A stretch of 56,099 bases of DNA from Armatimonadota bacterium (GCA_028871815.1 JAGWMJ010000014.1:1-56099); one strand, 5' to 3'. Numbered from the stretch's first letter, positions 1 through 56,099 are shown. Numbers and translations: made by a program. Notes: a model not told the origin generated them from the letters alone.

Positions 1-311
1 ATCCGGGCGGTATTGAGCCGACGGTATCCACGGGCGGTTGGTTCTTTGCCGACGCGACCGATGCATCTCAAACCGTGCATCTGATCGGTTCGCAGATCGG
101 CGGTTTCGTAACCGGAAGCGGCGGCGAGATCGACACCTTCACGATTTATAATAACGAAACCGTGTCCTATCCTGTACCCGATCTCACCCTCCCTCCCGGC
201 CGCTGGCAGATAGCCTGCTGGCTGGCTGGTTCGATTGGAGGCGTATTCGACGGCCAGCAGCCGCCTTATGCGTACGCCACCAACCCCGTCACGATAACCG
301 TACTGCGGTAG
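1..311 (+). CDS. C-terminal end of a probable surface/secreted protein (5' truncated by window)
   Basis: The frame is open from the first base of the window and ends at a TAG near 309, giving about 102 residues of a C-terminus. The segment is rich in Gly, Thr, Val and aromatic residues, with alternating polar and hydrophobic stretches typical of extracellular beta-sandwich domains, for example around TFTIYNNET and NPVTITVLR. No catalytic motif is visible. An internal GTG at 75 could be mistaken for a start, but the same frame runs upstream without a stop, so this is more likely the tail of a longer gene. Function unknown. Confidence 0.5.
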   Translation, partial: PGGIEPTVSTGGWFFADATDASQTVHLIGSQIGGFVTGSGGEIDTFTIYNNETVSYPVPDLTLPPGRWQIACWLAGSIGGVFDGQQPPYAYATNPVTITVLR

Positions 312-364
312 GTCGCCCGGCATCGACGGGACGTGGTTCGTTCCGCCTGACCGCAAGCCGTGGG

Positions 365-696
365 CGGCCGGCCTGGCTGGCGCTGCTGCCTTCCGGCTCC
401 AGGCGTGACAGGACCGCCAGCAGTTGCTTGGGCCACCAACTGTGGCGCCGCTGGCCCTGAGCTCACAACAGCGCGCAGATGGCCTCCGGTGTGCGATGTG
501 GACCCGACCGAGGAACGTTTGAACGCTGAGCCAAGCCTGCGAAGCCATCCGCAGCAAAATGTGACACCCATTTGTAGCCCGTGGACCGGCGTGTGCCGAA
601 TGGTTCGCACAACTCCGCGAACCCATGCAGGCCGCAATGTGCTTTCACAACGAACGGGCGCCGCTCATCTATCGAGCTAATCGCCTTCCACGGCAT
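365..696 (-). pseudogene. IS481-family transposase remnant (N-terminal part, internal stop)
   Basis: Read on the minus strand from an ATG at 696, the translation begins MPWKAISSIDERRPFV and continues through a helix-turn-helix region (ELCEPFGTRRSTGYKW) and the RTPEAI motif. These are characteristic of the N-terminus of IS481-type DDE transposases. A TGA at 463-465 interrupts the frame. In-frame similarity continues beyond it (WWPKQLLAVLSRLEPE) to about 365, where it is lost. The catalytic DDE core is missing, so the element is dead. No terminal inverted repeats or target duplication could be identified. Confidence 0.75.
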
Positions 697-938
697 GGCG
701 AAAGTGCGTCATTACGCCTGCGTGGTTGCAAGGGATTGTTGCCTACGTACGCAGCCGATCATGTAGTCAGGGTTCCCGGCTCATACGCCCTTTCATGCCC
801 CGAACCCCGATTAAGAAGGAACCCTCCCTAAACGAAGGAACGCATCGGGGTCTTCGGTCAGGATTCTGCACATGCAGGGACTCTGGTTCGGTCAGGCCTC
901 GGTCAAGGCCTCGGCAAAAATCCGCCTGCGGGCAGTTG
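697..938. other. Intergenic stretch, no gene seen
   Basis: No ORF here resembles a protein family, and no tRNA-like cloverleaf was found. Near 888-915 a short motif (GGTCAGGCCTC then GGTCAAGGCCTCGG) is repeated in tandem, just upstream of the yebC promoter. Its meaning is unknown. Confidence 0.4.
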
Positions 939-947
939 TGTTATAAT
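939..947 (+). promoter_or_regulatory. Extended -10 promoter for yebC-rluD
   Basis: TGTTATAAT is a perfect TGn extended -10 with consensus TATAAT at 942-947. No good -35 hexamer lies 16-18 bp upstream, which is usual for extended -10 promoters. Transcription would start about 60 bases before the yebC ATG. Confidence 0.6.
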
Positions 948-1015
948 GGGCCGTTGCCGCCCGGCACTTTGTCGCCCGCGGCCGGTGGGCCCGTTGCGGT
1001 GTAAGGAGACCTGAT

Positions 1016-1762
1016 ATGTCTGGCCATTCCAAATGGCATAACATCCGCCTGCGCAAAGGCGCGCAGGACGCCAAGCGTGGCAACCTGTTTACCAAGCTGG
1101 CCAAAGAGATCATCATGGCCGCGCGCGCCGGCGGCGGCAATCCCGATACCAACTTGCGCTTGCGGCTGGCGATGCAGAAAGCCCGCGACAACTCGATGCC
1201 GCAGGATAATGTGAAGCGAAGCATCCAGCGTGGCACCGGAGAGCTTGATGGCGCTTCCTACGAAGAGGTCACCTACGAAGGCTACGGTCCCGGCGGCGTG
1301 GCCGTGCTGGTGGAGTGCGCCACCGACAACCGCAATCGCACCGTGGCCAACATCCGCAGCATCTTCACTAAGTGCGGCGGCAGAATGGGAGAGAGCGGCT
1401 CGGTAGCCTACCGCTTCAAGCCGATAGCGCTGATCGCCGTAAGCCAGACCAAGACCGACGAGGAGGCGCTGTTTGGTGTTGCGATCGACGCCGGCGCGGA
1501 TGATATACGATCCGAGGATGGGCGGTTTGAGGTGCTTGCCTTGCCGGAACACTTCGGCCGGGTTCGCGACGCCATCGAGGCGGCAGGCATCCCCATTGAA
1601 ACCGCCGATCTCACGCTGGAAGCCCAGGACACGGTCACACTGGATGACAAACAAACCGAGCAGATGGTGAGGCTGCTGGATGCCCTCGACGACAACGAAG
1701 ACGTACAGAACGTCCACTCGAACGCCGACCTGAGCGAAGAGGCGCTGGCTGCGGCTGGGTAG
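1016..1762 (+). CDS. yebC: YebC/PmpR family DNA-binding regulator / TACO1-like translation factor
   Basis: The 248-residue product has the family's normal length. It opens with MSGHSKWHNIR, followed by the KRGNLFTKLAKEI and NPDTNLRL segments that define YebC/TACO1 proteins. Members of the family bind nucleic acid, and some assist translation of proline-rich stretches. The ATG has a good ribosome-binding site (AAGGAG at about 1003-1008). The gene follows an extended -10 promoter and is separated by only 11 bases from rluD, so the two are probably co-transcribed. Family assignment is firm; the cellular role in this organism is inferred. Confidence 0.95.
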   Translation: MSGHSKWHNIRLRKGAQDAKRGNLFTKLAKEIIMAARAGGGNPDTNLRLRLAMQKARDNSMPQDNVKRSIQRGTGELDGASYEEVTYEGYGPGGVAVLVECATDNRNRTVANIRSIFTKCGGRMGESGSVAYRFKPIALIAVSQTKTDEEALFGVAIDAGADDIRSEDGRFEVLALPEHFGRVRDAIEAAGIPIETADLTLEAQDTVTLDDKQTEQMVRLLDALDDNEDVQNVHSNADLSEEALAAAG

Positions 1763-1773
1763 GCCGACCTGCT

Positions 1774-2808
1774 TTGACAGACGACGACCGGGACCACGTA
1801 CCCGAAGAAATCCTCACAGACCGCGTTTGCCTTACGATCACCGACGGGGACTCCGGTTCGCGACTCGATCAGTTTGCAGCGGCGCATCTCGCGGGTGTTT
1901 CGCGTGCCGCTGTCCAAAGACTGGCCGCGGTTGCCGAAAGTGAGCCGGGCGGCATCTGGGTAAACGGACGTCGTGAACGGTCTTCCTACCGGCTGCATAC
2001 GGGCGACCGCGTTGAAATCGACGTGTGCGCGCCCTCCGTTTCCACGGCACAACCGGAGTCGATACCCATCGAAGTCGTCTTCGAAGACGACTTCCTGATG
2101 GTCGTCAACAAGCCACGCGGTATGGTGACACACCCGGCGCCTGGCGCGCCTTCGGGTACGCTGGTGAACGCCCTGTTGGGCCGCATGGCGCAACTTGCGC
2201 CGCGTGGCGGCGCCATTCGACCCGGCATCGTGCATCGACTGGATCGCTTTACCAGCGGACTGCTGGTGACGGCCAAAACGGATTCCACCCTCGCCGCGCT
2301 TCAACAACAGCTGGCGGAGCGAAGCGTGAAGCGTCAGTACTGGGCCGTGGTTTGGGGTTCGCCACGTTGGGAGCGCGCCACGGTGGACGCTCCAATCGGC
2401 CGCCACAAGTCGCACCCGGAGAAGATGGCGGTGCTGGCTGCGGCGGCAAACGGCGCCAGGGCTTCCCGGACACACTTGAACGTCGTCGAGCGATACCGTG
2501 GCTGCTGCTCACTGCTCGACGCGGAACTGGAAAGCGGACGAACCCACCAAATCCGCGTCCACTGCGAATATGCCAACCATCCGGTCGTCGGCGATCCGCT
2601 GTATGGAGGCATGCGTAAACTTCCGTCAACCATCAACTCCGCAGCGAAGCGGGCGCCGGTTGAGCGAGCCATTTCGGAGCTCGGCGGCCAGGCGCTCCAC
2701 GCGTTCCGGCTGCGATTCCGACATCCGGTGGATGGTACGGAACTTCAATTTGAAGTGCCGATGCCGCCGGTGATGCAGGCGCTTGTCGACGCCTTGCGAC
2801 AGCTGTAA
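1774..2808 (+). CDS. rluD: RluD-type 23S rRNA/tRNA pseudouridine synthase
   Basis: The product of 344 residues has an N-terminal S4 RNA-binding domain (about residues 28-83, with SRLDQF and VNGRR) followed by a pseudouridine synthase domain. The catalytic motif HRLDRFTSGL (154-163) contains the nucleophilic Asp157. It should isomerise specific uridines in ribosomal RNA. The start is a TTG 11 bases after the yebC stop. No in-frame ATG lies close by, and the S4 domain needs this N-terminus. The exact target (RluD versus RluC-like) cannot be told from sequence alone. Confidence 0.9.
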   Translation: MTDDDRDHVPEEILTDRVCLTITDGDSGSRLDQFAAAHLAGVSRAAVQRLAAVAESEPGGIWVNGRRERSSYRLHTGDRVEIDVCAPSVSTAQPESIPIEVVFEDDFLMVVNKPRGMVTHPAPGAPSGTLVNALLGRMAQLAPRGGAIRPGIVHRLDRFTSGLLVTAKTDSTLAALQQQLAERSVKRQYWAVVWGSPRWERATVDAPIGRHKSHPEKMAVLAAAANGARASRTHLNVVERYRGCCSLLDAELESGRTHQIRVHCEYANHPVVGDPLYGGMRKLPSTINSAAKRAPVERAISELGGQALHAFRLRFRHPVDGTELQFEVPMPPVMQALVDALRQL

Positions 2809-2814
2809 AGCGAC

Positions 2815-3771
2815 CTACAACGCGATGACTGGCGCGGTAACCGGCACATCCGTGCTCGTGAGCGTGACAGTCACCGTGTTCGATTTCGTGCCCGAAGCCG
2901 CCGAAATGCTATAGACGCCGGCGGCCACCCAAAAGCCATAGCTCCCGGTAGAATCGGTGGTGGTTGTACCTATCGTCGTTCCATTTTGCACCAGCGTAAC
3001 CGTAAGCCCGGCAGGCGCAGCCTGGCCGCCCACGGTAACCTGGCCGGTGATATCGTTCGGCGGCCCGGGCGTTGCCCCGATCGGTGCGGCCACCAGCAGG
3101 TCGCCGAGATTGTTCACGGGTGGCGATGCGCCGAGCGCAAATTGAAGGAAGATTTGCCGCGTCTGGTACCCAGTGGCCGTGATGGTGCCCACCGGCGTGT
3201 TGCCGTCTCCGATGAGGCCAACCGGAAGGCCGCCGATGGAGAACGTGCCATCCACGGCGGAGGTTGCCGAACTCCCTGATATGGTTACCAGAGCATTTGC
3301 CACCGGCGTTGTCAGCCCCTTGAGATTCACAACGACGCGGCCGCTTACGGCGGCGGTGTAACCGGCAGCTGAAACGAAGATGTTGCCCAGGTTGTTGGAT
3401 GTATTGGCAATCAGCGAAGTGGTGAAGTGGCCGGCGATTTCGCCGGTAGCCGTTACCGTCACGGCTGCCGACCCGGCGGAGAGCCCCGTGACGGTGAAGG
3501 TACCGTCGGCTGCGGTGGTAGTGGTGTGGCCGTTGATGCTCACCTGAGCCGCCGTGGCGGGAGGCTGGTTGGTCTCCACCTCCAGAACCTTTCCAGTTGC
3601 GGTGGTGCCCGTGGGCGTGGTACCACCACCGCCGCCACCGCACCCGGCGGCGATCAAGGCCACGGTGGCTGCGAGCGCCATACGGACAGCTCGCGACAGG
3701 GACATAGAGACGCGATTATGTGTGCAGTTGACCATGGTTTCTGGCTTCAGCGGCCGTTCTGGAGCTATCAT
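2815..3771 (-). CDS. Secreted lipoprotein with three carboxypeptidase-regulatory-like (beta-sandwich) repeats
   Basis: A lipoprotein signal ends in LIAAGC, followed by a Gly run. Three domains of 70-90 residues then carry the carboxypeptidase-D regulatory pattern (for example TADGTFTVTGLSAG, SAVDGTFSIGGLPVG and DSTGSYGFWVAAG). Such domains are structural or adhesive modules in exported proteins. The ATG at 3771 forms an ATGA overlap with the stop of the preceding gene, suggesting coupling. The best signal peptide, however, starts at the internal ATG at 3705 (MSLSRAVRM). The true start is therefore uncertain; coordinates use the coupled start. No enzymatic motif was found. Confidence 0.75.
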   Translation of the reverse strand: MIAPERPLKPETMVNCTHNRVSMSLSRAVRMALAATVALIAAGCGGGGGGTTPTGTTATGKVLEVETNQPPATAAQVSINGHTTTTAADGTFTVTGLSAGSAAVTVTATGEIAGHFTTSLIANTSNNLGNIFVSAAGYTAAVSGRVVVNLKGLTTPVANALVTISGSSATSAVDGTFSIGGLPVGLIGDGNTPVGTITATGYQTRQIFLQFALGASPPVNNLGDLLVAAPIGATPGPPNDITGQVTVGGQAAPAGLTVTLVQNGTTIGTTTTDSTGSYGFWVAAGVYSISAASGTKSNTVTVTLTSTDVPVTAPVIAL

Positions 3772-6700
3772 CGGGTTACGAGCAGCGGCACGGCGACGCG
3801 CGTCTTCTCGCCGCTGGCGGCCTGAGCAGTGATGACCACGATATACGTCCCGGCCGGCACGCCGCGGCCGGTGTTATCGCGTAAGTCCCAAACCTCCGAA
3901 TTGGCTCCGGAAGATGCGGCGCGTCCGCTGGACAGTGTCCGAATGACGCGCCCGGCGGACTGGATCTCCACGCGCGTCTGGGCCGCGGCGCTCAGTTCGT
4001 AATGAATGTCCGCCGTGCTGACCGCTCGCCCGCGAGCGAACGGCGGTAGCGTGGCGAACGCGTTGAGAATGGTGACAGACGGTGCGGAGTTGGGCACGGC
4101 CGTAACACGGAAACTGCGCGTCAATTCGCCCGGCGCCGCGGTAAACGAGTAGGCCGCAACACTGTTCATCAGCACTTGCGCACCGGTGGAGAGGTCGGTA
4201 AGGGTAAGCCTCATACCGCGGGGCAGTTTCGCCGTGCCCGTCCAGGCAATCGTGGTGGCATCACCAGCGGCGGGTACCTGCACGGTCAGGTTCCATTGGC
4301 TGGCGGAGCCAAGGCGGCGAATATCTGAAACGAAGTTCCCGCCGGCAGAACCGTAACCGGCGCTCCAGTTGGCGTGTGGAAAGACGGCGAGCAGGGTGGC
4401 TCCAGTTGTAAATGGAGGCGGCGATGCGGCATCCAACGACGAGATGTATGCATCGCTTCCGCGTGGCGACTGACCGAACACTGCCGAGGCCGAATGCCCT
4501 TGCGCGTCACGAAGCATCATCTGAAGCTGCCAGCCGTTATGTACACCGGTAATGCCCGTCGGCGCAGCCGGTGTGCGGCTGGGTGCGCCGAGTCTACGGT
4601 TGCCCGGCGTGAGCGGCTGCGGATTGTCGTAGCTGAGAATGACGCCTTCCGGTACCATGACGCGGATCCAGTAACCTTGCCACGGCGCCAGCGCGTTGGG
4701 CTGCCCCGCCGCGGTGATGTCCTGGTAGCCTCCTGCCGTGGTAAAGCTGAATACGCCGGCAGCCACCCAGCCCTGAGTTATTGCATTTGCCAGCGTAGCT
4801 ACCTGACCCAGGTACTCAACATCCACCTGCGTCGAGAGATCGATGGAGCTGTTGTATGGCGGTCCTATCTGGTTCCAGCCGTACTGGAGTGAGACGCTGA
4901 TGACCGGCTGAGCGGCCGTGCTTTCGCCGAAGACGCTGGTATTGATCGTGGTGGCAAAGTTGCTCCATAACCCATAACCCGGCTGGTAGAGCGGCAGAGA
5001 TGGATACCGGTTATAGTTATCCGTGCTGGGTGCGGTTGGTCCCGATTGGTCCCATTGGGCCAGCAGCGCAGCCTTGGGGTTAATGCCCAGCGCCGCCGCC
5101 ATGTCGTGGGTATACGGGAGCAGAGGCAGCGAGATCATAGCGGGACCGGCGGCGAAGCTGTTGGCGAGTGTCGTTGCCGGCGCCGGTGTCTGCAGGACCC
5201 AGATCGGCGCAATGGAGTATGTGTTGTTGAATGCGGTGTTACGTTGAAAGTGCACCACGGTGCCACCCGTTGGTGTGAAATCGATGTGGGTACGGCTGAA
5301 ACCGTTGGGGACGGCGCCGGAGGAGCCCTGAGCGCCAAACGCGCCTTGTACGGCGGCCGCCGGCACGGCGCCGCTGCCACCGTCGTAACTCACCGAAACC
5401 GTTCCGCTATCGGCGCCAACGGTTGTTCCCGCAAAGTCGTTCGGATTGCCGTTTGCTCCGTTCTCTTCATCGACTGGATAGTAGACGCGAACGTAGCTAT
5501 TGGCAATAAGAAAGTCCATAGCCAATCGCAGCTGCGGAGGTTGCCCCAGGCCGCTGAAAACGGGAGCGACCGAGCCAAAGCCATCACTGATCTGCACCGA
5601 GTCGTAGTTCTGACCGAAATCGAGGCGGTTGGTGAAGGTGTTGTCCCAATAGACAACCTGGGCGGTGCCGCTGAGGTTGTTCTCGTCACCGGTCGGCGTC
5701 GTGAGGTAGTAAACCGTGAATACCGCTGCCCCGCTGTTGGTACCACCGGACGGATTGGTTGACGTTGCGGGCGTCGTGTAGGTGTAAAGCTTGGTCCCCG
5801 CAGTGATACTGGTATCCAGCACATACTGTTGCTGGAACCACGTATTGAAATCAGTCATCTCGACGGTGGCGGCGCCGCCGCCATTGCTGAGCGCCGCCAG
5901 GGCAAGTGCCCTCAGGCGGACGGTATCGTTCGCCACCGTAACGTCTTGCTGATAGGCCAGGTAGTAGCCGCCGGGTGCGGTGGCTGGAGACAAGCCGTTG
6001 TTGAATGCAACGAAGAAATCGGGGTTTTCGATGTAGCACTTCAGCCAGGCCGCGGCAGCCATCTGCATTCGCGGGATGAGCATGCCGCCGAGGTTGTTAC
6101 TTACAGGCTGACCGCTCTGGCTGGCCGGCGAGAAGGTGTTGTTGCCGAGCGCAGGCTCGTTCTCGAGGTCATAGAATGGCGTGTAGTACAAGTTGAGCGC
6201 AAGTCCGGGATCGGCATCGGGCACGTCGTTGCCGTACGGCTGCGCCGTCGCCGGCAGATTCTCGTACTGAGCGCGCAGATTTCGGGCGGCCACAAGAGCC
6301 ACCGCACGGGCCATGCCCTTTTCCCACGCGTCGTACGCCATGCTGGCGCCTCCGTGGAATGCCTGAGCCAGCACCTGCGCCACCGCGAGAAACCGGCTTT
6401 GCCAATCGCCAAACGAGGGCAGCCAAATCTCCGAAGTCCCGTCAGCATGTATCACCAGCAACGCGCCTTCAATACCCTGCACTTGAGAGGCGTAAGGGTC
6501 ACGGTTGAAGATCGTGATGTTGCCACCCAGGATCGGGTGGCCCATAATCTGCTTGATGGCGGGGTAGAGCAGATTGACGAGGTTGACGATCGCCTGTGCG
6601 TTATTTGGGCCGGAGGTCGGCCAGGAGAACGCGCCGGTTGTGGGCACCGTAAACGTGAGCTCGTTGGTATTCGGCGGATCCGGCGCCCTTGTAATCCGGC

Positions 6701-7052
6701 GCATCTGTGGTACGAGCAGCTTGCCGTTTTGCCGCAGCAGAACAGTGGCGGCCAGGGGTATGCGTGCGCCGCGCGCGGCAAGGTGGTTGCGAATGAGGAA
6801 CTGGAGCTCGCGCTCGGCTACGGTACCGGCAGCCTGCACCTGCGGCAGTATTTCGCGACTGATCTGGTCGTCGATCGCCGGGTAATCGTTGGGGTTGTTT
6901 ACGTCCAGCACGTAAGCGCTCTGCGGGCCGCTGCTGACGGCACGAAAGCGGGTGTTGACGATGTTGGTGTACTGCTGTGCGGAAGCGAACTGAGGAGCCA
7001 GCGCTGCAAGGAGCACGAAGACAAGCGATCGCACCGGGAACCTCAAGCTCAC
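3768..7052 (-). CDS. Large exported protein with C-terminal FlgD-Ig-like domain
   Basis: From a GTG at 7052 the product is 1,094 residues. A clear Sec signal peptide (SLRFPVRSLVFVLLAALAP, cleavage near FASA-QQ) is preceded by a GAGGAGG ribosome-binding site. This makes the longer upstream reading start at 7238 unlikely. The body is Asn/Thr/Gly-rich with no recognised catalytic domain. The last ~90 residues (YELSAAAQTRVEIQ ... VPAGTYIVVI) match the FlgD-Ig/T9SS-like C-terminal beta domain that often ends large surface proteins. An extended -10 lies about 100 bases upstream. The stop overlaps the start of the downstream lipoprotein gene, so the two probably form an operon. Confidence 0.8.
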   Translation of the reverse strand: MSLRFPVRSLVFVLLAALAPQFASAQQYTNIVNTRFRAVSSGPQSAYVLDVNNPNDYPAIDDQISREILPQVQAAGTVAERELQFLIRNHLAARGARIPLAATVLLRQNGKLLVPQMRRITRAPDPPNTNELTFTVPTTGAFSWPTSGPNNAQAIVNLVNLLYPAIKQIMGHPILGGNITIFNRDPYASQVQGIEGALLVIHADGTSEIWLPSFGDWQSRFLAVAQVLAQAFHGGASMAYDAWEKGMARAVALVAARNLRAQYENLPATAQPYGNDVPDADPGLALNLYYTPFYDLENEPALGNNTFSPASQSGQPVSNNLGGMLIPRMQMAAAAWLKCYIENPDFFVAFNNGLSPATAPGGYYLAYQQDVTVANDTVRLRALALAALSNGGGAATVEMTDFNTWFQQQYVLDTSITAGTKLYTYTTPATSTNPSGGTNSGAAVFTVYYLTTPTGDENNLSGTAQVVYWDNTFTNRLDFGQNYDSVQISDGFGSVAPVFSGLGQPPQLRLAMDFLIANSYVRVYYPVDEENGANGNPNDFAGTTVGADSGTVSVSYDGGSGAVPAAAVQGAFGAQGSSGAVPNGFSRTHIDFTPTGGTVVHFQRNTAFNNTYSIAPIWVLQTPAPATTLANSFAAGPAMISLPLLPYTHDMAAALGINPKAALLAQWDQSGPTAPSTDNYNRYPSLPLYQPGYGLWSNFATTINTSVFGESTAAQPVISVSLQYGWNQIGPPYNSSIDLSTQVDVEYLGQVATLANAITQGWVAAGVFSFTTAGGYQDITAAGQPNALAPWQGYWIRVMVPEGVILSYDNPQPLTPGNRRLGAPSRTPAAPTGITGVHNGWQLQMMLRDAQGHSASAVFGQSPRGSDAYISSLDAASPPPFTTGATLLAVFPHANWSAGYGSAGGNFVSDIRRLGSASQWNLTVQVPAAGDATTIAWTGTAKLPRGMRLTLTDLSTGAQVLMNSVAAYSFTAAPGELTRSFRVTAVPNSAPSVTILNAFATLPPFARGRAVSTADIHYELSAAAQTRVEIQSAGRVIRTLSSGRAASSGANSEVWDLRDNTGRGVPAGTYIVVITAQAASGEKTRVAVPLLVTR

Positions 7053-7148
7053 AGACGGCCTCCTCACCTGCAAAAGCCGGAAACGGTCGGGGGAGCGTTG
7101 ATCCTCTAGGCGGCGCCGGCGCGCGGGGGTTGCTGCAACGGCTGCTGG

Positions 7149-7157
7149 ATTATACCA
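7149..7157 (-). promoter_or_regulatory. Extended -10 promoter for the 3768-7052 gene
   Basis: On the minus strand the bases read TGGTATAAT, a perfect extended -10. It lies about 97 bases upstream of the GTG at 7052. No convincing -35 was seen. Confidence 0.55.
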
Positions 7158-7521
7158 TACGCGTGCTGCGGCTGCCGGTCGCGCATGTCGGCCCAGCCGA
7201 GCGCCGCCAAACCTCGGCATGCGTATCGTGCGCAGCATCGACCGTCACAGGCACGTCACCCAGAAGGTAGGCGTACTGTTTTGCACCGATCCGAACGTAC
7301 AGTATTCCGAACAACAGCGCGAACGCGGGCGACACCGCAGTATCTGTACGCAGTCAGGTCGCGCCGGCCGCACTGCGTTGCATCCGGAATACTCCCAACT
7401 CAATGGCGCGAAGCGTTGAGGCCCGGTTTCGGCCGTTCCACTCCATACCGCCGCAGATAGTGGCGCCCGGCGGTACGGAGCGCCCACGGCAACGCCACGC
7501 CGCCGGCGCTCCAAGCGAACC
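7158..7521. other. Intergenic stretch between two minus-strand secreted-protein genes
   Basis: Reading frames here have no family resemblance. No perfect hairpin with a T-tract was found that could end the upstream transcript. I see nothing further of note. Confidence 0.35.
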
Positions 7522-9045
7522 TCACGGCGCGACGAACGACCGAACCGGGCTGACGGAGAAGTCCGCTGCGACCTTATCCTCCGACAGGACGGCCCAGTAG
7601 TAGGTATGTCCACTGACCAATGCCGGACCGCCGTATACGACGGAAGTGGCCGGCGCCGATACCAGGCTGGTGCCGGGGTTGTTGGGGTCCGCCGGCCAGA
7701 TCGGCAAGATGCCGTTTGGATCGGTATCCGACTGGTAGCTTGGAAACGCGTCGTAGACCAGCACCTGATACAGCGTGGCCCGGTTCACCGCCGTCCACTG
7801 CAGAGTAGGCGTGCTGCTGCTCACGTTCGACCCCATCGCCGGCGAGGTGAGCGAGATCGGGCCGAGCGGTTGCACAACGGTTTGGGGCTGGCTTGGCGCG
7901 CTCTCACCCGCCGCATTGCCGGCCGGGAAGTTCACTGTATCCAGTGCGGCAACATCGTAGTACGTGAACACGTCGGGCGTCAACGCCGGATCGACATCCG
8001 AATACCGGTCGGCAAGCGGATCGCGCAATATCGCGAGTGTGGCATAGTGCGTGGCATCGGCCACCGACCGCAGTATCTCGAATCCGTACAGGTTCGTCGC
8101 CGTGTCGTAATCCCAGAAGATATCGCTTTCGATGATGCTCCCGGCCGGCGTACTGCGCCCGCCACGGTTCTTGATCGTGGTTTTGCCGGCAGATGCAAAG
8201 CGGTGGCCCAGGAGGTGGCGTCGCGCCAGCACCCAATGACGCAGCGCGTTGATTGCCGTCTGCGACACGATGTCACCGCCCACAGCCCTGGAATCCACCG
8301 TCGGCGTAGTGATGGCGACCGATGTCAGGTTCGTCGGTGGATTGATTGGTTGGCTGGATCCGGCGGCCAGCGTGAATGACTGTGTGGTTGTGACGCCGGT
8401 AAAGGTCTGGCTGTGCTGGGTTGAGTTGAAGTCGCCTGGAAACGACGCGACCAGGGTGTAGTTAAACCCACCGGGAAGCACCGGAAACGTGTAGACGCCG
8501 GAGGTATTGGTAAACGCCACCCACGACGCAAGGTTGGTGAAGCGCGTGGAATCGGTGGTATCCGGGATGGCCGCCACCACCTGTGCGCCGCTGATGGGTG
8601 CGCCGTTCGCATCGGAAACCGTACCGGTTATCGCACCCTGGTTGGCCTGGTTCGAAACCACCACGTGCACGTTACTGGCCACCGTAGCTCCGGCGGGTAT
8701 TACCGCGGTGTTCTGGCCCGACCATATTGCGCCGTTCAATGTGATCCGTGCAGAGACTGTGGTGATCAGCGGCGCCGAGCCGGTTGGCGTTTGTACACCC
8801 GTGATCTGATAATCGCCAAACTGCGTGGACGTGACGGTAGTGGTTCCAAGAGTGACCGCTGCGCCAACCATCGCTGAACCGGACGGATCGGTAATGGTTC
8901 CTGAAACGAGCGCTCCGGCTGGCGCCGGTTTGACAGCCGGTCCACCGCCGCCGCCGCACGCAGTACCTGCGAGTACCAATATGGGCAGAGCAGCGGCAGC
9001 GATCCACTTGACCGGCCGGACCCTGGCTTGGAAGTATCGGTTAAT
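7522..9045 (-). CDS. Lipoprotein with carboxypeptidase-regulatory-like and fibronectin-like domains; likely ATT start codon
   Basis: The mature part has two CarboxypepD-reg-like segments (SGTITDPSGSAMVGAAV near the N-terminus and GTVSDANGAPISGAQV near residue 120). They are followed by regions resembling fibronectin type III (TPTLQWTAVNRATLYQV). The first canonical start, a TTG at 8979, would leave only MVLAGTAC, with no charged n-region. Extending in frame to an ATT at 9043-9045 gives MNRYFQARVRPVKW plus a hydrophobic core and the LAGTAC lipobox. A GGAGGG site sits seven bases before the ATT. I therefore place the start there; a sequencing error in an ATG is the alternative. Function is likely surface or adhesive. 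Confidence 0.7.
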   Translation of the reverse strand: MNRYFQARVRPVKWIAAAALPILVLAGTACGGGGGPAVKPAPAGALVSGTITDPSGSAMVGAAVTLGTTTVTSTQFGDYQITGVQTPTGSAPLITTVSARITLNGAIWSGQNTAVIPAGATVASNVHVVVSNQANQGAITGTVSDANGAPISGAQVVAAIPDTTDSTRFTNLASWVAFTNTSGVYTFPVLPGGFNYTLVASFPGDFNSTQHSQTFTGVTTTQSFTLAAGSSQPINPPTNLTSVAITTPTVDSRAVGGDIVSQTAINALRHWVLARRHLLGHRFASAGKTTIKNRGGRSTPAGSIIESDIFWDYDTATNLYGFEILRSVADATHYATLAILRDPLADRYSDVDPALTPDVFTYYDVAALDTVNFPAGNAAGESAPSQPQTVVQPLGPISLTSPAMGSNVSSSTPTLQWTAVNRATLYQVLVYDAFPSYQSDTDPNGILPIWPADPNNPGTSLVSAPATSVVYGGPALVSGHTYYWAVLSEDKVAADFSVSPVRSFVAP

Positions 9046-9240
9046 TCTGTGTCCCTCCTGGTTGAGTATGGGGGATTCTGATGGCGAGAAGCTCAGGCAC
9101 CGTCGTCTGAGCGAGCACCGGCCGTGGCCCTGCGCCCGCAGTTACGTACCTGAGGCCAGGCGAGGTCACAGCCCTGTTGGGATAGAGAGTACCTCCATCG
9201 GTCACCTCCACTCGGCGGGTCGCGCAGTCACCTATCTGGC
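9046..9240 (-). other. Probable long 5' leader of the ATT-start lipoprotein gene
   Basis: This stretch lies between an extended -10 (9241-9249) and the proposed ATT start. No ORF of interest was found. It would form an approximately 190-base untranslated leader if the promoter is real. Confidence 0.35.
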
Positions 9241-9249
9241 ATTATATCA
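9241..9249 (-). promoter_or_regulatory. Extended -10 promoter
   Basis: The minus strand reads TGATATAAT, with consensus TATAAT at 9241-9246 and a TG one base upstream. It points toward the lipoprotein gene at 7522-9045. A TTGGAC lies further upstream, but at only 14 bp spacing. Confidence 0.5.
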
Positions 9250-9450
9250 TAGACCTATTAGTCCAATCACCATATATCCGGCGATGCGGCGCCGGTTTGC
9301 TCCACCGTCTTGCCGCGTCGTCTGCGCAGGACGTTGGCTTATGGGTCGGCGCGAGCACAACCCAACGATCGTCGCCGGCCGGCGCTCCCGCGGCAGCATC
9401 GAAGCGCTCCTTCGCAAGTCGAAAAACACAACTCGCAGCCGCCGACCGAG

Positions 9451-10884
9451 TCAAGCCGCCGACTGTTGGCAGGCATGGACCACAGATGGTGGCGGTTCGA
9501 TTATGCCGATCTCCTCAAGCCGATTCAGCTGCCACGGCATGTACTCGTCCGTGTACATCTGGTCAAGCTGAATCTCCGATATTGCTCCAAGGGCCTTACA
9601 CCTTAACAAGGACCAATCGCAGACCCGATGGCGCGCGGCCTTGCGCGTCTGCGTAACGAATGCAGACCGAAAACGGGCGCGGCTCGTTGCCGGCGACGAG
9701 AGGACGCCATCCGCCCAACTTGGCCGCAAGCCGGGGATTGCGTGGCGCAATACGCCAGCGGCATCCATGTCTGAAAAAACACCTCCTTCACCAAGCCATA
9801 GAAAGCGGCGATCCAGGTGGCGAAGGCGGCGCACGGTCTCTACGTCGCTGCACGCTCCGGCCAGCGCAGCGGCAAGGCGCTGATCGGCGTTGAAGGTCCG
9901 AAGCCGAATCCGCCAATCGAGCACGAAATCGAGGCGCTCAATATCCTCCTCAAGATCGGTCAGAATCCGTGCCCATAGGTTTACGGCGTCGTCCGCCCAC
10001 GCCGGCATTCGGCCCGTCTTGCACGCGGCGGATACATACTCCAGGTATCGCCACTGAATACCAATGGCTGTATCCGTCCCGCCATCGGACAGGGGCAGCT
10101 CCGCCTTGCAGCTTGCGTCCGCGGCTACAACACACATCGCGTCATAGTTGTTTGCCAATTCAATATGCGGCACACATTTCGGATTTACCTCGAACGCTGC
10201 CACTACCAGGGCCGTGGCAGCCGCGCGAAGAAACAGTGAGGTTTCGCTAGCCAGAGCGTCACCACAGGCAAGGTGCAGCCTTGCTGTCCCACGGATTCCC
10301 TCGGCACACTTAAAGGCGAACCTTGGTCCGGCGCCCAAGGCCTGCCGGTCCACTCTAGGTGAGAGGGTGAACCTTACGCTGCCTTCGTGCGGCTCGAGCC
10401 CACCAGAGCCGGCATAGATGACACGAGTCACCAGAAATGGAACGAAGTACCGCCACAGTTCGCTCGCCATGTCTGGCACAGAATAGTTTTCGTGACTGGC
10501 ACAGGTGACTAGCCGGTCGGAGTACGTGACACTGCCGCGCCAAACGCGAAGCTCGGCCAGTCGTGAGCTGTGCTCCACCGCACGCTGCGATGCGTCGAGG
10601 AATAGCAGATCGCCGGCCAACGCGAAACGGACCAACTCGTCGGGCGTTTCGCATTCCGGCGTCGCGTACTCCGGGTGACTGCCGATATCCAGGTAGGCAC
10701 AGCCTCCGTTCGGCAGGTACAGCCTTCCGTCATAGGACGCGACCACCTTCACCGTGTGCCGGACGGCCCTTAGGAGCGCGCCGGCGCCGTGGTGTACGGT
10801 GGCGCGCCCATTCGTGGCCAACGGCGCGATGAAGAACTCGGATTCCAGACCAATAAGTGACCGAACCGGACCCCTGCTCCGCAC
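9451..10884 (-). CDS. PafA/Dop (Pup ligase) family protein, paralogue C
   Basis: The 477-residue product matches the Pup-ligase/depupylase family along its whole length. The N-terminal glutamate motif is GLESEF (E14, E16). The catalytic-Asp segment is YLPNGGCAYLDIGSHPEYATPEC-like, with Asp66 at the position of the essential Asp of PafA and Dop. SHENY follows, then LVTR, SETSLFLRAAATALV, TSRARFR and a DW near the end. No Dop-type loop insertion precedes the catalytic segment, so it looks more like PafA than Dop. Known relatives use ATP to attach or remove Pup on lysines. The start is a GTG with AGGAGG eight bases upstream. It is the last gene of a three-paralogue array and the one with the best-preserved motifs. 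The actual substrate is unknown. Confidence 0.85.
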   Translation of the reverse strand: MRSRGPVRSLIGLESEFFIAPLATNGRATVHHGAGALLRAVRHTVKVVASYDGRLYLPNGGCAYLDIGSHPEYATPECETPDELVRFALAGDLLFLDASQRAVEHSSRLAELRVWRGSVTYSDRLVTCASHENYSVPDMASELWRYFVPFLVTRVIYAGSGGLEPHEGSVRFTLSPRVDRQALGAGPRFAFKCAEGIRGTARLHLACGDALASETSLFLRAAATALVVAAFEVNPKCVPHIELANNYDAMCVVAADASCKAELPLSDGGTDTAIGIQWRYLEYVSAACKTGRMPAWADDAVNLWARILTDLEEDIERLDFVLDWRIRLRTFNADQRLAAALAGACSDVETVRRLRHLDRRFLWLGEGGVFSDMDAAGVLRHAIPGLRPSWADGVLSSPATSRARFRSAFVTQTRKAARHRVCDWSLLRCKALGAISEIQLDQMYTDEYMPWQLNRLEEIGIIEPPPSVVHACQQSAA

Positions 10885-10914
10885 GAGACACCTCCTGCCG
10901 ACATCGCTTCCACC

Positions 10915-10928
10915 GTGAGCCGGCTCAC
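10915..10928. promoter_or_regulatory. Perfect 14-bp palindrome upstream of paralogue C
   Basis: GTGAGCCGGCTCAC is identical to its reverse complement. It lies 31-44 bases before the GTG of the 9451-10884 gene. A GATAAT hexamer sits just upstream on the minus strand. It could be an operator near a separate promoter for the third gene, or a small mRNA hairpin. Confidence 0.35.
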
Positions 10929-11055
10929 TGTATTATCGATAAGCAGCCGCACGACATTTCGTTGCGATGTCGCCGAAGAGTCGAGTCGTCCGACCCGGAC
11001 GCGCCACGGCGGCGTCGTACTCAACGCGAAGCGTAGATTCCATGCGGTAGAAGGT

Positions 11056-12468
11056 TTAGGGCCCGAATTGACTCGCGGCACTGATTGCAGCGGTGAATCC
11101 GCGCAGCCATCGAGGGCTGTACTCATCTCGAAATAGCTTCGGGATTCTCTTGCTCGTCTCCGGGCCAGCGAGAGCGTCCCAGCTCGCCTTGCACTCGAGT
11201 CCGGCGGCGGAATGTGCGCGTATCCACTCCGAGCGCAGCGACGCGCGCGTCGTAGCTGGGGCGCCGAGCACCACTTCATCCCACGTTGTTTGAATCGGAA
11301 CGCTGCGCACCACCTGCGCGCCGCTAGCATCCAGCTGTTGTTGAAAGCCGCTTTCTCCCACGGCGAGGAAGTGTGAATCGAATGTGCGGAGCAGGACGAC
11401 CGCTCGCCGGAACGTTCTTACGTGGGTGAACATGGTGTCGCGAACCTGTGCCAACGCGCGAAAACGAATCCGCCAGTCCAGTGTCGTGTCCAAACTGTGG
11501 GGGTCAGTCTCCAGTCGATCGATGGTCGTCTTCCAGAGCTGAAGTGCTTTCGCCGTCCATGACGGAAACTGAGCCGTTGCTGCCGCTCGTTCGACGAACT
11601 CGATGTACCGCCTCTGAATATCGAACGGAGAGATACTAAGGCCATTTTTCATTGGCAGCAGCGTGCGCAGCGTTGGGTCACGGTTCAACTGGTCCATTGT
11701 CTCCATTGGCCGCTCCAGATCGACCAGAGGTCGGCGGTCGCATAACACGTCGGCCGCCGCCAGCACGAGCGCCGTGGCGGCTACACGGAGAAACAGCGTA
11801 AACTCGCCCCCATGTGCATCTCCCGTCGTAAGGTGGACGCGATGCCGTGCGGAGCATAGGCTTTCACGATGGGACCACAATGTGGGCCGACGATCACTGA
11901 GGCTTGAGTAATTGATACAGGCCGCGCGGGGCGAGAGGACGAAATGTGGTCGTTCGCCGCTCCAGTCCATCGCGCCCGAACCTGTAAAGATGATGCGAGT
12001 GATCAAAAACGGCAGCAGCAGCGCCTCGTAGTCGGTCGCCGCATTCCGGGCGGTATAGTTTTCATGGCTGGATGCGACTACGAGGCCGTCATGGTAGGAG
12101 GCGAATCCGCGCCATACCGTTACCGATCTGTCGTTTGGGTAGCATTGCTTGATAGCTTCGGCCAGCAAGAGATCCCCGGCGCACGCGAACCGGACGAGCT
12201 CGTCGGGCGACTCGCACTCCGGTGTCGTGATTTCCAGGTGGTTGCCAATATCCTCGTAACAGCGGCCACCGTTAGGCAGGTAGAGGCAGAAGCCTTCAGC
12301 GGCGCAAGGGAGGTTGGATTCGATCCAGGTCAGCAGCTGGACGGTCAACTGCTGTGGCGTCTTCGCCAGCCTGTTTGAACCACCCTGGAGAAAATACTCC
12401 GTTTCCATTCCGAAAACCGTCCGAACGCCTGTGTTCTGCTGGCTTCGCAACAGCTGGCCGATGGTCAT
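11056..12468 (-). CDS. PafA/Dop (Pup ligase) family protein, paralogue B
   Basis: The 470-residue product carries GMETEYF (E22, E24), YLPNGGRCYEDIGNHLE (catalytic-position Asp73), TPECESPDELVRFACAGDLL, SHENYTAR, a conserved LFLRVAATALVLA helix and TRASLRSEW. It shares long near-identical motifs with paralogue C, so the two probably arose by tandem duplication. It differs in the HPEYAT motif, which here is HLEITT. The start is the ATG at 12466-12468, which forms an ATGA overlap with the stop of the upstream paralogue A and follows GAGGAA. The longer frame to 12531 is overlap. Expected chemistry is ATP-dependent isopeptide bond formation or its reversal; partner protein unknown. Confidence 0.85.
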   Translation of the reverse strand: MTIGQLLRSQQNTGVRTVFGMETEYFLQGGSNRLAKTPQQLTVQLLTWIESNLPCAAEGFCLYLPNGGRCYEDIGNHLEITTPECESPDELVRFACAGDLLLAEAIKQCYPNDRSVTVWRGFASYHDGLVVASSHENYTARNAATDYEALLLPFLITRIIFTGSGAMDWSGERPHFVLSPRAACINYSSLSDRRPTLWSHRESLCSARHRVHLTTGDAHGGEFTLFLRVAATALVLAAADVLCDRRPLVDLERPMETMDQLNRDPTLRTLLPMKNGLSISPFDIQRRYIEFVERAAATAQFPSWTAKALQLWKTTIDRLETDPHSLDTTLDWRIRFRALAQVRDTMFTHVRTFRRAVVLLRTFDSHFLAVGESGFQQQLDASGAQVVRSVPIQTTWDEVVLGAPATTRASLRSEWIRAHSAAGLECKASWDALAGPETSKRIPKLFRDEYSPRWLRGFTAAISAASQFGP

Positions 12469-14123
12469 TGCCGTTCCTCTGTAATAGTCGCCAATTGTGC
12501 CGCGTGCGACGGCGGATACCCGTCGCCGCAAGTGTACGCGGCTGGTGTTACGGTGCGCTTCGGGGTGCAGGGTGTGGCCGCCGGAGCCTGGCCCACGGAA
12601 ACTGACGCGGATCCGCTGGCTGCACAGTCGCGAACAAACTCGGCGAGTGTGGCCCGGCCGTTCGGTGCCGCCGGATCTGCGGGTTCCGGCATACCGATAC
12701 GGTAGCGGACATCGGCAAGCTGGCCAAGAGAGATCTGATGCCAGTCCACGAAGTTCACCGTTACGTGCGATGGGATGCGCGCCAGGATTCCGGCCCGCAC
12801 CGATGCGCGCGTATCGACTGGTGGATAAGCAACGAAACGCTCAATCTGCTCCTCCGTCACGATGTTGTGCGTGAGGCCGTTTGCCTCGCAGGCAAAGTAG
12901 AGCCCGACATCCGCATTCAGGTCGGCGTAGCGCCGGTCGAGCAGTTCAATCGCGGGTGAACGCCAGGTCAAACTGTGATCCGCCTCGAGCGCATGGCACA
13001 GCATGCGACGTTTGAGCAGCCAATCGAGGTGTGGTTCCAGTTCACGGAGTCGCCGGGCGCTGAGTTGTTCCAGAACCCACCGCCAGACGCCGAGAATCCG
13101 ATCCGCTCCCGGTACGGCATCACCGCACCTGCCCGATCGCACAAACCCTTCAGCCGCCTCAAGAAAGGCCACCTGCAGTTCTACAGCGCGGACATGCTGC
13201 CCACCAATCAGTTCCGCTGTTTGCCTCAGTTCAGGATCGTCGGAGTACGCCTGAAATGCACGCACAGGGTCGCGCAAAAGGCAGCCAACCTCAGGCGCGA
13301 CCTCGGCTTCGATCATCGCAACGATCAGCTGCTGCACGCCGGCCTTCAAATACGTGGCGGTTTGGCACATCGTACTGTCGAACGAGATACAGTGCAGGCG
13401 CGCTGCGGCGCTCGCCTCTCCGGCGAGCGTCTCGCGCCGTGAATTGACCAGCGGCCGCGCGAAGGTCGTCTGCTGCCCAATTAAGGTGGTTGTGAACTCG
13501 GCTCGCTGGGAGATTTGGTACGTCACGTCGGCATCAAACCAGGATGCTGCTTTGCCCTGGCCCGTGAACAGTACACTGCTGGCCTGGTAGCTCGCCAACC
13601 ACAACAAACAATCCAGTCGCCGGTCGAAGAGACGGTCCCATGCCGCGGCACTGAGCAGCACGTTCAGGTGCGCGCCCCAACTGGTTCCCAATCCATCCGA
13701 GGTATTGGCCTGCAACTCCAGTCGACAGCCAGACGGCGCAACGGCCTGAGCCCGCGCGCGCGCGGTATCGGCGATACGGTACATCGCATGGATCGCAGCC
13801 GTGAAGTCCAACGCGGAGCGGGTTTCGGGCGTGCAGACCTCCAGATGGTCGCAGTCAATGTAGATACAGCCACCATTCTGGAGCCATACGCGTCCATGGT
13901 CGTAATGCGAATCGGATGCATATCCTGCCGCGACCGAACGCGTACCGCACACGTGTTTTATAACCAGGCGGCAGGCATTGTGTGGCCACTGTGGCCATCC
14001 ATTGGCGTTCAGCATCGTATTGGCCAGCTCTACATCGGCGCCGACTATTTTCGGGAGTAGCTGCACATCCATTCTTGGTATCTTGAACTTCGGCGTGTTG
14101 GGCGGCGGCGGTTCGCGAACCAC
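12465..14123 (-). CDS. Divergent Dop/PafA-family protein, paralogue A, with extra C-terminal tail
   Basis: The 552-residue product resembles Dop/PafA, but key motifs have drifted. The GxExE motif is GADVEL (D30, E32). The catalytic segment is NGGCIYIDCDHLEVCTPE (Asp90 kept). SYGxHENY has become SWGAHLN. Downstream YQISQRAEF, ATYLKAG, TRASVRAG and VDWHQI align with the Dop order. The usual NTRDEPHAD is changed to NSRRETLAG. About 70 residues after the family core form a Ser/Ala/Thr/Pro-rich tail ending TITEERQ. It is the first gene of the array and is coupled to paralogue B. The start is uncertain: GTG at 14123 or ATG at 14072, neither with a strong ribosome site. Confidence 0.72.
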   Translation of the reverse strand: MVREPPPPNTPKFKIPRMDVQLLPKIVGADVELANTMLNANGWPQWPHNACRLVIKHVCGTRSVAAGYASDSHYDHGRVWLQNGGCIYIDCDHLEVCTPETRSALDFTAAIHAMYRIADTARARAQAVAPSGCRLELQANTSDGLGTSWGAHLNVLLSAAAWDRLFDRRLDCLLWLASYQASSVLFTGQGKAASWFDADVTYQISQRAEFTTTLIGQQTTFARPLVNSRRETLAGEASAAARLHCISFDSTMCQTATYLKAGVQQLIVAMIEAEVAPEVGCLLRDPVRAFQAYSDDPELRQTAELIGGQHVRAVELQVAFLEAAEGFVRSGRCGDAVPGADRILGVWRWVLEQLSARRLRELEPHLDWLLKRRMLCHALEADHSLTWRSPAIELLDRRYADLNADVGLYFACEANGLTHNIVTEEQIERFVAYPPVDTRASVRAGILARIPSHVTVNFVDWHQISLGQLADVRYRIGMPEPADPAAPNGRATLAEFVRDCAASGSASVSVGQAPAATPCTPKRTVTPAAYTCGDGYPPSHAAQLATITEERQ

Positions 14124-14272
14124 CGCTGGAGCGACAGGGACCGTGAGCCGGCCGCGCCGGCATGGCCGATGCGTTGACTCCGGTGCTGCCTTGCTCCTAT
14201 AATCATCGCAGCGTCGAGATCGTTGCGTAAGACGGGCCCCGGCCCGGTGTTTGGTTCTTCCGTATATTTATA

Positions 14273-14286
14273 GGGAGCTCGCTCCC
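14273..14286. promoter_or_regulatory. Inverted repeat in the divergent Pup-ligase-like/ugpC intergenic region
   Basis: GGGAGC and GCTCCC are separated by two bases (TC). They lie beside an AT-rich patch (TATATTTATA) in the 237-bp region between two divergent transcription units. This could be an operator; nothing identifies the regulator. Confidence 0.3.
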
Positions 14287-14360
14287 AAATCGTTGCAATG
14301 TCGGTGTGTCGCGGAGCCGGTAATATGCGACGCAGAATGAGTGACGGAACGAGGTAACGC

Positions 14361-15509
14361 ATGGCGGAAGTGCGACTGGAGAACCTGAGCAAGCACTTTA
14401 ATAAAGTGGTTGCGGTCAACAACGTCAACCTGCACATTCTGGACAAGGAGTTCATCGTTCTGGTTGGTCCGTCGGGATGTGGAAAGACCACGGCCCTGCG
14501 GATGATCGCGGGACTGGAGGAGGCGACGCTCGGCACAATCTTTATTGGCGAGCGGAACGTGAACGACGTTTCGCCAAAAGATCGCGATATCGCGATGGTT
14601 TTTCAGAACTATGCGCTCTACCCGCATATGTCGGTCTACGACAACATGAGCTTCGGTCTGCGTCTCAAGAGGACCGCCTCCGCAGGTATCTGGCCGTTCA
14701 ACTCCCGCCGGACGTTCACGCGCGCCGAGATCGACCACCGCGTGCGCGAGGCAGCGGCGATGCTCGGGCTCGAACAACTGCTGCACCGCAAACCCAAGGA
14801 ACTGAGCGGCGGGCAGCGCCAACGGGTGGCGCTGGGCAGAGCGATCGTACGCGAGCCGCAGGTCTTTCTGATGGACGAGCCGCTCTCGAATCTCGACGCG
14901 AAACTCCGCGTGCAGACTCGCACCGACCTGATCAAACTGCATCGACGACTAGGGATCACCACGGTCTACGTGACCCACGATCAGATTGAAGCGATGACCA
15001 TGGGCGATCGAATTGCCGTCATGAGCAATGGACTGGTTCAGCAGGTCGCCAGCCCGCTGGAACTGTATAACCATCCTGCAAACCTCTTCGTTGCGGGGTT
15101 CATTGGCTCACCAGCAATGAACTTTATGGAAGTAACCGTTCGGTCCGATGGCGGCACGTACTGGGCGGATGCCGGCAGCTTCCGCGTAAGCATCCCCGCT
15201 CAGTTCAACGAAGCGATTGCCGCATACGACGGCAAGAGATGTACGTTCGGCATTCGTCCAGAAGACATCTACGACGGTGCGCTTCCCTCGCTAATAGCTG
15301 CGGCGCCTGGAAACACCGTTACTACCACGGTAGATGTGCTGGAGCCACTTGGCAATCAGGTGGAGATCTACCTCAAGGCCGGCGATGTGCCAATAAATGC
15401 AATGATAGACAGCTCCACGAAGGCTGAGACCGGGGGATCGTTAAACGTGATCTTCGATATGGCGAAATCGCACCTGTTTGATATTGAGACCGAGCGCACC
15501 CTCTACTGA
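14361..15509 (+). CDS. ugpC: Sugar ABC importer ATPase, UgpC/MsmX/MalK type
   Basis: The 382-residue product has Walker A GPSGCGKTT (36-44), Q-loop Gln82 (VFQNYALYPHMSV), signature LSGGQ (148-152), Walker B VFLMDEP (168-174) and switch His206. A C-terminal TOBE/MalK-like regulatory domain follows (FGIRPEDIY near residue 292). It is slightly longer than MsmX because of a ~15-residue insertion after residue 103. ATPases of this subfamily often serve several importers. The only sugar permease operon in the window (22323-25426) lacks an ATPase, so this protein is its natural candidate partner. It is transcribed divergently from the Pup-ligase-like array. Confidence 0.92.
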   Translation: MAEVRLENLSKHFNKVVAVNNVNLHILDKEFIVLVGPSGCGKTTALRMIAGLEEATLGTIFIGERNVNDVSPKDRDIAMVFQNYALYPHMSVYDNMSFGLRLKRTASAGIWPFNSRRTFTRAEIDHRVREAAAMLGLEQLLHRKPKELSGGQRQRVALGRAIVREPQVFLMDEPLSNLDAKLRVQTRTDLIKLHRRLGITTVYVTHDQIEAMTMGDRIAVMSNGLVQQVASPLELYNHPANLFVAGFIGSPAMNFMEVTVRSDGGTYWADAGSFRVSIPAQFNEAIAAYDGKRCTFGIRPEDIYDGALPSLIAAAPGNTVTTTVDVLEPLGNQVEIYLKAGDVPINAMIDSSTKAETGGSLNVIFDMAKSHLFDIETERTLY

Positions 15510-15711
15510 GCAAATGCCTGTTTACAACCATTGCACGTTGTATTCCCGGGCGAATATCGGGTAACCTGAACATCCCTGCTTGAACAGGCAGGCGACCGCA
15601 GCGGTGTGGTCTGGCGCTCTGCGCCCCGCTTCCCGCCTCGCCGAACTGCGAGGCCCAACGCACGGGTCGATTTTTCACCAGTGCCGTTCCGTCCGAGGGG
15701 AGAACTTGTGA
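15510..15711 (+). other. Leader region before rpsF
   Basis: This 202-base gap contains short GC-rich inverted segments (CCCGGGCGAATATCGGGT near 15545) but no gene. S6 operons often have autoregulatory leaders, yet I cannot recognise the established rpsF motif here. Confidence 0.25.
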
Positions 15712-16014
15712 ATGCGTGACTACGAAGTTCTGTATATAATCGATCCGAACACCACAGACGACGGTGTGCCTGTCGTGATCGAGAAGTTTTCGAAGTTGAT
15801 TTCGGACCAGGGCGGCGAGGTCACCTCTGCTGAACTCTGGGATAAGGGCCGACGAATGCTGGCCTACCCGATTGCCGGTCACAAAGAGGGAATCTACGTG
15901 CTGATGCAGTTCAAATCAGCATCCGAAGCGCCTCTGGAACTGGACCGGGTGATGCGGATTGACGAGGCGATCCTTCGCCACCTGGTTACTCGCACCGATA
16001 CGCGGCAGGAATAG
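15712..16014 (+). CDS. rpsF: 30S ribosomal protein S6
   Basis: The 100-residue product starts MRDYEVLYII and contains the S6 pattern (LWDKGRRMLAYPI, KEGIYVLMQF, LDRVMRIDEAILRHLV). It binds 16S rRNA in the small-subunit platform together with S18. The ATG follows a GAGGGGAGAA ribosome site. It begins the classical rpsF-ssb-rpsR gene order. Confidence 0.97.
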   Translation: MRDYEVLYIIDPNTTDDGVPVVIEKFSKLISDQGGEVTSAELWDKGRRMLAYPIAGHKEGIYVLMQFKSASEAPLELDRVMRIDEAILRHLVTRTDTRQE

Positions 16015-16167
16015 CCGACGCGCCACGGTCAATTGTCTTCCGCATCTGCGGATGTGGCGCCAGTAGTAGAGTGATGCCTGTTTGAGCGGCGACCTCGAAC
16101 ATCGCCGGTTCAGCCACAACGGCAGCACAAGTAACCAGCGCCACAGCAGGCGCGGAAGGATCCAATC

Positions 16168-16635
16168 ATGCTGAACCGAGTTATACTCATCGGACGCCTT
16201 GTAGCCGACCCGGAAATCAGGTACTCCGGCGACGGCACGCCGGTCGCCAGAATCCGCATCGCAGTGGACAGGAAACGCAAGGACGAAAGCGGCAACAAAG
16301 TCGCCGACTTTTTCAGCGCGGTAGCGTTCAGCCAATCCGCACGCTTTCTGGAGCAGTACGTTCAAAAAGGCCGCCTGGTGGCTATAGATGGACGGCTTCA
16401 GACGAATCAGTGGACCGCACAGGACGGAACCAAGCGGAGCACGGTAGAGATAGTCGCGGAGGACGTACAGGCGCTGGACCGCGGACGCGGCGACAGCGCA
16501 CCAGACGTTGCGGACGCACCTTTCAATCCCGGCGGGCATCGCTCATCGGCGCCGGCGCCGGAACCCGACGCGTTCAGTGGAACGGGACCGAACGACGCCG
16601 CCGAAGGTGACAAAGACCCGTTTGAAGCGGAGTGA
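16168..16635 (+). CDS. ssb: Single-stranded DNA-binding protein
   Basis: The 155-residue product has the N-terminal OB-fold (MLNRVILIGRLVADPEIRY ... FFSAVAFSQSARFLEQYVQKG) and a Gly/Pro/Ala-rich disordered tail. It ends in an acidic tip (KDPFEAE). That tip is a variant of the usual DDDIPF partner-binding peptide, retaining the acidic character and the Pro-Phe pair. It coats single-stranded DNA during replication and repair. It lies between rpsF and rpsR, as in many bacteria. Confidence 0.96.
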   Translation: MLNRVILIGRLVADPEIRYSGDGTPVARIRIAVDRKRKDESGNKVADFFSAVAFSQSARFLEQYVQKGRLVAIDGRLQTNQWTAQDGTKRSTVEIVAEDVQALDRGRGDSAPDVADAPFNPGGHRSSAPAPEPDAFSGTGPNDAAEGDKDPFEAE

Positions 16636-16662
16636 TCCTCCAGACGAAAGGACAGATAGACG

Positions 16663-16929
16663 TTGACAGGAACACCACGTAGACCGCCATCCAAGGCGAG
16701 CAAGTTCCGCCGGCCGCGGCGCAAGGTTTGCATGTTCTGTGCCGATCACCTCGATTCGCTCGATTACAAGGCGATGGGCAGCGGACGATTTCGGACGCGC
16801 CTCATCAATGATCGAGGCAAAATCGTTCCGCGGCGCACCACCGGAACATGTGCCCGCCATCAGCGAATGGTTACCGAAGCCGCCAAACGCGCACGCGACA
16901 TCGCCATTCTGCCGTTTGTTGTAGATTAG
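16663..16929 (+). CDS. rpsR: 30S ribosomal protein S18 (zinc-type)
   Basis: The 88-residue product matches S18 (DYKAMGSGRFRTRLINDRGKI, TGTCARHQRMVTEAAKRAR, IAILPFV). It has a CMFC pair and a downstream CxxH that would bind zinc, so it is the zinc-containing (C+) form. The start is TTG at 16663, 10 bases after a GAAAGGAC site. Its stop lies only eight bases before the proposed start of the next gene. Confidence 0.95.
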   Translation: MTGTPRRPPSKASKFRRPRRKVCMFCADHLDSLDYKAMGSGRFRTRLINDRGKIVPRRTTGTCARHQRMVTEAAKRARDIAILPFVVD

Positions 16930-16937
16930 CCGGTCCA

Positions 16938-18044
16938 TTGGCTCCAGAACCGCCTCTGGAAGGCGAGGCCGAGCGGCTGGACCAGCTTACGACGACGCAC
17001 GGCCTGGCCGCCGCGGATCCAGCCGGTATGGCAGGCCTCATCACCGCTCTGCCGGATCAGTTGCGAGCGGTGCCCGCCGAGGTTGGCGCGCAAATCGCGC
17101 AGTCTGGAGCGCGGCCCGGTTTGGTAATCGCCGCGGGCATGGGTGGCTCCGCGATTGCGGCCGATTGCGCTGCCGCCATTTCTGCCGAGGCAGGCGCCGC
17201 CGCGGTTATACCGTGGCGGAATTACGGGTTGCCCACGTGGGCAGGCGATGACGCCATGTTTGTGGCGATCTCGTACTCCGGCAACACCGAGGAGACCTTG
17301 TCCGGCTACGCCGCGGCTCGCGAGCGACAGCTTCGCCGCTTTGCCATCACGAGTGGCGGCGAACTCGCCGCGATGTGCGCCGAAGACAACGTGCCGGTCT
17401 ACTCCATTCCCGAAGGTCAGCCACCGCGCACGGCACTTGGGTGGCTGCTGATGCCGCTCCTTGAAGGTCTTAGCGCCGCCGGGGTGCTGCAACCGGCACT
17501 GCCGCAATCAATCGATGAGACGGCAGAGGCGCTGCACCGGCTGGCGGACGAATTGGCGCCGTACAGGCCGTCGCGGTCGAATCCGGCCAAGCTCCTTGCG
17601 CTGCGCTTCTGGCAGGCTCTGCCGGTGGTCTATGGCGTTGAGCCGTTGTGTCACGTGGCGGCCTACCGATGGAAATGCCAGCTGAACGAGAACGCCAAAA
17701 TGCTCGCGATTAGCGGCGGCTTGCCCGAACAGAACCACAACGAAGTATTGGCGTGGGGCCGCATAGCTGAACAAGCGCCGAACTCTTTTCCGGTGTGGCT
17801 ACGGACGACCGGCCCATTTGGCGATTCCCGCATGACGCAGCGGGTTGAAGCTACGCGGCGCGTTCTCGGCAGCGACGTAGACTCCGTTGAGGTCCGCGCG
17901 TGCTCGGGCAGCAGCTTGACGCAGTTACTGTGGTTATGCCTGTACGGTGACTTTGTGTCGCTCTATTGCGCACTGCTCGGTGGAGTAGACCCTACAGCTA
18001 TTGGCGCCATCGACGCGCTAAAGCTCGCCATGTCAAAGGCATAA
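16938..18044 (+). CDS. Bifunctional phosphoglucose/phosphomannose isomerase
   Basis: The 368-residue protein contains a SIS sugar-isomerase fold, with GMGGSAIAADC (about 67-77) and SYSGNTEET (112-120). Later comes the QNHNE motif typical of the archaeal/bacterial bifunctional PGI/PMI family. It interconverts fructose-6-phosphate with glucose-6-phosphate and mannose-6-phosphate, linking glycolysis to nucleotide-sugar supply. The frame extends back into rpsR, but a TTG at 16938 just after the rpsR stop is the plausible start. No clear ribosome site was seen, suggesting coupling to rpsR. The stop nearly abuts the convergent ABC-F gene. Confidence 0.88.
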   Translation: MAPEPPLEGEAERLDQLTTTHGLAAADPAGMAGLITALPDQLRAVPAEVGAQIAQSGARPGLVIAAGMGGSAIAADCAAAISAEAGAAAVIPWRNYGLPTWAGDDAMFVAISYSGNTEETLSGYAAARERQLRRFAITSGGELAAMCAEDNVPVYSIPEGQPPRTALGWLLMPLLEGLSAAGVLQPALPQSIDETAEALHRLADELAPYRPSRSNPAKLLALRFWQALPVVYGVEPLCHVAAYRWKCQLNENAKMLAISGGLPEQNHNEVLAWGRIAEQAPNSFPVWLRTTGPFGDSRMTQRVEATRRVLGSDVDSVEVRACSGSSLTQLLWLCLYGDFVSLYCALLGGVDPTAIGAIDALKLAMSKA

Positions 18045-18045
18045 C

Positions 18046-20001
18046 TCAACGCTGCCCGGCTGACGCAGTTTCGAGGTATTCCGATCGAGCCGCGGCCGCC
18101 TCCCAATGGGCCAGGGCGCGATTCAATGCAGCCTGAACGCCGCCGTGCTCCTGCGATATACCGACGATATCATCACCGGGCTGTGGCGCCGAGAGCGCGC
18201 TCTCGATCGCGCCCAGTCGCCGCTCCAGCCGCGCAATCTCCGCTTCGGCCGCAGCCAGAACCGACCGCATACGACGGCGTTCACGGTTTCGATCAAAGGC
18301 GTTCATCGCATCAATATCCGGATGACTGCCGCTTCGCGGTTGACCGGAAGTTGCGTGCCCGGCAATCGGACCCAGATCGGGAGTCGGTGCTTTCGGCCAC
18401 ACGCCGCTGGCGCGCATCTGATTATAGGTGCCATCAAACAGCACGGCCGCGCCGTTGGCAATAGCCAGTGTTCGGTCGCAAGCCGCGTTGAGCAGGTACC
18501 GGTCGTGGGACACCAGCAGCAGCGTGCCATCGTACGCTTGCAGCATCGCTGCAAGCGCCTCGCGCGACTCCACGTCGAGATGGTTCGTCGGCTCATCGAG
18601 GATCAGCAGATTCGGTCGCAGCCAGGTGATCTGAGCAAGCGCCAGCCGATTCTTCTCACCGCCGGAAAGCAGACGGACCTGCCGGTAGACGTCGTCGCCG
18701 GTAAACAGAAATCGGCCCAGGTGCGTCCTCGCCGTCTGAGGTGGAACGTCCGCCACGGCGAGAAAGTTTTCGATCACCGTGGAGTCGAGATCCAGGTCGC
18801 CGGTCTCCTGGGCAAAATAGCCCATGGTTACGGAGGCCCCGAGCCGCAGGTAGCCTTCGCTCGGCGCCTCACGTCCGATCACCATGCGCACGAACGTCGA
18901 TTTGCCACTGCCGTTAGGACCCGCGATGCCGACGCGCTCACCCCGCCGGATCAACCCCGAAAGGCCCGTGAACAGCACGCGGTCACCAAATCGTTTGCCG
19001 AGCCCGTTGAAGGCCAGCACCTCTTCACCGCTCATCGCGGAGCTCTTTACGCCGAGCCGCGGCGCCGATCCGGCGCGGACCGGTGCCGCGGTGGCGCCGG
19101 CACGGATTCGGTCAGCCCACCGTTTGCGCATCACCGCCTGTGATCGCTTCGAGGGCGTGTTCTTCCACTTCTCAAAGAACTCGGTCAGGCGCGCGATCTC
19201 GCGTTGCTCCCGTTCGTGCACCTCAGCCTGTCTTTGATCGCGCATCTGCTTCTGCACGCGCCATGCCGAGTAGTTTCCCGGCGTTACTGTGATCACCGAG
19301 CGCTCGAGCTCAGCGACTCCTGTTACGACATGATCCAGAAGCACGCGGTCATGCGAAACCAGAAGCAGCGCTCCACCAAAGTCGCGCAGATATCCTTCCA
19401 GCCACTCAGTGGCTTCAATATCCAGATGGTTGGTCGGCTCGTCCAGATAGAGGATATCCGGACCGGAGAGCAGCAGCCGGGCGATGGCCAGTCGCGTCTT
19501 TTCACCACCGGAGAGTCTGGAGCATGGCTTATCAAGGTCTGCTGCAGCAAAACCCAGGCGCGACAGCACCAGCGGGACGTCGCGGAGGGCCTCGTATCCA
19601 CCCATCTGATCGAAGCGCTCGCACAACAGGCCATACTCCTCGAGTACGACCGCCTGCTCTTCGCCCGTCAGGTCGGCGAGCTGCCGCTCGGCTTCGTGCA
19701 TCCGGCGTTCCATTTCGCGAACGTGCGCGAATGCCGCCTCGGCTTCTTGCAGTACCGTGTTTTCCGAGTCGACCGCGGCTTCCTGGCGCAGATAGCCGAA
19801 TTGAATGCCGTGCGCGTACTGAATCGTGCCGGTGTCCGGAGCCATCTGGCCGGCCAGTATGCGGAGCAGCGTCGTTTTGCCGGTGCCGTTTCTGCCAATT
19901 AGCCCCAGCTTCTGCCGCCACTCCAGCCGCAGATTCAGGCCATGCAAAACCGTATCGGCGCCGAAGCTCTTCTCTATGCCCTGCACAACGAGCAGGCTCA
20001 T
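18046..20001 (-). CDS. ABC-F family ATPase (Uup/EttA-like translation factor)
   Basis: The 651-residue soluble protein has two ABC cassettes: first Walker A GRNGTGKTT (36-44) with LSGGEKTRLA and YLDEPTNHLD; second GPNGSGKST with LSGGEKNRLALAQ and ILDEPTNHLD. A charged linker (KNTPSKRSQAVMRKRWAD) joins them and a coiled-coil C-terminal extension like that of Uup follows. There are no membrane segments. ABC-F proteins act on the ribosome at the E site. Whether it is a housekeeping factor or gives antibiotic protection cannot be decided from sequence. It lies downstream of the beta-helix gene on the same strand. Confidence 0.92.
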   Translation of the reverse strand: MSLLVVQGIEKSFGADTVLHGLNLRLEWRQKLGLIGRNGTGKTTLLRILAGQMAPDTGTIQYAHGIQFGYLRQEAAVDSENTVLQEAEAAFAHVREMERRMHEAERQLADLTGEEQAVVLEEYGLLCERFDQMGGYEALRDVPLVLSRLGFAAADLDKPCSRLSGGEKTRLAIARLLLSGPDILYLDEPTNHLDIEATEWLEGYLRDFGGALLLVSHDRVLLDHVVTGVAELERSVITVTPGNYSAWRVQKQMRDQRQAEVHEREQREIARLTEFFEKWKNTPSKRSQAVMRKRWADRIRAGATAAPVRAGSAPRLGVKSSAMSGEEVLAFNGLGKRFGDRVLFTGLSGLIRRGERVGIAGPNGSGKSTFVRMVIGREAPSEGYLRLGASVTMGYFAQETGDLDLDSTVIENFLAVADVPPQTARTHLGRFLFTGDDVYRQVRLLSGGEKNRLALAQITWLRPNLLILDEPTNHLDVESREALAAMLQAYDGTLLLVSHDRYLLNAACDRTLAIANGAAVLFDGTYNQMRASGVWPKAPTPDLGPIAGHATSGQPRSGSHPDIDAMNAFDRNRERRRMRSVLAAAEAEIARLERRLGAIESALSAPQPGDDIVGISQEHGGVQAALNRALAHWEAAAARSEYLETASAGQR

Positions 20002-20028
20002 CGTGGCGCGCCGGGAAAGCCTACCACT

Positions 20029-22317
20029 CTATGGCAGAACCTGTATGTGCGTTTGAAATGCGTTGTCATCGATAAATCGTGCGCCGCCAGCTACCAGTCC
20101 AACCCGGAAGATGTGATCTCCGGGCGTCTCCACGCGAATAAAGCCGGTAACGGTAGTGACCTCACCAGGTCCCAAGGTCGGCCTGCTGAATCCGAACATC
20201 CAGGGCCATGAACCCGGGTCGTTTGCGCCGGGATGGTCGGAGGTAACCCGAAGGTCCAGCGCTCCGTTCACCTCCGCCGCACCGATGTCCCAATAGGCCT
20301 GTTTCTCGGTGTAGGTAAAACCGGCTGTCGGCTGCGTAATCAGGCTGGCGGGTCCCGGCAGATTGTTCCGCACGGTAAAGGTTACCTTGAGCAGGTCGCC
20401 GGCGTGCAGGCTGGTGGGTGAAAACGTTGCCGTCAGCAGGTGCGGCGACTGCGCCGGGGCCACCGTAACCGTAAGCGGCACCGGTGCGCTGGACGGCGCT
20501 CCGCGCTGTCCGAGAATAAGGTTGTAGCGCGATGATATCAACAGCCCCGCAGGTTGGCCCAACTGCAGGCTGTGCGGACCTTGATGAAGTACCGGAGTGG
20601 GTTTGCCGTTGAGCCATGCCTCCACGGGTATTCCAGCGCGCGCGCCGCTGAACTGCACGGTGAGCCGCTCACCCAGCGCCGCGGGATTCGGCGCCAGTGC
20701 TGTAACCCGCAAGCGAGCTGCCGGCCACCGGACCTCCGGCTCTCCGGCCGAAACGAAGCCCGTCGAGGAGAAGACGCGCACGACTGCCCGTGACGGTACT
20801 GGCTGATACCAAAACCCGCGCGGAAGCAGAAAACCACGCTGCGCCGATTTCCCGGGAAGGCTATGCAGCATCACCGGCACTCCGGCTACCTCGGCGAATG
20901 TATCCCGGGCGCTGGCTCCACGGAGTACGTTCCAGCCAGGAACCAATCTGGCAGGCGCCTTAACCTGTGTGGCTGCCGACGTTGCTGCTGCTGCAGCCGA
21001 TAATCGCGAGCCGGACTCGGCCGGCGTGGATCCTGCGTCTGCGACGAGAATCGCGGCGGGAGCTGCGTCTGCGCCGATTGCAGTATTACCGGTGGCGGAG
21101 GCCTGCGTGTTGTGCAGCTGTACCGGAATCCCTGCTCCATAGAACGTGTTACCCGTCAGCACATACCCTCGCGACGGCGTGGGATCGCGTCCGTTCTGCC
21201 TTAGATAGATGAGTGATGAGGTCGGGCGCGGGGCATCCCAACCGAAGATATTGTGCGAAAAGTGATCGAACTGGCCATCCTCAATCTCAACAGCGTGGGT
21301 GGAGTCGTTGATGCAGAGATTCCCGGCCACATCGCAATGGCGTGAGTAGCCCAGCCACATGCCGTAGTTTGAGTTGGAGCAGTTGTTATCACGAATTACC
21401 GTATCGTCTACCAGGTCGACCTCGATCGCATTATTTGGGCTGTACGAGCAGTCGTTGCCGATGAGGATATTGCCGTGCGATCCATCCTTCGGCGGCACGA
21501 CGGTGCCCGGCGTGATCGGCCCTTCGTTGGCCCGCACAAAAATGCCATCTCCGCCGAATCGCAAGTCATTATCCAGAATACGGTTCCGGCAGCTGTTGTG
21601 ATCGATGCCGACGCCCTGTGCGTCATAGGTTTGCCAACCGGTAAGCGCCTGAAACAACTCACCGGCTCCGGTTGTGCACCAGATGGCCGAGTTATGCTGA
21701 AAGGTATTCTCAGACGAATCCCAAAAGTGAACGCCCCAGTTGCCGTTGAACGAGAAGTGGCTGTTCTGAATCGTATTGTGCATGCACCGCACCACGTCGA
21801 CTCCGTCCCACTGATGCTGCGAGGTGCACGCATCCACGATGCAGCCGGTGGAGTCGCGCAGCTGCAAGCCGGCCCCATGGTTATCTTCTGGTTGATTGCC
21901 GCTCTCGTCGATAACGGTGCCGGCTGGCAGATTGCCGTTCCGCGATGTGTGACAGTGCACGACGCGCACGGCGACGCAGCGATCCAGCACGATTCCGAAT
22001 TGGCACCCGGTAACGGTGGCGTTCAGGATTTGAACGTTGCGAGCATCGTGCACATGAATGCCGATGCCTTTGCCATCGCCGCGAATCACCGCGCCGCGGA
22101 AGTCGACAGTGATGTTGCTGCCGGAGATCTGTACCGCTCCGCTTCCCGGGTCGTGAAGCCGGTAGTCTCCCGGAGCGATGCGGGACGTCGACGTGATTTT
22201 GACGCCATCGGTCAGTCGCTTTGCGCCGGTCGCCTGTGCGTTCAGCACGTGCGCCGAGGCCAGTATCCCCGTCGCCGCGAGCAAACTGAGATTGGTACTG
22301 CGAAGCAGTGGGTACAC
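20029..22317 (-). CDS. Secreted right-handed beta-helix protein
   Basis: The 762-residue product has a signal peptide (MYPLLRSTNLSLLAATGILASAHVLNA, cut near residue 27). A long run of parallel beta-helix (PbH1/NosD-like) turns follows at about 45-400, such as NAVIRGD-like, HVHDARNVQILNATVTG and HSFSFNGNWGVHFWDSSENT-like repeats. The C-terminus is beta-sandwich-like. Such folds occur in polysaccharide lyases and epimerases, but no specific catalytic site could be assigned. GTG at 22317 follows AAAGGA and lies five bases after the stop of the sugar permease gene. It is therefore the last gene of the importer operon and probably degrades or binds the imported glycan outside the cell. Confidence 0.82.
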   Translation of the reverse strand: MYPLLRSTNLSLLAATGILASAHVLNAQATGAKRLTDGVKITSTSRIAPGDYRLHDPGSGAVQISGSNITVDFRGAVIRGDGKGIGIHVHDARNVQILNATVTGCQFGIVLDRCVAVRVVHCHTSRNGNLPAGTVIDESGNQPEDNHGAGLQLRDSTGCIVDACTSQHQWDGVDVVRCMHNTIQNSHFSFNGNWGVHFWDSSENTFQHNSAIWCTTGAGELFQALTGWQTYDAQGVGIDHNSCRNRILDNDLRFGGDGIFVRANEGPITPGTVVPPKDGSHGNILIGNDCSYSPNNAIEVDLVDDTVIRDNNCSNSNYGMWLGYSRHCDVAGNLCINDSTHAVEIEDGQFDHFSHNIFGWDAPRPTSSLIYLRQNGRDPTPSRGYVLTGNTFYGAGIPVQLHNTQASATGNTAIGADAAPAAILVADAGSTPAESGSRLSAAAAATSAATQVKAPARLVPGWNVLRGASARDTFAEVAGVPVMLHSLPGKSAQRGFLLPRGFWYQPVPSRAVVRVFSSTGFVSAGEPEVRWPAARLRVTALAPNPAALGERLTVQFSGARAGIPVEAWLNGKPTPVLHQGPHSLQLGQPAGLLISSRYNLILGQRGAPSSAPVPLTVTVAPAQSPHLLTATFSPTSLHAGDLLKVTFTVRNNLPGPASLITQPTAGFTYTEKQAYWDIGAAEVNGALDLRVTSDHPGANDPGSWPWMFGFSRPTLGPGEVTTVTGFIRVETPGDHIFRVGLVAGGARFIDDNAFQTHIQVLP

Positions 22318-22322
22318 GATGG

Positions 22323-23159
22323 TTATCCTTTCAGACCCGTGAGCGCGATGCCGCGCACAAAGAAGCGTTGTGCCGCAAGAAACACCAGCAGCACCGGTAA
22401 CAGCACCAGTACGGCTGCTGCCATCTGAAGCGGCCAGTTGGTAGAACCGAAGGCATCCTTGAACAGCGAAAGACCTACTTCAAGCGTTCGCATGCCGGTT
22501 GTGCTGGTAACCAGTAGTGGCCAGAAGAAATCGGTCCATGTCGCAATAAATGCGAATACCGATAGCGTCGCGAGCGCCGGACTGGAGAGGGGCGCTGCGA
22601 TGCGCCAGAAAGTGGCCCATGGCGAACAGCCGTCGAGACACGCAGCCTCATCCAGTTCGCGCGGCAGTGTGAGAAAGAACTGCCGAAGCAGGAATATGCC
22701 AAACGCGCTGGATATTGCCGGCACGATCAGCGCCCAGTAGGTATTGAGCCATCCGAATGACCGCACGACGAGGAAAGCAGGAATCATCGTGACCTGACCC
22801 GGGATCATCATGCTGGCCACAAAGAGGTAGAAGAGCCAGTCGCGGCCACGGAAGCTTAATCTCGCAAAGGCAAAGGCTGCCGGTGCACAAATCAGCAACT
22901 GCCCACAAACGACGCTGACGGCGACGATCAGCGTATTCATCAGGAACCGCAGGAATGGCGTGGCATCCATATGCAAAACCTGCGAGTAATTCGCAAATTG
23001 CAAATGCTTTGGCAGCAGGTGGGCCGGATCCGGCAGCGCACCGTGACTAGGATGAAGGGATACCAGTACCATCCAAACGAAGGGAGTCATGGCTGCTGCT
23101 GCCGCCACGACCATCAGCACGTAACTGCCAATTGCGCTCGCAGGCGACACGCGTCTCAT
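22323..23159 (-). CDS. Sugar ABC transporter permease, MalG type
   Basis: The 278-residue protein has six predicted membrane segments. The cytoplasmic EAA loop that docks to the ATPase is ELDEAACLDGCSPWATFWRI. The short N-terminus and first helix are typical of the MalG/UgpE half of CUT1 importers. It is the third gene of the importer operon, 27 bases after the MalF-type gene. Confidence 0.92.
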   Translation of the reverse strand: MRRVSPASAIGSYVLMVVAAAAAMTPFVWMVLVSLHPSHGALPDPAHLLPKHLQFANYSQVLHMDATPFLRFLMNTLIVAVSVVCGQLLICAPAAFAFARLSFRGRDWLFYLFVASMMIPGQVTMIPAFLVVRSFGWLNTYWALIVPAISSAFGIFLLRQFFLTLPRELDEAACLDGCSPWATFWRIAAPLSSPALATLSVFAFIATWTDFFWPLLVTSTTGMRTLEVGLSLFKDAFGSTNWPLQMAAAVLVLLPVLLVFLAAQRFFVRGIALTGLKG

Positions 23160-23186
23160 ACCATAACGCTCTTGGCCATGTACCGG

Positions 23187-24125
23187 CTATGCAAGGCTGT
23201 ACCCTGCCATCCGCCGCTGGACAATGCGAAACTGGACCACGGTAACCAGCAGAATGACCAGAAACAAGACGTAGCTTTGCGCGCTGGCCATACCCATGTG
23301 GAACTGCCTCCACGCTTCATTGTAGATGTGGTAGCCAACTACATCGGTTCTGCGCATCGGTCCTCCCTGCGTCATCATGTACACCGGCGTGAATACCTGA
23401 AAGGCGCTGATGGAGGAGGTAACGAGGATGAAGAAACTGGTCGGAAGCAGCAGTGGCCAGGTGATGTGCCGAAAACATGCCCATCTCCCGCCGCCATCGA
23501 CAGCCGCCACCTCATAGAGGCTGGAGGGAATCGCGCTCAAGCCGGCAAGATAGAGAACCATTCTTGGTCCAAGGCCCAGCCACACGCTCATGACAATCAG
23601 AGCCGGCATTGCCAGTCCAGGGCTGTTGAGCCAGTCGGTCTGCGAAGCGTGCCGCAGACCGCATGCCCCCAGCACCCAATCCAGCAGCCCCGACTCCGGC
23701 AGGTAGATGAAGGTCCACACCATGGAGACAGCTACGGCGGACGAGACGGCCGGAAGATAGTAGAGTGTGCGGAACAGATTCACGAACGGGAGCTTCTGGT
23801 TCACCAGAATGGCGATGATGAGCGCGGCCAGCATGCCGAGAGGCACGCTGGCGACAGCATAGTACGCCGAATTGAACAGCGCATTCCAGAAGAGCGTGTC
23901 GTGCACCAGATTCTGGTAGTTCTGAAGCCCGATAAACGGGTGAGCCTTCTTGAGGACGTCCCACTTGTGAAGGCTCAAGTAGAACGCAAATCCGATTGGA
24001 AAGAGCGTGAAGATGGCGAGATGAAGGAAGGATGGGAAGATGAAGGTCCACGCGCACAAGTCGGCCTTGAGCCGGCGCGAACGCGCTGACGAGGCACGGC
24101 TTGCGGCTAGCGCCGGCACTGTCAT
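23187..24125 (-). CDS. Sugar ABC transporter permease, MalF type
   Basis: The 312-residue protein has six membrane segments (the first near AWTFIFPSFLHLAIFTLF). Its EAA loop is EVAAVDGGGRWACFRHITWPL. It forms the channel with the MalG-type subunit. The ATG at 24125 overlaps the stop of the binding-protein gene (ATGA), indicating translational coupling. No ATPase gene is in the operon; the UgpC-type protein at 14361 may supply it. Confidence 0.92.
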   Translation of the reverse strand: MTVPALAASRASSARSRRLKADLCAWTFIFPSFLHLAIFTLFPIGFAFYLSLHKWDVLKKAHPFIGLQNYQNLVHDTLFWNALFNSAYYAVASVPLGMLAALIIAILVNQKLPFVNLFRTLYYLPAVSSAVAVSMVWTFIYLPESGLLDWVLGACGLRHASQTDWLNSPGLAMPALIVMSVWLGLGPRMVLYLAGLSAIPSSLYEVAAVDGGGRWACFRHITWPLLLPTSFFILVTSSISAFQVFTPVYMMTQGGPMRRTDVVGYHIYNEAWRQFHMGMASAQSYVLFLVILLVTVVQFRIVQRRMAGYSLA

Positions 24126-25426
24126 GAGTTCAGCTCCGGGTCGATACGGGCCGCAGCCTGACGCAGCGCCACCGCGGGTGACATGCCGCCAATGAGTACA
24201 TCCTGCATCATCTCGGTGCCAATATCCTCAACCTGGGCGTAGTCTTCCACGCGTGCGCCCCACGGCGCGATACCGGCAGGCACGGCGCGCAGAAACGCCG
24301 GCTCAAGCGGATTGGAACTCGCCCTGGCCATGGCAACCGCGCGGTTTCCGCTAATACCGATGCCAAGCGCCGCCTTCTTGATTTGCACATACGGTGACGA
24401 CATGTACTGCGCAAACAGCCAGGCCGCCTCGGGATGCCGCGTATGGGCGGTTACGGCGAAGCCAGACTCATAAATCACCGTAACGCGCCGTACGTTTTGG
24501 GGCAGCGCCACCACACCGACGTCGGACAGGTTGATCGTATCGCTTGCCTTGATCCCGACGAGCGACCAATGACCTGTGATCTCCATTGCGCACAGCCCGT
24601 TTTCAAATGGATCCGCCCCTTGCGCCTGCGTCTGGGATAGTGACGGCGCAAGATGCTGTTGTACCAGTCCGGCATAGAATGTCACTGCAGCGATAGTTGC
24701 TGGCGAATCTATGTAGCCTTCGGCCCGCTTGCCATTGGGTGAGAGCACGTCGCCGCCATTTTGCCAGATGAACGGGATCCAGGCCGGCATCCAGTTCTGC
24801 GCAAGAAACCCATATTGCGTCGGATGCAGCGCACCACGCGGCCACACCGTTAGCGCGCGGCAATCGTTCAGGAAGTCCGCCCATGTCCAGTCATCCTGCG
24901 GATACGGCAGGTGCGCCCGCTGGAAGAGCTTCTTGTTGTAGAACATCACCATCGGCGTGAAGTCGCCGGGCAGCGCGTAGAGCCGGCGGCCGCGCGCCTC
25001 CATCGCCAGAACGTTCGGCCAGTAGGCGCCAAGGTCCACATGATCGCGGCGCGCCAGCGGGGCCAGGTCCTTCAGGCAGCCATTGTCGATGAAGACCGCG
25101 GCAGAGGATGCATCCAACGACATCACGTCCGGCTCGGTTCCCGCCACAAATGCGGTGAGCATTTTCGAGACGTACTCCGTGCTGCCCGGAATGTGCTCCC
25201 AACGTATGTGGATATCCGGGTGAAGGTGGCGCCAGTGATCCATGATCGTGCGCTGAAACCGGGCCATATTGGGGTCGGCGCTCGCACCACCCCAGTCTGA
25301 AACATGGATGGTCACGCCGGCGGCATGGCGGGCGTTTCCGCAGCCAACCGCCAACCCGACGAGCAGCGTGCAGGCAAGCGCGGCGAGGGTGGACCTGGAG
25401 GGTGTCCGCAAACGGAGCGGGCTCAT
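24122..25426 (-). CDS. Sugar ABC transporter substrate-binding lipoprotein (family 1)
   Basis: The 434-residue protein has a lipoprotein signal with Cys29 in the LAVGCG lipobox. It has family-1 solute-binding features (PDVMSLDASSAAVFIDNGCLKDL, YALPGDFTPMVMFYNKKLF, WTWADFLNDCRAL). It captures an oligosaccharide outside the membrane for the two downstream permeases. It heads the operon, 51 bases after the cysteine desulfurase stop on the same strand. Substrate unknown; the linked beta-helix gene suggests a complex glycan. Confidence 0.93.
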   Translation of the reverse strand: MSPLRLRTPSRSTLAALACTLLVGLAVGCGNARHAAGVTIHVSDWGGASADPNMARFQRTIMDHWRHLHPDIHIRWEHIPGSTEYVSKMLTAFVAGTEPDVMSLDASSAAVFIDNGCLKDLAPLARRDHVDLGAYWPNVLAMEARGRRLYALPGDFTPMVMFYNKKLFQRAHLPYPQDDWTWADFLNDCRALTVWPRGALHPTQYGFLAQNWMPAWIPFIWQNGGDVLSPNGKRAEGYIDSPATIAAVTFYAGLVQQHLAPSLSQTQAQGADPFENGLCAMEITGHWSLVGIKASDTINLSDVGVVALPQNVRRVTVIYESGFAVTAHTRHPEAAWLFAQYMSSPYVQIKKAALGIGISGNRAVAMARASSNPLEPAFLRAVPAGIAPWGARVEDYAQVEDIGTEMMQDVLIGGMSPAVALRQAAARIDPELNS

Positions 25427-25477
25427 ATCACAGGATGAAGCGGCCTAAGACCACAGCGAGACGCTCGAGGGCCGGCA

Positions 25478-26629
25478 TCAGTTACCGCTTTGGCGCAGTG
25501 CGGCCGCAAACTCGGCGACCGCATACTCCACGTCATCAGCGGTGGTAAAGCGGCCGAGACCGAACCGAATCGCGCCGACGCCGGCTTCATCGGAGACTCC
25601 AATTGCCTTAAGAACATGCGAGCTTCCCTTTTTGCCGCTGCTGCACGCGGATCCTCCAGAAACAGCGACGCGCGTGTTGAACGGACCGAGTCTTGAGGAA
25701 GCGGCCTCAGGCACAATGATGTTGAGGTTGCCGGGCAGGCGCCGGTCGAGGTCTCCGTTCAGCACGGCCTGCGGACAAACCTCCAGCAGGCCGTGCCACA
25801 AGCGGTTGCGAAGCGCAGTAAGCCGTACCGCTTCGGTTTCCCGCTCGTCACACGCCAGCTTGAGCGCGGCGGCAAGACCTACAATCCCGGGCACATTCAA
25901 CGTTCCGGAACGGTATCCATCCTCATGGCCGCCACCATCCATCTGCGGCGCCGGTCGAACACCGCAATCCGCGCGCACATAGAGCGCCGCGACGCCCTTC
26001 GGGCCATATATCTTGTGCGCGGTGAATGCGCAGAAATCCACGCAATCCTCCTGCACGTTCAAGGGCAGTTTGCCGGCGCTCTGGGCAGCATCGGTATGAA
26101 ACAAAACACCGCGCCGGCGGCATAACTGCCCGATTGCGGCAATCGGCTGGATGACACCGATCTCGTTATTGGCGTGCATTACCGACACCAATGCCGTGGT
26201 GGGCGTTAGAGTGGCCTCCAGATCATCGAGCGACAGAATGCCGTCCGGACGCGGCTTGAGGACGGTCAGTTCGCTGCCCTCACGCTGCAGCGTTGCGCAG
26301 CTGTCGAGTACGGCACGATGCTCCGTGGCCACGGTGACCACGTGATCGCGACCGGGGCGCATGGCCCGAACCGCGCCCTTGATCGCCAGATTATCGGATT
26401 CCGTTGCGCCCGATGTGAAGATGATTTCGGAGGGGTCCGCGGCGCCCAGAAGTTGGGCAATCTGCCGCCGCGCCTGACTCACGGCAACCGACGCCCGCAG
26501 CCCAAAAGAGTGCGTCTTACTGGCAGCATTGCCAAAGTGCTCGGTAAACCAGGGCAGCATGGCCTCGAGCACACGGGCATCTACCGGCGTGGTCGCATGA
26601 TTATCGAGATAGATGGGGGAACGGCTCAA
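25478..26629 (-). CDS. iscS: Cysteine desulfurase (NifS/IscS family)
   Basis: The 383-residue protein begins SRSPIYLDNHATTPVD, the canonical N-terminus. It carries the PLP lysine motif FTAHKIYGPKG and an active-site Cys in SGGSACSSGKKGSSHVL. It mobilises sulfur from cysteine for Fe-S clusters and thio-modified tRNA; it could feed MtaB-type enzymes. The open frame reaches 26770. A TTG at 26629, eight bases after GGAG, gives the family-typical N-terminus and fits a TACAAT -10 at 26669; ATG at 26656 is the alternative. No iscU or iscR neighbour is present. Confidence 0.9.
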   Translation of the reverse strand: MSRSPIYLDNHATTPVDARVLEAMLPWFTEHFGNAASKTHSFGLRASVAVSQARRQIAQLLGAADPSEIIFTSGATESDNLAIKGAVRAMRPGRDHVVTVATEHRAVLDSCATLQREGSELTVLKPRPDGILSLDDLEATLTPTTALVSVMHANNEIGVIQPIAAIGQLCRRRGVLFHTDAAQSAGKLPLNVQEDCVDFCAFTAHKIYGPKGVAALYVRADCGVRPAPQMDGGGHEDGYRSGTLNVPGIVGLAAALKLACDERETEAVRLTALRNRLWHGLLEVCPQAVLNGDLDRRLPGNLNIIVPEAASSRLGPFNTRVAVSGGSACSSGKKGSSHVLKAIGVSDEAGVGAIRFGLGRFTTADDVEYAVAEFAAALRQSGN

Positions 26630-26668
26630 CGGGCGATCTCCGCCGTATCGGGGCATCCTGCACGGAGA

Positions 26669-26674
26669 TTGTAC
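26669..26674 (-). promoter_or_regulatory. Possible -10 for cysteine desulfurase
   Basis: The minus strand reads GGGTACAATCT, with TACAAT as the hexamer. It would start transcription about 30 bases before the TTG at 26629. There is no good -35. Confidence 0.35.
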
Positions 26675-26733
26675 CCGCGTGCGACTCATTGGCGCCTGAG
26701 CGCCACGCTCATGAACCCAACAGACGGCGGAGG

Positions 26734-26739
26734 TACAAT
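26734..26739 (+). promoter_or_regulatory. Possible -10 for the acyl-CoA-dehydrogenase-like gene
   Basis: TACAAT lies about 34 bases upstream of the ATG at 26773. It mirrors the divergent TACAAT at 26669-26674, so the two genes may share a compact divergent promoter region. Confidence 0.35.
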
Positions 26740-26772
26740 GGCCGCATCGGTGCATTGCGCGCCGCCGCAATT

Positions 26773-27951
26773 ATGACGACCGAACGCACCGACGAAATCG
26801 GCTTCCCCACCGGCGACTCCGCAACCCCGCAGCCGGATGCACGCCAAATGGTGGAGGCCGCCGAACACGTTGGTTCCACAGTTCTAGGTCCGTGCGCGGA
26901 AGCCACCGATCAGATGGATGGTCCAAACAGGGCGAACTTCGCCGCCCTTGCCGCGCACAAGCTGTTGGGGTTGGCCGTTCCCGTGCGCTACGGCGGTGCC
27001 GACGCAGCCGGCCGGACTCAGCACCTGTGCACTCAGACGCTGGCTTCGTGGTGCGGGGTCACAGCCTTCACCCAGGCTCAGCACCACGGCCCATGCCGGT
27101 TTATCGCCAACGGCCCAAACCCGGCACTGGCGGACGCGCTGCTGCCGGAGATGGCGGCTGGTCGACTGATCAGCGGCGTCTCGTTCGCGCATCTGCGCCG
27201 GCCCGGACCGCCGGCCATAACCGCGACGGCCGTGCCGGGCGGCTGGCTCATCGATGGCGTGGCGCCATGGGTTACCGGTTGGGGCATGATCGCCATGCTG
27301 GTACTCGGCGCGGCAACTGCCGATGGTCGGATCGCCTACTTCTGGATTCCGGTAGAGCCACACAAGCTTGAAGCGCTCCTTCCCGGGTGCCGGTCAGACC
27401 GCCGGCATGAGGGTACGCTGGATGCCGGCCCACCGATTCGTTTGTGCGCGATGCGGGCCTCTGCCACGGTCGTACTCCACTTTCACCACTGGTTTGTTCC
27501 TGATGCTCACCTTTTGGCCTGGAGCGATCGCGAGGCAATGCGCCGCAACGACAAGATGGGCGTGTTGGGCGCCACCGCCTTTCCGTTGGGCTGCTCGTGG
27601 CGTGCCATCCAGCTAACGGCGCAAACCGCCGAAAAACGCAGTGTTGTGGCCGGCAGCGTTGCGGCCGAAGCGCTGCTTCAGGAGTGGCGCGAGCTGGATG
27701 CTGCCGTTGAGGCCGGCTCAGCCTCCGCCGAGGATACTGATGCCTGGTTTACAGCTGCTGTAGAGCTTCGTGCGAAAGTCATCGCGCTGTCGGTTCGCGC
27801 CGCCCACGCGGCCGTAACGGTGAGCAGTGGGTCCGCGAATACCCTGGCTCATCCGGCCCAGCGGCTATATCGCGAGGCGATGTTCTACACAGTGCAGGCC
27901 CAAACCAACGACGTGATGCAGGCTACTCTGCGCCGGCTGACTTCCACCTGA
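26773..27951 (+). CDS. Acyl-CoA dehydrogenase-like flavoprotein
   Basis: The 392-residue product follows the acyl-CoA dehydrogenase layout. It has an N-terminal helical domain, a mid beta domain with FAD-contact-like stretches (GWLIDGVAPWVTGWGMIAMLVLGA, about residues 155-180), and a C-terminal helical bundle ending AHPAQRLYREAMFYTVQAQ. The usual catalytic glutamate position cannot be confidently located. It may be a flavin monooxygenase-like member rather than a beta-oxidation enzyme, and no beta-oxidation partners are nearby. Start chosen at ATG 26773 because the upstream frame overlaps promoter sequence. Convergent with gyrB, nine bases apart. Confidence 0.65.
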   Translation: MTTERTDEIGFPTGDSATPQPDARQMVEAAEHVGSTVLGPCAEATDQMDGPNRANFAALAAHKLLGLAVPVRYGGADAAGRTQHLCTQTLASWCGVTAFTQAQHHGPCRFIANGPNPALADALLPEMAAGRLISGVSFAHLRRPGPPAITATAVPGGWLIDGVAPWVTGWGMIAMLVLGAATADGRIAYFWIPVEPHKLEALLPGCRSDRRHEGTLDAGPPIRLCAMRASATVVLHFHHWFVPDAHLLAWSDREAMRRNDKMGVLGATAFPLGCSWRAIQLTAQTAEKRSVVAGSVAAEALLQEWRELDAAVEAGSASAEDTDAWFTAAVELRAKVIALSVRAAHAAVTVSSGSANTLAHPAQRLYREAMFYTVQAQTNDVMQATLRRLTST

Positions 27952-27960
27952 TGCGCGCGG

Positions 27961-30207
<2,247 letters not shown>

Positions 30208-30212
30208 CTACT

Positions 30213-30221
30213 ATTCTAGCA
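30213..30221 (-). promoter_or_regulatory. Extended -10 promoter for gyrB
   Basis: The minus strand reads TGCTAGAAT, a TGn extended -10 with one mismatch to TATAAT. It lies about 95 bases upstream of the gyrB ATG. Confidence 0.45.
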
Positions 30222-30353
30222 CAAAATGGGTAGACAGAAGTGAATTCATTCCCACGTAGTCAGGGCAGATTCACGATCTTTCACACCACCACGGGCACGC
30301 CGCTGCACGGCGCGGTGTCCCGGCATGTGGCGCTCGCTACGTTGGCGATAATA

Positions 30354-31259
30354 TCAAGCGCCATGACCGCGCGCAGCGGCCTCAATCTGCGCCGCAGATA
30401 TTGGCCCGGTTGCCCCATGCTGCCCAACCGCCAGGCTGCCGGCGGCATTTGCCAGGGCACAGGCATCAGCTAGCCTTCTACCGCGCAGCAGCGACGTGGT
30501 AAACACCGCTGCAAACGCATCTCCGGCGCCAACCGTATCGGCTACGGTGATGCGGTGTCCCGGCAGCCGGACAACTGCGCCGGTGTCATCAAGACCCAGG
30601 CAGCCATCAGCGCCAAGCGTAACGGCGAGTGCTCGCAGGCTAAGCCGATGGAGCAGCGCCGAGCCGGTCTCTTCCATAGTCGATACCGGCACATTCATGG
30701 CTGCCGCGGCAATCGGCAGCTCATCGAGGCTCACCTTGAGTATCTGCGTGTGGCGCAGTAGCGTGGCCACGCGCATTGGCGTCCAGCACCCGTTGCGCAG
30801 GTTGAGATCGCACATCCGCACCGCGTTGGGAGCGCGCTCCAGAAGCGCCGACAAAGTCGCTCGCGACCGCGTCGACCGTACGGCAACGGAGCCAAAACTA
30901 ATGCAATCCGCGCTCTCCGCCACCCCCATCAGGTCCGGCGCCGGCTCAATAAAGTCCCACGCGACATCTTCGTGGATGGTATACGCCGGAATGCCATGCT
31001 CAAGCTTGATCGTAACACGACCGGTCGGGTGCTCCCGATCGCGCTGGATGAGGCTGGTATTCAGGCCGAGTTCTATAAGCTTCGCGTGTGCCTCATCGCC
31101 GCCCGCATCACAGCCGAGCCGCGTCACGAGGCGTGCATCGGCGCCAAACCCTGCCGCCCTCAGTGTGTAGTTTAGCGGCGCCCCACCCAACTCGCGGCGG
31201 TCGGGTAACTCATCCCATAGGGCTTCGCCAAATGCCAGGATCAATTTCATCTGCGCCAC
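30354..31259 (-). CDS. PfkB-family sugar kinase (fructokinase-like)
   Basis: The 301-residue protein has the ribokinase fold. An N-terminal FGEALWDELPDRRELGGAPLNYT substrate-binding region resembles fructokinases. The C-terminal PfkB signature DTVGAGDAFAAVF contains the catalytic Asp in GAGD. It phosphorylates a sugar such as fructose with ATP. The GTG at 31259 follows GAGAGG; an ATG three codons later is an alternative. It lies upstream of gyrB on the same strand. Confidence 0.88.
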   Translation of the reverse strand: MAQMKLILAFGEALWDELPDRRELGGAPLNYTLRAAGFGADARLVTRLGCDAGGDEAHAKLIELGLNTSLIQRDREHPTGRVTIKLEHGIPAYTIHEDVAWDFIEPAPDLMGVAESADCISFGSVAVRSTRSRATLSALLERAPNAVRMCDLNLRNGCWTPMRVATLLRHTQILKVSLDELPIAAAAMNVPVSTMEETGSALLHRLSLRALAVTLGADGCLGLDDTGAVVRLPGHRITVADTVGAGDAFAAVFTTSLLRGRRLADACALANAAGSLAVGQHGATGPISAAQIEAAARGHGA

Positions 31260-31329
31260 GCCAAGCCTCTCAATCTTGCATCGGCCTGCATGCAGGTAGA
31301 ATTCAGCCGGTCAAAAGGAGCCTGCTGCT

Positions 31330-32760
31330 GTGGTTCGAGCCGCATTTGCCACATTGGGCTGCAAGGTCAACCAGTACGAGACACAACGGATTCTGGATCG
31401 CTTTGAAGAACGCGGGTTCGCCATTGCGCCCTGGAACGAGCCGGCCGACGTCTACGTGCTCAACAGCTGCTCCGTAACTGTGGCTGCGGAGCGGAAGTCG
31501 CGCGGTATGATCCGGCGGGCCACCAGAACCGGCCCAGGGGCGCTGGTGGTGATGACCGGCTGCGCCGGAGAGATGGCGGGGATCCGCGGCGAAACGGTGG
31601 AGCACGCAGACCTCATTGTACCGAACAACAGGAAGATGGAGACGCTGGAGTGCGTGTTGAACGCTCGGCCAGACCTGCAGCGGCGGCTTGGCGAGGCCGC
31701 GACCAGCCCTCCGGCCGACCGTCCCGCCAGACGCACTCGCGCCACGCTAAAAGTGCAGGATGGCTGCAACATCTTCTGCTCGTTCTGTTCCATACCGTAC
31801 ACCCGCCGGAGCATGGAGTCACGTCCACTTGGTGAGCTGGTGGCCGAGGCCGCAACGCGTGCTGCGCAGGGCTATCGCGAGATCGTGGTCACGGGCGTAC
31901 TGGTTGGCGCCTGGGTAGGGGAGGAGGATGGCCGCGCGATCGCGCTGGCCGGCCTGCTGCAGAGACTGGCTGCCGTGCCGGGCATTGAGCGCGTTCGGCT
32001 CTCGTCGATAGAGCCGACACAGGTTACTGAGGAGTTATTGACGGCGTTCGCCGAGACGCCACAGATATGTAACCATCTGCATATGCCATTACAGAGCGGC
32101 GACACGGGCACGCTGAGCCGCATGAACCGGCCCTATGACGCACCGTTCTATCTGGAGCGCTGCCGCACTGCACAAAAGATGATTGCGGATCTGGCGATCA
32201 CCAGCGACATTATGGTCGGGTTTCCCGGCGAGGATGAAGCGGCGTTTGAAGCCACAGCCCAGATGGTGCGCGATGTTGGATTTGCCAGAGCGCATCTGTT
32301 TCGATACTCTCCCCGGCCCGGTACGCCGGCAGCCGACATGGCTGGCCAGGTAACCGACGCTGAGAAGGAGGATCGGAGCAGGCGGCTTGCCGCCGTATGT
32401 GCCGGTGAACAGGCGGCGTTTGTGCGGCGGTACTGCGGACGAACGCTGCCGGTGCTTGCCGAGGGGCGCGAATCGACGGCCGAAGAGGATATGGATCGCG
32501 GCTCAAGCGGCAACGACGGCAACGAGCGTGTAACCGATGCTGGACCGCCAACCGGCAGCCGGATGATGATGGGCTATACCGCGAACTATATCCGGGTGCG
32601 CTTTGCCGGCGGAGTGGGAATGGCCGGCTCGATCGTGCCTGTTCACCTGCTGGACGCCGAAGGCGACACCGCCTGGGGCGAGCCCGATTCCGGACTCGAT
32701 TATCCGGGTGGATCGTGGCCACTGCCCGCGCCAACCATGCGCGGCGGAATGCCTGCATAA
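31330..32760 (+). CDS. mtaB: tRNA t6A37 methylthiotransferase (MtaB-like radical SAM)
   Basis: The 476-residue protein has the N-terminal UPF0004 domain with its three cluster cysteines (LGCKVNQYE C11, NSCSVT C47, TGCAGE C77). A radical-SAM CxxxCxxC motif (CNIFCSFC) and a C-terminal TRAM-like domain follow. LGCKVNQ is typical of MtaB, which makes ms2t6A in tRNAs; TsaD (47258) would supply the t6A precursor. A Ser/Asp/Glu-rich insertion of ~35 residues interrupts the TRAM region. GTG start after AAGGAG. Confidence 0.9.
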   Translation: MVRAAFATLGCKVNQYETQRILDRFEERGFAIAPWNEPADVYVLNSCSVTVAAERKSRGMIRRATRTGPGALVVMTGCAGEMAGIRGETVEHADLIVPNNRKMETLECVLNARPDLQRRLGEAATSPPADRPARRTRATLKVQDGCNIFCSFCSIPYTRRSMESRPLGELVAEAATRAAQGYREIVVTGVLVGAWVGEEDGRAIALAGLLQRLAAVPGIERVRLSSIEPTQVTEELLTAFAETPQICNHLHMPLQSGDTGTLSRMNRPYDAPFYLERCRTAQKMIADLAITSDIMVGFPGEDEAAFEATAQMVRDVGFARAHLFRYSPRPGTPAADMAGQVTDAEKEDRSRRLAAVCAGEQAAFVRRYCGRTLPVLAEGRESTAEEDMDRGSSGNDGNERVTDAGPPTGSRMMMGYTANYIRVRFAGGVGMAGSIVPVHLLDAEGDTAWGEPDSGLDYPGGSWPLPAPTMRGGMPA

Positions 32761-32790
32761 CCCTCCACTTGGTCCCAAGCGGACGGGCTG

Positions 32791-32799
32791 TGGTATAAT
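32791..32799 (+). promoter_or_regulatory. Extended -10 promoter for UDP-sugar dehydrogenase genes
   Basis: TGGTATAAT is a perfect extended -10. It sits about 250 bases upstream of the first dehydrogenase gene, leaving a long leader without an obvious ORF. Confidence 0.5.
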
Positions 32800-33050
32800 C
32801 TGCCGCGGCTATCCGAATAGATTTGTTCGGTACAATCGCGGCACATTGGCCCACGCAGGCAAACAGGCAGTGTGGTTGTCTTTCATGAGCACCGATCACT
32901 GACGAGTGCGGCAAACGGCCCGCTGCGGCGCATGGACCCGGATTTCGTGCGATAGCCGCTCCGGCAGTTGTGTCGGCTCGCATTGCCACCGGTCTGTCAC
33001 AGTTATCACCATGTTTGCGCAAGACGCAAGCGGTTTGAGAGTATAACGCT

Positions 33051-34331
33051 ATGCAAGAGAGAATTGCGATTATTGGTCTTGGCTACGTAGGGCTGCCGGT
33101 AGCCCTCGCGTTAGCCGCCGAATTCAACGATACGGTCGGCTTCGACGTGAATCAGCAGAAGGTGGCCGATCTTCAAGCGGGCACCGACAACACCGGCGAG
33201 GTGAGTCGTGAGACGCTGAGCGGAACCCGGTTGAGGATGACGAACAACGCGGCCGATCTGACGGACCGGACGATGTTCATTGTTGCCGTACCCACGCCGA
33301 TTGACCAGAACAACCGCCCGGATTTGAGGCCGATTATCGCCGCGACCGAGACCATTGGGCGGCAGCTCAAAAGTGGGAGCGTGGTGGTCTACGAATCGAC
33401 GGTCTATCCCGGACTCACGGAGGAGGTGTGCGGACCCATCCTGGAACGCACTTCCGGGCTTGTACGTGGAGTTGACTTCACGCTGGGATACTCGCCAGAG
33501 CGCATCAATCCCGGTGACAAGGAGCATACGCTGGATCGCATCGTCAAGGTGGTGTCTGGCGAAGACAGCGGAACGTTGGACCGTGTGGCTGCGGTTTATG
33601 AGCGAATCATCACCGCGGGCGTTCATCGCGCGCCAAGCATTCGCGTGGCCGAGGCCGCCAAGGTGATCGAAAACACGCAGCGCGACCTGAACATCGCGCT
33701 GATGAATGAGCTGGCCCTGATCTTTGATCGGTTAGGCATCCGAACGCGCGATGTGCTGGACGCCGCCGGCACCAAGTGGAACTTTCTCCCGTTCGCGCCC
33801 GGGCTGGTCGGCGGCCACTGTATCGGCGTTGATCCCTATTACCTGACCACCAAAGCCGAGCAGTTGGGCTACCACCCACAGGTGATCCTTGCGGGACGGC
33901 GCATCAACGATGGCATGGGCGCGTGGGTGGCCCAGCGCCTCGTGAAACTGCTGGTCAAGAGTGAAATTGGCGTAGCGCGGGCCCGGGTTGGCGTATTTGG
34001 CCTCACGTTCAAGGAGAACGTGCCGGATCTTCGCAACAGCCGTGTGCCGGATATCGTCAAAGAGTTGAGCGACTTCGGCATCCAGGTTCTGGTGCACGAC
34101 CCCGTTGCCGATCCTCATGAGGCGCAAGAGGAGTACAACATCCGCCTTGCGCCCTGGGAGCAGATGCGCGACCTGGATGCAGCCATTCTTGCGGTAAAGC
34201 ACGAGGAGTACACCTCCGGCGGGCCGAACCGGCTGCTGGACCGTTTGAAGCCTGGCGCCGTTTTTATGGACATCAAATCGGCATTCCAGCCCGCCGACGT
34301 GCCGGCGCCGTTTGCCTACTGGTGCCTGTAG
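33051..34331 (+). CDS. UDP-N-acetylhexosamine 6-dehydrogenase (WbpA/WecC/TviB family)
   Basis: The 426-residue protein has the N-terminal NAD-binding GLGYVGLP (9-16) and the VAVPTPID motif. It has the active-site segment GLVGGHCIGVDPYYLT with the catalytic Cys, and a C-terminal UDP-binding domain (GLTFKENVPDLRNSRV). The substitution pattern places it with UDP-GlcNAc/ManNAc/GalNAc dehydrogenases rather than UDP-glucose enzymes. With the WecB-type epimerase at 39423 it could make UDP-ManNAcA for a surface polysaccharide. Substrate choice is inference. Confidence 0.88.
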   Translation: MQERIAIIGLGYVGLPVALALAAEFNDTVGFDVNQQKVADLQAGTDNTGEVSRETLSGTRLRMTNNAADLTDRTMFIVAVPTPIDQNNRPDLRPIIAATETIGRQLKSGSVVVYESTVYPGLTEEVCGPILERTSGLVRGVDFTLGYSPERINPGDKEHTLDRIVKVVSGEDSGTLDRVAAVYERIITAGVHRAPSIRVAEAAKVIENTQRDLNIALMNELALIFDRLGIRTRDVLDAAGTKWNFLPFAPGLVGGHCIGVDPYYLTTKAEQLGYHPQVILAGRRINDGMGAWVAQRLVKLLVKSEIGVARARVGVFGLTFKENVPDLRNSRVPDIVKELSDFGIQVLVHDPVADPHEAQEEYNIRLAPWEQMRDLDAAILAVKHEEYTSGGPNRLLDRLKPGAVFMDIKSAFQPADVPAPFAYWCL

Positions 34332-34475
34332 CTTGTGATCTAGGCGGCGGCTCGGAGTTGCACGCGAGCCACCGCGCGTTTCACTGTTAACGCGTACGCC
34401 CTCCGCCTGCCTGGGCCCCGGCACGCCTAATCCGCTGCCGCGCATGCGGGCGCCTCCGGGGCGTTTGGAGATTCC

Positions 34476-35777
34476 ATGAAGATTTCGGTCGTTGGGGCTG
34501 GATACGTTGGCCTGGTTACCGGTGTTGTATTGAGCGATTTGGGCAATGAGGTCCTGTGCGTTGACCGCGACGAGGCAAAAATCCGCGCATTGAAGGCCGG
34601 CATTATGCCGATCTATGAGCCTGGGTTGGAAGAGATCGTGCGGCGCAACGCCGCGAACGGACGCCTGCGGTTCGGTTCCAACGTGTGCGAGGCCACTCGA
34701 TTTGCCGATGTGCTGTTCATCTGCGTCGGTACCCCACCCGGTTCGGGCGGCAATCCCGACATGAGTTTTATTGAAGCCGTGGCCGCCGAAGTCGGCCACG
34801 CGATGCGGAAGCCAACGGTGATTGTAAACAAATCTACCGTTCCGGTTGGTACCGGCAACCTTGTTGCGGAGATCATTCGCAAGAATCAGACTGCGCCGGT
34901 TGAGTTCCAGGTTGTCAGCAATCCGGAGTTTCTCCGCGAAGGCAGCGCAATTAAAGACACGCTGGAGCCGGATCGAATTGTTATCGGCACCACGGATGCG
35001 GCGGCGGCGGCAAAACTCAAGGCGATCTACGCGCCACTGAATCGACCGGTGCTGATCACCGACGTCGCCTCGGCGGAGATGATCAAATACGCATCCAACG
35101 CCTTCCTTGCCACCAAGATCAGCTTTGCCAACGCGATCGCAACGCTCTGTGACCTCACAGGCGCGGACGTTCTCGAGGTGGTGAAGGGAGTTGGCGCCGA
35201 CGCCCGCATTGGGCCAGCGTTTCTGAATGCAGGCATCGGTTACGGTGGTTCCTGCTTCCCAAAGGACACGTTGGCTCTGATAGCCACCGCCCGCAAATAC
35301 GGCTACGACTTTGATCTATTGCGCAGCGTGGTGGCGATCAATGACGCGCAACCCATACTATTCGTGAAGCGGATCGTCGAGGCGTTCGGCGGCTGTATCT
35401 GTGGCAAGCGCTTCGGTATCCTCGGCCTGGCATTCAAGCCGAATACCGACGACATGCGCGAGGCGAAAGCTTTGGAACTGATACGGGCTCTGCGCGGCCA
35501 CGGTGGCTCCGTGTGCGCTTACGACCCGGTAGCAGAAGCGAATGCGCGGTTACTTGCGCCCGATTTGGAGTGTGTGGAGAGCGCCTACGCCGCAGCCGAG
35601 AATGCCGACGCACTGGTGGTTGTAACCGAGTGGAACGAGTTCAAGGAGCTGGATCTCGATCGTCTCCGCGGCCTGATGCGGCGTCCACTGATATGCGACG
35701 CTCGCAACCTCTACGATCCAGGCGTGCTCAGCGAGCACGGCCTGGAACACATCGGCATCGGGCGTGGCGCCACGTAA
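34476..35777 (+). CDS. ugd: UDP-glucose 6-dehydrogenase
   Basis: The 433-residue protein has GAGYVGLVTG at the N-terminus, VGTPPG, the catalytic GYGGSCFPKDT segment and the C-terminal GLAFKPNTDDMREAKAL motif. All are diagnostic of the Ugd/TuaD group. It oxidises UDP-glucose to UDP-glucuronate for exopolysaccharide or cell-envelope glycans. It follows the other dehydrogenase after 144 bases and is probably co-transcribed. Confidence 0.94.
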   Translation: MKISVVGAGYVGLVTGVVLSDLGNEVLCVDRDEAKIRALKAGIMPIYEPGLEEIVRRNAANGRLRFGSNVCEATRFADVLFICVGTPPGSGGNPDMSFIEAVAAEVGHAMRKPTVIVNKSTVPVGTGNLVAEIIRKNQTAPVEFQVVSNPEFLREGSAIKDTLEPDRIVIGTTDAAAAAKLKAIYAPLNRPVLITDVASAEMIKYASNAFLATKISFANAIATLCDLTGADVLEVVKGVGADARIGPAFLNAGIGYGGSCFPKDTLALIATARKYGYDFDLLRSVVAINDAQPILFVKRIVEAFGGCICGKRFGILGLAFKPNTDDMREAKALELIRALRGHGGSVCAYDPVAEANARLLAPDLECVESAYAAAENADALVVVTEWNEFKELDLDRLRGLMRRPLICDARNLYDPGVLSEHGLEHIGIGRGAT

Positions 35778-35782
35778 CTGCC

Positions 35783-37552
35783 TTACCGACTGCTGGGCGA
35801 TGGTATGAGACGAATGACGCGTACGTTCATCAGCGCGCCATGCAGCGCGCCGGCAACGCTCAGGCTCACACGGTTTTCGCCAGGCTCCAAGCTCAGCGAA
35901 CCGGGTAGTGTTGCTGTAGCAAACGTATCCCATCCGCCTGTGTCCGGAACCGAGACCTGAAGTCCGTGCGCGGCGCCCGACTTTCCCACGGCCTGTATCT
36001 GCGCCATGTTTCCGGCATCACCGGTATCGCATGCCCACTCGATCTGGACCTGATACTTGCCGGCCGTTTCGGCATGCACAAGCCATTTCGCCTGGTCCTG
36101 GCTGTCGGACCAGTATCCGATGTTCTGGATACCTCCGTGACTTTCCAGCTGAATACCAGGTCCGCCCAGTGTGGCATCTGCGGCGCTCAACGAAAAGGAG
36201 CCGTCCGCTGACGCTTGTACCTGCGGAAGCACCTCCGTCACGACGGGCGCCCCGGCGAGCCGTACCTGAAGAACCGTCGCGGTTGGGTCGATAACGGAAG
36301 GCTTGTCGATCGTCAACAGGTCACCGACCTGAAGGAATCTTACCGCGTCACCATCGGCGAGAGCCGACACGCCCTTGACATGCGTCTGCAGGCCCTGCAG
36401 TTTGAGGCCGCCCTCCGGCCAGTTGAACACTTGAAGGTAGAGGTTAGAGCCCTTCGTGGTGCAGCGGCCATCGAATTGCGGGCGGGTCCAGGGTGATTTC
36501 GTTGTGCCGTAGATGCTGTCGCCATTCACCTTCATCCAGCGCCCGATTGCCTCCAGCCGATCGACTTCCTCCTGCGGAATGCGGCCAAGCGAGTCGGGCC
36601 CGACGTTTAGCAGGAAGTTCCCGCCCTTGCTGGCAATATCGCAAAGCTTCCGGATCAGATCCGGCGCCGATTTGAAGTCGTGATCGTTTGCTGAATAGCC
36701 CCACGTGTTGTTCATCGTCATGCAGGTTTCCCACAGTCTGCCGTTGGGCAGAGCGTTTGCCGGAATCGTCTGCTCCGGCGTGGAGTAATCCTGCGGTTCG
36801 TGATCGCGATCGTTAATCATAACCTTCGGCTGAATCGACCGTATCAGCCGGTTGATCTCCTGCGAGTGGAGCTGTGCGCCGGTATGCTCCCAGCCTCCAT
36901 CAAACCAGATAATGCCGATTGGGCCGTAGTTCGTCAGCAGCTCCCGCAGCTGCGGCTCCAGATAGTCGTGGATGTACGTGTCGAGGCTGGCCTTTCCTAC
37001 GGACCTCACGTCCCAGCTTCGGCGGGGCAGATACTCTGGATTGTGCCAATCCATGATCGAGTAGTAGAAGCAGAACGTCAGTCCCTGCCGCCGGGCCGCT
37101 GCCGAGAGATCCTTCATCGGATCATGATGAAACGGCGTCGCTTTGACGATGTTATAGTTGGTGTATTTGGTGTTGAACATGCAGAAGCCATCGTGATGCT
37201 TTGACGTAATCACCATGTACTTCATGCCGGCGTCTTTCGCCACCTTCACCCAAGCCGCGGCGTTAAAATCCACCGGGTTGAACAGCGGCGCAAACTTCTC
37301 ATAATCCTTGACCTGCATATGCTCATTGCTGAAGTACCACTCAGCCGCGCCATGCCGGCTGTCGGCCGGAACCGAATAGATTCCCCAATGGATGAACATG
37401 CCGAACTTTGCCTTTCGCCACCACGCAGTCCGCCTGGCAAACTGCTGCTGCGTTTCGCCCGTGTTCGGGTTTACCATCAACTGCTGGGCCTGCACAACGA
37501 CAGGCAACGCCGCAAGGCAGAATGCGCATGCTGCAAGTGATCGGAGTTTCAT
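35783..37552 (-). CDS. Secreted alpha-L-fucosidase (GH29) with C-terminal carbohydrate-binding domain
   Basis: The 589-residue product has a signal peptide (cut near VVVQA-QQ) and GH29 motifs: FGMFIHWGIYSVPA, SKHHDGFCMF, and IIWFDGGWE with the nucleophile Asp in WFDG. After residue ~460 a beta-sandwich resembling CBM35/CBM6 follows (GIQNIGYWSDSQDQAKW ... EWACDTGDAGN). It should release terminal fucose from extracellular glycans. The start is the ATG at 37552 after AAAGGG; the frame to 37678 is spurious. It is convergent with ugd and downstream of recJ. Confidence 0.93.
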   Translation of the reverse strand: MKLRSLAACAFCLAALPVVVQAQQLMVNPNTGETQQQFARRTAWWRKAKFGMFIHWGIYSVPADSRHGAAEWYFSNEHMQVKDYEKFAPLFNPVDFNAAAWVKVAKDAGMKYMVITSKHHDGFCMFNTKYTNYNIVKATPFHHDPMKDLSAAARRQGLTFCFYYSIMDWHNPEYLPRRSWDVRSVGKASLDTYIHDYLEPQLRELLTNYGPIGIIWFDGGWEHTGAQLHSQEINRLIRSIQPKVMINDRDHEPQDYSTPEQTIPANALPNGRLWETCMTMNNTWGYSANDHDFKSAPDLIRKLCDIASKGGNFLLNVGPDSLGRIPQEEVDRLEAIGRWMKVNGDSIYGTTKSPWTRPQFDGRCTTKGSNLYLQVFNWPEGGLKLQGLQTHVKGVSALADGDAVRFLQVGDLLTIDKPSVIDPTATVLQVRLAGAPVVTEVLPQVQASADGSFSLSAADATLGGPGIQLESHGGIQNIGYWSDSQDQAKWLVHAETAGKYQVQIEWACDTGDAGNMAQIQAVGKSGAAHGLQVSVPDTGGWDTFATATLPGSLSLEPGENRVSLSVAGALHGALMNVRVIRLIPSPSSR

Positions 37553-37674
37553 CGGTGCCCTTTCCTGTTCGATTAAGGCATCGGCGCAGACGCACCGAAG
37601 CAAGAATTCCAGTTTTACGCCTGAACGTTCACGACGGGGAGCAGTTCCGCCTCGCTCGCGGCCGTCGCCGAGAA

Positions 37675-39408
37675 TCACCGCGATGGCTGCTGCGCATCAC
37701 GGTTGGCTGGCGCCACGTCTTCCAGTATTAACTCTACGCCCCCATTGCGCTCATCCCGATGGAGGCGGAAACAGGCGTCCACCACAGCTCCAACCGGTAG
37801 GACGTCGGCCAGTTCACCGCGACCGAACCACGGCGCCTCGAACCGGCACGAACCCGCAGAAAGCGTCAGTCGCAGGTGCGCGCCGCCAGACCCCATGCGA
37901 CGGACTACGACGATTCGCATATCGTCGCACCGCAGTCGAGGCTCCGGATTGCCCTGGCCAAACGGAGCGAGCTGCTCCAGGCGTTCCACAGTCTCCATGG
38001 TCAGATCGTCTGGCGCCACGGAGGCGTCGATCTCCAGAACCGGCATCAGGTCTTCCTCAGTGAGATGCCGTTCGCCGATCCGCGCCATCGCCAACGTGAA
38101 GAGGTCGATCTTGTCTTCGGCGATGGAGATGCCTGCGGCGTGTGCGTGCCCGCCGAACTCCTCAAGATTCGCCGAACACTCCGTAATGGCCTGCAGCATA
38201 TTGAATTTCGCAATGCTGCGCGCGGATCCGCGCGCCACCAGTCGCCCGTTAACGTCATCACCCGCTCCAATCGCCACCACAGGCCGGCTGTACCGCTCCA
38301 CCAGCTTTCCGGCAACGAGCCCAACGATGCCGGGTGACCATGCCGGGTTGTAGACCACCAGGCACGGTGCAAGCTCCCCATGTGCCTGCAGGCTGACCTC
38401 AGCCTGTGTAACGGCGGCAGCGGTAGCGTCACGCCGCTTCATATTGAGGTCGTTCAACTCCTGGGCGATAGCCTGCGCGACTTCGTCATCGTCGGTGGTC
38501 AGCAGCTCGAGAGCGCGTGCGGGATCGCTCATTCGTCCTGCGGCGTTCAGGCGGGGACCAATCTGAAATCCGATGTGGCTGGCATGCAGTTGGCGCTGGT
38601 CGCACCCCGAGACGCGCCGGAGCCAGACCAGACCGGATTTGGTGGATTCCTCCAGCTGCCTCAGGCCATGGGCTACGATCACCCGGTTATCCTCAAGCAG
38701 CGGCATCATGTCGGTGACGGTGCCGACCGCGGCCAGATCGAGGAATGCGCGGTGGAAGTACGCTCGACTGACGCCAAGGCGGTGGGCGATCTCCTCACAA
38801 ACACGAAAGGCCACACCCACTCCAGCCATATCACGAAATGGAAACTGGGCGTCTGGCCGGTTCGGATTGACCACGGCGACGGCCGAAGGGAGGCACGACT
38901 GGTCGGTGATCTCGTGATGATCGGTGATCACCACATCCATTCCCAAAGCCTGCGCGCGTTCCACCTCCTCGAGCCGCGTGGTGCCGCAGTCACAGGTAAT
39001 GATGAGCTTTCTGCCCTCGGCATGGGCGGCCTCAATGGCGCCGATCCGAAGGTCGTATCCCTCTCTCAAGCGATGTGGCACGCGCACGTCCACATCGGCA
39101 TTGAGCCGGCGCAGAAACCGGTACCAGAGCGCCGCGCTGGTCAGTCCATCTCCGTCATAATCTCCGAATACGCGAATCCTCTCGCCGTTCTTTATCGCCT
39201 GAATCACGCGGGCGCATGCCGCGTCAATATCAGGAAGCGCCACTGCAGGCGCCAGCTGACTCAAGCTGGGGTGCAAGAAGCGGTGAGCGGCCTCGGGCGA
39301 AGCGCATCCGCGGCTGGCCAGAATGCCTGCGAGCAGGCGACTTCCTCCTGCCGCGTCGAGGAGCTTTCCAACAACGGGTTCCGGGGCCGCCGGGAGGTTC
39401 CACCGCAT
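37675..39408 (-). CDS. recJ: Single-stranded-DNA exonuclease RecJ
   Basis: The 577-residue protein has the DHH phosphoesterase motifs (RVFGDYDGDGLTSAA, TCDCGTT, VVITDHHE) and the DHHA1 GGHAHAAG motif. A C-terminal OB-like domain follows (EPRLRCDDMRIVVVRRMGS). It is a 5'-3' exonuclease for repair and recombination. The ATG at 39408 (MRWNLPAAPEP) gives the family-typical N-terminus, 14 bases after the wecB stop; ATG 39435 would overlap wecB. Confidence 0.93.
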   Translation of the reverse strand: MRWNLPAAPEPVVGKLLDAAGGSRLLAGILASRGCASPEAAHRFLHPSLSQLAPAVALPDIDAACARVIQAIKNGERIRVFGDYDGDGLTSAALWYRFLRRLNADVDVRVPHRLREGYDLRIGAIEAAHAEGRKLIITCDCGTTRLEEVERAQALGMDVVITDHHEITDQSCLPSAVAVVNPNRPDAQFPFRDMAGVGVAFRVCEEIAHRLGVSRAYFHRAFLDLAAVGTVTDMMPLLEDNRVIVAHGLRQLEESTKSGLVWLRRVSGCDQRQLHASHIGFQIGPRLNAAGRMSDPARALELLTTDDDEVAQAIAQELNDLNMKRRDATAAAVTQAEVSLQAHGELAPCLVVYNPAWSPGIVGLVAGKLVERYSRPVVAIGAGDDVNGRLVARGSARSIAKFNMLQAITECSANLEEFGGHAHAAGISIAEDKIDLFTLAMARIGERHLTEEDLMPVLEIDASVAPDDLTMETVERLEQLAPFGQGNPEPRLRCDDMRIVVVRRMGSGGAHLRLTLSAGSCRFEAPWFGRGELADVLPVGAVVDACFRLHRDERNGGVELILEDVAPANRDAQQPSR

Positions 39409-39422
39409 CCGCCCGAAGGTGC

Positions 39423-40562
39423 TTATTCGGCGCATCGGCCAGTGTCCGTGCAAGCCAGGATTTCGACGATCTGCTGCGCCGCGGTGCCATCTCCGTAAGG
39501 GTTGGACGCGTGCGCCATCGCGCTCCACTCCTCAGGGTTATCCAGCAGCAGCGAGGCCCAGCGGACAATCTCCTCCGTATCGGTTCCCACCAGCCTGGCC
39601 GTTCCAGCCGACACTCCTTCAGCACGCTCGGTTGTTTTGCGCAGCACCAGGATGGGTACACCGAAGCTCGGCGCCTCCTCCTGCACGCCGCCGCTGTCGG
39701 TGAGGATCAACGAGGCGTGCCGCATCAACTGCACAAACGGCGCGTAATCCGGCGGCTCGATAAGATGTACATGTGGCAACCCCGTGAGGATCGAAGTGAG
39801 CGTTCCACGCACAACCGGGTTCAGATGCATCGCCACTACGATTTCGCAGTCGTCTCGGGAGGCGGCGAGACGTGCAATCGCTCTAGCGATACGAGCCATA
39901 GGCTCTCCCCAATTCTCACGTCGATGCGCCGTCACCAGCACCAACCTGCGGCCTTGCGCGCTCCACGTTTGCAGTTGGAGATCCGCCTCCCCGTCCGGCA
40001 CCATGTGCAGCGCGTCGATGCTGGTATTGCCGGTGAGGAAGATAGCCTCCTGGCGGACGCCCTCGGCAAGCAGATTCTTCACCGCCAGTTCCGTCGGCGC
40101 AAAGTGCCAGGTGGCAAGCGCCCCCGCGAGCCGGCGATTCAGCTCCTCGGGAAACGGATCGTAGAACTCTCCAGTCCTCAATCCGGCCTCCACGTGGCCG
40201 AACGGTACCTTATGGTAAAAGGCAGCAAGCGCAGCAGAAAAGGTGGTGGTTGTGTCGCCTTGAGCGAGGCAGATATCTTGTGGATACCGCGTCAGGTCGA
40301 CATCCACGCCTTCCAGCACGCGTGTGGTTATGGCTGCCAGGCTCTGCCCGGGCTGCATTACGGCAAGATCGGCATCCGGGCTGATTCCGAACACTCGGAG
40401 CACCTGATCGAGCTGCTCGCGATGCTGGCCGGTTACTAAAACCCGGGTTGTGAACTCGGCTGGCCTTGCCATCAGGGCTCGCACCACCGGCGCCATCTTG
40501 ACTGCATCAGGACGCGTGCCGAACACACAGAGGACGCGCCGTGGCAGCGCTGCTTCGGGCAA
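39423..40562 (-). CDS. wecB: UDP-N-acetylglucosamine 2-epimerase (WecB type)
   Basis: The 379-residue protein has VFGTRPDAVKMAPV, GDTTTTFSAA, HVEAGLRTG, TAHRRENWGEP and DSGGVQEEAPSFG, covering the family motifs. It converts UDP-GlcNAc to UDP-ManNAc, a substrate for the dehydrogenase at 33051. The open frame reaches 41087, but its first ~175 codons are only the shifted reading of the WecA-like gene. A TTG at 40562, two bases after that gene's stop, gives the correct N-terminus, so the genes appear coupled. Confidence 0.93.
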   Translation of the reverse strand: MPEAALPRRVLCVFGTRPDAVKMAPVVRALMARPAEFTTRVLVTGQHREQLDQVLRVFGISPDADLAVMQPGQSLAAITTRVLEGVDVDLTRYPQDICLAQGDTTTTFSAALAAFYHKVPFGHVEAGLRTGEFYDPFPEELNRRLAGALATWHFAPTELAVKNLLAEGVRQEAIFLTGNTSIDALHMVPDGEADLQLQTWSAQGRRLVLVTAHRRENWGEPMARIARAIARLAASRDDCEIVVAMHLNPVVRGTLTSILTGLPHVHLIEPPDYAPFVQLMRHASLILTDSGGVQEEAPSFGVPILVLRKTTERAEGVSAGTARLVGTDTEEIVRWASLLLDNPEEWSAMAHASNPYGDGTAAQQIVEILACTDTGRCAE

Positions 40563-40564
40563 TG

Positions 40565-41572
40565 CTACCGGCTCGCCCGGAAGATCACCAGTGCCGCTAC
40601 GCAGAGCACGGCGGTGAGACTGTATACGAACCAGACAACCTGCGGCTGCGTCCACCCGCGCGCCAGCAATCGGTGGTGCAGGTGCCGTTTGTCGGCGTGA
40701 GTCAGCGGCGCACCTTCCAGCGCGCGCCGCGTGAGCACGTGCGTATAGTCCAGGATCGGCACTCCAAGCACCAGGATAGGCACTGCCACCGAAACCGCCG
40801 TGGCAAACTTGAAGGCGCCCAGGATCGAGATCGCCGCCAGGGTAAACCCCAGCACCCAGGCTCCCGAGGTGCCCATGATGATTTTGGCGGGGTGATAGTT
40901 GTCGCGCAAGAACCCCAAACAGGCTCCCAGTACCGCTGCTGCCATCAACGCCAGCGTCGGGCCCAGATCGGTGTGCAGCTGCGCACTCATCAGCGCCAGC
41001 GTAGCGGCCGATATTGCACATACACCAGCCGCGAGGCCATCCACTCCATCGATGGCGTCTACCGTTTTTGTAACGACAAATACCCAAACCAGGGTGACGA
41101 ATATCGAGAGTGGCACACTGAGTTCATGCCAGTCGCGGAGAACGGACCAAGCGGTGCCGAGACCGGGTCGGAGCGGGTTGGTTATGCCCTCAATCCTCAC
41201 GCCGAAGGCCATCAGGATGAGGCCCGCCGCAACAATTGCCGCTACCTGCCATCGCGCGGAAAGGTCGAGCAGGTCGTCGACGAATCCTACTACAGCTATA
41301 AATGCTACGGCCAGTATCACGCCGCCAACGTGCAGGTTCCAGGTGTGCTGTCCCGGCCGTGCGAACTGTCGTATCGTCATCGTGATCGCTGTGGCAACGA
41401 GTATGCCGGCAAATATCGCAAGACCGCCACCGCGCGGCATAGGCGCCGTGTTGACGCGACGCTCTCCGGGTTGATCGAGCATCTTGCGCCGTATGGACCA
41501 GCGTCGGACTACCGGGGAAAGCAAAGCCGTGATGATAGCGCTAATGGCCGCGGAAGCTACGATGCCGTACAA
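40565..41572 (-). CDS. Undecaprenyl-phosphate GlcNAc-1-phosphate transferase (WecA/TagO-like)
   Basis: The 335-residue multi-spanning protein (about ten membrane helices) has the MraY-family GFVDDLLDL aspartate pair, the VDAIDGVDGLAAG motif and the DKRHLHHRLL histidine motif. It loads a sugar phosphate onto undecaprenyl phosphate to begin surface-polysaccharide synthesis. TTG at 41572 follows GGGAGG; the longer frame to 41650 is not needed. It is tightly followed by wecB. TagO and WecA cannot be separated by sequence. Confidence 0.88.
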   Translation of the reverse strand: MYGIVASAAISAIITALLSPVVRRWSIRRKMLDQPGERRVNTAPMPRGGGLAIFAGILVATAITMTIRQFARPGQHTWNLHVGGVILAVAFIAVVGFVDDLLDLSARWQVAAIVAAGLILMAFGVRIEGITNPLRPGLGTAWSVLRDWHELSVPLSIFVTLVWVFVVTKTVDAIDGVDGLAAGVCAISAATLALMSAQLHTDLGPTLALMAAAVLGACLGFLRDNYHPAKIIMGTSGAWVLGFTLAAISILGAFKFATAVSVAVPILVLGVPILDYTHVLTRRALEGAPLTHADKRHLHHRLLARGWTQPQVVWFVYSLTAVLCVAALVIFRASR

Positions 41573-41591
41573 GCTGAGCCTCCCGCCGGGT

Positions 41592-42458
41592 TCATCGTGA
41601 TGGCGCCTGCGGCTGGTGGAGGCCCGGACTCCGGTGACCGGGCAGCGCAAAAACCGAGGCCGCCAGCGGCTGATTGACGCGGGCAGGCGCTATTACTTCC
41701 ACCAGACTGGTAACCGGCGCCGAAAGCAGCTTTCTGCGACCACGCGCCAGCGGCTGGAGCGTGGCGGCAACCCGCATCAAACGCCGTGATGCCGTGTCGA
41801 TCGTCCACTCCCAGTACATTGCCGGCAGCGAAACGCTTAGACCGGCAGTCGTTTTATATCGCGACGTCCGCGAAGGCGAGCTACCGAATACACGAACGGA
41901 ACTGCCGGTTTGCATGCCGCCGGTGATGTGCAGCCAGGGCGGCAGCAAACGGTGCGTCAAGAAGTAGAGCGGATCGAGTTGCGCCGCCACCGACATGTAC
42001 CGCTGCAACTGTGGAATCATTGCCGTAAGGCTTGATGGCGCGTGCCCAAGAGGCAGCGCTGCGCCATGTACCGCGTCACGGAATACCATTGTAACGCCAT
42101 TTGAAACAAACAGGCGGTCCACCGTGGGTTTCACTGCCGGTCCCGCCTGCACGTGCAGCCGCATCCTGTTGGGACGCTGGGCAATAAGCGTAACAAGGAA
42201 CCGTGTAGCACCGGCATGGGCCGCGCCGGCTGCCGGATGAACCAACTGGAGCGTTACCGAAGCCACGGATGAGTAGCTGGTGGCGGACGAATACCGCGCA
42301 GCAATAGACGTTAGCAGGCTCCTGGCGCGGGCAGCGCTCAAACGCGCGGAATCGGCATTTGCCGCTGGAGCTGACATAATGGCAATCATCGCAGTGAACA
42401 CAACCAACAACGCCGGTATGGTCGGCTTCAACGGCCCTCTGCATGTGCGACACCGCAT
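41592..42458 (-). CDS. Exported protein, LolA/DUF2092-like
   Basis: The 288-residue product has a signal peptide (IPALLVVFTAMIAIMSAPAANA) and a LolA-like half-barrel pattern. It begins with a helix containing ARSLLTSIAARYSSATSY, followed by repeated beta strands. Outer-membrane lipoprotein-sorting-like proteins of the DUF2092 type share this layout. Its role is unknown; its place just before the WecA-like gene suggests an envelope function. Start at 42458 is favoured because the signal peptide begins there. Confidence 0.65.
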   Translation of the reverse strand: MRCRTCRGPLKPTIPALLVVFTAMIAIMSAPAANADSARLSAARARSLLTSIAARYSSATSYSSVASVTLQLVHPAAGAAHAGATRFLVTLIAQRPNRMRLHVQAGPAVKPTVDRLFVSNGVTMVFRDAVHGAALPLGHAPSSLTAMIPQLQRYMSVAAQLDPLYFLTHRLLPPWLHITGGMQTGSSVRVFGSSPSRTSRYKTTAGLSVSLPAMYWEWTIDTASRRLMRVAATLQPLARGRRKLLSAPVTSLVEVIAPARVNQPLAASVFALPGHRSPGLHQPQAPSR

Positions 42459-42564
42459 GAGCCAGTATAGCAGACGCGCGGAATGCTGTGCCCACCGCCT
42501 GAAACGCAGCTGCCCGCATCGGCGCATTGTGCGCAAGACGCGGGCAGGCGTGACGCGTTAGGGG

Positions 42565-42580
42565 CTGGCCGTGGGGCCAG
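42565..42580 (-). terminator. Possible hairpin terminator after glnA
   Basis: A six-base-pair GC stem (CTGGCC/GGCCAG) with a four-base loop lies ten bases after the glnA stop. It has no T-tract, so support is weak. Confidence 0.3.
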
Positions 42581-42589
42581 GTTTCAGCG

Positions 42590-44005
42590 TTAGATGTCGT
42601 AATACAGAGCGAACTCGTACGGATGCGGACGCAGCGCCACCTGCTTCAACTCTGCTTCGGTTTTGTACTCGATCCAGGTCTTGATCAGGTCGTGCGTAAA
42701 CACGCCGCCCTTCAGCAGGAACTCGTGGTCCTCGCTGAGCGCCGCCAGAACCTCATCCAGCGATCCGGGAGTCTGCTGGATCCCTTTGCGCTCGGCGGCG
42801 GGCAGATCGTAGACGTTCTTGTCAACCGGCGTTGGAGGCTGAATGCGGTTTTCGATGCCGTCGATGCCGGCCATTAAAAGGGCGGCAAACGCCAGGTACG
42901 GGTTGGCGGATGGATCCGGCGCCCGGAACTCGATCCGCTTTGCCTTCGGCGAGCTGGAGTACATGGGAATGCGCACACATGCCGACCGGTTGCGCTGCGA
43001 GTAGATGAGGTTGATCGGCGCCTCGTAACCCGGCACCAGCCTCCGGTAGGAGTTGGTGGTTGGCGCACAGAACGCCAGCAGGGCCGGTGCATGCTTCAAG
43101 ATGCCGCCGATGTAGTGAACCGCCATTTCCGAGAGGCCGGCATAGCCTTTGGCATCGGCAAACAGCGGCTCCGAACCCTTCCAAAGCGACTGGTGCACGT
43201 GCATGCCGCTGCCGTTATCCTGAAACAGCGGCTTGGGCATAAACGTTACAGTCCGCTCATTCTGGCGGGCCACATTCTTGATGACGTACTTGTAGGTCTG
43301 AAGCTTGTCGGCCATGCGAGTGAGCGTGTCGAAACGCATGTCGATTTCGGCCTGACCGGCCGTGCCGACCTCGTGATGCTGCACTTCTACATCCACGCCG
43401 CACTCGATGAGCGTGAGCATCATCTCCGTGCGCAGGTCCTGCAGGCTGTCGCTGGGCGGCACGGGGAAGTAGCCGCGCTTGTACGGGATCTTGTATCCGA
43501 GGTTCGGCGCCTCTTCGGCGCCGGAGTTCCAGATGCCTTCTACGCTGTCCACACGGTAGTACCCCGAATACGGCGTTTGGTCGTAGCGCACATCGTCGAA
43601 GATGTAGAACTCGGCCTCCGGGCCGAAGTAGGCCGTGTCGGCGATGTTGGTCCCTTTCAGGTACATCTCAGCGCGAAGAGCCACCTGTCGCGGATCACGA
43701 CCGTAGTGCTGACGGGTACCAGGTTCGATGATATCGCAGCTGATGTTGAGTGTGGCGTGCTCCGTAAACGGATCGCGGTAGGCGGTATCGGGCACGGGGA
43801 TGAGCAGCATGTCCGACTCGTTGATCTCCTGGAAGCCTCGGATGGAGGAGCCATCGAAGCCGAGGCCCTCCTGAAACATATCCGCGCTCAGCGTGGAGGC
43901 GGGTATGGAGAAGTGCTGCAGCGAGCCGGGAAGGTCGGTAAATCGGAAGTCCACAACCTTGATGTCGTTTTCCCGAACCAGATCGAGAATCTCTTTCGGA
44001 GTCAT
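42590..44005 (-). CDS. glnA: Glutamine synthetase type I
   Basis: The 471-residue protein has GSI motifs ([33 protein letters not shown]). The NVYDLP loop corresponds to the tyrosine adenylylation site of the GSI-beta class. It makes glutamine from glutamate, ammonia and ATP. The ATG follows AGGGAGAA. It has a strong sigma-70 promoter and a leader hairpin. It is structurally related to PafA/Dop only at fold level. Confidence 0.97.
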
Positions 44006-44051
44006 GTTCTACGGTTCTCCCTGACGGATAGCATTGCGGGCGATTTCGCAC

Positions 44052-44095
44052 AAAAATGCCCAACTTTGGCGGCGCCGGATGGCGGCCCAAGTTGG
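44052..44095 (-). terminator. Hairpin plus T-tract in the glnA leader (possible attenuator)
   Basis: On the minus strand CCAACTT (44089-44095) and AAGTTGG (44060-44066) form an outer stem. It encloses a GC-rich segment (44067-44088) and is followed by GCA and TTTTT (44052-44056). This has intrinsic-terminator form but lies inside the leader, 47 bases before the glnA ATG and about 90 bases after the promoter. Confidence 0.5.
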
Positions 44096-44186
44096 ACGGG
44101 ATATCGGTAGGACCACGCCGGAGTGGCCACCAGTTTGCGGGGATTGGGAACGGGAATAGCTGGCGCGCCGGTGCGCCGGTAACATC

Positions 44187-44216
44187 ATTATACCGCAGCG
44201 TTTGAATGGCAGTCAA
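44187..44216 (-). promoter_or_regulatory. Sigma-70 promoter for glnA
   Basis: On the minus strand TTGACT (44211-44216) and TATAAT (44187-44192) are separated by 18 bases, a near-consensus promoter. The predicted start lies about 175 bases upstream of the glnA ATG. It is the strongest promoter match in the window. Confidence 0.75.
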
Positions 44217-44483
44217 CAAGCCACGGGTGAGCGCATAGGACCCCCATCCGCATTGGTCGCATCCGGAAATGGGACAACTGGGACCTGTGGGACGTATGGC
44301 AAGCAGCGGAACTTAGCGCCGAGCACGGTCACCATCACGGCGCAGACGTCGCCGCGGATGGTTGACCGAGAGCAACCCTAGGTGCGACCGCCGAACAGGA
44401 AACAGGCGTCCTTTCAGCGAACGTGCAGTCGGCCGTCGGCAGTGCCGCGCCATGAGATTGCGCAGAGGGAGTTTGGTTATGTT
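44217..44483. other. Divergent intergenic region, glnA / isocitrate dehydrogenase
   Basis: Apart from the glnA promoter boundary, no gene or clear plus-strand promoter was found. The AGAGGGAG ribosome site for the dehydrogenase lies at 44464-44471. Confidence 0.3.
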
Positions 44484-45482
44484 ATGCATACAGTAACACT
44501 GATACCCGGAGACGGCATTGGCCCGGAGGTGACCGCGGCCGCGCTGCGTGTGGTTGCCGCTTCAGGCGTCAAGATTGAGTGGGAAACCGTAGAAGCCGGC
44601 GCCGAAGTGATGACCAAGTATGGCGACCCGGTGCCCGACAGCGTGGTACAGTCGGTTTTCCGAAACGGAACCGCGCTAAAAGGGCCGATCACGACACCAG
44701 TAGGCGCCGGGTTTTCCAGCGCAAACGTGTCGCTCCGCAAGCGGCTCAATCTGTACGCCAATGTGCGGCCGGCACACAGTTTAACGGGCGTGAAGTCGCG
44801 TTATGAGAACGTCGACCTGGTGGTGGTGCGCGAGAACAGCGAGGATCTCTACAGCGGCCTGGAGCATGTGGTGGTTCCTGGCGTGGTTGAGAGCTTGAAG
44901 ATCATCACCGAAACGGCCAGCACGCGCATAGGAAGGTATGCGTTCGAATACGCGGTTCTCAATGGTCGCAAAAAGGTGACGGCCGTTCACAAGGCCAACA
45001 TCATGAAGCTTGCGGACGGCCTTTTCCTGGAGTGTCTGCGCCGGGTAAGCCGGGACTATCCCGCTATTGAATACAACGAGATGATTGTTGACAACACCTG
45101 CATGCAGCTCGTGATGCGGCCGGAACAGTTTGATGTGATGGTGATGGAGAACCTTTACGGTGATATCATCTCGGACCTCGCCTCTGGCCTTGTAGGCGGC
45201 CTCGGCCTGACGCCGTCGGTGAATATCGGCGAAGGCGGCATTGCGATGTTTGAGGCTGTGCATGGCTCGGCGCCGGACATTGCAGGGCGGAACCTGGCCG
45301 ATCCGGTCGCGCTGATCCTGTGTGCCGGCATGATGCTGCGGCGACTGAACGAGAGTGCTGCAGCTGAGGCGATCGAGCGCTCGGTCTCTCGCGTACTGGA
45401 GGCCGGCGAGGTTCGGACGGCCGACCTGGGCGGTAACTCCTCCACCACCGAGATGACCGACGCGATCATCGCCGGGCTGTAG
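44484..45482 (+). CDS. NAD-dependent isocitrate dehydrogenase
   Basis: The 332-residue protein has the beta-decarboxylating dehydrogenase motifs: SSANVSLRKRLNLYANVRP (isocitrate-type Ser/Asn phosphate loop rather than the isopropylmalate LLRLR), ENSEDLYSGLEH, AVHKANIMK, and HGSAPDIAGRN with NAD-type residues. It converts isocitrate to 2-oxoglutarate in the TCA cycle, feeding glutamate and the divergent glnA. ATG at 44484 is the family-typical start; the upstream frame to 44382 is spurious. Confidence 0.9.
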   Translation: MHTVTLIPGDGIGPEVTAAALRVVAASGVKIEWETVEAGAEVMTKYGDPVPDSVVQSVFRNGTALKGPITTPVGAGFSSANVSLRKRLNLYANVRPAHSLTGVKSRYENVDLVVVRENSEDLYSGLEHVVVPGVVESLKIITETASTRIGRYAFEYAVLNGRKKVTAVHKANIMKLADGLFLECLRRVSRDYPAIEYNEMIVDNTCMQLVMRPEQFDVMVMENLYGDIISDLASGLVGGLGLTPSVNIGEGGIAMFEAVHGSAPDIAGRNLADPVALILCAGMMLRRLNESAAAEAIERSVSRVLEAGEVRTADLGGNSSTTEMTDAIIAGL

Positions 45483-45490
45483 CCGGTCGC

Positions 45491-45509
45491 CTGGCGCCTA
45501 CGGCGCCGG
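45491..45509. terminator. Hairpin between convergent genes
   Basis: CTGGCGCC and GGCGCCGG form an eight-pair stem (one G-U) with a three-base loop. It lies in the 39-base gap between convergent genes, where it could act in both directions. No T-tract. Confidence 0.4.
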
Positions 45510-45521
45510 ATGCTTGGCGCC

Positions 45522-46034
45522 TCAGCCCGGTTTGAACACCACTCCATCCGCCGGCGAGACCACAGCCATGGAATCCAGACCCAGGAATTCCGAGGCCTTT
45601 CGGGCTACCTCATTCCACCCGTCGCCGCTGAGATGCCCCGTCACTGCTGCCAGGATGGTGGAATCTGGCGCCACAAGATACAGGTTGGGCACGCGCTGAA
45701 TGCCCCACGCGGCTGTTGTGGTGCAGTCGGGATCGAGCAGCACGGGGCAGGTGAGGCCCGCATCGGCAACAACAGGCGCGGCAATTTCAGCCGTATCCTG
45801 AACAATTGCCCACACCGCGAGCCGTCCACGCGACGCGTCGCAGAGCGGTGCGAACCGTTGATAGAACGGCAGGCTAAAACGCGAGCTGCCACAGCCGGTT
45901 TTGTACAACAGAAGGAGCAGCAGCCCATCCGCGCGCGCACTGGCGCTGCTGTACTCCTTTCCCATCATGTCAGGCAGAGTGAAGTCGGGCGCGAAAGCCC
46001 CCGGCGCAAGCGGTTCATCGGGCCAGATTGTCAT
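45522..46034 (-). CDS. Redoxin (AhpC/TSA-like thioredoxin-fold protein) with non-standard active site
   Basis: The 170-residue cytoplasmic protein has the thioredoxin fold pattern. FTLPDMMG leads in, LLLLLYKTGCGSSRFSLP holds the expected active site, and GIQRVPNLYLVAPDSTI supplies the cis-proline segment. The active site reads TGCGSS instead of CxxC, so a single Cys remains. It may act as a one-Cys peroxiredoxin or thiol-binding protein rather than a disulfide reductase. No signal peptide. Function inferred from fold only. Confidence 0.7.
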   Translation of the reverse strand: MTIWPDEPLAPGAFAPDFTLPDMMGKEYSSASARADGLLLLLLYKTGCGSSRFSLPFYQRFAPLCDASRGRLAVWAIVQDTAEIAAPVVADAGLTCPVLLDPDCTTTAAWGIQRVPNLYLVAPDSTILAAVTGHLSGDGWNEVARKASEFLGLDSMAVVSPADGVVFKPG

Positions 46035-46516
46035 GCCGGCTCCTGCTCTCTTGCTAACTGCCTATCGCAGCCGCGTCCGCACCGCGTGCCTCAAGAGGCT
46101 GGTAACCCAGCGCATTGCCGGGCAGGCGAAACTGGTGGATGAACACAGCGATTCTGCCCGCATCCTTCATGCCAACGTGCCCCATCCAACTACAATACCC
46201 AGAGCGAAGCTGGTACTCAACACGGATCGCGTATCACTGTTCGCCCTGAAAACGGGTGTAATGTGGGCGTCACACTTGTGGCTTGCATCGGCGGAGGCGT
46301 CCGCATGGCCATCGTCAACACCAATAATGCCGTGGCGGAACGGTTCGTCGCAGCAACTACTGCACACCGTCTCCGAGCGATGGCGCATGACGGTAGGTGG
46401 CGACCACCACTGAAGAATCGTACACGGTTAACGCGAACCCGGATTCGCCGGCTGCGCGTATCTGGTTTGGATAGCGCGGAGACTACCGGCGCAGACACAA
46501 GGGAAAGAGATGCGTC
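46035..46516. other. Intergenic region upstream of the small membrane-protein gene
   Basis: Frames across this 480-base divergent region (for example up to 46413 on the plus strand) show no family resemblance. A TACAAT at 46191-46196 could be a weak -10. I see no RNA gene. Confidence 0.3.
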
Positions 46517-46807
46517 ATCAGCGGATTTGAGATAACCGCACTTGCCGCGGCCGGTTTTATCTCGGCGGGTGCTCTTGCCTCGTGGCTGCGGACCAGTCCC
46601 ACAAGTGCGGACCGCCGTCCGCGTGGCGAGCTGTTCGTGCTTGCCCTAACGCTCGCCATCTCCACGCTTCTGGAGGTCATCCGGGAACACTATCGCTACG
46701 GCACGGTCAGTTACTGGGTGCTCTCCGGCGTGCTGGCCCCCTTCGGCGTCGTGGCGCTTGTGATTGCATCGCAAATTATGCGGCGATATGCAAAAGCTCG
46801 AAAGTGA
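46517..46807 (+). CDS. Small membrane protein, no canonical start codon
   Basis: The frame encodes FEITALAAAGFISAGALASW, then ELFVLALTLAISTLLEVI, then YWVLSGVLAPFGVVALVIA, before a basic tail (MRRYAKARK). This is a convincing three-helix membrane protein of about 96 residues. An upstream stop at about 46477 leaves no ATG, GTG or TTG before the first helix. ATC at 46517 gives MSGFEITAL. The ATG at 46509, five bases after AAGGGA, is ideally placed but in another frame and hits TGA after six codons. Either ATC is the start or one base has been lost. It overlaps the rimI start. Confidence 0.55.
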   Translation: MSGFEITALAAAGFISAGALASWLRTSPTSADRRPRGELFVLALTLAISTLLEVIREHYRYGTVSYWVLSGVLAPFGVVALVIASQIMRRYAKARK

Positions 46808-47261
46808 CGGCGTGGGCATACGCGTGCGGCAACTGCATCACGAGGAGGCCGGCCAGGCGGCCGCCATCGACGCCGAGTGTTTCGCGGTCCCTTGGTGCGC
46901 CGCCGTTTACTGTGCGGAGCTGCAGTTGAGCAGTCTGTGGCTCGGCGCGTACGACAACCAGGGTTTGATTGGCGTCGCCGGCTACCGGATCGAGCCGCCA
47001 AACGCGCATATTGTCCGTTTGGGAGTGCTCAAGGAGAAGCGACGACAGGGCGTGGGAGCGCTGCTCACTGAAAAGCTGGTGGTGGAAGCGCGCGCTCACG
47101 ACCTGATCCCTATGCTAGAAGTCCGTGAGACCAACCTGCCCGCGCTGGCGCTCTACCGCGCAGCCGGCTTCCGGATAGTGGGAAGCGTGCCGAACTACTA
47201 CACGAAGCCCCGGGAAAACGCCGCTATCCTGGAACTGAGAGATTGGGGAGGCGGCGCGTGA
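46788..47261 (+). CDS. rimI: Ribosomal-protein-alanine N-acetyltransferase RimI-like
   Basis: The 157-residue GNAT protein has the acetyl-CoA-binding RRQGVGALLTEKLV (motif A) and the LEVRETNLPALALYRAAGF motif typical of RimI. It acetylates protein N-termini. ATG at 46788 lies inside the end of the membrane-protein frame; a GTG just after that stop is possible. Its stop overlaps the tsaD start (GTGA). Confidence 0.88.
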   Translation: MQKLESDGVGIRVRQLHHEEAGQAAAIDAECFAVPWCAAVYCAELQLSSLWLGAYDNQGLIGVAGYRIEPPNAHIVRLGVLKEKRRQGVGALLTEKLVVEARAHDLIPMLEVRETNLPALALYRAAGFRIVGSVPNYYTKPRENAAILELRDWGGGA

Positions 47262-48268
47262 TCACGCTGGCGCTTGAGACGAGTTGCGACGAGACTTCGT
47301 GCGCGATCCTGCGCGGAAGCTCTCAGATCCTTTCAAATGTGATCGCCAGCCAGGCGGATTTGCACGCGCGGTTCGGCGGCGTCGTCCCCGAGGCGGCTTC
47401 GCGACGCCACGTGGAGCGCATGGTTCCGGTGATCCGGCTCGCCCTGACGAACGCGGGCATCGGGCTGCCGCAGGTGGACCTGATCGGCGTGACAAACCGG
47501 CCCGGACTCGCCGGGGCGCTCCTGACTGGCGTTACGGCAGCGAAAGCGCTCGCCTACGCACTGAAGCGGCCCATTGTCGCGGTACACCATCTGGAGGGTC
47601 ACATCTACTCGGCTCGTCTGGCAGAGCCGGAGATTGAGCCGCCCTTGCTGGCCCTGGTGGTCTCCGGCGGGCACACCCAACTTGTGCTGGTGGAGCGGCC
47701 TTTGGAGTACCGGCTTCTTGGCAGTACGCGGGACGATGCCGCTGGAGAGGCCTTTGACAAAGGCGCGCGCCTGCTCGGCCTGCCCTATCCCGGCGGACCT
47801 GCGCTGGCACAACTGGCTGAATCGGGAGAAGCTGCGGCCGCGCCGATGCCGCGCGCCTGGATGGGCGAATCCCTGGATTTCAGCTTCAGCGGCATCAAAA
47901 CTGCGCTCAGGAATGCTCTGGCAGATGGTCCGCTGAAACGCCCGGAAGACTACGCGGCTGGTTACCAGGCGGCGATCGTGGATGTTTTGTGCGTCAAGAC
48001 CATGCGGGCCGCCGAGATCACGGGCGTGCCGACGGTCTGCGTTGTCGGCGGCGTTGCAGCCAACGGACGCCTGCGCGCCGCTATCGGCACTGCGGCAAAG
48101 GCGCGCGGGCTGCGCCTTGTGGTACCGCCACCGGAGCTGTGTACCGATAACGCAGCCATGATCGCGGCCGCCGCTCACGCACGCTACCTGCTCCGCGGTG
48201 GCGACGCGATGGAGTTCGACACCATTCCCACCGAATCACTGGAATCGGCAGCATCGGTTCCGGCATGA
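47258..48268 (+). CDS. tsaD: tRNA threonylcarbamoyladenosine synthase subunit TsaD
   Basis: The 336-residue protein has the Kae1/TsaD motifs: ITLALETSCDETSCA at the start, metal-binding HHLEGHIYS, VVSGGHTQLV, and the GGVAANGRLR region. It completes t6A37 synthesis in ANN-decoding tRNAs; MtaB (31330) can add the methylthio group. GTG start after GGAGG, overlapping the rimI stop. No tsaB or tsaE is visible nearby. Confidence 0.95.
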   Translation: MITLALETSCDETSCAILRGSSQILSNVIASQADLHARFGGVVPEAASRRHVERMVPVIRLALTNAGIGLPQVDLIGVTNRPGLAGALLTGVTAAKALAYALKRPIVAVHHLEGHIYSARLAEPEIEPPLLALVVSGGHTQLVLVERPLEYRLLGSTRDDAAGEAFDKGARLLGLPYPGGPALAQLAESGEAAAAPMPRAWMGESLDFSFSGIKTALRNALADGPLKRPEDYAAGYQAAIVDVLCVKTMRAAEITGVPTVCVVGGVAANGRLRAAIGTAAKARGLRLVVPPPELCTDNAAMIAAAAHARYLLRGGDAMEFDTIPTESLESAASVPA

Positions 48269-48281
48269 CCAGGATCGCCGC

Positions 48282-48659
48282 CTATTCCAGATTCATCGCG
48301 TTTCCCAGTATCGTGACGAGCTGACCAAGCAGCTCGGCCCGACGGAATGGCTTGAGGATCACCGCCCGTACATTCGTTGGAACGTCCGCGGTAATCTTGT
48401 GGCCGGTCAGCAGGATCACAGGTATGGGAGGCGAGAGCGCTCCGGCCACGGCCGTAACGGCCATGCCATCTACAACCGGCATAGAGAGGTCGGCTATCAC
48501 AATGTCCGGGCGAGGCGGCGCCCCGAGCAGCGAGCAGGCTGCGGACCCGGTATCCACCGTGCTCACCGTCACGCCGGTTCCGGCCAGGATCCGTCGAATC
48601 AACTCGAGCATCAGCGGCTCGTCATCCACCACCAGTACATGCGGAGGCGTGGGGCTCAT
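48282..48659 (-). CDS. Single-domain response regulator (CheY-like)
   Basis: The 125-residue protein is a lone receiver domain: acidic pair D12-D13 (VVDDEP), phospho-acceptor D57 (IADLSMP), the switch Thr in LLTGH and Lys in LKPF. It has no output domain and no kinase neighbour, so its signalling partner is unknown. Convergent with tsaD. Confidence 0.9.
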   Translation of the reverse strand: MSPTPPHVLVVDDEPLMLELIRRILAGTGVTVSTVDTGSAACSLLGAPPRPDIVIADLSMPVVDGMAVTAVAGALSPPIPVILLTGHKITADVPTNVRAVILKPFRRAELLGQLVTILGNAMNLE

Positions 48660-48819
48660 CGTGATTCGTTCCGCGTCGTTCTCAAGGCCCTACGAACAGA
48701 GCCACCGGTTCCACCAGCCATTTGTCGGCGCCGAACGGCGGAAGCAGGATACCGGGCGTCGGAACTGCGATTCTACCTGTTGAAGGACAAACAACTGGAC
48801 CAGAGAGGACCCGGCCACC

Positions 48820-51495
48820 GTGCGTAAACTGCTCTCCATGGACGGCGCCTGGAACTTCAGCTTCAACGGGCGCCATCAGGGCGCTGCACAGGTGCCGGGC
48901 GCCTGGGAGGCCAGCTTTCCGGCGCTCCGCGGAAAGGCGGGTTGCGGCCGATATGCGCGCGTCTTCCCTCGCCCGGAATTGCCGCCGGGCCATAGTCTGT
49001 GGCTGAAGTTCGGCGCGGCCGACCATACGGCGTTCGTCACGGTGGATGGCGAACCGCTGCTGCGGCACGAAGGCGGGTACACGCCTTTTGAGGTTCGGGC
49101 GCCCGCATCCGCCGCCGGGACTATCGATGTGGTTGTTGATGTGTACGACGCGGCGCCTGGCGAGGATGTGCTTCTTCCGGACGGCGACACATTGTCATTT
49201 GCGGAGATTCCGCACGGTAAGCAGAGTTGGTACGGTACGGTTGGTGGTTTGTGGCAAGGCGTCGAGATGGAGATCCGACCGGATCTGCACATCTCACACC
49301 TCAGCGCTCGTGGCGACTGGGCGAGTGCGTCGGCTCAGGTGGATGTGCAGATCGCCGAGGATTGGAGCGGAATACCGCCGGATTGCTCCGTGGAGATTGC
49401 TATCTTCACACCGGACGGAAGCGAGGCTGCGCGCGCTGAGGTGGCGGCAGCGCCGACCATCAGCCTGGAGCTGGACTCAGGTTCCGTCGCGCCATGGTCG
49501 CCGGATCACCCGGCGCTCTACAGGTGCCGCACAGTGCTGCGCCGCGGATCTGAGCAGGCGGATGAACAGGATCAGCGGTTCGGTTTCCGTACCATCACCC
49601 GAAGCGGCGGCGAGTTCCTGCTGAATGGAGAGCCGCTGATCCTTCGAGGTGCGCTGGACCAGGCGTTCTATCCGGTGACGCTCATCACCGAACCGCCGGA
49701 TACCGTGCTCCGCGATCAATTCGCCAAGGCGAAGGCGTTGGGCCTGAACCTGTTGCGATGCCACATCAAGATCCCCGATCCCCGGTACCTGGATCTCTGC
49801 GACGAGATGGGACTTCTGGTTTGGTACGAACTGCCGAACGGTGACCGGCTTACCGAAACGTTTCGGAGACGCGCGGCCGACCTTTTCGACGCCGCCAGGC
49901 GCAGGGATGCTCACCACCCTTGCATTATCGCGTGGACCGTCATCAATGAGGCCTGGGGCATCGACCTCGCCGACGGCGAACAGCGCGACTGGCTGGCCGG
50001 CGAGGTAACGCGCCTGAGGCGAATCGCACCGGACTGGATGGTTGTAGACAACTCGGCGTGTGGAGATAACTTCCACGTCGTGACCGATATCTGCGACTAT
50101 CACGCCTATTTCAATATTCCAGATGCGACGGCTGCGTTTGAAAAACTGCTGGCGGCCGCCGCCGAGCCGGATGCTCCCTGGTGGTCGCCGTTCGGCGATG
50201 CGCGCAAGAGTGGAGATGAGCCGCTCTTGCTCTCGGAGTTTGGCAACTGGGGTCTGCCGTCGCTGAGGGCGGTGTACGCTGCGGAGGGACCGTCGCCATG
50301 GTGGATGGAGACCGGAGACGGCGCGACGCATCCCGGCGGGATGGAAGCGCGATTCGAACAGCAGGGCCTGGCGGCGATATTCGGCGACGTCGAAGGATTG
50401 GCGAAAGCCAGCCAGTACCACGAGTGGATCGCACTGAAGTATCAGATTGAGCGGCTTCGGCGACACCCGCGAATTCGCGGCTATGTGATCACCGAGTTCA
50501 CGGACGTACAGTGGGAAGCCAACGGCCTGATGGACTTCTCGCGAAATCACAAGTGCTTCTCCCAGGATCTGGCGGATATCCAGGGCGAGTATCTTGTCGC
50601 CGTTGACGGTCTGCGGAACACGTGGCGCGGCCAGCAGTGTCAGGCCGTGGTCTACGCGTCGTGCTGCGCGCCGCGGCTGCCGGAAGGCTCAACCCTCCGC
50701 TGGATCGTGGAAGAGCGCCCTGAGCTCACCGGCACCGTGCCCACAGCCGCGATGACTCCGGCCTACCCGGCAGCCGCCAGTTCCTGCTTCTGGGCGCCAA
50801 TTGAATTCGATACCTCCAGCCTCCAGACCACCAATCGCGTCTGGCTGCGCCTGGAGCTTCTGGACGGAGCGAATCGACGGCTCGCTCGCAATCGGGACCC
50901 ACTTCTGGTGGTGGCGCAGGCTGACCGGCAAGAGCCAGGTGTCTTCGCCACAATAGAAGCGGCCGGTTTAAACGCTGAGGCTTTTACAAGCCACATGCAG
51001 CCTGTGGGTATTGGCACCGCGCCGGCGCTACATGCTGTTGAGGTGCTGATCGCCGACCGGATCACGCCGGAACTGCTCGATCGGGTTCGAGCAGGCGCTC
51101 GGGCAGTCGTCTGCCTTGCTCAGCAGGGACAGGACTCCCTGCCTGAAGGCATCACGCACCACTCGCGTGACGAGCGTGGCTGGTGGGGCGACTGGTGCGG
51201 ATCCCTCTCATGGCTGCGGCCCGGGGCTTTTCCCTCGCAACCACCGTCAATGACGTGCGGTATGGAGTGGAGCGGCGTGACGCCACATACCGTGTTCACC
51301 GGCTTTACGCCCGAGGAGACGCTGGCCGGCATATTCGTCGGCTGGATTCACAACCCGGCAGCTGTCACAGGTCGTCGCAAGCTGGATGCCGGCACGCTTG
51401 TGCTCACCACGTTCCGGCTGCTTCCCGCGCTGGAGAACGATCCCATTGCAGCGCTCGTACTGCGCGACTTGATAATAGCGGCCGCGAGCAGCTGA
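48820..51495 (+). CDS. Glycoside hydrolase family 2 enzyme
   Basis: The 891-residue protein has a jelly-roll sugar-binding domain (about 10-160), an immunoglobulin-like domain and a TIM barrel. The catalytic acid/base is Glu377 (VINEAWG) and the probable nucleophile Glu473 (LLSEFGNWG). A further beta domain follows. The family includes beta-galactosidases, glucuronidases and mannosidases; the substrate cannot be fixed. No signal peptide, so it likely works on imported glycans. GTG start after GAGAGGA. Confidence 0.9.
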   Translation: MRKLLSMDGAWNFSFNGRHQGAAQVPGAWEASFPALRGKAGCGRYARVFPRPELPPGHSLWLKFGAADHTAFVTVDGEPLLRHEGGYTPFEVRAPASAAGTIDVVVDVYDAAPGEDVLLPDGDTLSFAEIPHGKQSWYGTVGGLWQGVEMEIRPDLHISHLSARGDWASASAQVDVQIAEDWSGIPPDCSVEIAIFTPDGSEAARAEVAAAPTISLELDSGSVAPWSPDHPALYRCRTVLRRGSEQADEQDQRFGFRTITRSGGEFLLNGEPLILRGALDQAFYPVTLITEPPDTVLRDQFAKAKALGLNLLRCHIKIPDPRYLDLCDEMGLLVWYELPNGDRLTETFRRRAADLFDAARRRDAHHPCIIAWTVINEAWGIDLADGEQRDWLAGEVTRLRRIAPDWMVVDNSACGDNFHVVTDICDYHAYFNIPDATAAFEKLLAAAAEPDAPWWSPFGDARKSGDEPLLLSEFGNWGLPSLRAVYAAEGPSPWWMETGDGATHPGGMEARFEQQGLAAIFGDVEGLAKASQYHEWIALKYQIERLRRHPRIRGYVITEFTDVQWEANGLMDFSRNHKCFSQDLADIQGEYLVAVDGLRNTWRGQQCQAVVYASCCAPRLPEGSTLRWIVEERPELTGTVPTAAMTPAYPAAASSCFWAPIEFDTSSLQTTNRVWLRLELLDGANRRLARNRDPLLVVAQADRQEPGVFATIEAAGLNAEAFTSHMQPVGIGTAPALHAVEVLIADRITPELLDRVRAGARAVVCLAQQGQDSLPEGITHHSRDERGWWGDWCGSLSWLRPGAFPSQPPSMTCGMEWSGVTPHTVFTGFTPEETLAGIFVGWIHNPAAVTGRRKLDAGTLVLTTFRLLPALENDPIAALVLRDLIIAAASS

Positions 51496-51886
51496 CCGGC
51501 AGCGCACGGAGATGCGGCGAGTCGTTACGCGCGACTTGCGGAAGCTGAGCCTGCCGATACCTCTGATCGTGCCCGCTGACGATAGGCGGCAACGCTATCG
51601 CGAACCGGCAGTGCCGTTACCCCCGCGCGCCGGCTGCGTCACCACGCCCCTCAAACACTGTTGTTCTGAGCGATGCGGGGCTTGCCGGCCGCGCGGTCCT
51701 GGCAGAGTTCCCGCATCCGCATCGGTATTCGGGCGGCGACGGTCTGCTGAAGGTGTTTGCCCGCGCTTTGTAGGCGTGGCGTTCGCCGGGCCCGCCGCGC
51801 TGATATTGGCGCCCATCCTCGCGACCTGCCCACTTCGGCCCACCTGATGTTGCAGCGGTGCTGCGGCCGCGCCGTTTGGCCGCCCC
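51496..51886. other. Gap before the first Rhs-core copy
   Basis: No protein family was recognised. The Rhs frame reading into the repeat is closed by a TGA at about 51845, with no ATG after it. An Rhs N-terminal region is therefore absent. Confidence 0.4.
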
Positions 51887-52114
51887 GACCCGGTTGCCTT
51901 TGACGGCCAGTTTGGGTGCTACACCGACTGGCTGGTGACGGCCAAGACCGGCCCCACGGGCAATGGCCCGATTCTTCAGTCGCCCTTCCCCGCGCTCATC
52001 CTCTGCGGCCTCCGCTACTACGACCCCGCAAACGGCATCTGGCTCACCCGTGATCCCACGCTGTGGGACGGCGGCATAAACCTCTACGAGTATTGCGGCG
52101 ATGACCCGGTTAAT
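51887..52114 (+). repeat. Rhs-core direct repeat, copy 1
   Basis: About 228 bp, nearly identical to 54621-54848. It encodes the Rhs core end: DPVAFDGQFGCYTDWLV, GLRYYDPANGIWLTRDP, NLYEYCGDDPVN. Confidence 0.9.
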
Positions 52115-52747
52115 ATGGTGGATCCGGATGGGACGCAGGCGCTTGGACAAAAGGCGGCCCAAGCGGCGGCGGAGGAGGAGGCTCGCGCCGCGATAGCTGC
52201 CGCGAGGGCCGCGGCGGCGACGGAGGGAGAGACAGCCGCGACTGAGGCGGTTGGCGAGACTGCAGCAGGTGAGCTGGCTGTCGACGCGATACCGGGTATC
52301 GGCGAGGCGGCGGCGGCCGCAGAAGGCGTAGTGTGGGTGGCCAAGGCGGGCTGCCACATATACGAGGCGCACCTCACTGCCGAACAGGCGGTACTTGCGG
52401 AACCCGAACTCGCGTATTACAGAGCGCGCGCCAAGGACCTGCAGCATTACCATCACCTGCTGCCGCAGAGGTTTAGGGCATGGTTCGGCAGGCGGGGAAT
52501 AGCCGATATCGACGCCTATTGTGTGCGCATTCCGGCCACCACCCATCAGCGTGCTATTCATGGTACGCTCGGCAAGCACGGGTGCCTGGCATTTCCGGAA
52601 GAGGACTGGAACGAGGCGTGGGGCACCTTCATTGGCGCACATGAAGTGGCCACCAAGGCCATGATCCTCAACCGCATGCGAGCGATGATGCGTGATTATC
52701 ACATCTGGACGCGAGCGATTGTGCGGTACCCGCGAAAACTACGATGA
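51935..52747 (+). CDS. Orphan Rhs tip with SitA6/DUF2380-like toxin domain
   Basis: The 270-codon frame starts at a GTG inside the Rhs core repeat. After DPVNMVDPDG comes an Ala/Glu-rich linker. Then follows a C-terminal domain with HHLLPQRFRAWFGRRGIADID, THQRAIHG and a downstream EEDWNEAWGTFI segment. That pattern matches myxobacterial SitA6/DUF2380 lipoprotein toxins. There is no signal peptide and the N-terminal Rhs shell is missing, so this looks like a displaced tip, possibly a recombination donor. Eighteen bases separate it from the likely immunity gene. The toxic activity is inferred. Confidence 0.72.
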   Translation: MTAKTGPTGNGPILQSPFPALILCGLRYYDPANGIWLTRDPTLWDGGINLYEYCGDDPVNMVDPDGTQALGQKAAQAAAEEEARAAIAAARAAAATEGETAATEAVGETAAGELAVDAIPGIGEAAAAAEGVVWVAKAGCHIYEAHLTAEQAVLAEPELAYYRARAKDLQHYHHLLPQRFRAWFGRRGIADIDAYCVRIPATTHQRAIHGTLGKHGCLAFPEEDWNEAWGTFIGAHEVATKAMILNRMRAMMRDYHIWTRAIVRYPRKLR

Positions 52748-52765
52748 CACTATCGGGAGTATCGA

Positions 52766-53509
52766 ATGTTCTACCGAATGCGAGAGCCGGAGTACGCGAG
52801 CGAAGCTGCCGCGATGCGGTTCAATCCGGCCGATTTCGCGGAACAGGGCGTACGGCTGCCCGGGGTCATGTGTCCGGCCTGCGGCGAATGGTGGGGCGGG
52901 CGCGAGCGTCAAGACCTGTGGGTGGCGGCTGGAAAAGCCTCCGTCGGCAACTGGCCAGCGGTGCTCCCCTTGGCGGGCTGGCCGGTGTTTTGTGACAAAC
53001 TTCGAGCAAAATTAGGGGCGCCTGCTTCAGTTCAATTTGAGCCGGGCGATTACCTATCCCCCCCAAGGATCATGATCACGGGGTCCCAGGTGTCCGACGT
53101 CATGCACATCTTTGGCGTGCTAACCCTGATCCGCGGTCGCGTGACGCAGGCCCTCGCTCGGGCGGGCATTACTGGGTATGCCGCGCCTCGACTGCACGCG
53201 GTGGCGTCAGGGCGCGCGGCCAAGGTGCCCGATGACGGCATCCACGCCCTGCTCGTGCACGGCGCGGCGTGGCGAGTGGGACAATCCGAGGCCACGGTTA
53301 CCGATTGCTCGTTGTGCGGACGCAGGTGGTTTCCGGATCAATTCGATCTCACGGTCGACACGTCACGTTGGGACGGGTCTGACCTTTTCACCCTTGACCG
53401 CACCAGTAGTGTCGTGATGGCGACCGCGCGCGTGAAGGACCTATTCGATCGCATGGCATTCACCAACATCGTGTTTATGCCGGTGCCGGACTCGCCACGG
53501 TTTGGTTAG
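52766..53509 (+). CDS. SitI6-like double-CxxC immunity protein
   Basis: The 247-residue protein has two CxxCG motifs, CPACGEWWGG (about residues 32-41) and CSLCGRRWF (about 191-199). This spacing marks the myxobacterial double-CXXCG (TIGR02264/SitI6) family that protects against SitA6 toxins. Its place directly after a SitA6-like toxin domain fits a toxin-immunity pair. The Cys pairs probably bind zinc. Assignment is by motif and context. Confidence 0.75.
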   Translation: MFYRMREPEYASEAAAMRFNPADFAEQGVRLPGVMCPACGEWWGGRERQDLWVAAGKASVGNWPAVLPLAGWPVFCDKLRAKLGAPASVQFEPGDYLSPPRIMITGSQVSDVMHIFGVLTLIRGRVTQALARAGITGYAAPRLHAVASGRAAKVPDDGIHALLVHGAAWRVGQSEATVTDCSLCGRRWFPDQFDLTVDTSRWDGSDLFTLDRTSSVVMATARVKDLFDRMAFTNIVFMPVPDSPRFG

Positions 53510-53566
53510 CGCCTGCGCCGGAAGCGCGTACGGAATAAAGCGGTAGTCGTTGTACAAACATCTGCA

Positions 53567-54382
53567 GTGCATGCTCGGATGCCGGCACCGAGCGTGCTTT
53601 GGCGAATGGCCAGCTTGTTCCTTTACATTAGCATACCGGCCATCTCGTTTTGCATCGGCTACAGGCGACATTGGAATTGGAGGCTGGCCACGGACGTGCA
53701 GGCGAACGCTGTCCGGGATGCCGTGGTGGCGCTGGGCCGTGGCGCGGATCCCAATTGCAGAGCGTTGTCCGGGCGCGGAACGTTCTTCGGCTACCTTTTC
53801 GATTGCCTTCTCGATCAGCGGTTTCGCGCACAGCGGGATGTGCGGAACGTTGTGTGCTGGGATGAGAGTGCGGGGATAACGCGCGTGCTCCTGAACGACG
53901 GAGCGGACATGCCGCTGCACTGCCACGACCGAAACGGCTACACACCGCTGGAGGCCGCCACCGGAAACGAGGTTAACACCATGTCTGGACCGGCGGTCGC
54001 CCTGGAACTGATGTCGCACATGGCCCATCCAGCGGCCGCCGACCCGCTGGCCTGGTACTTTGCACTCACGACGGATCCTTCGGTTGCCGCGCTCTTCGTG
54101 GCACACGGCGCCGATCCGAACGCACCCGTCTTCGGCAAGAGCCCGCTTGCGTGGGCGGCCGAGAACTGCATGCCCTCAACGGTCGCGCTTTTGTTACGCA
54201 AAGGCGCCGATCCCACGGCGCATGATGCCGGCGGCGTGGAGGTGCTCGAAGGCCTGACGCGCTATGACGGCGACCGATCGTCCGCGCAGTACACGGCTAC
54301 GCGCCGGATTATCCTGGCTGCTATCGAAGCTCGGTTGCTGCGGGACACGTCTCCGGGCGCCCCTCCCGGCCAGCATAAGTAA
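53567..54382 (+). CDS. Ankyrin-repeat protein with one N-terminal membrane segment
   Basis: The 271-residue product has one hydrophobic segment near residues 16-31 (ASLFLYISIPAISFCI). At least three ankyrin-like repeats follow (VLLNDGADMPLHCHDRNGYTPLEAAT; FVAHGADPNAPVFGKSPLAWAAE; LLLRKGADPTAHDAGG). It lies between two toxin modules, where ankyrin proteins commonly serve as immunity factors. No toxin partner is proven. The true start may be the ATG at 53579. Confidence 0.7.
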   Translation: MHARMPAPSVLWRMASLFLYISIPAISFCIGYRRHWNWRLATDVQANAVRDAVVALGRGADPNCRALSGRGTFFGYLFDCLLDQRFRAQRDVRNVVCWDESAGITRVLLNDGADMPLHCHDRNGYTPLEAATGNEVNTMSGPAVALELMSHMAHPAAADPLAWYFALTTDPSVAALFVAHGADPNAPVFGKSPLAWAAENCMPSTVALLLRKGADPTAHDAGGVEVLEGLTRYDGDRSSAQYTATRRIILAAIEARLLRDTSPGAPPGQHK

Positions 54383-54560
54383 GATGCACAACGTGCAATG
54401 AAGCGAGCTCGGGTTAACGCTCGCCGCGCACACAGGACCGCCCCCCGGCTTCCGCCCGGCGTCTCCACGCGCTCGCCACGCCTACGTGTCGCGCTAAATA
54501 ACCCCCGGCATACTGAGGCTGCGCCGGTTTGACCGCCGCATCAGGGCGCCTACAAGGCCT

Positions 54561-55472
54561 TTGGTGCGGTTACAGATATCGTCTCAAACGCTCGTGGGAT
54601 TCCCGCAGCCTCAGGACAGCGATCCTGTTGCCTTTGACGGCCAGTTTGGGTGTTACACCGACTGGCTGGTGACGGGCCAGGCCGGCCCCACCCGCAACGG
54701 CCCGATTCTTCAGTCGCCCTTCCCCGCTCTCATCCTCTGCGGCCTCCGCTACTACGACCCCGCAAACGGCATCTGGCTCACCCGTGATCCCACGCTGTGG
54801 GATGGCGGCATAAACCTCTACGAGTACTGCGGCGATGACCCGGTCAATGCGTTTGACCCGCTGGGGCTCGGGCCGCGGTGGACGATCTGGGGTTTCGAAT
54901 TCACCCCACACGTTATTTTGGAGGGCATCAAGACAGGGCTTGCCGCTACCGCCCACGCGCTGAGCTTCGGCCACTATACAAACCGGCACTACGCGCACCA
55001 ATCAGGCTACGGCGGTTCCGTGGTTCTTGCCACAATCGGCCGGGAAGCCGCGCTCTGGGCTCTGCAAGACAAGGCGTTTGAAGCCGCCGGTGCAGCGATC
55101 AATGCAGCCCGGGCGGCACGCGCCGAGCGGTTGGCCGAGGCCGGCCTCACCGGCATGGAGCGTGTGCGCTGGCTGGGCCAAGTTGGCGAGGCCGCAGCGG
55201 GTATTGTGAAGAATACCGAGCGGATCATACCGCCCCGCGGCGGCTACCGTATTCCTGATGAATTGGACCGAATCGCGTCCGTGATCGGAGAAGTCAAGAA
55301 TGTCAAGAGCCTGAGCTACACGAAACAACTGCAAGACTACTATGCCTGGGCGGCGGCGAACAAATACGCTCTCCGCCTGTACATTCGCGCCGGCAAGGGC
55401 ACGGTTCTGTCGCCCGCCCTTCAAGCTATGGAGCGTGCCGGGGAGATCGTGGTGCGCCGCGTCATTCCCTGA
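54561..55472 (+). CDS. Orphan Rhs tip with Tox-REase-7-like nuclease domain
   Basis: The 303-codon frame contains the Rhs core segment (identical in arrangement to copy 1) up to DPVNAFDPLGLGP, then a helical linker. The C-terminal ~80 residues read YRIPDELDRIASVIGEVKNV, LSYTKQLQDYYAWAAANKY and LRLYIRAGKGTVLS. The IPD plus EVK pattern is the PD-(D/E)xK core of Tox-REase-7, a predicted DNase. The Rhs shell is again absent. The gene is followed 51 bases later by a HEAT-repeat gene, a usual immunity type. Confidence 0.75.
   Translation: MVRLQISSQTLVGFPQPQDSDPVAFDGQFGCYTDWLVTGQAGPTRNGPILQSPFPALILCGLRYYDPANGIWLTRDPTLWDGGINLYEYCGDDPVNAFDPLGLGPRWTIWGFEFTPHVILEGIKTGLAATAHALSFGHYTNRHYAHQSGYGGSVVLATIGREAALWALQDKAFEAAGAAINAARAARAERLAEAGLTGMERVRWLGQVGEAAAGIVKNTERIIPPRGGYRIPDELDRIASVIGEVKNVKSLSYTKQLQDYYAWAAANKYALRLYIRAGKGTVLSPALQAMERAGEIVVRRVIP
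54621..54848 (+). repeat. Rhs-core direct repeat, copy 2
   Basis: Near-identical partner of 51887-52114. The tips differ completely after DPVN, which marks the boundary of the exchangeable toxin region. Confidence 0.9.
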
Positions 55473-55523
55473 CCGGAGGCGGACCGGCCACAAATCGACC
55501 CGCCGCCCAACAGGAGCCACCGA

Positions 55524-56099
55524 ATGCGGAAAAACGAACGCGAGCCGATCGACAGAGAGCTTTTCGAACGGGAACGGCAGGAGATCATAGCGCGAACCCG
55601 CGCAGCCATGGCCCCCGTATTTGCCGACTTGCAAGCAGCAGGGCTGAGCTATGCCACATTGAACCGACTCCGAACGAGCGGCGCCCGCTACGACGCCGCA
55701 ATACCGATACTGCTCAAATGGCTACCGCGCGTCGCAGTTCCCAACGCGAAAAAGTTCATCCTCAGCACACTCTCCGTTCCATGGGCACGTACCGCGGTGA
55801 TCCAGCCGCTTATTCGCGAGTTCTTGACGTGGCCCAACAATGACGACGGCTATAAGTGGTCGGTTGGAAACGCCCTTGAACTAGTTGCTGACCAGTCGGC
55901 GTTTGAACAACTGCTGGCCATTGCGGGCGATCGCAGCAACGGGGCCAGCCGCGCGATGATCGTGCTTTGGCTCGGGAAGATGAAGGATCCGCGTGCCGAG
56001 GCGATGCTGATCGAGTCCCTGTCGGATCCGAGCGTACTGTATTGCACGGTCGAGGCCCTTGGCAAGCTGAAGTCTGTGAAGGCGCGCCCACTCATCGAG
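55524..56099 (+). CDS. HEAT-repeat protein, probable immunity (3' truncated by window)
   Basis: The ATG at 55524 follows CAGGAG, and the frame stays open for 192 codons to the window end. Later residues form HEAT-like helical repeats (LLAIAGDRSNGASRAMIVLWLGKM; ESLSDPSVLYCTVEALGKLK). It is next to the Tox-REase-7 tip, and HEAT proteins are frequent immunity factors for such toxins. Alternatively a PBS-lyase-like scaffold. The end is unseen. Confidence 0.65.
   Translation, partial: MRKNEREPIDRELFERERQEIIARTRAAMAPVFADLQAAGLSYATLNRLRTSGARYDAAIPILLKWLPRVAVPNAKKFILSTLSVPWARTAVIQPLIREFLTWPNNDDGYKWSVGNALELVADQSAFEQLLAIAGDRSNGASRAMIVLWLGKMKDPRAEAMLIESLSDPSVLYCTVEALGKLKSVKARPLIE

Follow-up and report, generated by a model that had tools for sequence, protein, structure and literature searches.

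Three adjacent PafA/Dop-family genes of an Armatimonadota bacterium: a probable reduced enzyme set of a second Pup-like system

The stretch of Armatimonadota DNA analysed here (56,099 nucleotides, the whole of contig C14; hereafter, the window) carries three adjacent minus-strand genes of the PafA/Dop family, which probably represent, in reduced form, the enzyme portion of a second Pup-like system with a hybrid operon as its ancestor, the modifier and partner genes not being found in this genome. The names Dop2, PafA2, Pup2, AAA2 and hybrid operon, as used below, were defined in this analysis. The features of the three-gene region (the trio) are as follows:

12465–14123, minus strand: P8, Dop2-clade protein of 552 aa with a GTG start at 14123; predicted deamidase/deconjugase
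12465–12468, minus strand: ATGA shared by the stop codon of P8 and the start codon of P7, read from the sequence; translational coupling
11056–12468, minus strand: P7, PafA2-clade protein of 470 aa with an ATG start; predicted gamma-glutamyl ligase
10885–11055, minus strand: gap of 171 bp between P7 and P6, with a perfect 14-bp palindrome, GTGAGCCGGCTCAC, at 10915–10928
9451–10884, minus strand: P6, second PafA2-clade protein of 477 aa with a GTG start; predicted gamma-glutamyl ligase whose alpha-loop region is shortened

Within the ORF spanning 11056–12531, the true start of P7 can be placed with near certainty at the ATG (12468) that overlaps the stop codon of P8, so that P7 comprises 470 rather than 491 aa. 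An alternative ATG start of P8 is found at 14072, and the GTG codon of P6 is preceded by an AGGAGG ribosome-binding site. All three genes are open frames of 470–552 codons uninterrupted by stops, and the identity between P7 and P6 is only 34–35%. No Pup-like frame was found in the gap separating these two genes (10885–11055).

The search with the Pup_ligase profile (PF03136; curated cut-off, 25 bits) yielded scores of 183.6 bits for P6 (9451–10884), 196.8 bits for the P7 ORF (11056–12531) and 265.8 bits for P8 (12465–14123), which bears out an earlier sequence-only reading of this DNA as three adjacent minus-strand PafA/Dop-family genes. A GS-like core with the catalytic Asp and HxE, as well as the residues of the C-terminal domain, are present in all three proteins: the catalytic Asp is retained as D90 in P8, D73 in P7 and D66 in P6, and so are the HxE and the C-terminal R-A..R. 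Out of the 37 universal residues, i.e., those conserved in canonical and second-type enzymes with at most one exception, P8 keeps 36, P7 32 and P6 34. The motifs listed in the same reading (GxExE, NGG...YxD, HxE, SHEN and [TS]RA..R) were confirmed, except that P8 has GADVE for GxExE and AHLN for SHEN, the former replacement being typical of nearly all members of the P8 clade. In both NCBIfam (208.5 vs 183.7 bits) and the PDB search (175.6 vs 89.1 bits), P8 scores higher against Dop than against PafA; its NCBIfam score lies below the Dop equivalog cut-off (TIGR03688; 492.3 bits), and P6 (153.6 bits) and P7 (139.8 bits) lie below that of PafA (TIGR03686; 551.3 bits).

AlphaFold models of P8 (pLDDT, 74.5; pTM, 0.81) and P7 (pLDDT, 77.9; pTM, 0.83) superpose on PafA/Dop across nearly the full length, with Z-scores of 41.1 for P8 against Dop (4b0r) and of 38.9 and 40.5 for P7 against PafA (4bjr) and Dop (9cku), respectively. 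The earlier reading had named a misaligned active-site Asp and ATP residues in such models as a refutation; the superposition of P7 and P8, whose core active-site residues are retained in the alignment, speaks against this. In the canonical Dop/PafA pair, the shape of the alpha-loop distinguishes the hydrolase from the ligase (PMC7947786). The alignment revealed that the alpha-loop of P8 has the Dop form TT..RP(I/L).N (QQTTFARPLVN), and that this motif is altered in P7 and largely absent in P6; thus, the latter two proteins may no longer be able to ligate a Pup-type tag. As judged from the alignment, the region of P7 and P6 near the tag's end is changed, and the core nucleotide and catalytic residues are unchanged. 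The Dop-loop, which comprises the 40–65 residues before strand 2 (PMC8599861), is absent in P8, where 55 residues separate GxExE from NG, as compared with 83–85 for canonical Dop and 57 for PafA. P8 is most likely a deamidase/hydrolase, and P7 and P6 are most likely gamma-glutamyl ligases.

A maximum-likelihood tree of 39 sequences places canonical Dop, canonical PafA, Dop2 (14 rows; support, 100/100) and PafA2 (15 rows; 99/100) in one group each. The sister group of P8 consists of the Dop2 proteins from two Chthonomonadaceae genomes (100/99). P7 and P6 are the closest kin to each other (100/100), and their sister group is the PafA2 from these two genomes, a join that is supported at only 95/80. 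The trio sits apart from the host's own Dop and PafA; its end branches measure 1.27, 1.62 and 1.33, with P7 and P6 on long branches. This topology fits an inherited Dop2–PafA2 pair, followed by a duplication of PafA2 and then fast change. Matches of the Dop2 class, which score at least 549 bits vs at most 274 bits for the remaining genomes, were found in only five of the 291 Armatimonadota genomes (G000, G008, G013, G035 and G219).

The genome that harbors the window (3.68 Mb) is assembled in 22 contigs and is 98.3% complete, so that a piece may have been lost. The trio is of native base composition and is surrounded by ordinary chromosomal genes (rpsF, ssb, gyrB and sugar-transport genes), with a divergent UgpC/MalK-type transporter gene located upstream; no biosynthetic genes adjoining it were seen in the profile annotation of the neighbouring window genes. 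A mobile or viral origin was rejected based on the native composition and the lack of matches in viral contigs, and a defence system was rejected based on the lack of a PADLOC match for the trio. Plasmid collections contained only two records matching the trio, at 32–33%, which is the level of canonical Dop.

Relatives of the trio span at least six phyla. Dop2 loci were detected in Chthonomonadaceae, Verrucomicrobiota (including Pedosphaera), Hydrogenedentota, Planctomycetaceae, Acidobacteria and one genome labelled Proteobacteria, and further ones in Armatimonadota and Acidobacteriota. Profile searches of nine loci (L050–L055 and L058–L060) revealed genes for RING-like, ThiF/E1, E2-like, Ubl, JAB and Dop2 proteins, together with an Mpa-like ATPase (AAA2; nine out of nine) and PafA2, except for L060, where the contig ends; the E2, Ubl and RING labels are based on motifs, weak profile matches and position, strong matches being absent. 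The same layout is found in L038, L139, L140 and L141 as far as the contigs or stretches extend. The ATPase of the hybrid operon matches the proteasomal-ATPase OB domain (PF16450), and its PDB matches include proteasome-associated ATPases among many AAA proteins. Its JAB retains the conserved E, HxHP and S..D, and HP and Cys are invariant in the E2-like family. An acidobacterial locus (L056, 8172–13495) has the order ATPase–Dop2–Pup2–PafA2 with no ubiquitin-like genes in approximately 8 kb upstream, indicating that the Pup-like half can exist by itself.

The putative modifier of these loci, Pup2, is an ATG-started ORF located between Dop2 and PafA2 in all of the 12 loci that have both genes; three more Pup2 ORFs were identified (L139, L140 and L141). 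It is 63–68 codons long and ends with (R)QxGG[EQ] or a near variant (GAQ in L054, SGE in L059). Leave-one-out profiles found each Pup2 in its own locus at E-values from 1e-6 to 5e-23, the next-best frame in any locus having an E-value of 0.0028 or worse. Neither of the two Pup2 sequences tested has a match in Pfam or NCBIfam, and the Pup2 profile aligns with UBact over the last five residues only. Among the first 12 Pup2 sequences, eight end with Gln and four with Glu, a majority that would fit a Dop-type deamidase being required for the Gln forms.

In the hybrid-operon genomes outside Chthonomonadaceae, PF03136 revealed no PafA/Dop of canonical level (best score, at most 332 bits vs 420–530 bits for canonical proteins), and PF00227 had no match in G291, G292, G293 and G297 and one gene in each of the others, several of the genomes searched being incomplete. 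The copy number and, for the most part, the length of these single PF00227 genes are suggestive of HslV. Since neither a canonical PafA/Dop nor a PrcA/B pair was found, the hybrid system is probably not dependent on the PrcA/B proteasome. The operon is rare: 11 loci were found among the 84,980 species genomes scanned, which is a lower bound because the scan was pattern-limited. In Verrucomicrobiota, one of the 388 genomes has the hybrid type (the centre genome itself), and in Acidobacteriota, five of the 396 genomes have it by score, two of these being already known; a sixth, G692, is canonical-like.

Two further PafA2-type sequences were observed near hybrid operons. In L058 (14586–20202), a second PafA2-type ligase gene, which represents another PafA2 duplication, is located beside the operon on the opposite strand and is followed by ORFs of 315 aa, 777 aa and 296 aa (ATPase-like). 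In L051 (19606–20121, minus strand), a PafA2-like fragment of 171 aa (57 bits) lies approximately 5 kb downstream of the operon.

A standard system is also present in the genome under study. Contig C10 (L007, 10405–17031) contains the complete canonical run of ARC/Mpa, Dop, UBact, PrcB, PrcA and PafA, in which the modifier, UBact, has 62 aa, ends with SGE and matches PF20513 and NF033388. On the 56-kb contig, no proteasome or Mpa gene was found; the six-frame scan with the Pup2 profile yielded no Pup2-like frame (best score, 7.4 bits, i.e., noise), and the profile scan of the whole window revealed no E1, E2, JAB or Ubl genes beside the trio. No gene for a G[EQ]-ending modifier adjoins the trio in the window, UBact being located on C10. 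Thus, the earlier statement that no Pup, proteasome or ATPase is visible holds for the window but not for the genome. The proposal of a conjugation system with expanded enzymes, Pup/UBact-like or with another substrate, is supported in part: the trio is placed in the Dop2/PafA2 clades rather than among plain copies, and a standard UBact-proteasome locus is present on C10. That reading had itself regarded such a locus, with the trio as ordinary extra copies, as fatal to it; the locus exists, but according to the tree the trio are not ordinary extra copies.

Several candidates for a modifier in the window were rejected. Three frames ending with [GSA]G[EQ] are located away from the operon and have no match to the Pup2 profile. 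The TTG-started ORF of 70 residues downstream of P6 (9242–9454) shows no codon bias (GC by position, 0.61, 0.63 and 0.58) and no GE end. A fusion of Pup2 to the tail of P8 was dismissed, as this tail aligns with the tail of Chthonomonadaceae Dop2.

The search of the whole genome for the remaining parts of the hybrid operon revealed no AAA2 orthologue (the best match, 126 bits, is the canonical ARC), no Pup2 (best score, 13 bits; E-value, 0.58) and no orthologue of the hybrid-type E1 or JAB, for which matches were found only in a separate operon:

Contig C7 (L097), 9248–11926: operon of E1 (9248–10492), Ubl (10493–10753), E2-like and JAB genes

The Ubl of this operon has approximately 85 aa and ends with THG, and a Cys-rich reading frame is found upstream. 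Against the hybrid profiles, the C7 proteins score 147 (E1), 36 (JAB) and 42 bits (E2), whereas full-length hybrid genes score 405–571, 345–517 and 230–273 bits, respectively. The C7-type E1 is present at full length in about 40 of the 291 Armatimonadota genomes, most of which have no Dop2. Based on this distribution and the low scores, the C7 operon was rejected as the lost half of the hybrid operon and taken as an independent system.

The ancestral operon of the preferred reading would have encoded an Mpa-like ATPase, a Dop2 deamidase/deconjugase, a Pup2 of about 65 residues ending with GG[EQ] and a PafA2 ligase, joined in most relatives to a ubiquitin-like set of RING-like, E1, E2, Ubl and JAB proteins. 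In the window genome, Dop2 would have been kept as P8 and PafA2 duplicated to P7 and P6, with Pup2, AAA2 and the hybrid E1/JAB not found. The analysis establishes the family membership of the trio, its origin in the Pup2 system, its operon layout, the fold of P7 and P8 and the retention of core active-site residues; the activities are predictions. P7 and P6 would activate the gamma-carboxylate of a C-terminal Glu with ATP and join it to an amine; P8 would deamidate Gln-ended precursors or cleave isopeptide bonds; the tag on which they act would no longer be encoded beside them. The present tag may be the UBact of C10, the only recognised GE-ended modifier of the genome, although we rate this at somewhat below an even chance; the probability of a so far unrecognised Glu-ended peptide or small molecule as the substrate is only slightly lower. 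In a broader and tentative form, the proposal is that a rare operon of at least six phyla joins E1–E2–JAB–Ubl genes with Pup2, PafA2, Dop2 and an Mpa-like ATPase, mostly without detected PrcA/B, that Pup2 tagging would act in unfolding or signalling instead of proteasomal degradation, and that in the trio, once the modifier was lost, duplication of the ligase went along with a switch to a new tag.

The trio might instead have left protein tagging, in which case P7 and P6 would form gamma-glutamyl amides with a peptide or small molecule as the substrate, and P8 would hydrolyse or edit the product. This is a minority possibility, to which the missing modifier beside the trio and missing Pup2 in the genome, the changed alpha-loops and long branches of P7 and P6 all lend some weight, as does the fact that members of the carboxylate-amine ligase superfamily make glutathione-type products (PMC2588565). 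On the other hand, biosynthetic genes are absent beside the trio, the alpha-loop of P8 keeps the Dop form, and the P7 and P8 models match PafA/Dop with Z-scores of about 40, as compared with about 20 for glutamate-cysteine ligases. It is improbable that the trio is merely a functionless remnant of the hybrid operon undergoing decay: all of the other ancestral parts sought (AAA2, Pup2, E1 and JAB) are missing from the genome, the branches are long and some otherwise universal residues are altered, but the three frames are intact, with coupled starts and a good ribosome-binding site, and nearly all of the catalytic residues are retained despite the low identity between P7 and P6. As for ordinary extra copies of the host PafA and Dop, the complete UBact-proteasome locus on C10 does supply both possible parents, but the trio groups with the Dop2/PafA2 of other phyla, away from the host enzymes, and the bit scores (P8, 344.7 against the Dop2 of L038 vs 160 against the host Dop; P7, 245 against P6 vs 84.5 against the host PafA) make this explanation hardly tenable.

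Compared with the Pup/UBact-proteasome system, the trio has the same enzyme family, core active-site residues and, in the P7 and P8 models, fold, and the relatives likewise have a short G[EQ]-ended modifier between the Dop-type and PafA-type genes and an Mpa-like ATPase. However, the trio falls in separate clades and far under the NCBIfam PafA/Dop cut-offs, profile comparison sets the Pup2 of the relatives apart from UBact, and the hybrid operon lacks proteasome genes. The hybrid relatives resemble Bil/E1-E2-JAB-Ubl operons in having E1, E2-like, Ubl and JAB in a row, but the known operons of this kind, according to open-licence papers, contain no Pup, PafA or Dop, and the trio has no ubiquitin-like genes. 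PafA-family genes unlinked to proteasome genes are also represented by the membrane PafA variants of Plesiocystis and Rhodopirellula (PMC2588565), which differ in being accompanied by a Pup gene and in carrying a four-helix membrane insertion; no Pup gene lies next to P7 or P6, and their alignment shows no such insertion.

The trio appears to be new as a variant of the PafA/Dop kind. Neither PafA paralogue trios nor the hybrid operon with its own modifier family were found described in open-licence full-text papers, although an earlier mention is possible, notably in comparative genomics of bacterial ubiquitin-like systems. Pup and ubiquitin are regarded as unrelated solutions to one problem. 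With both gene sets united in a single conserved operon, along with a modifier family unrecognised by Pfam and NCBIfam, the role of a Pup-like tag without a proteasome becomes testable, as does the interplay of this tag with a ubiquitin-like one. The trio is a naturally occurring example of PafA-type ligases whose core active site was kept after the loss of the modifier gene.

In addition, very divergent PF03136 proteins outside the canonical and Dop2/PafA2 clades were observed in other Armatimonadota (L041, 8074–9414; L042, 7517–9004; L043, 8308–9807). In the window, the gap upstream of P8 contains a sigma-70-like promoter match (14174–14203, plus strand; TTGACT and TATAAT with a spacing of 18; 11/12), which is directed toward the UgpC-type gene.
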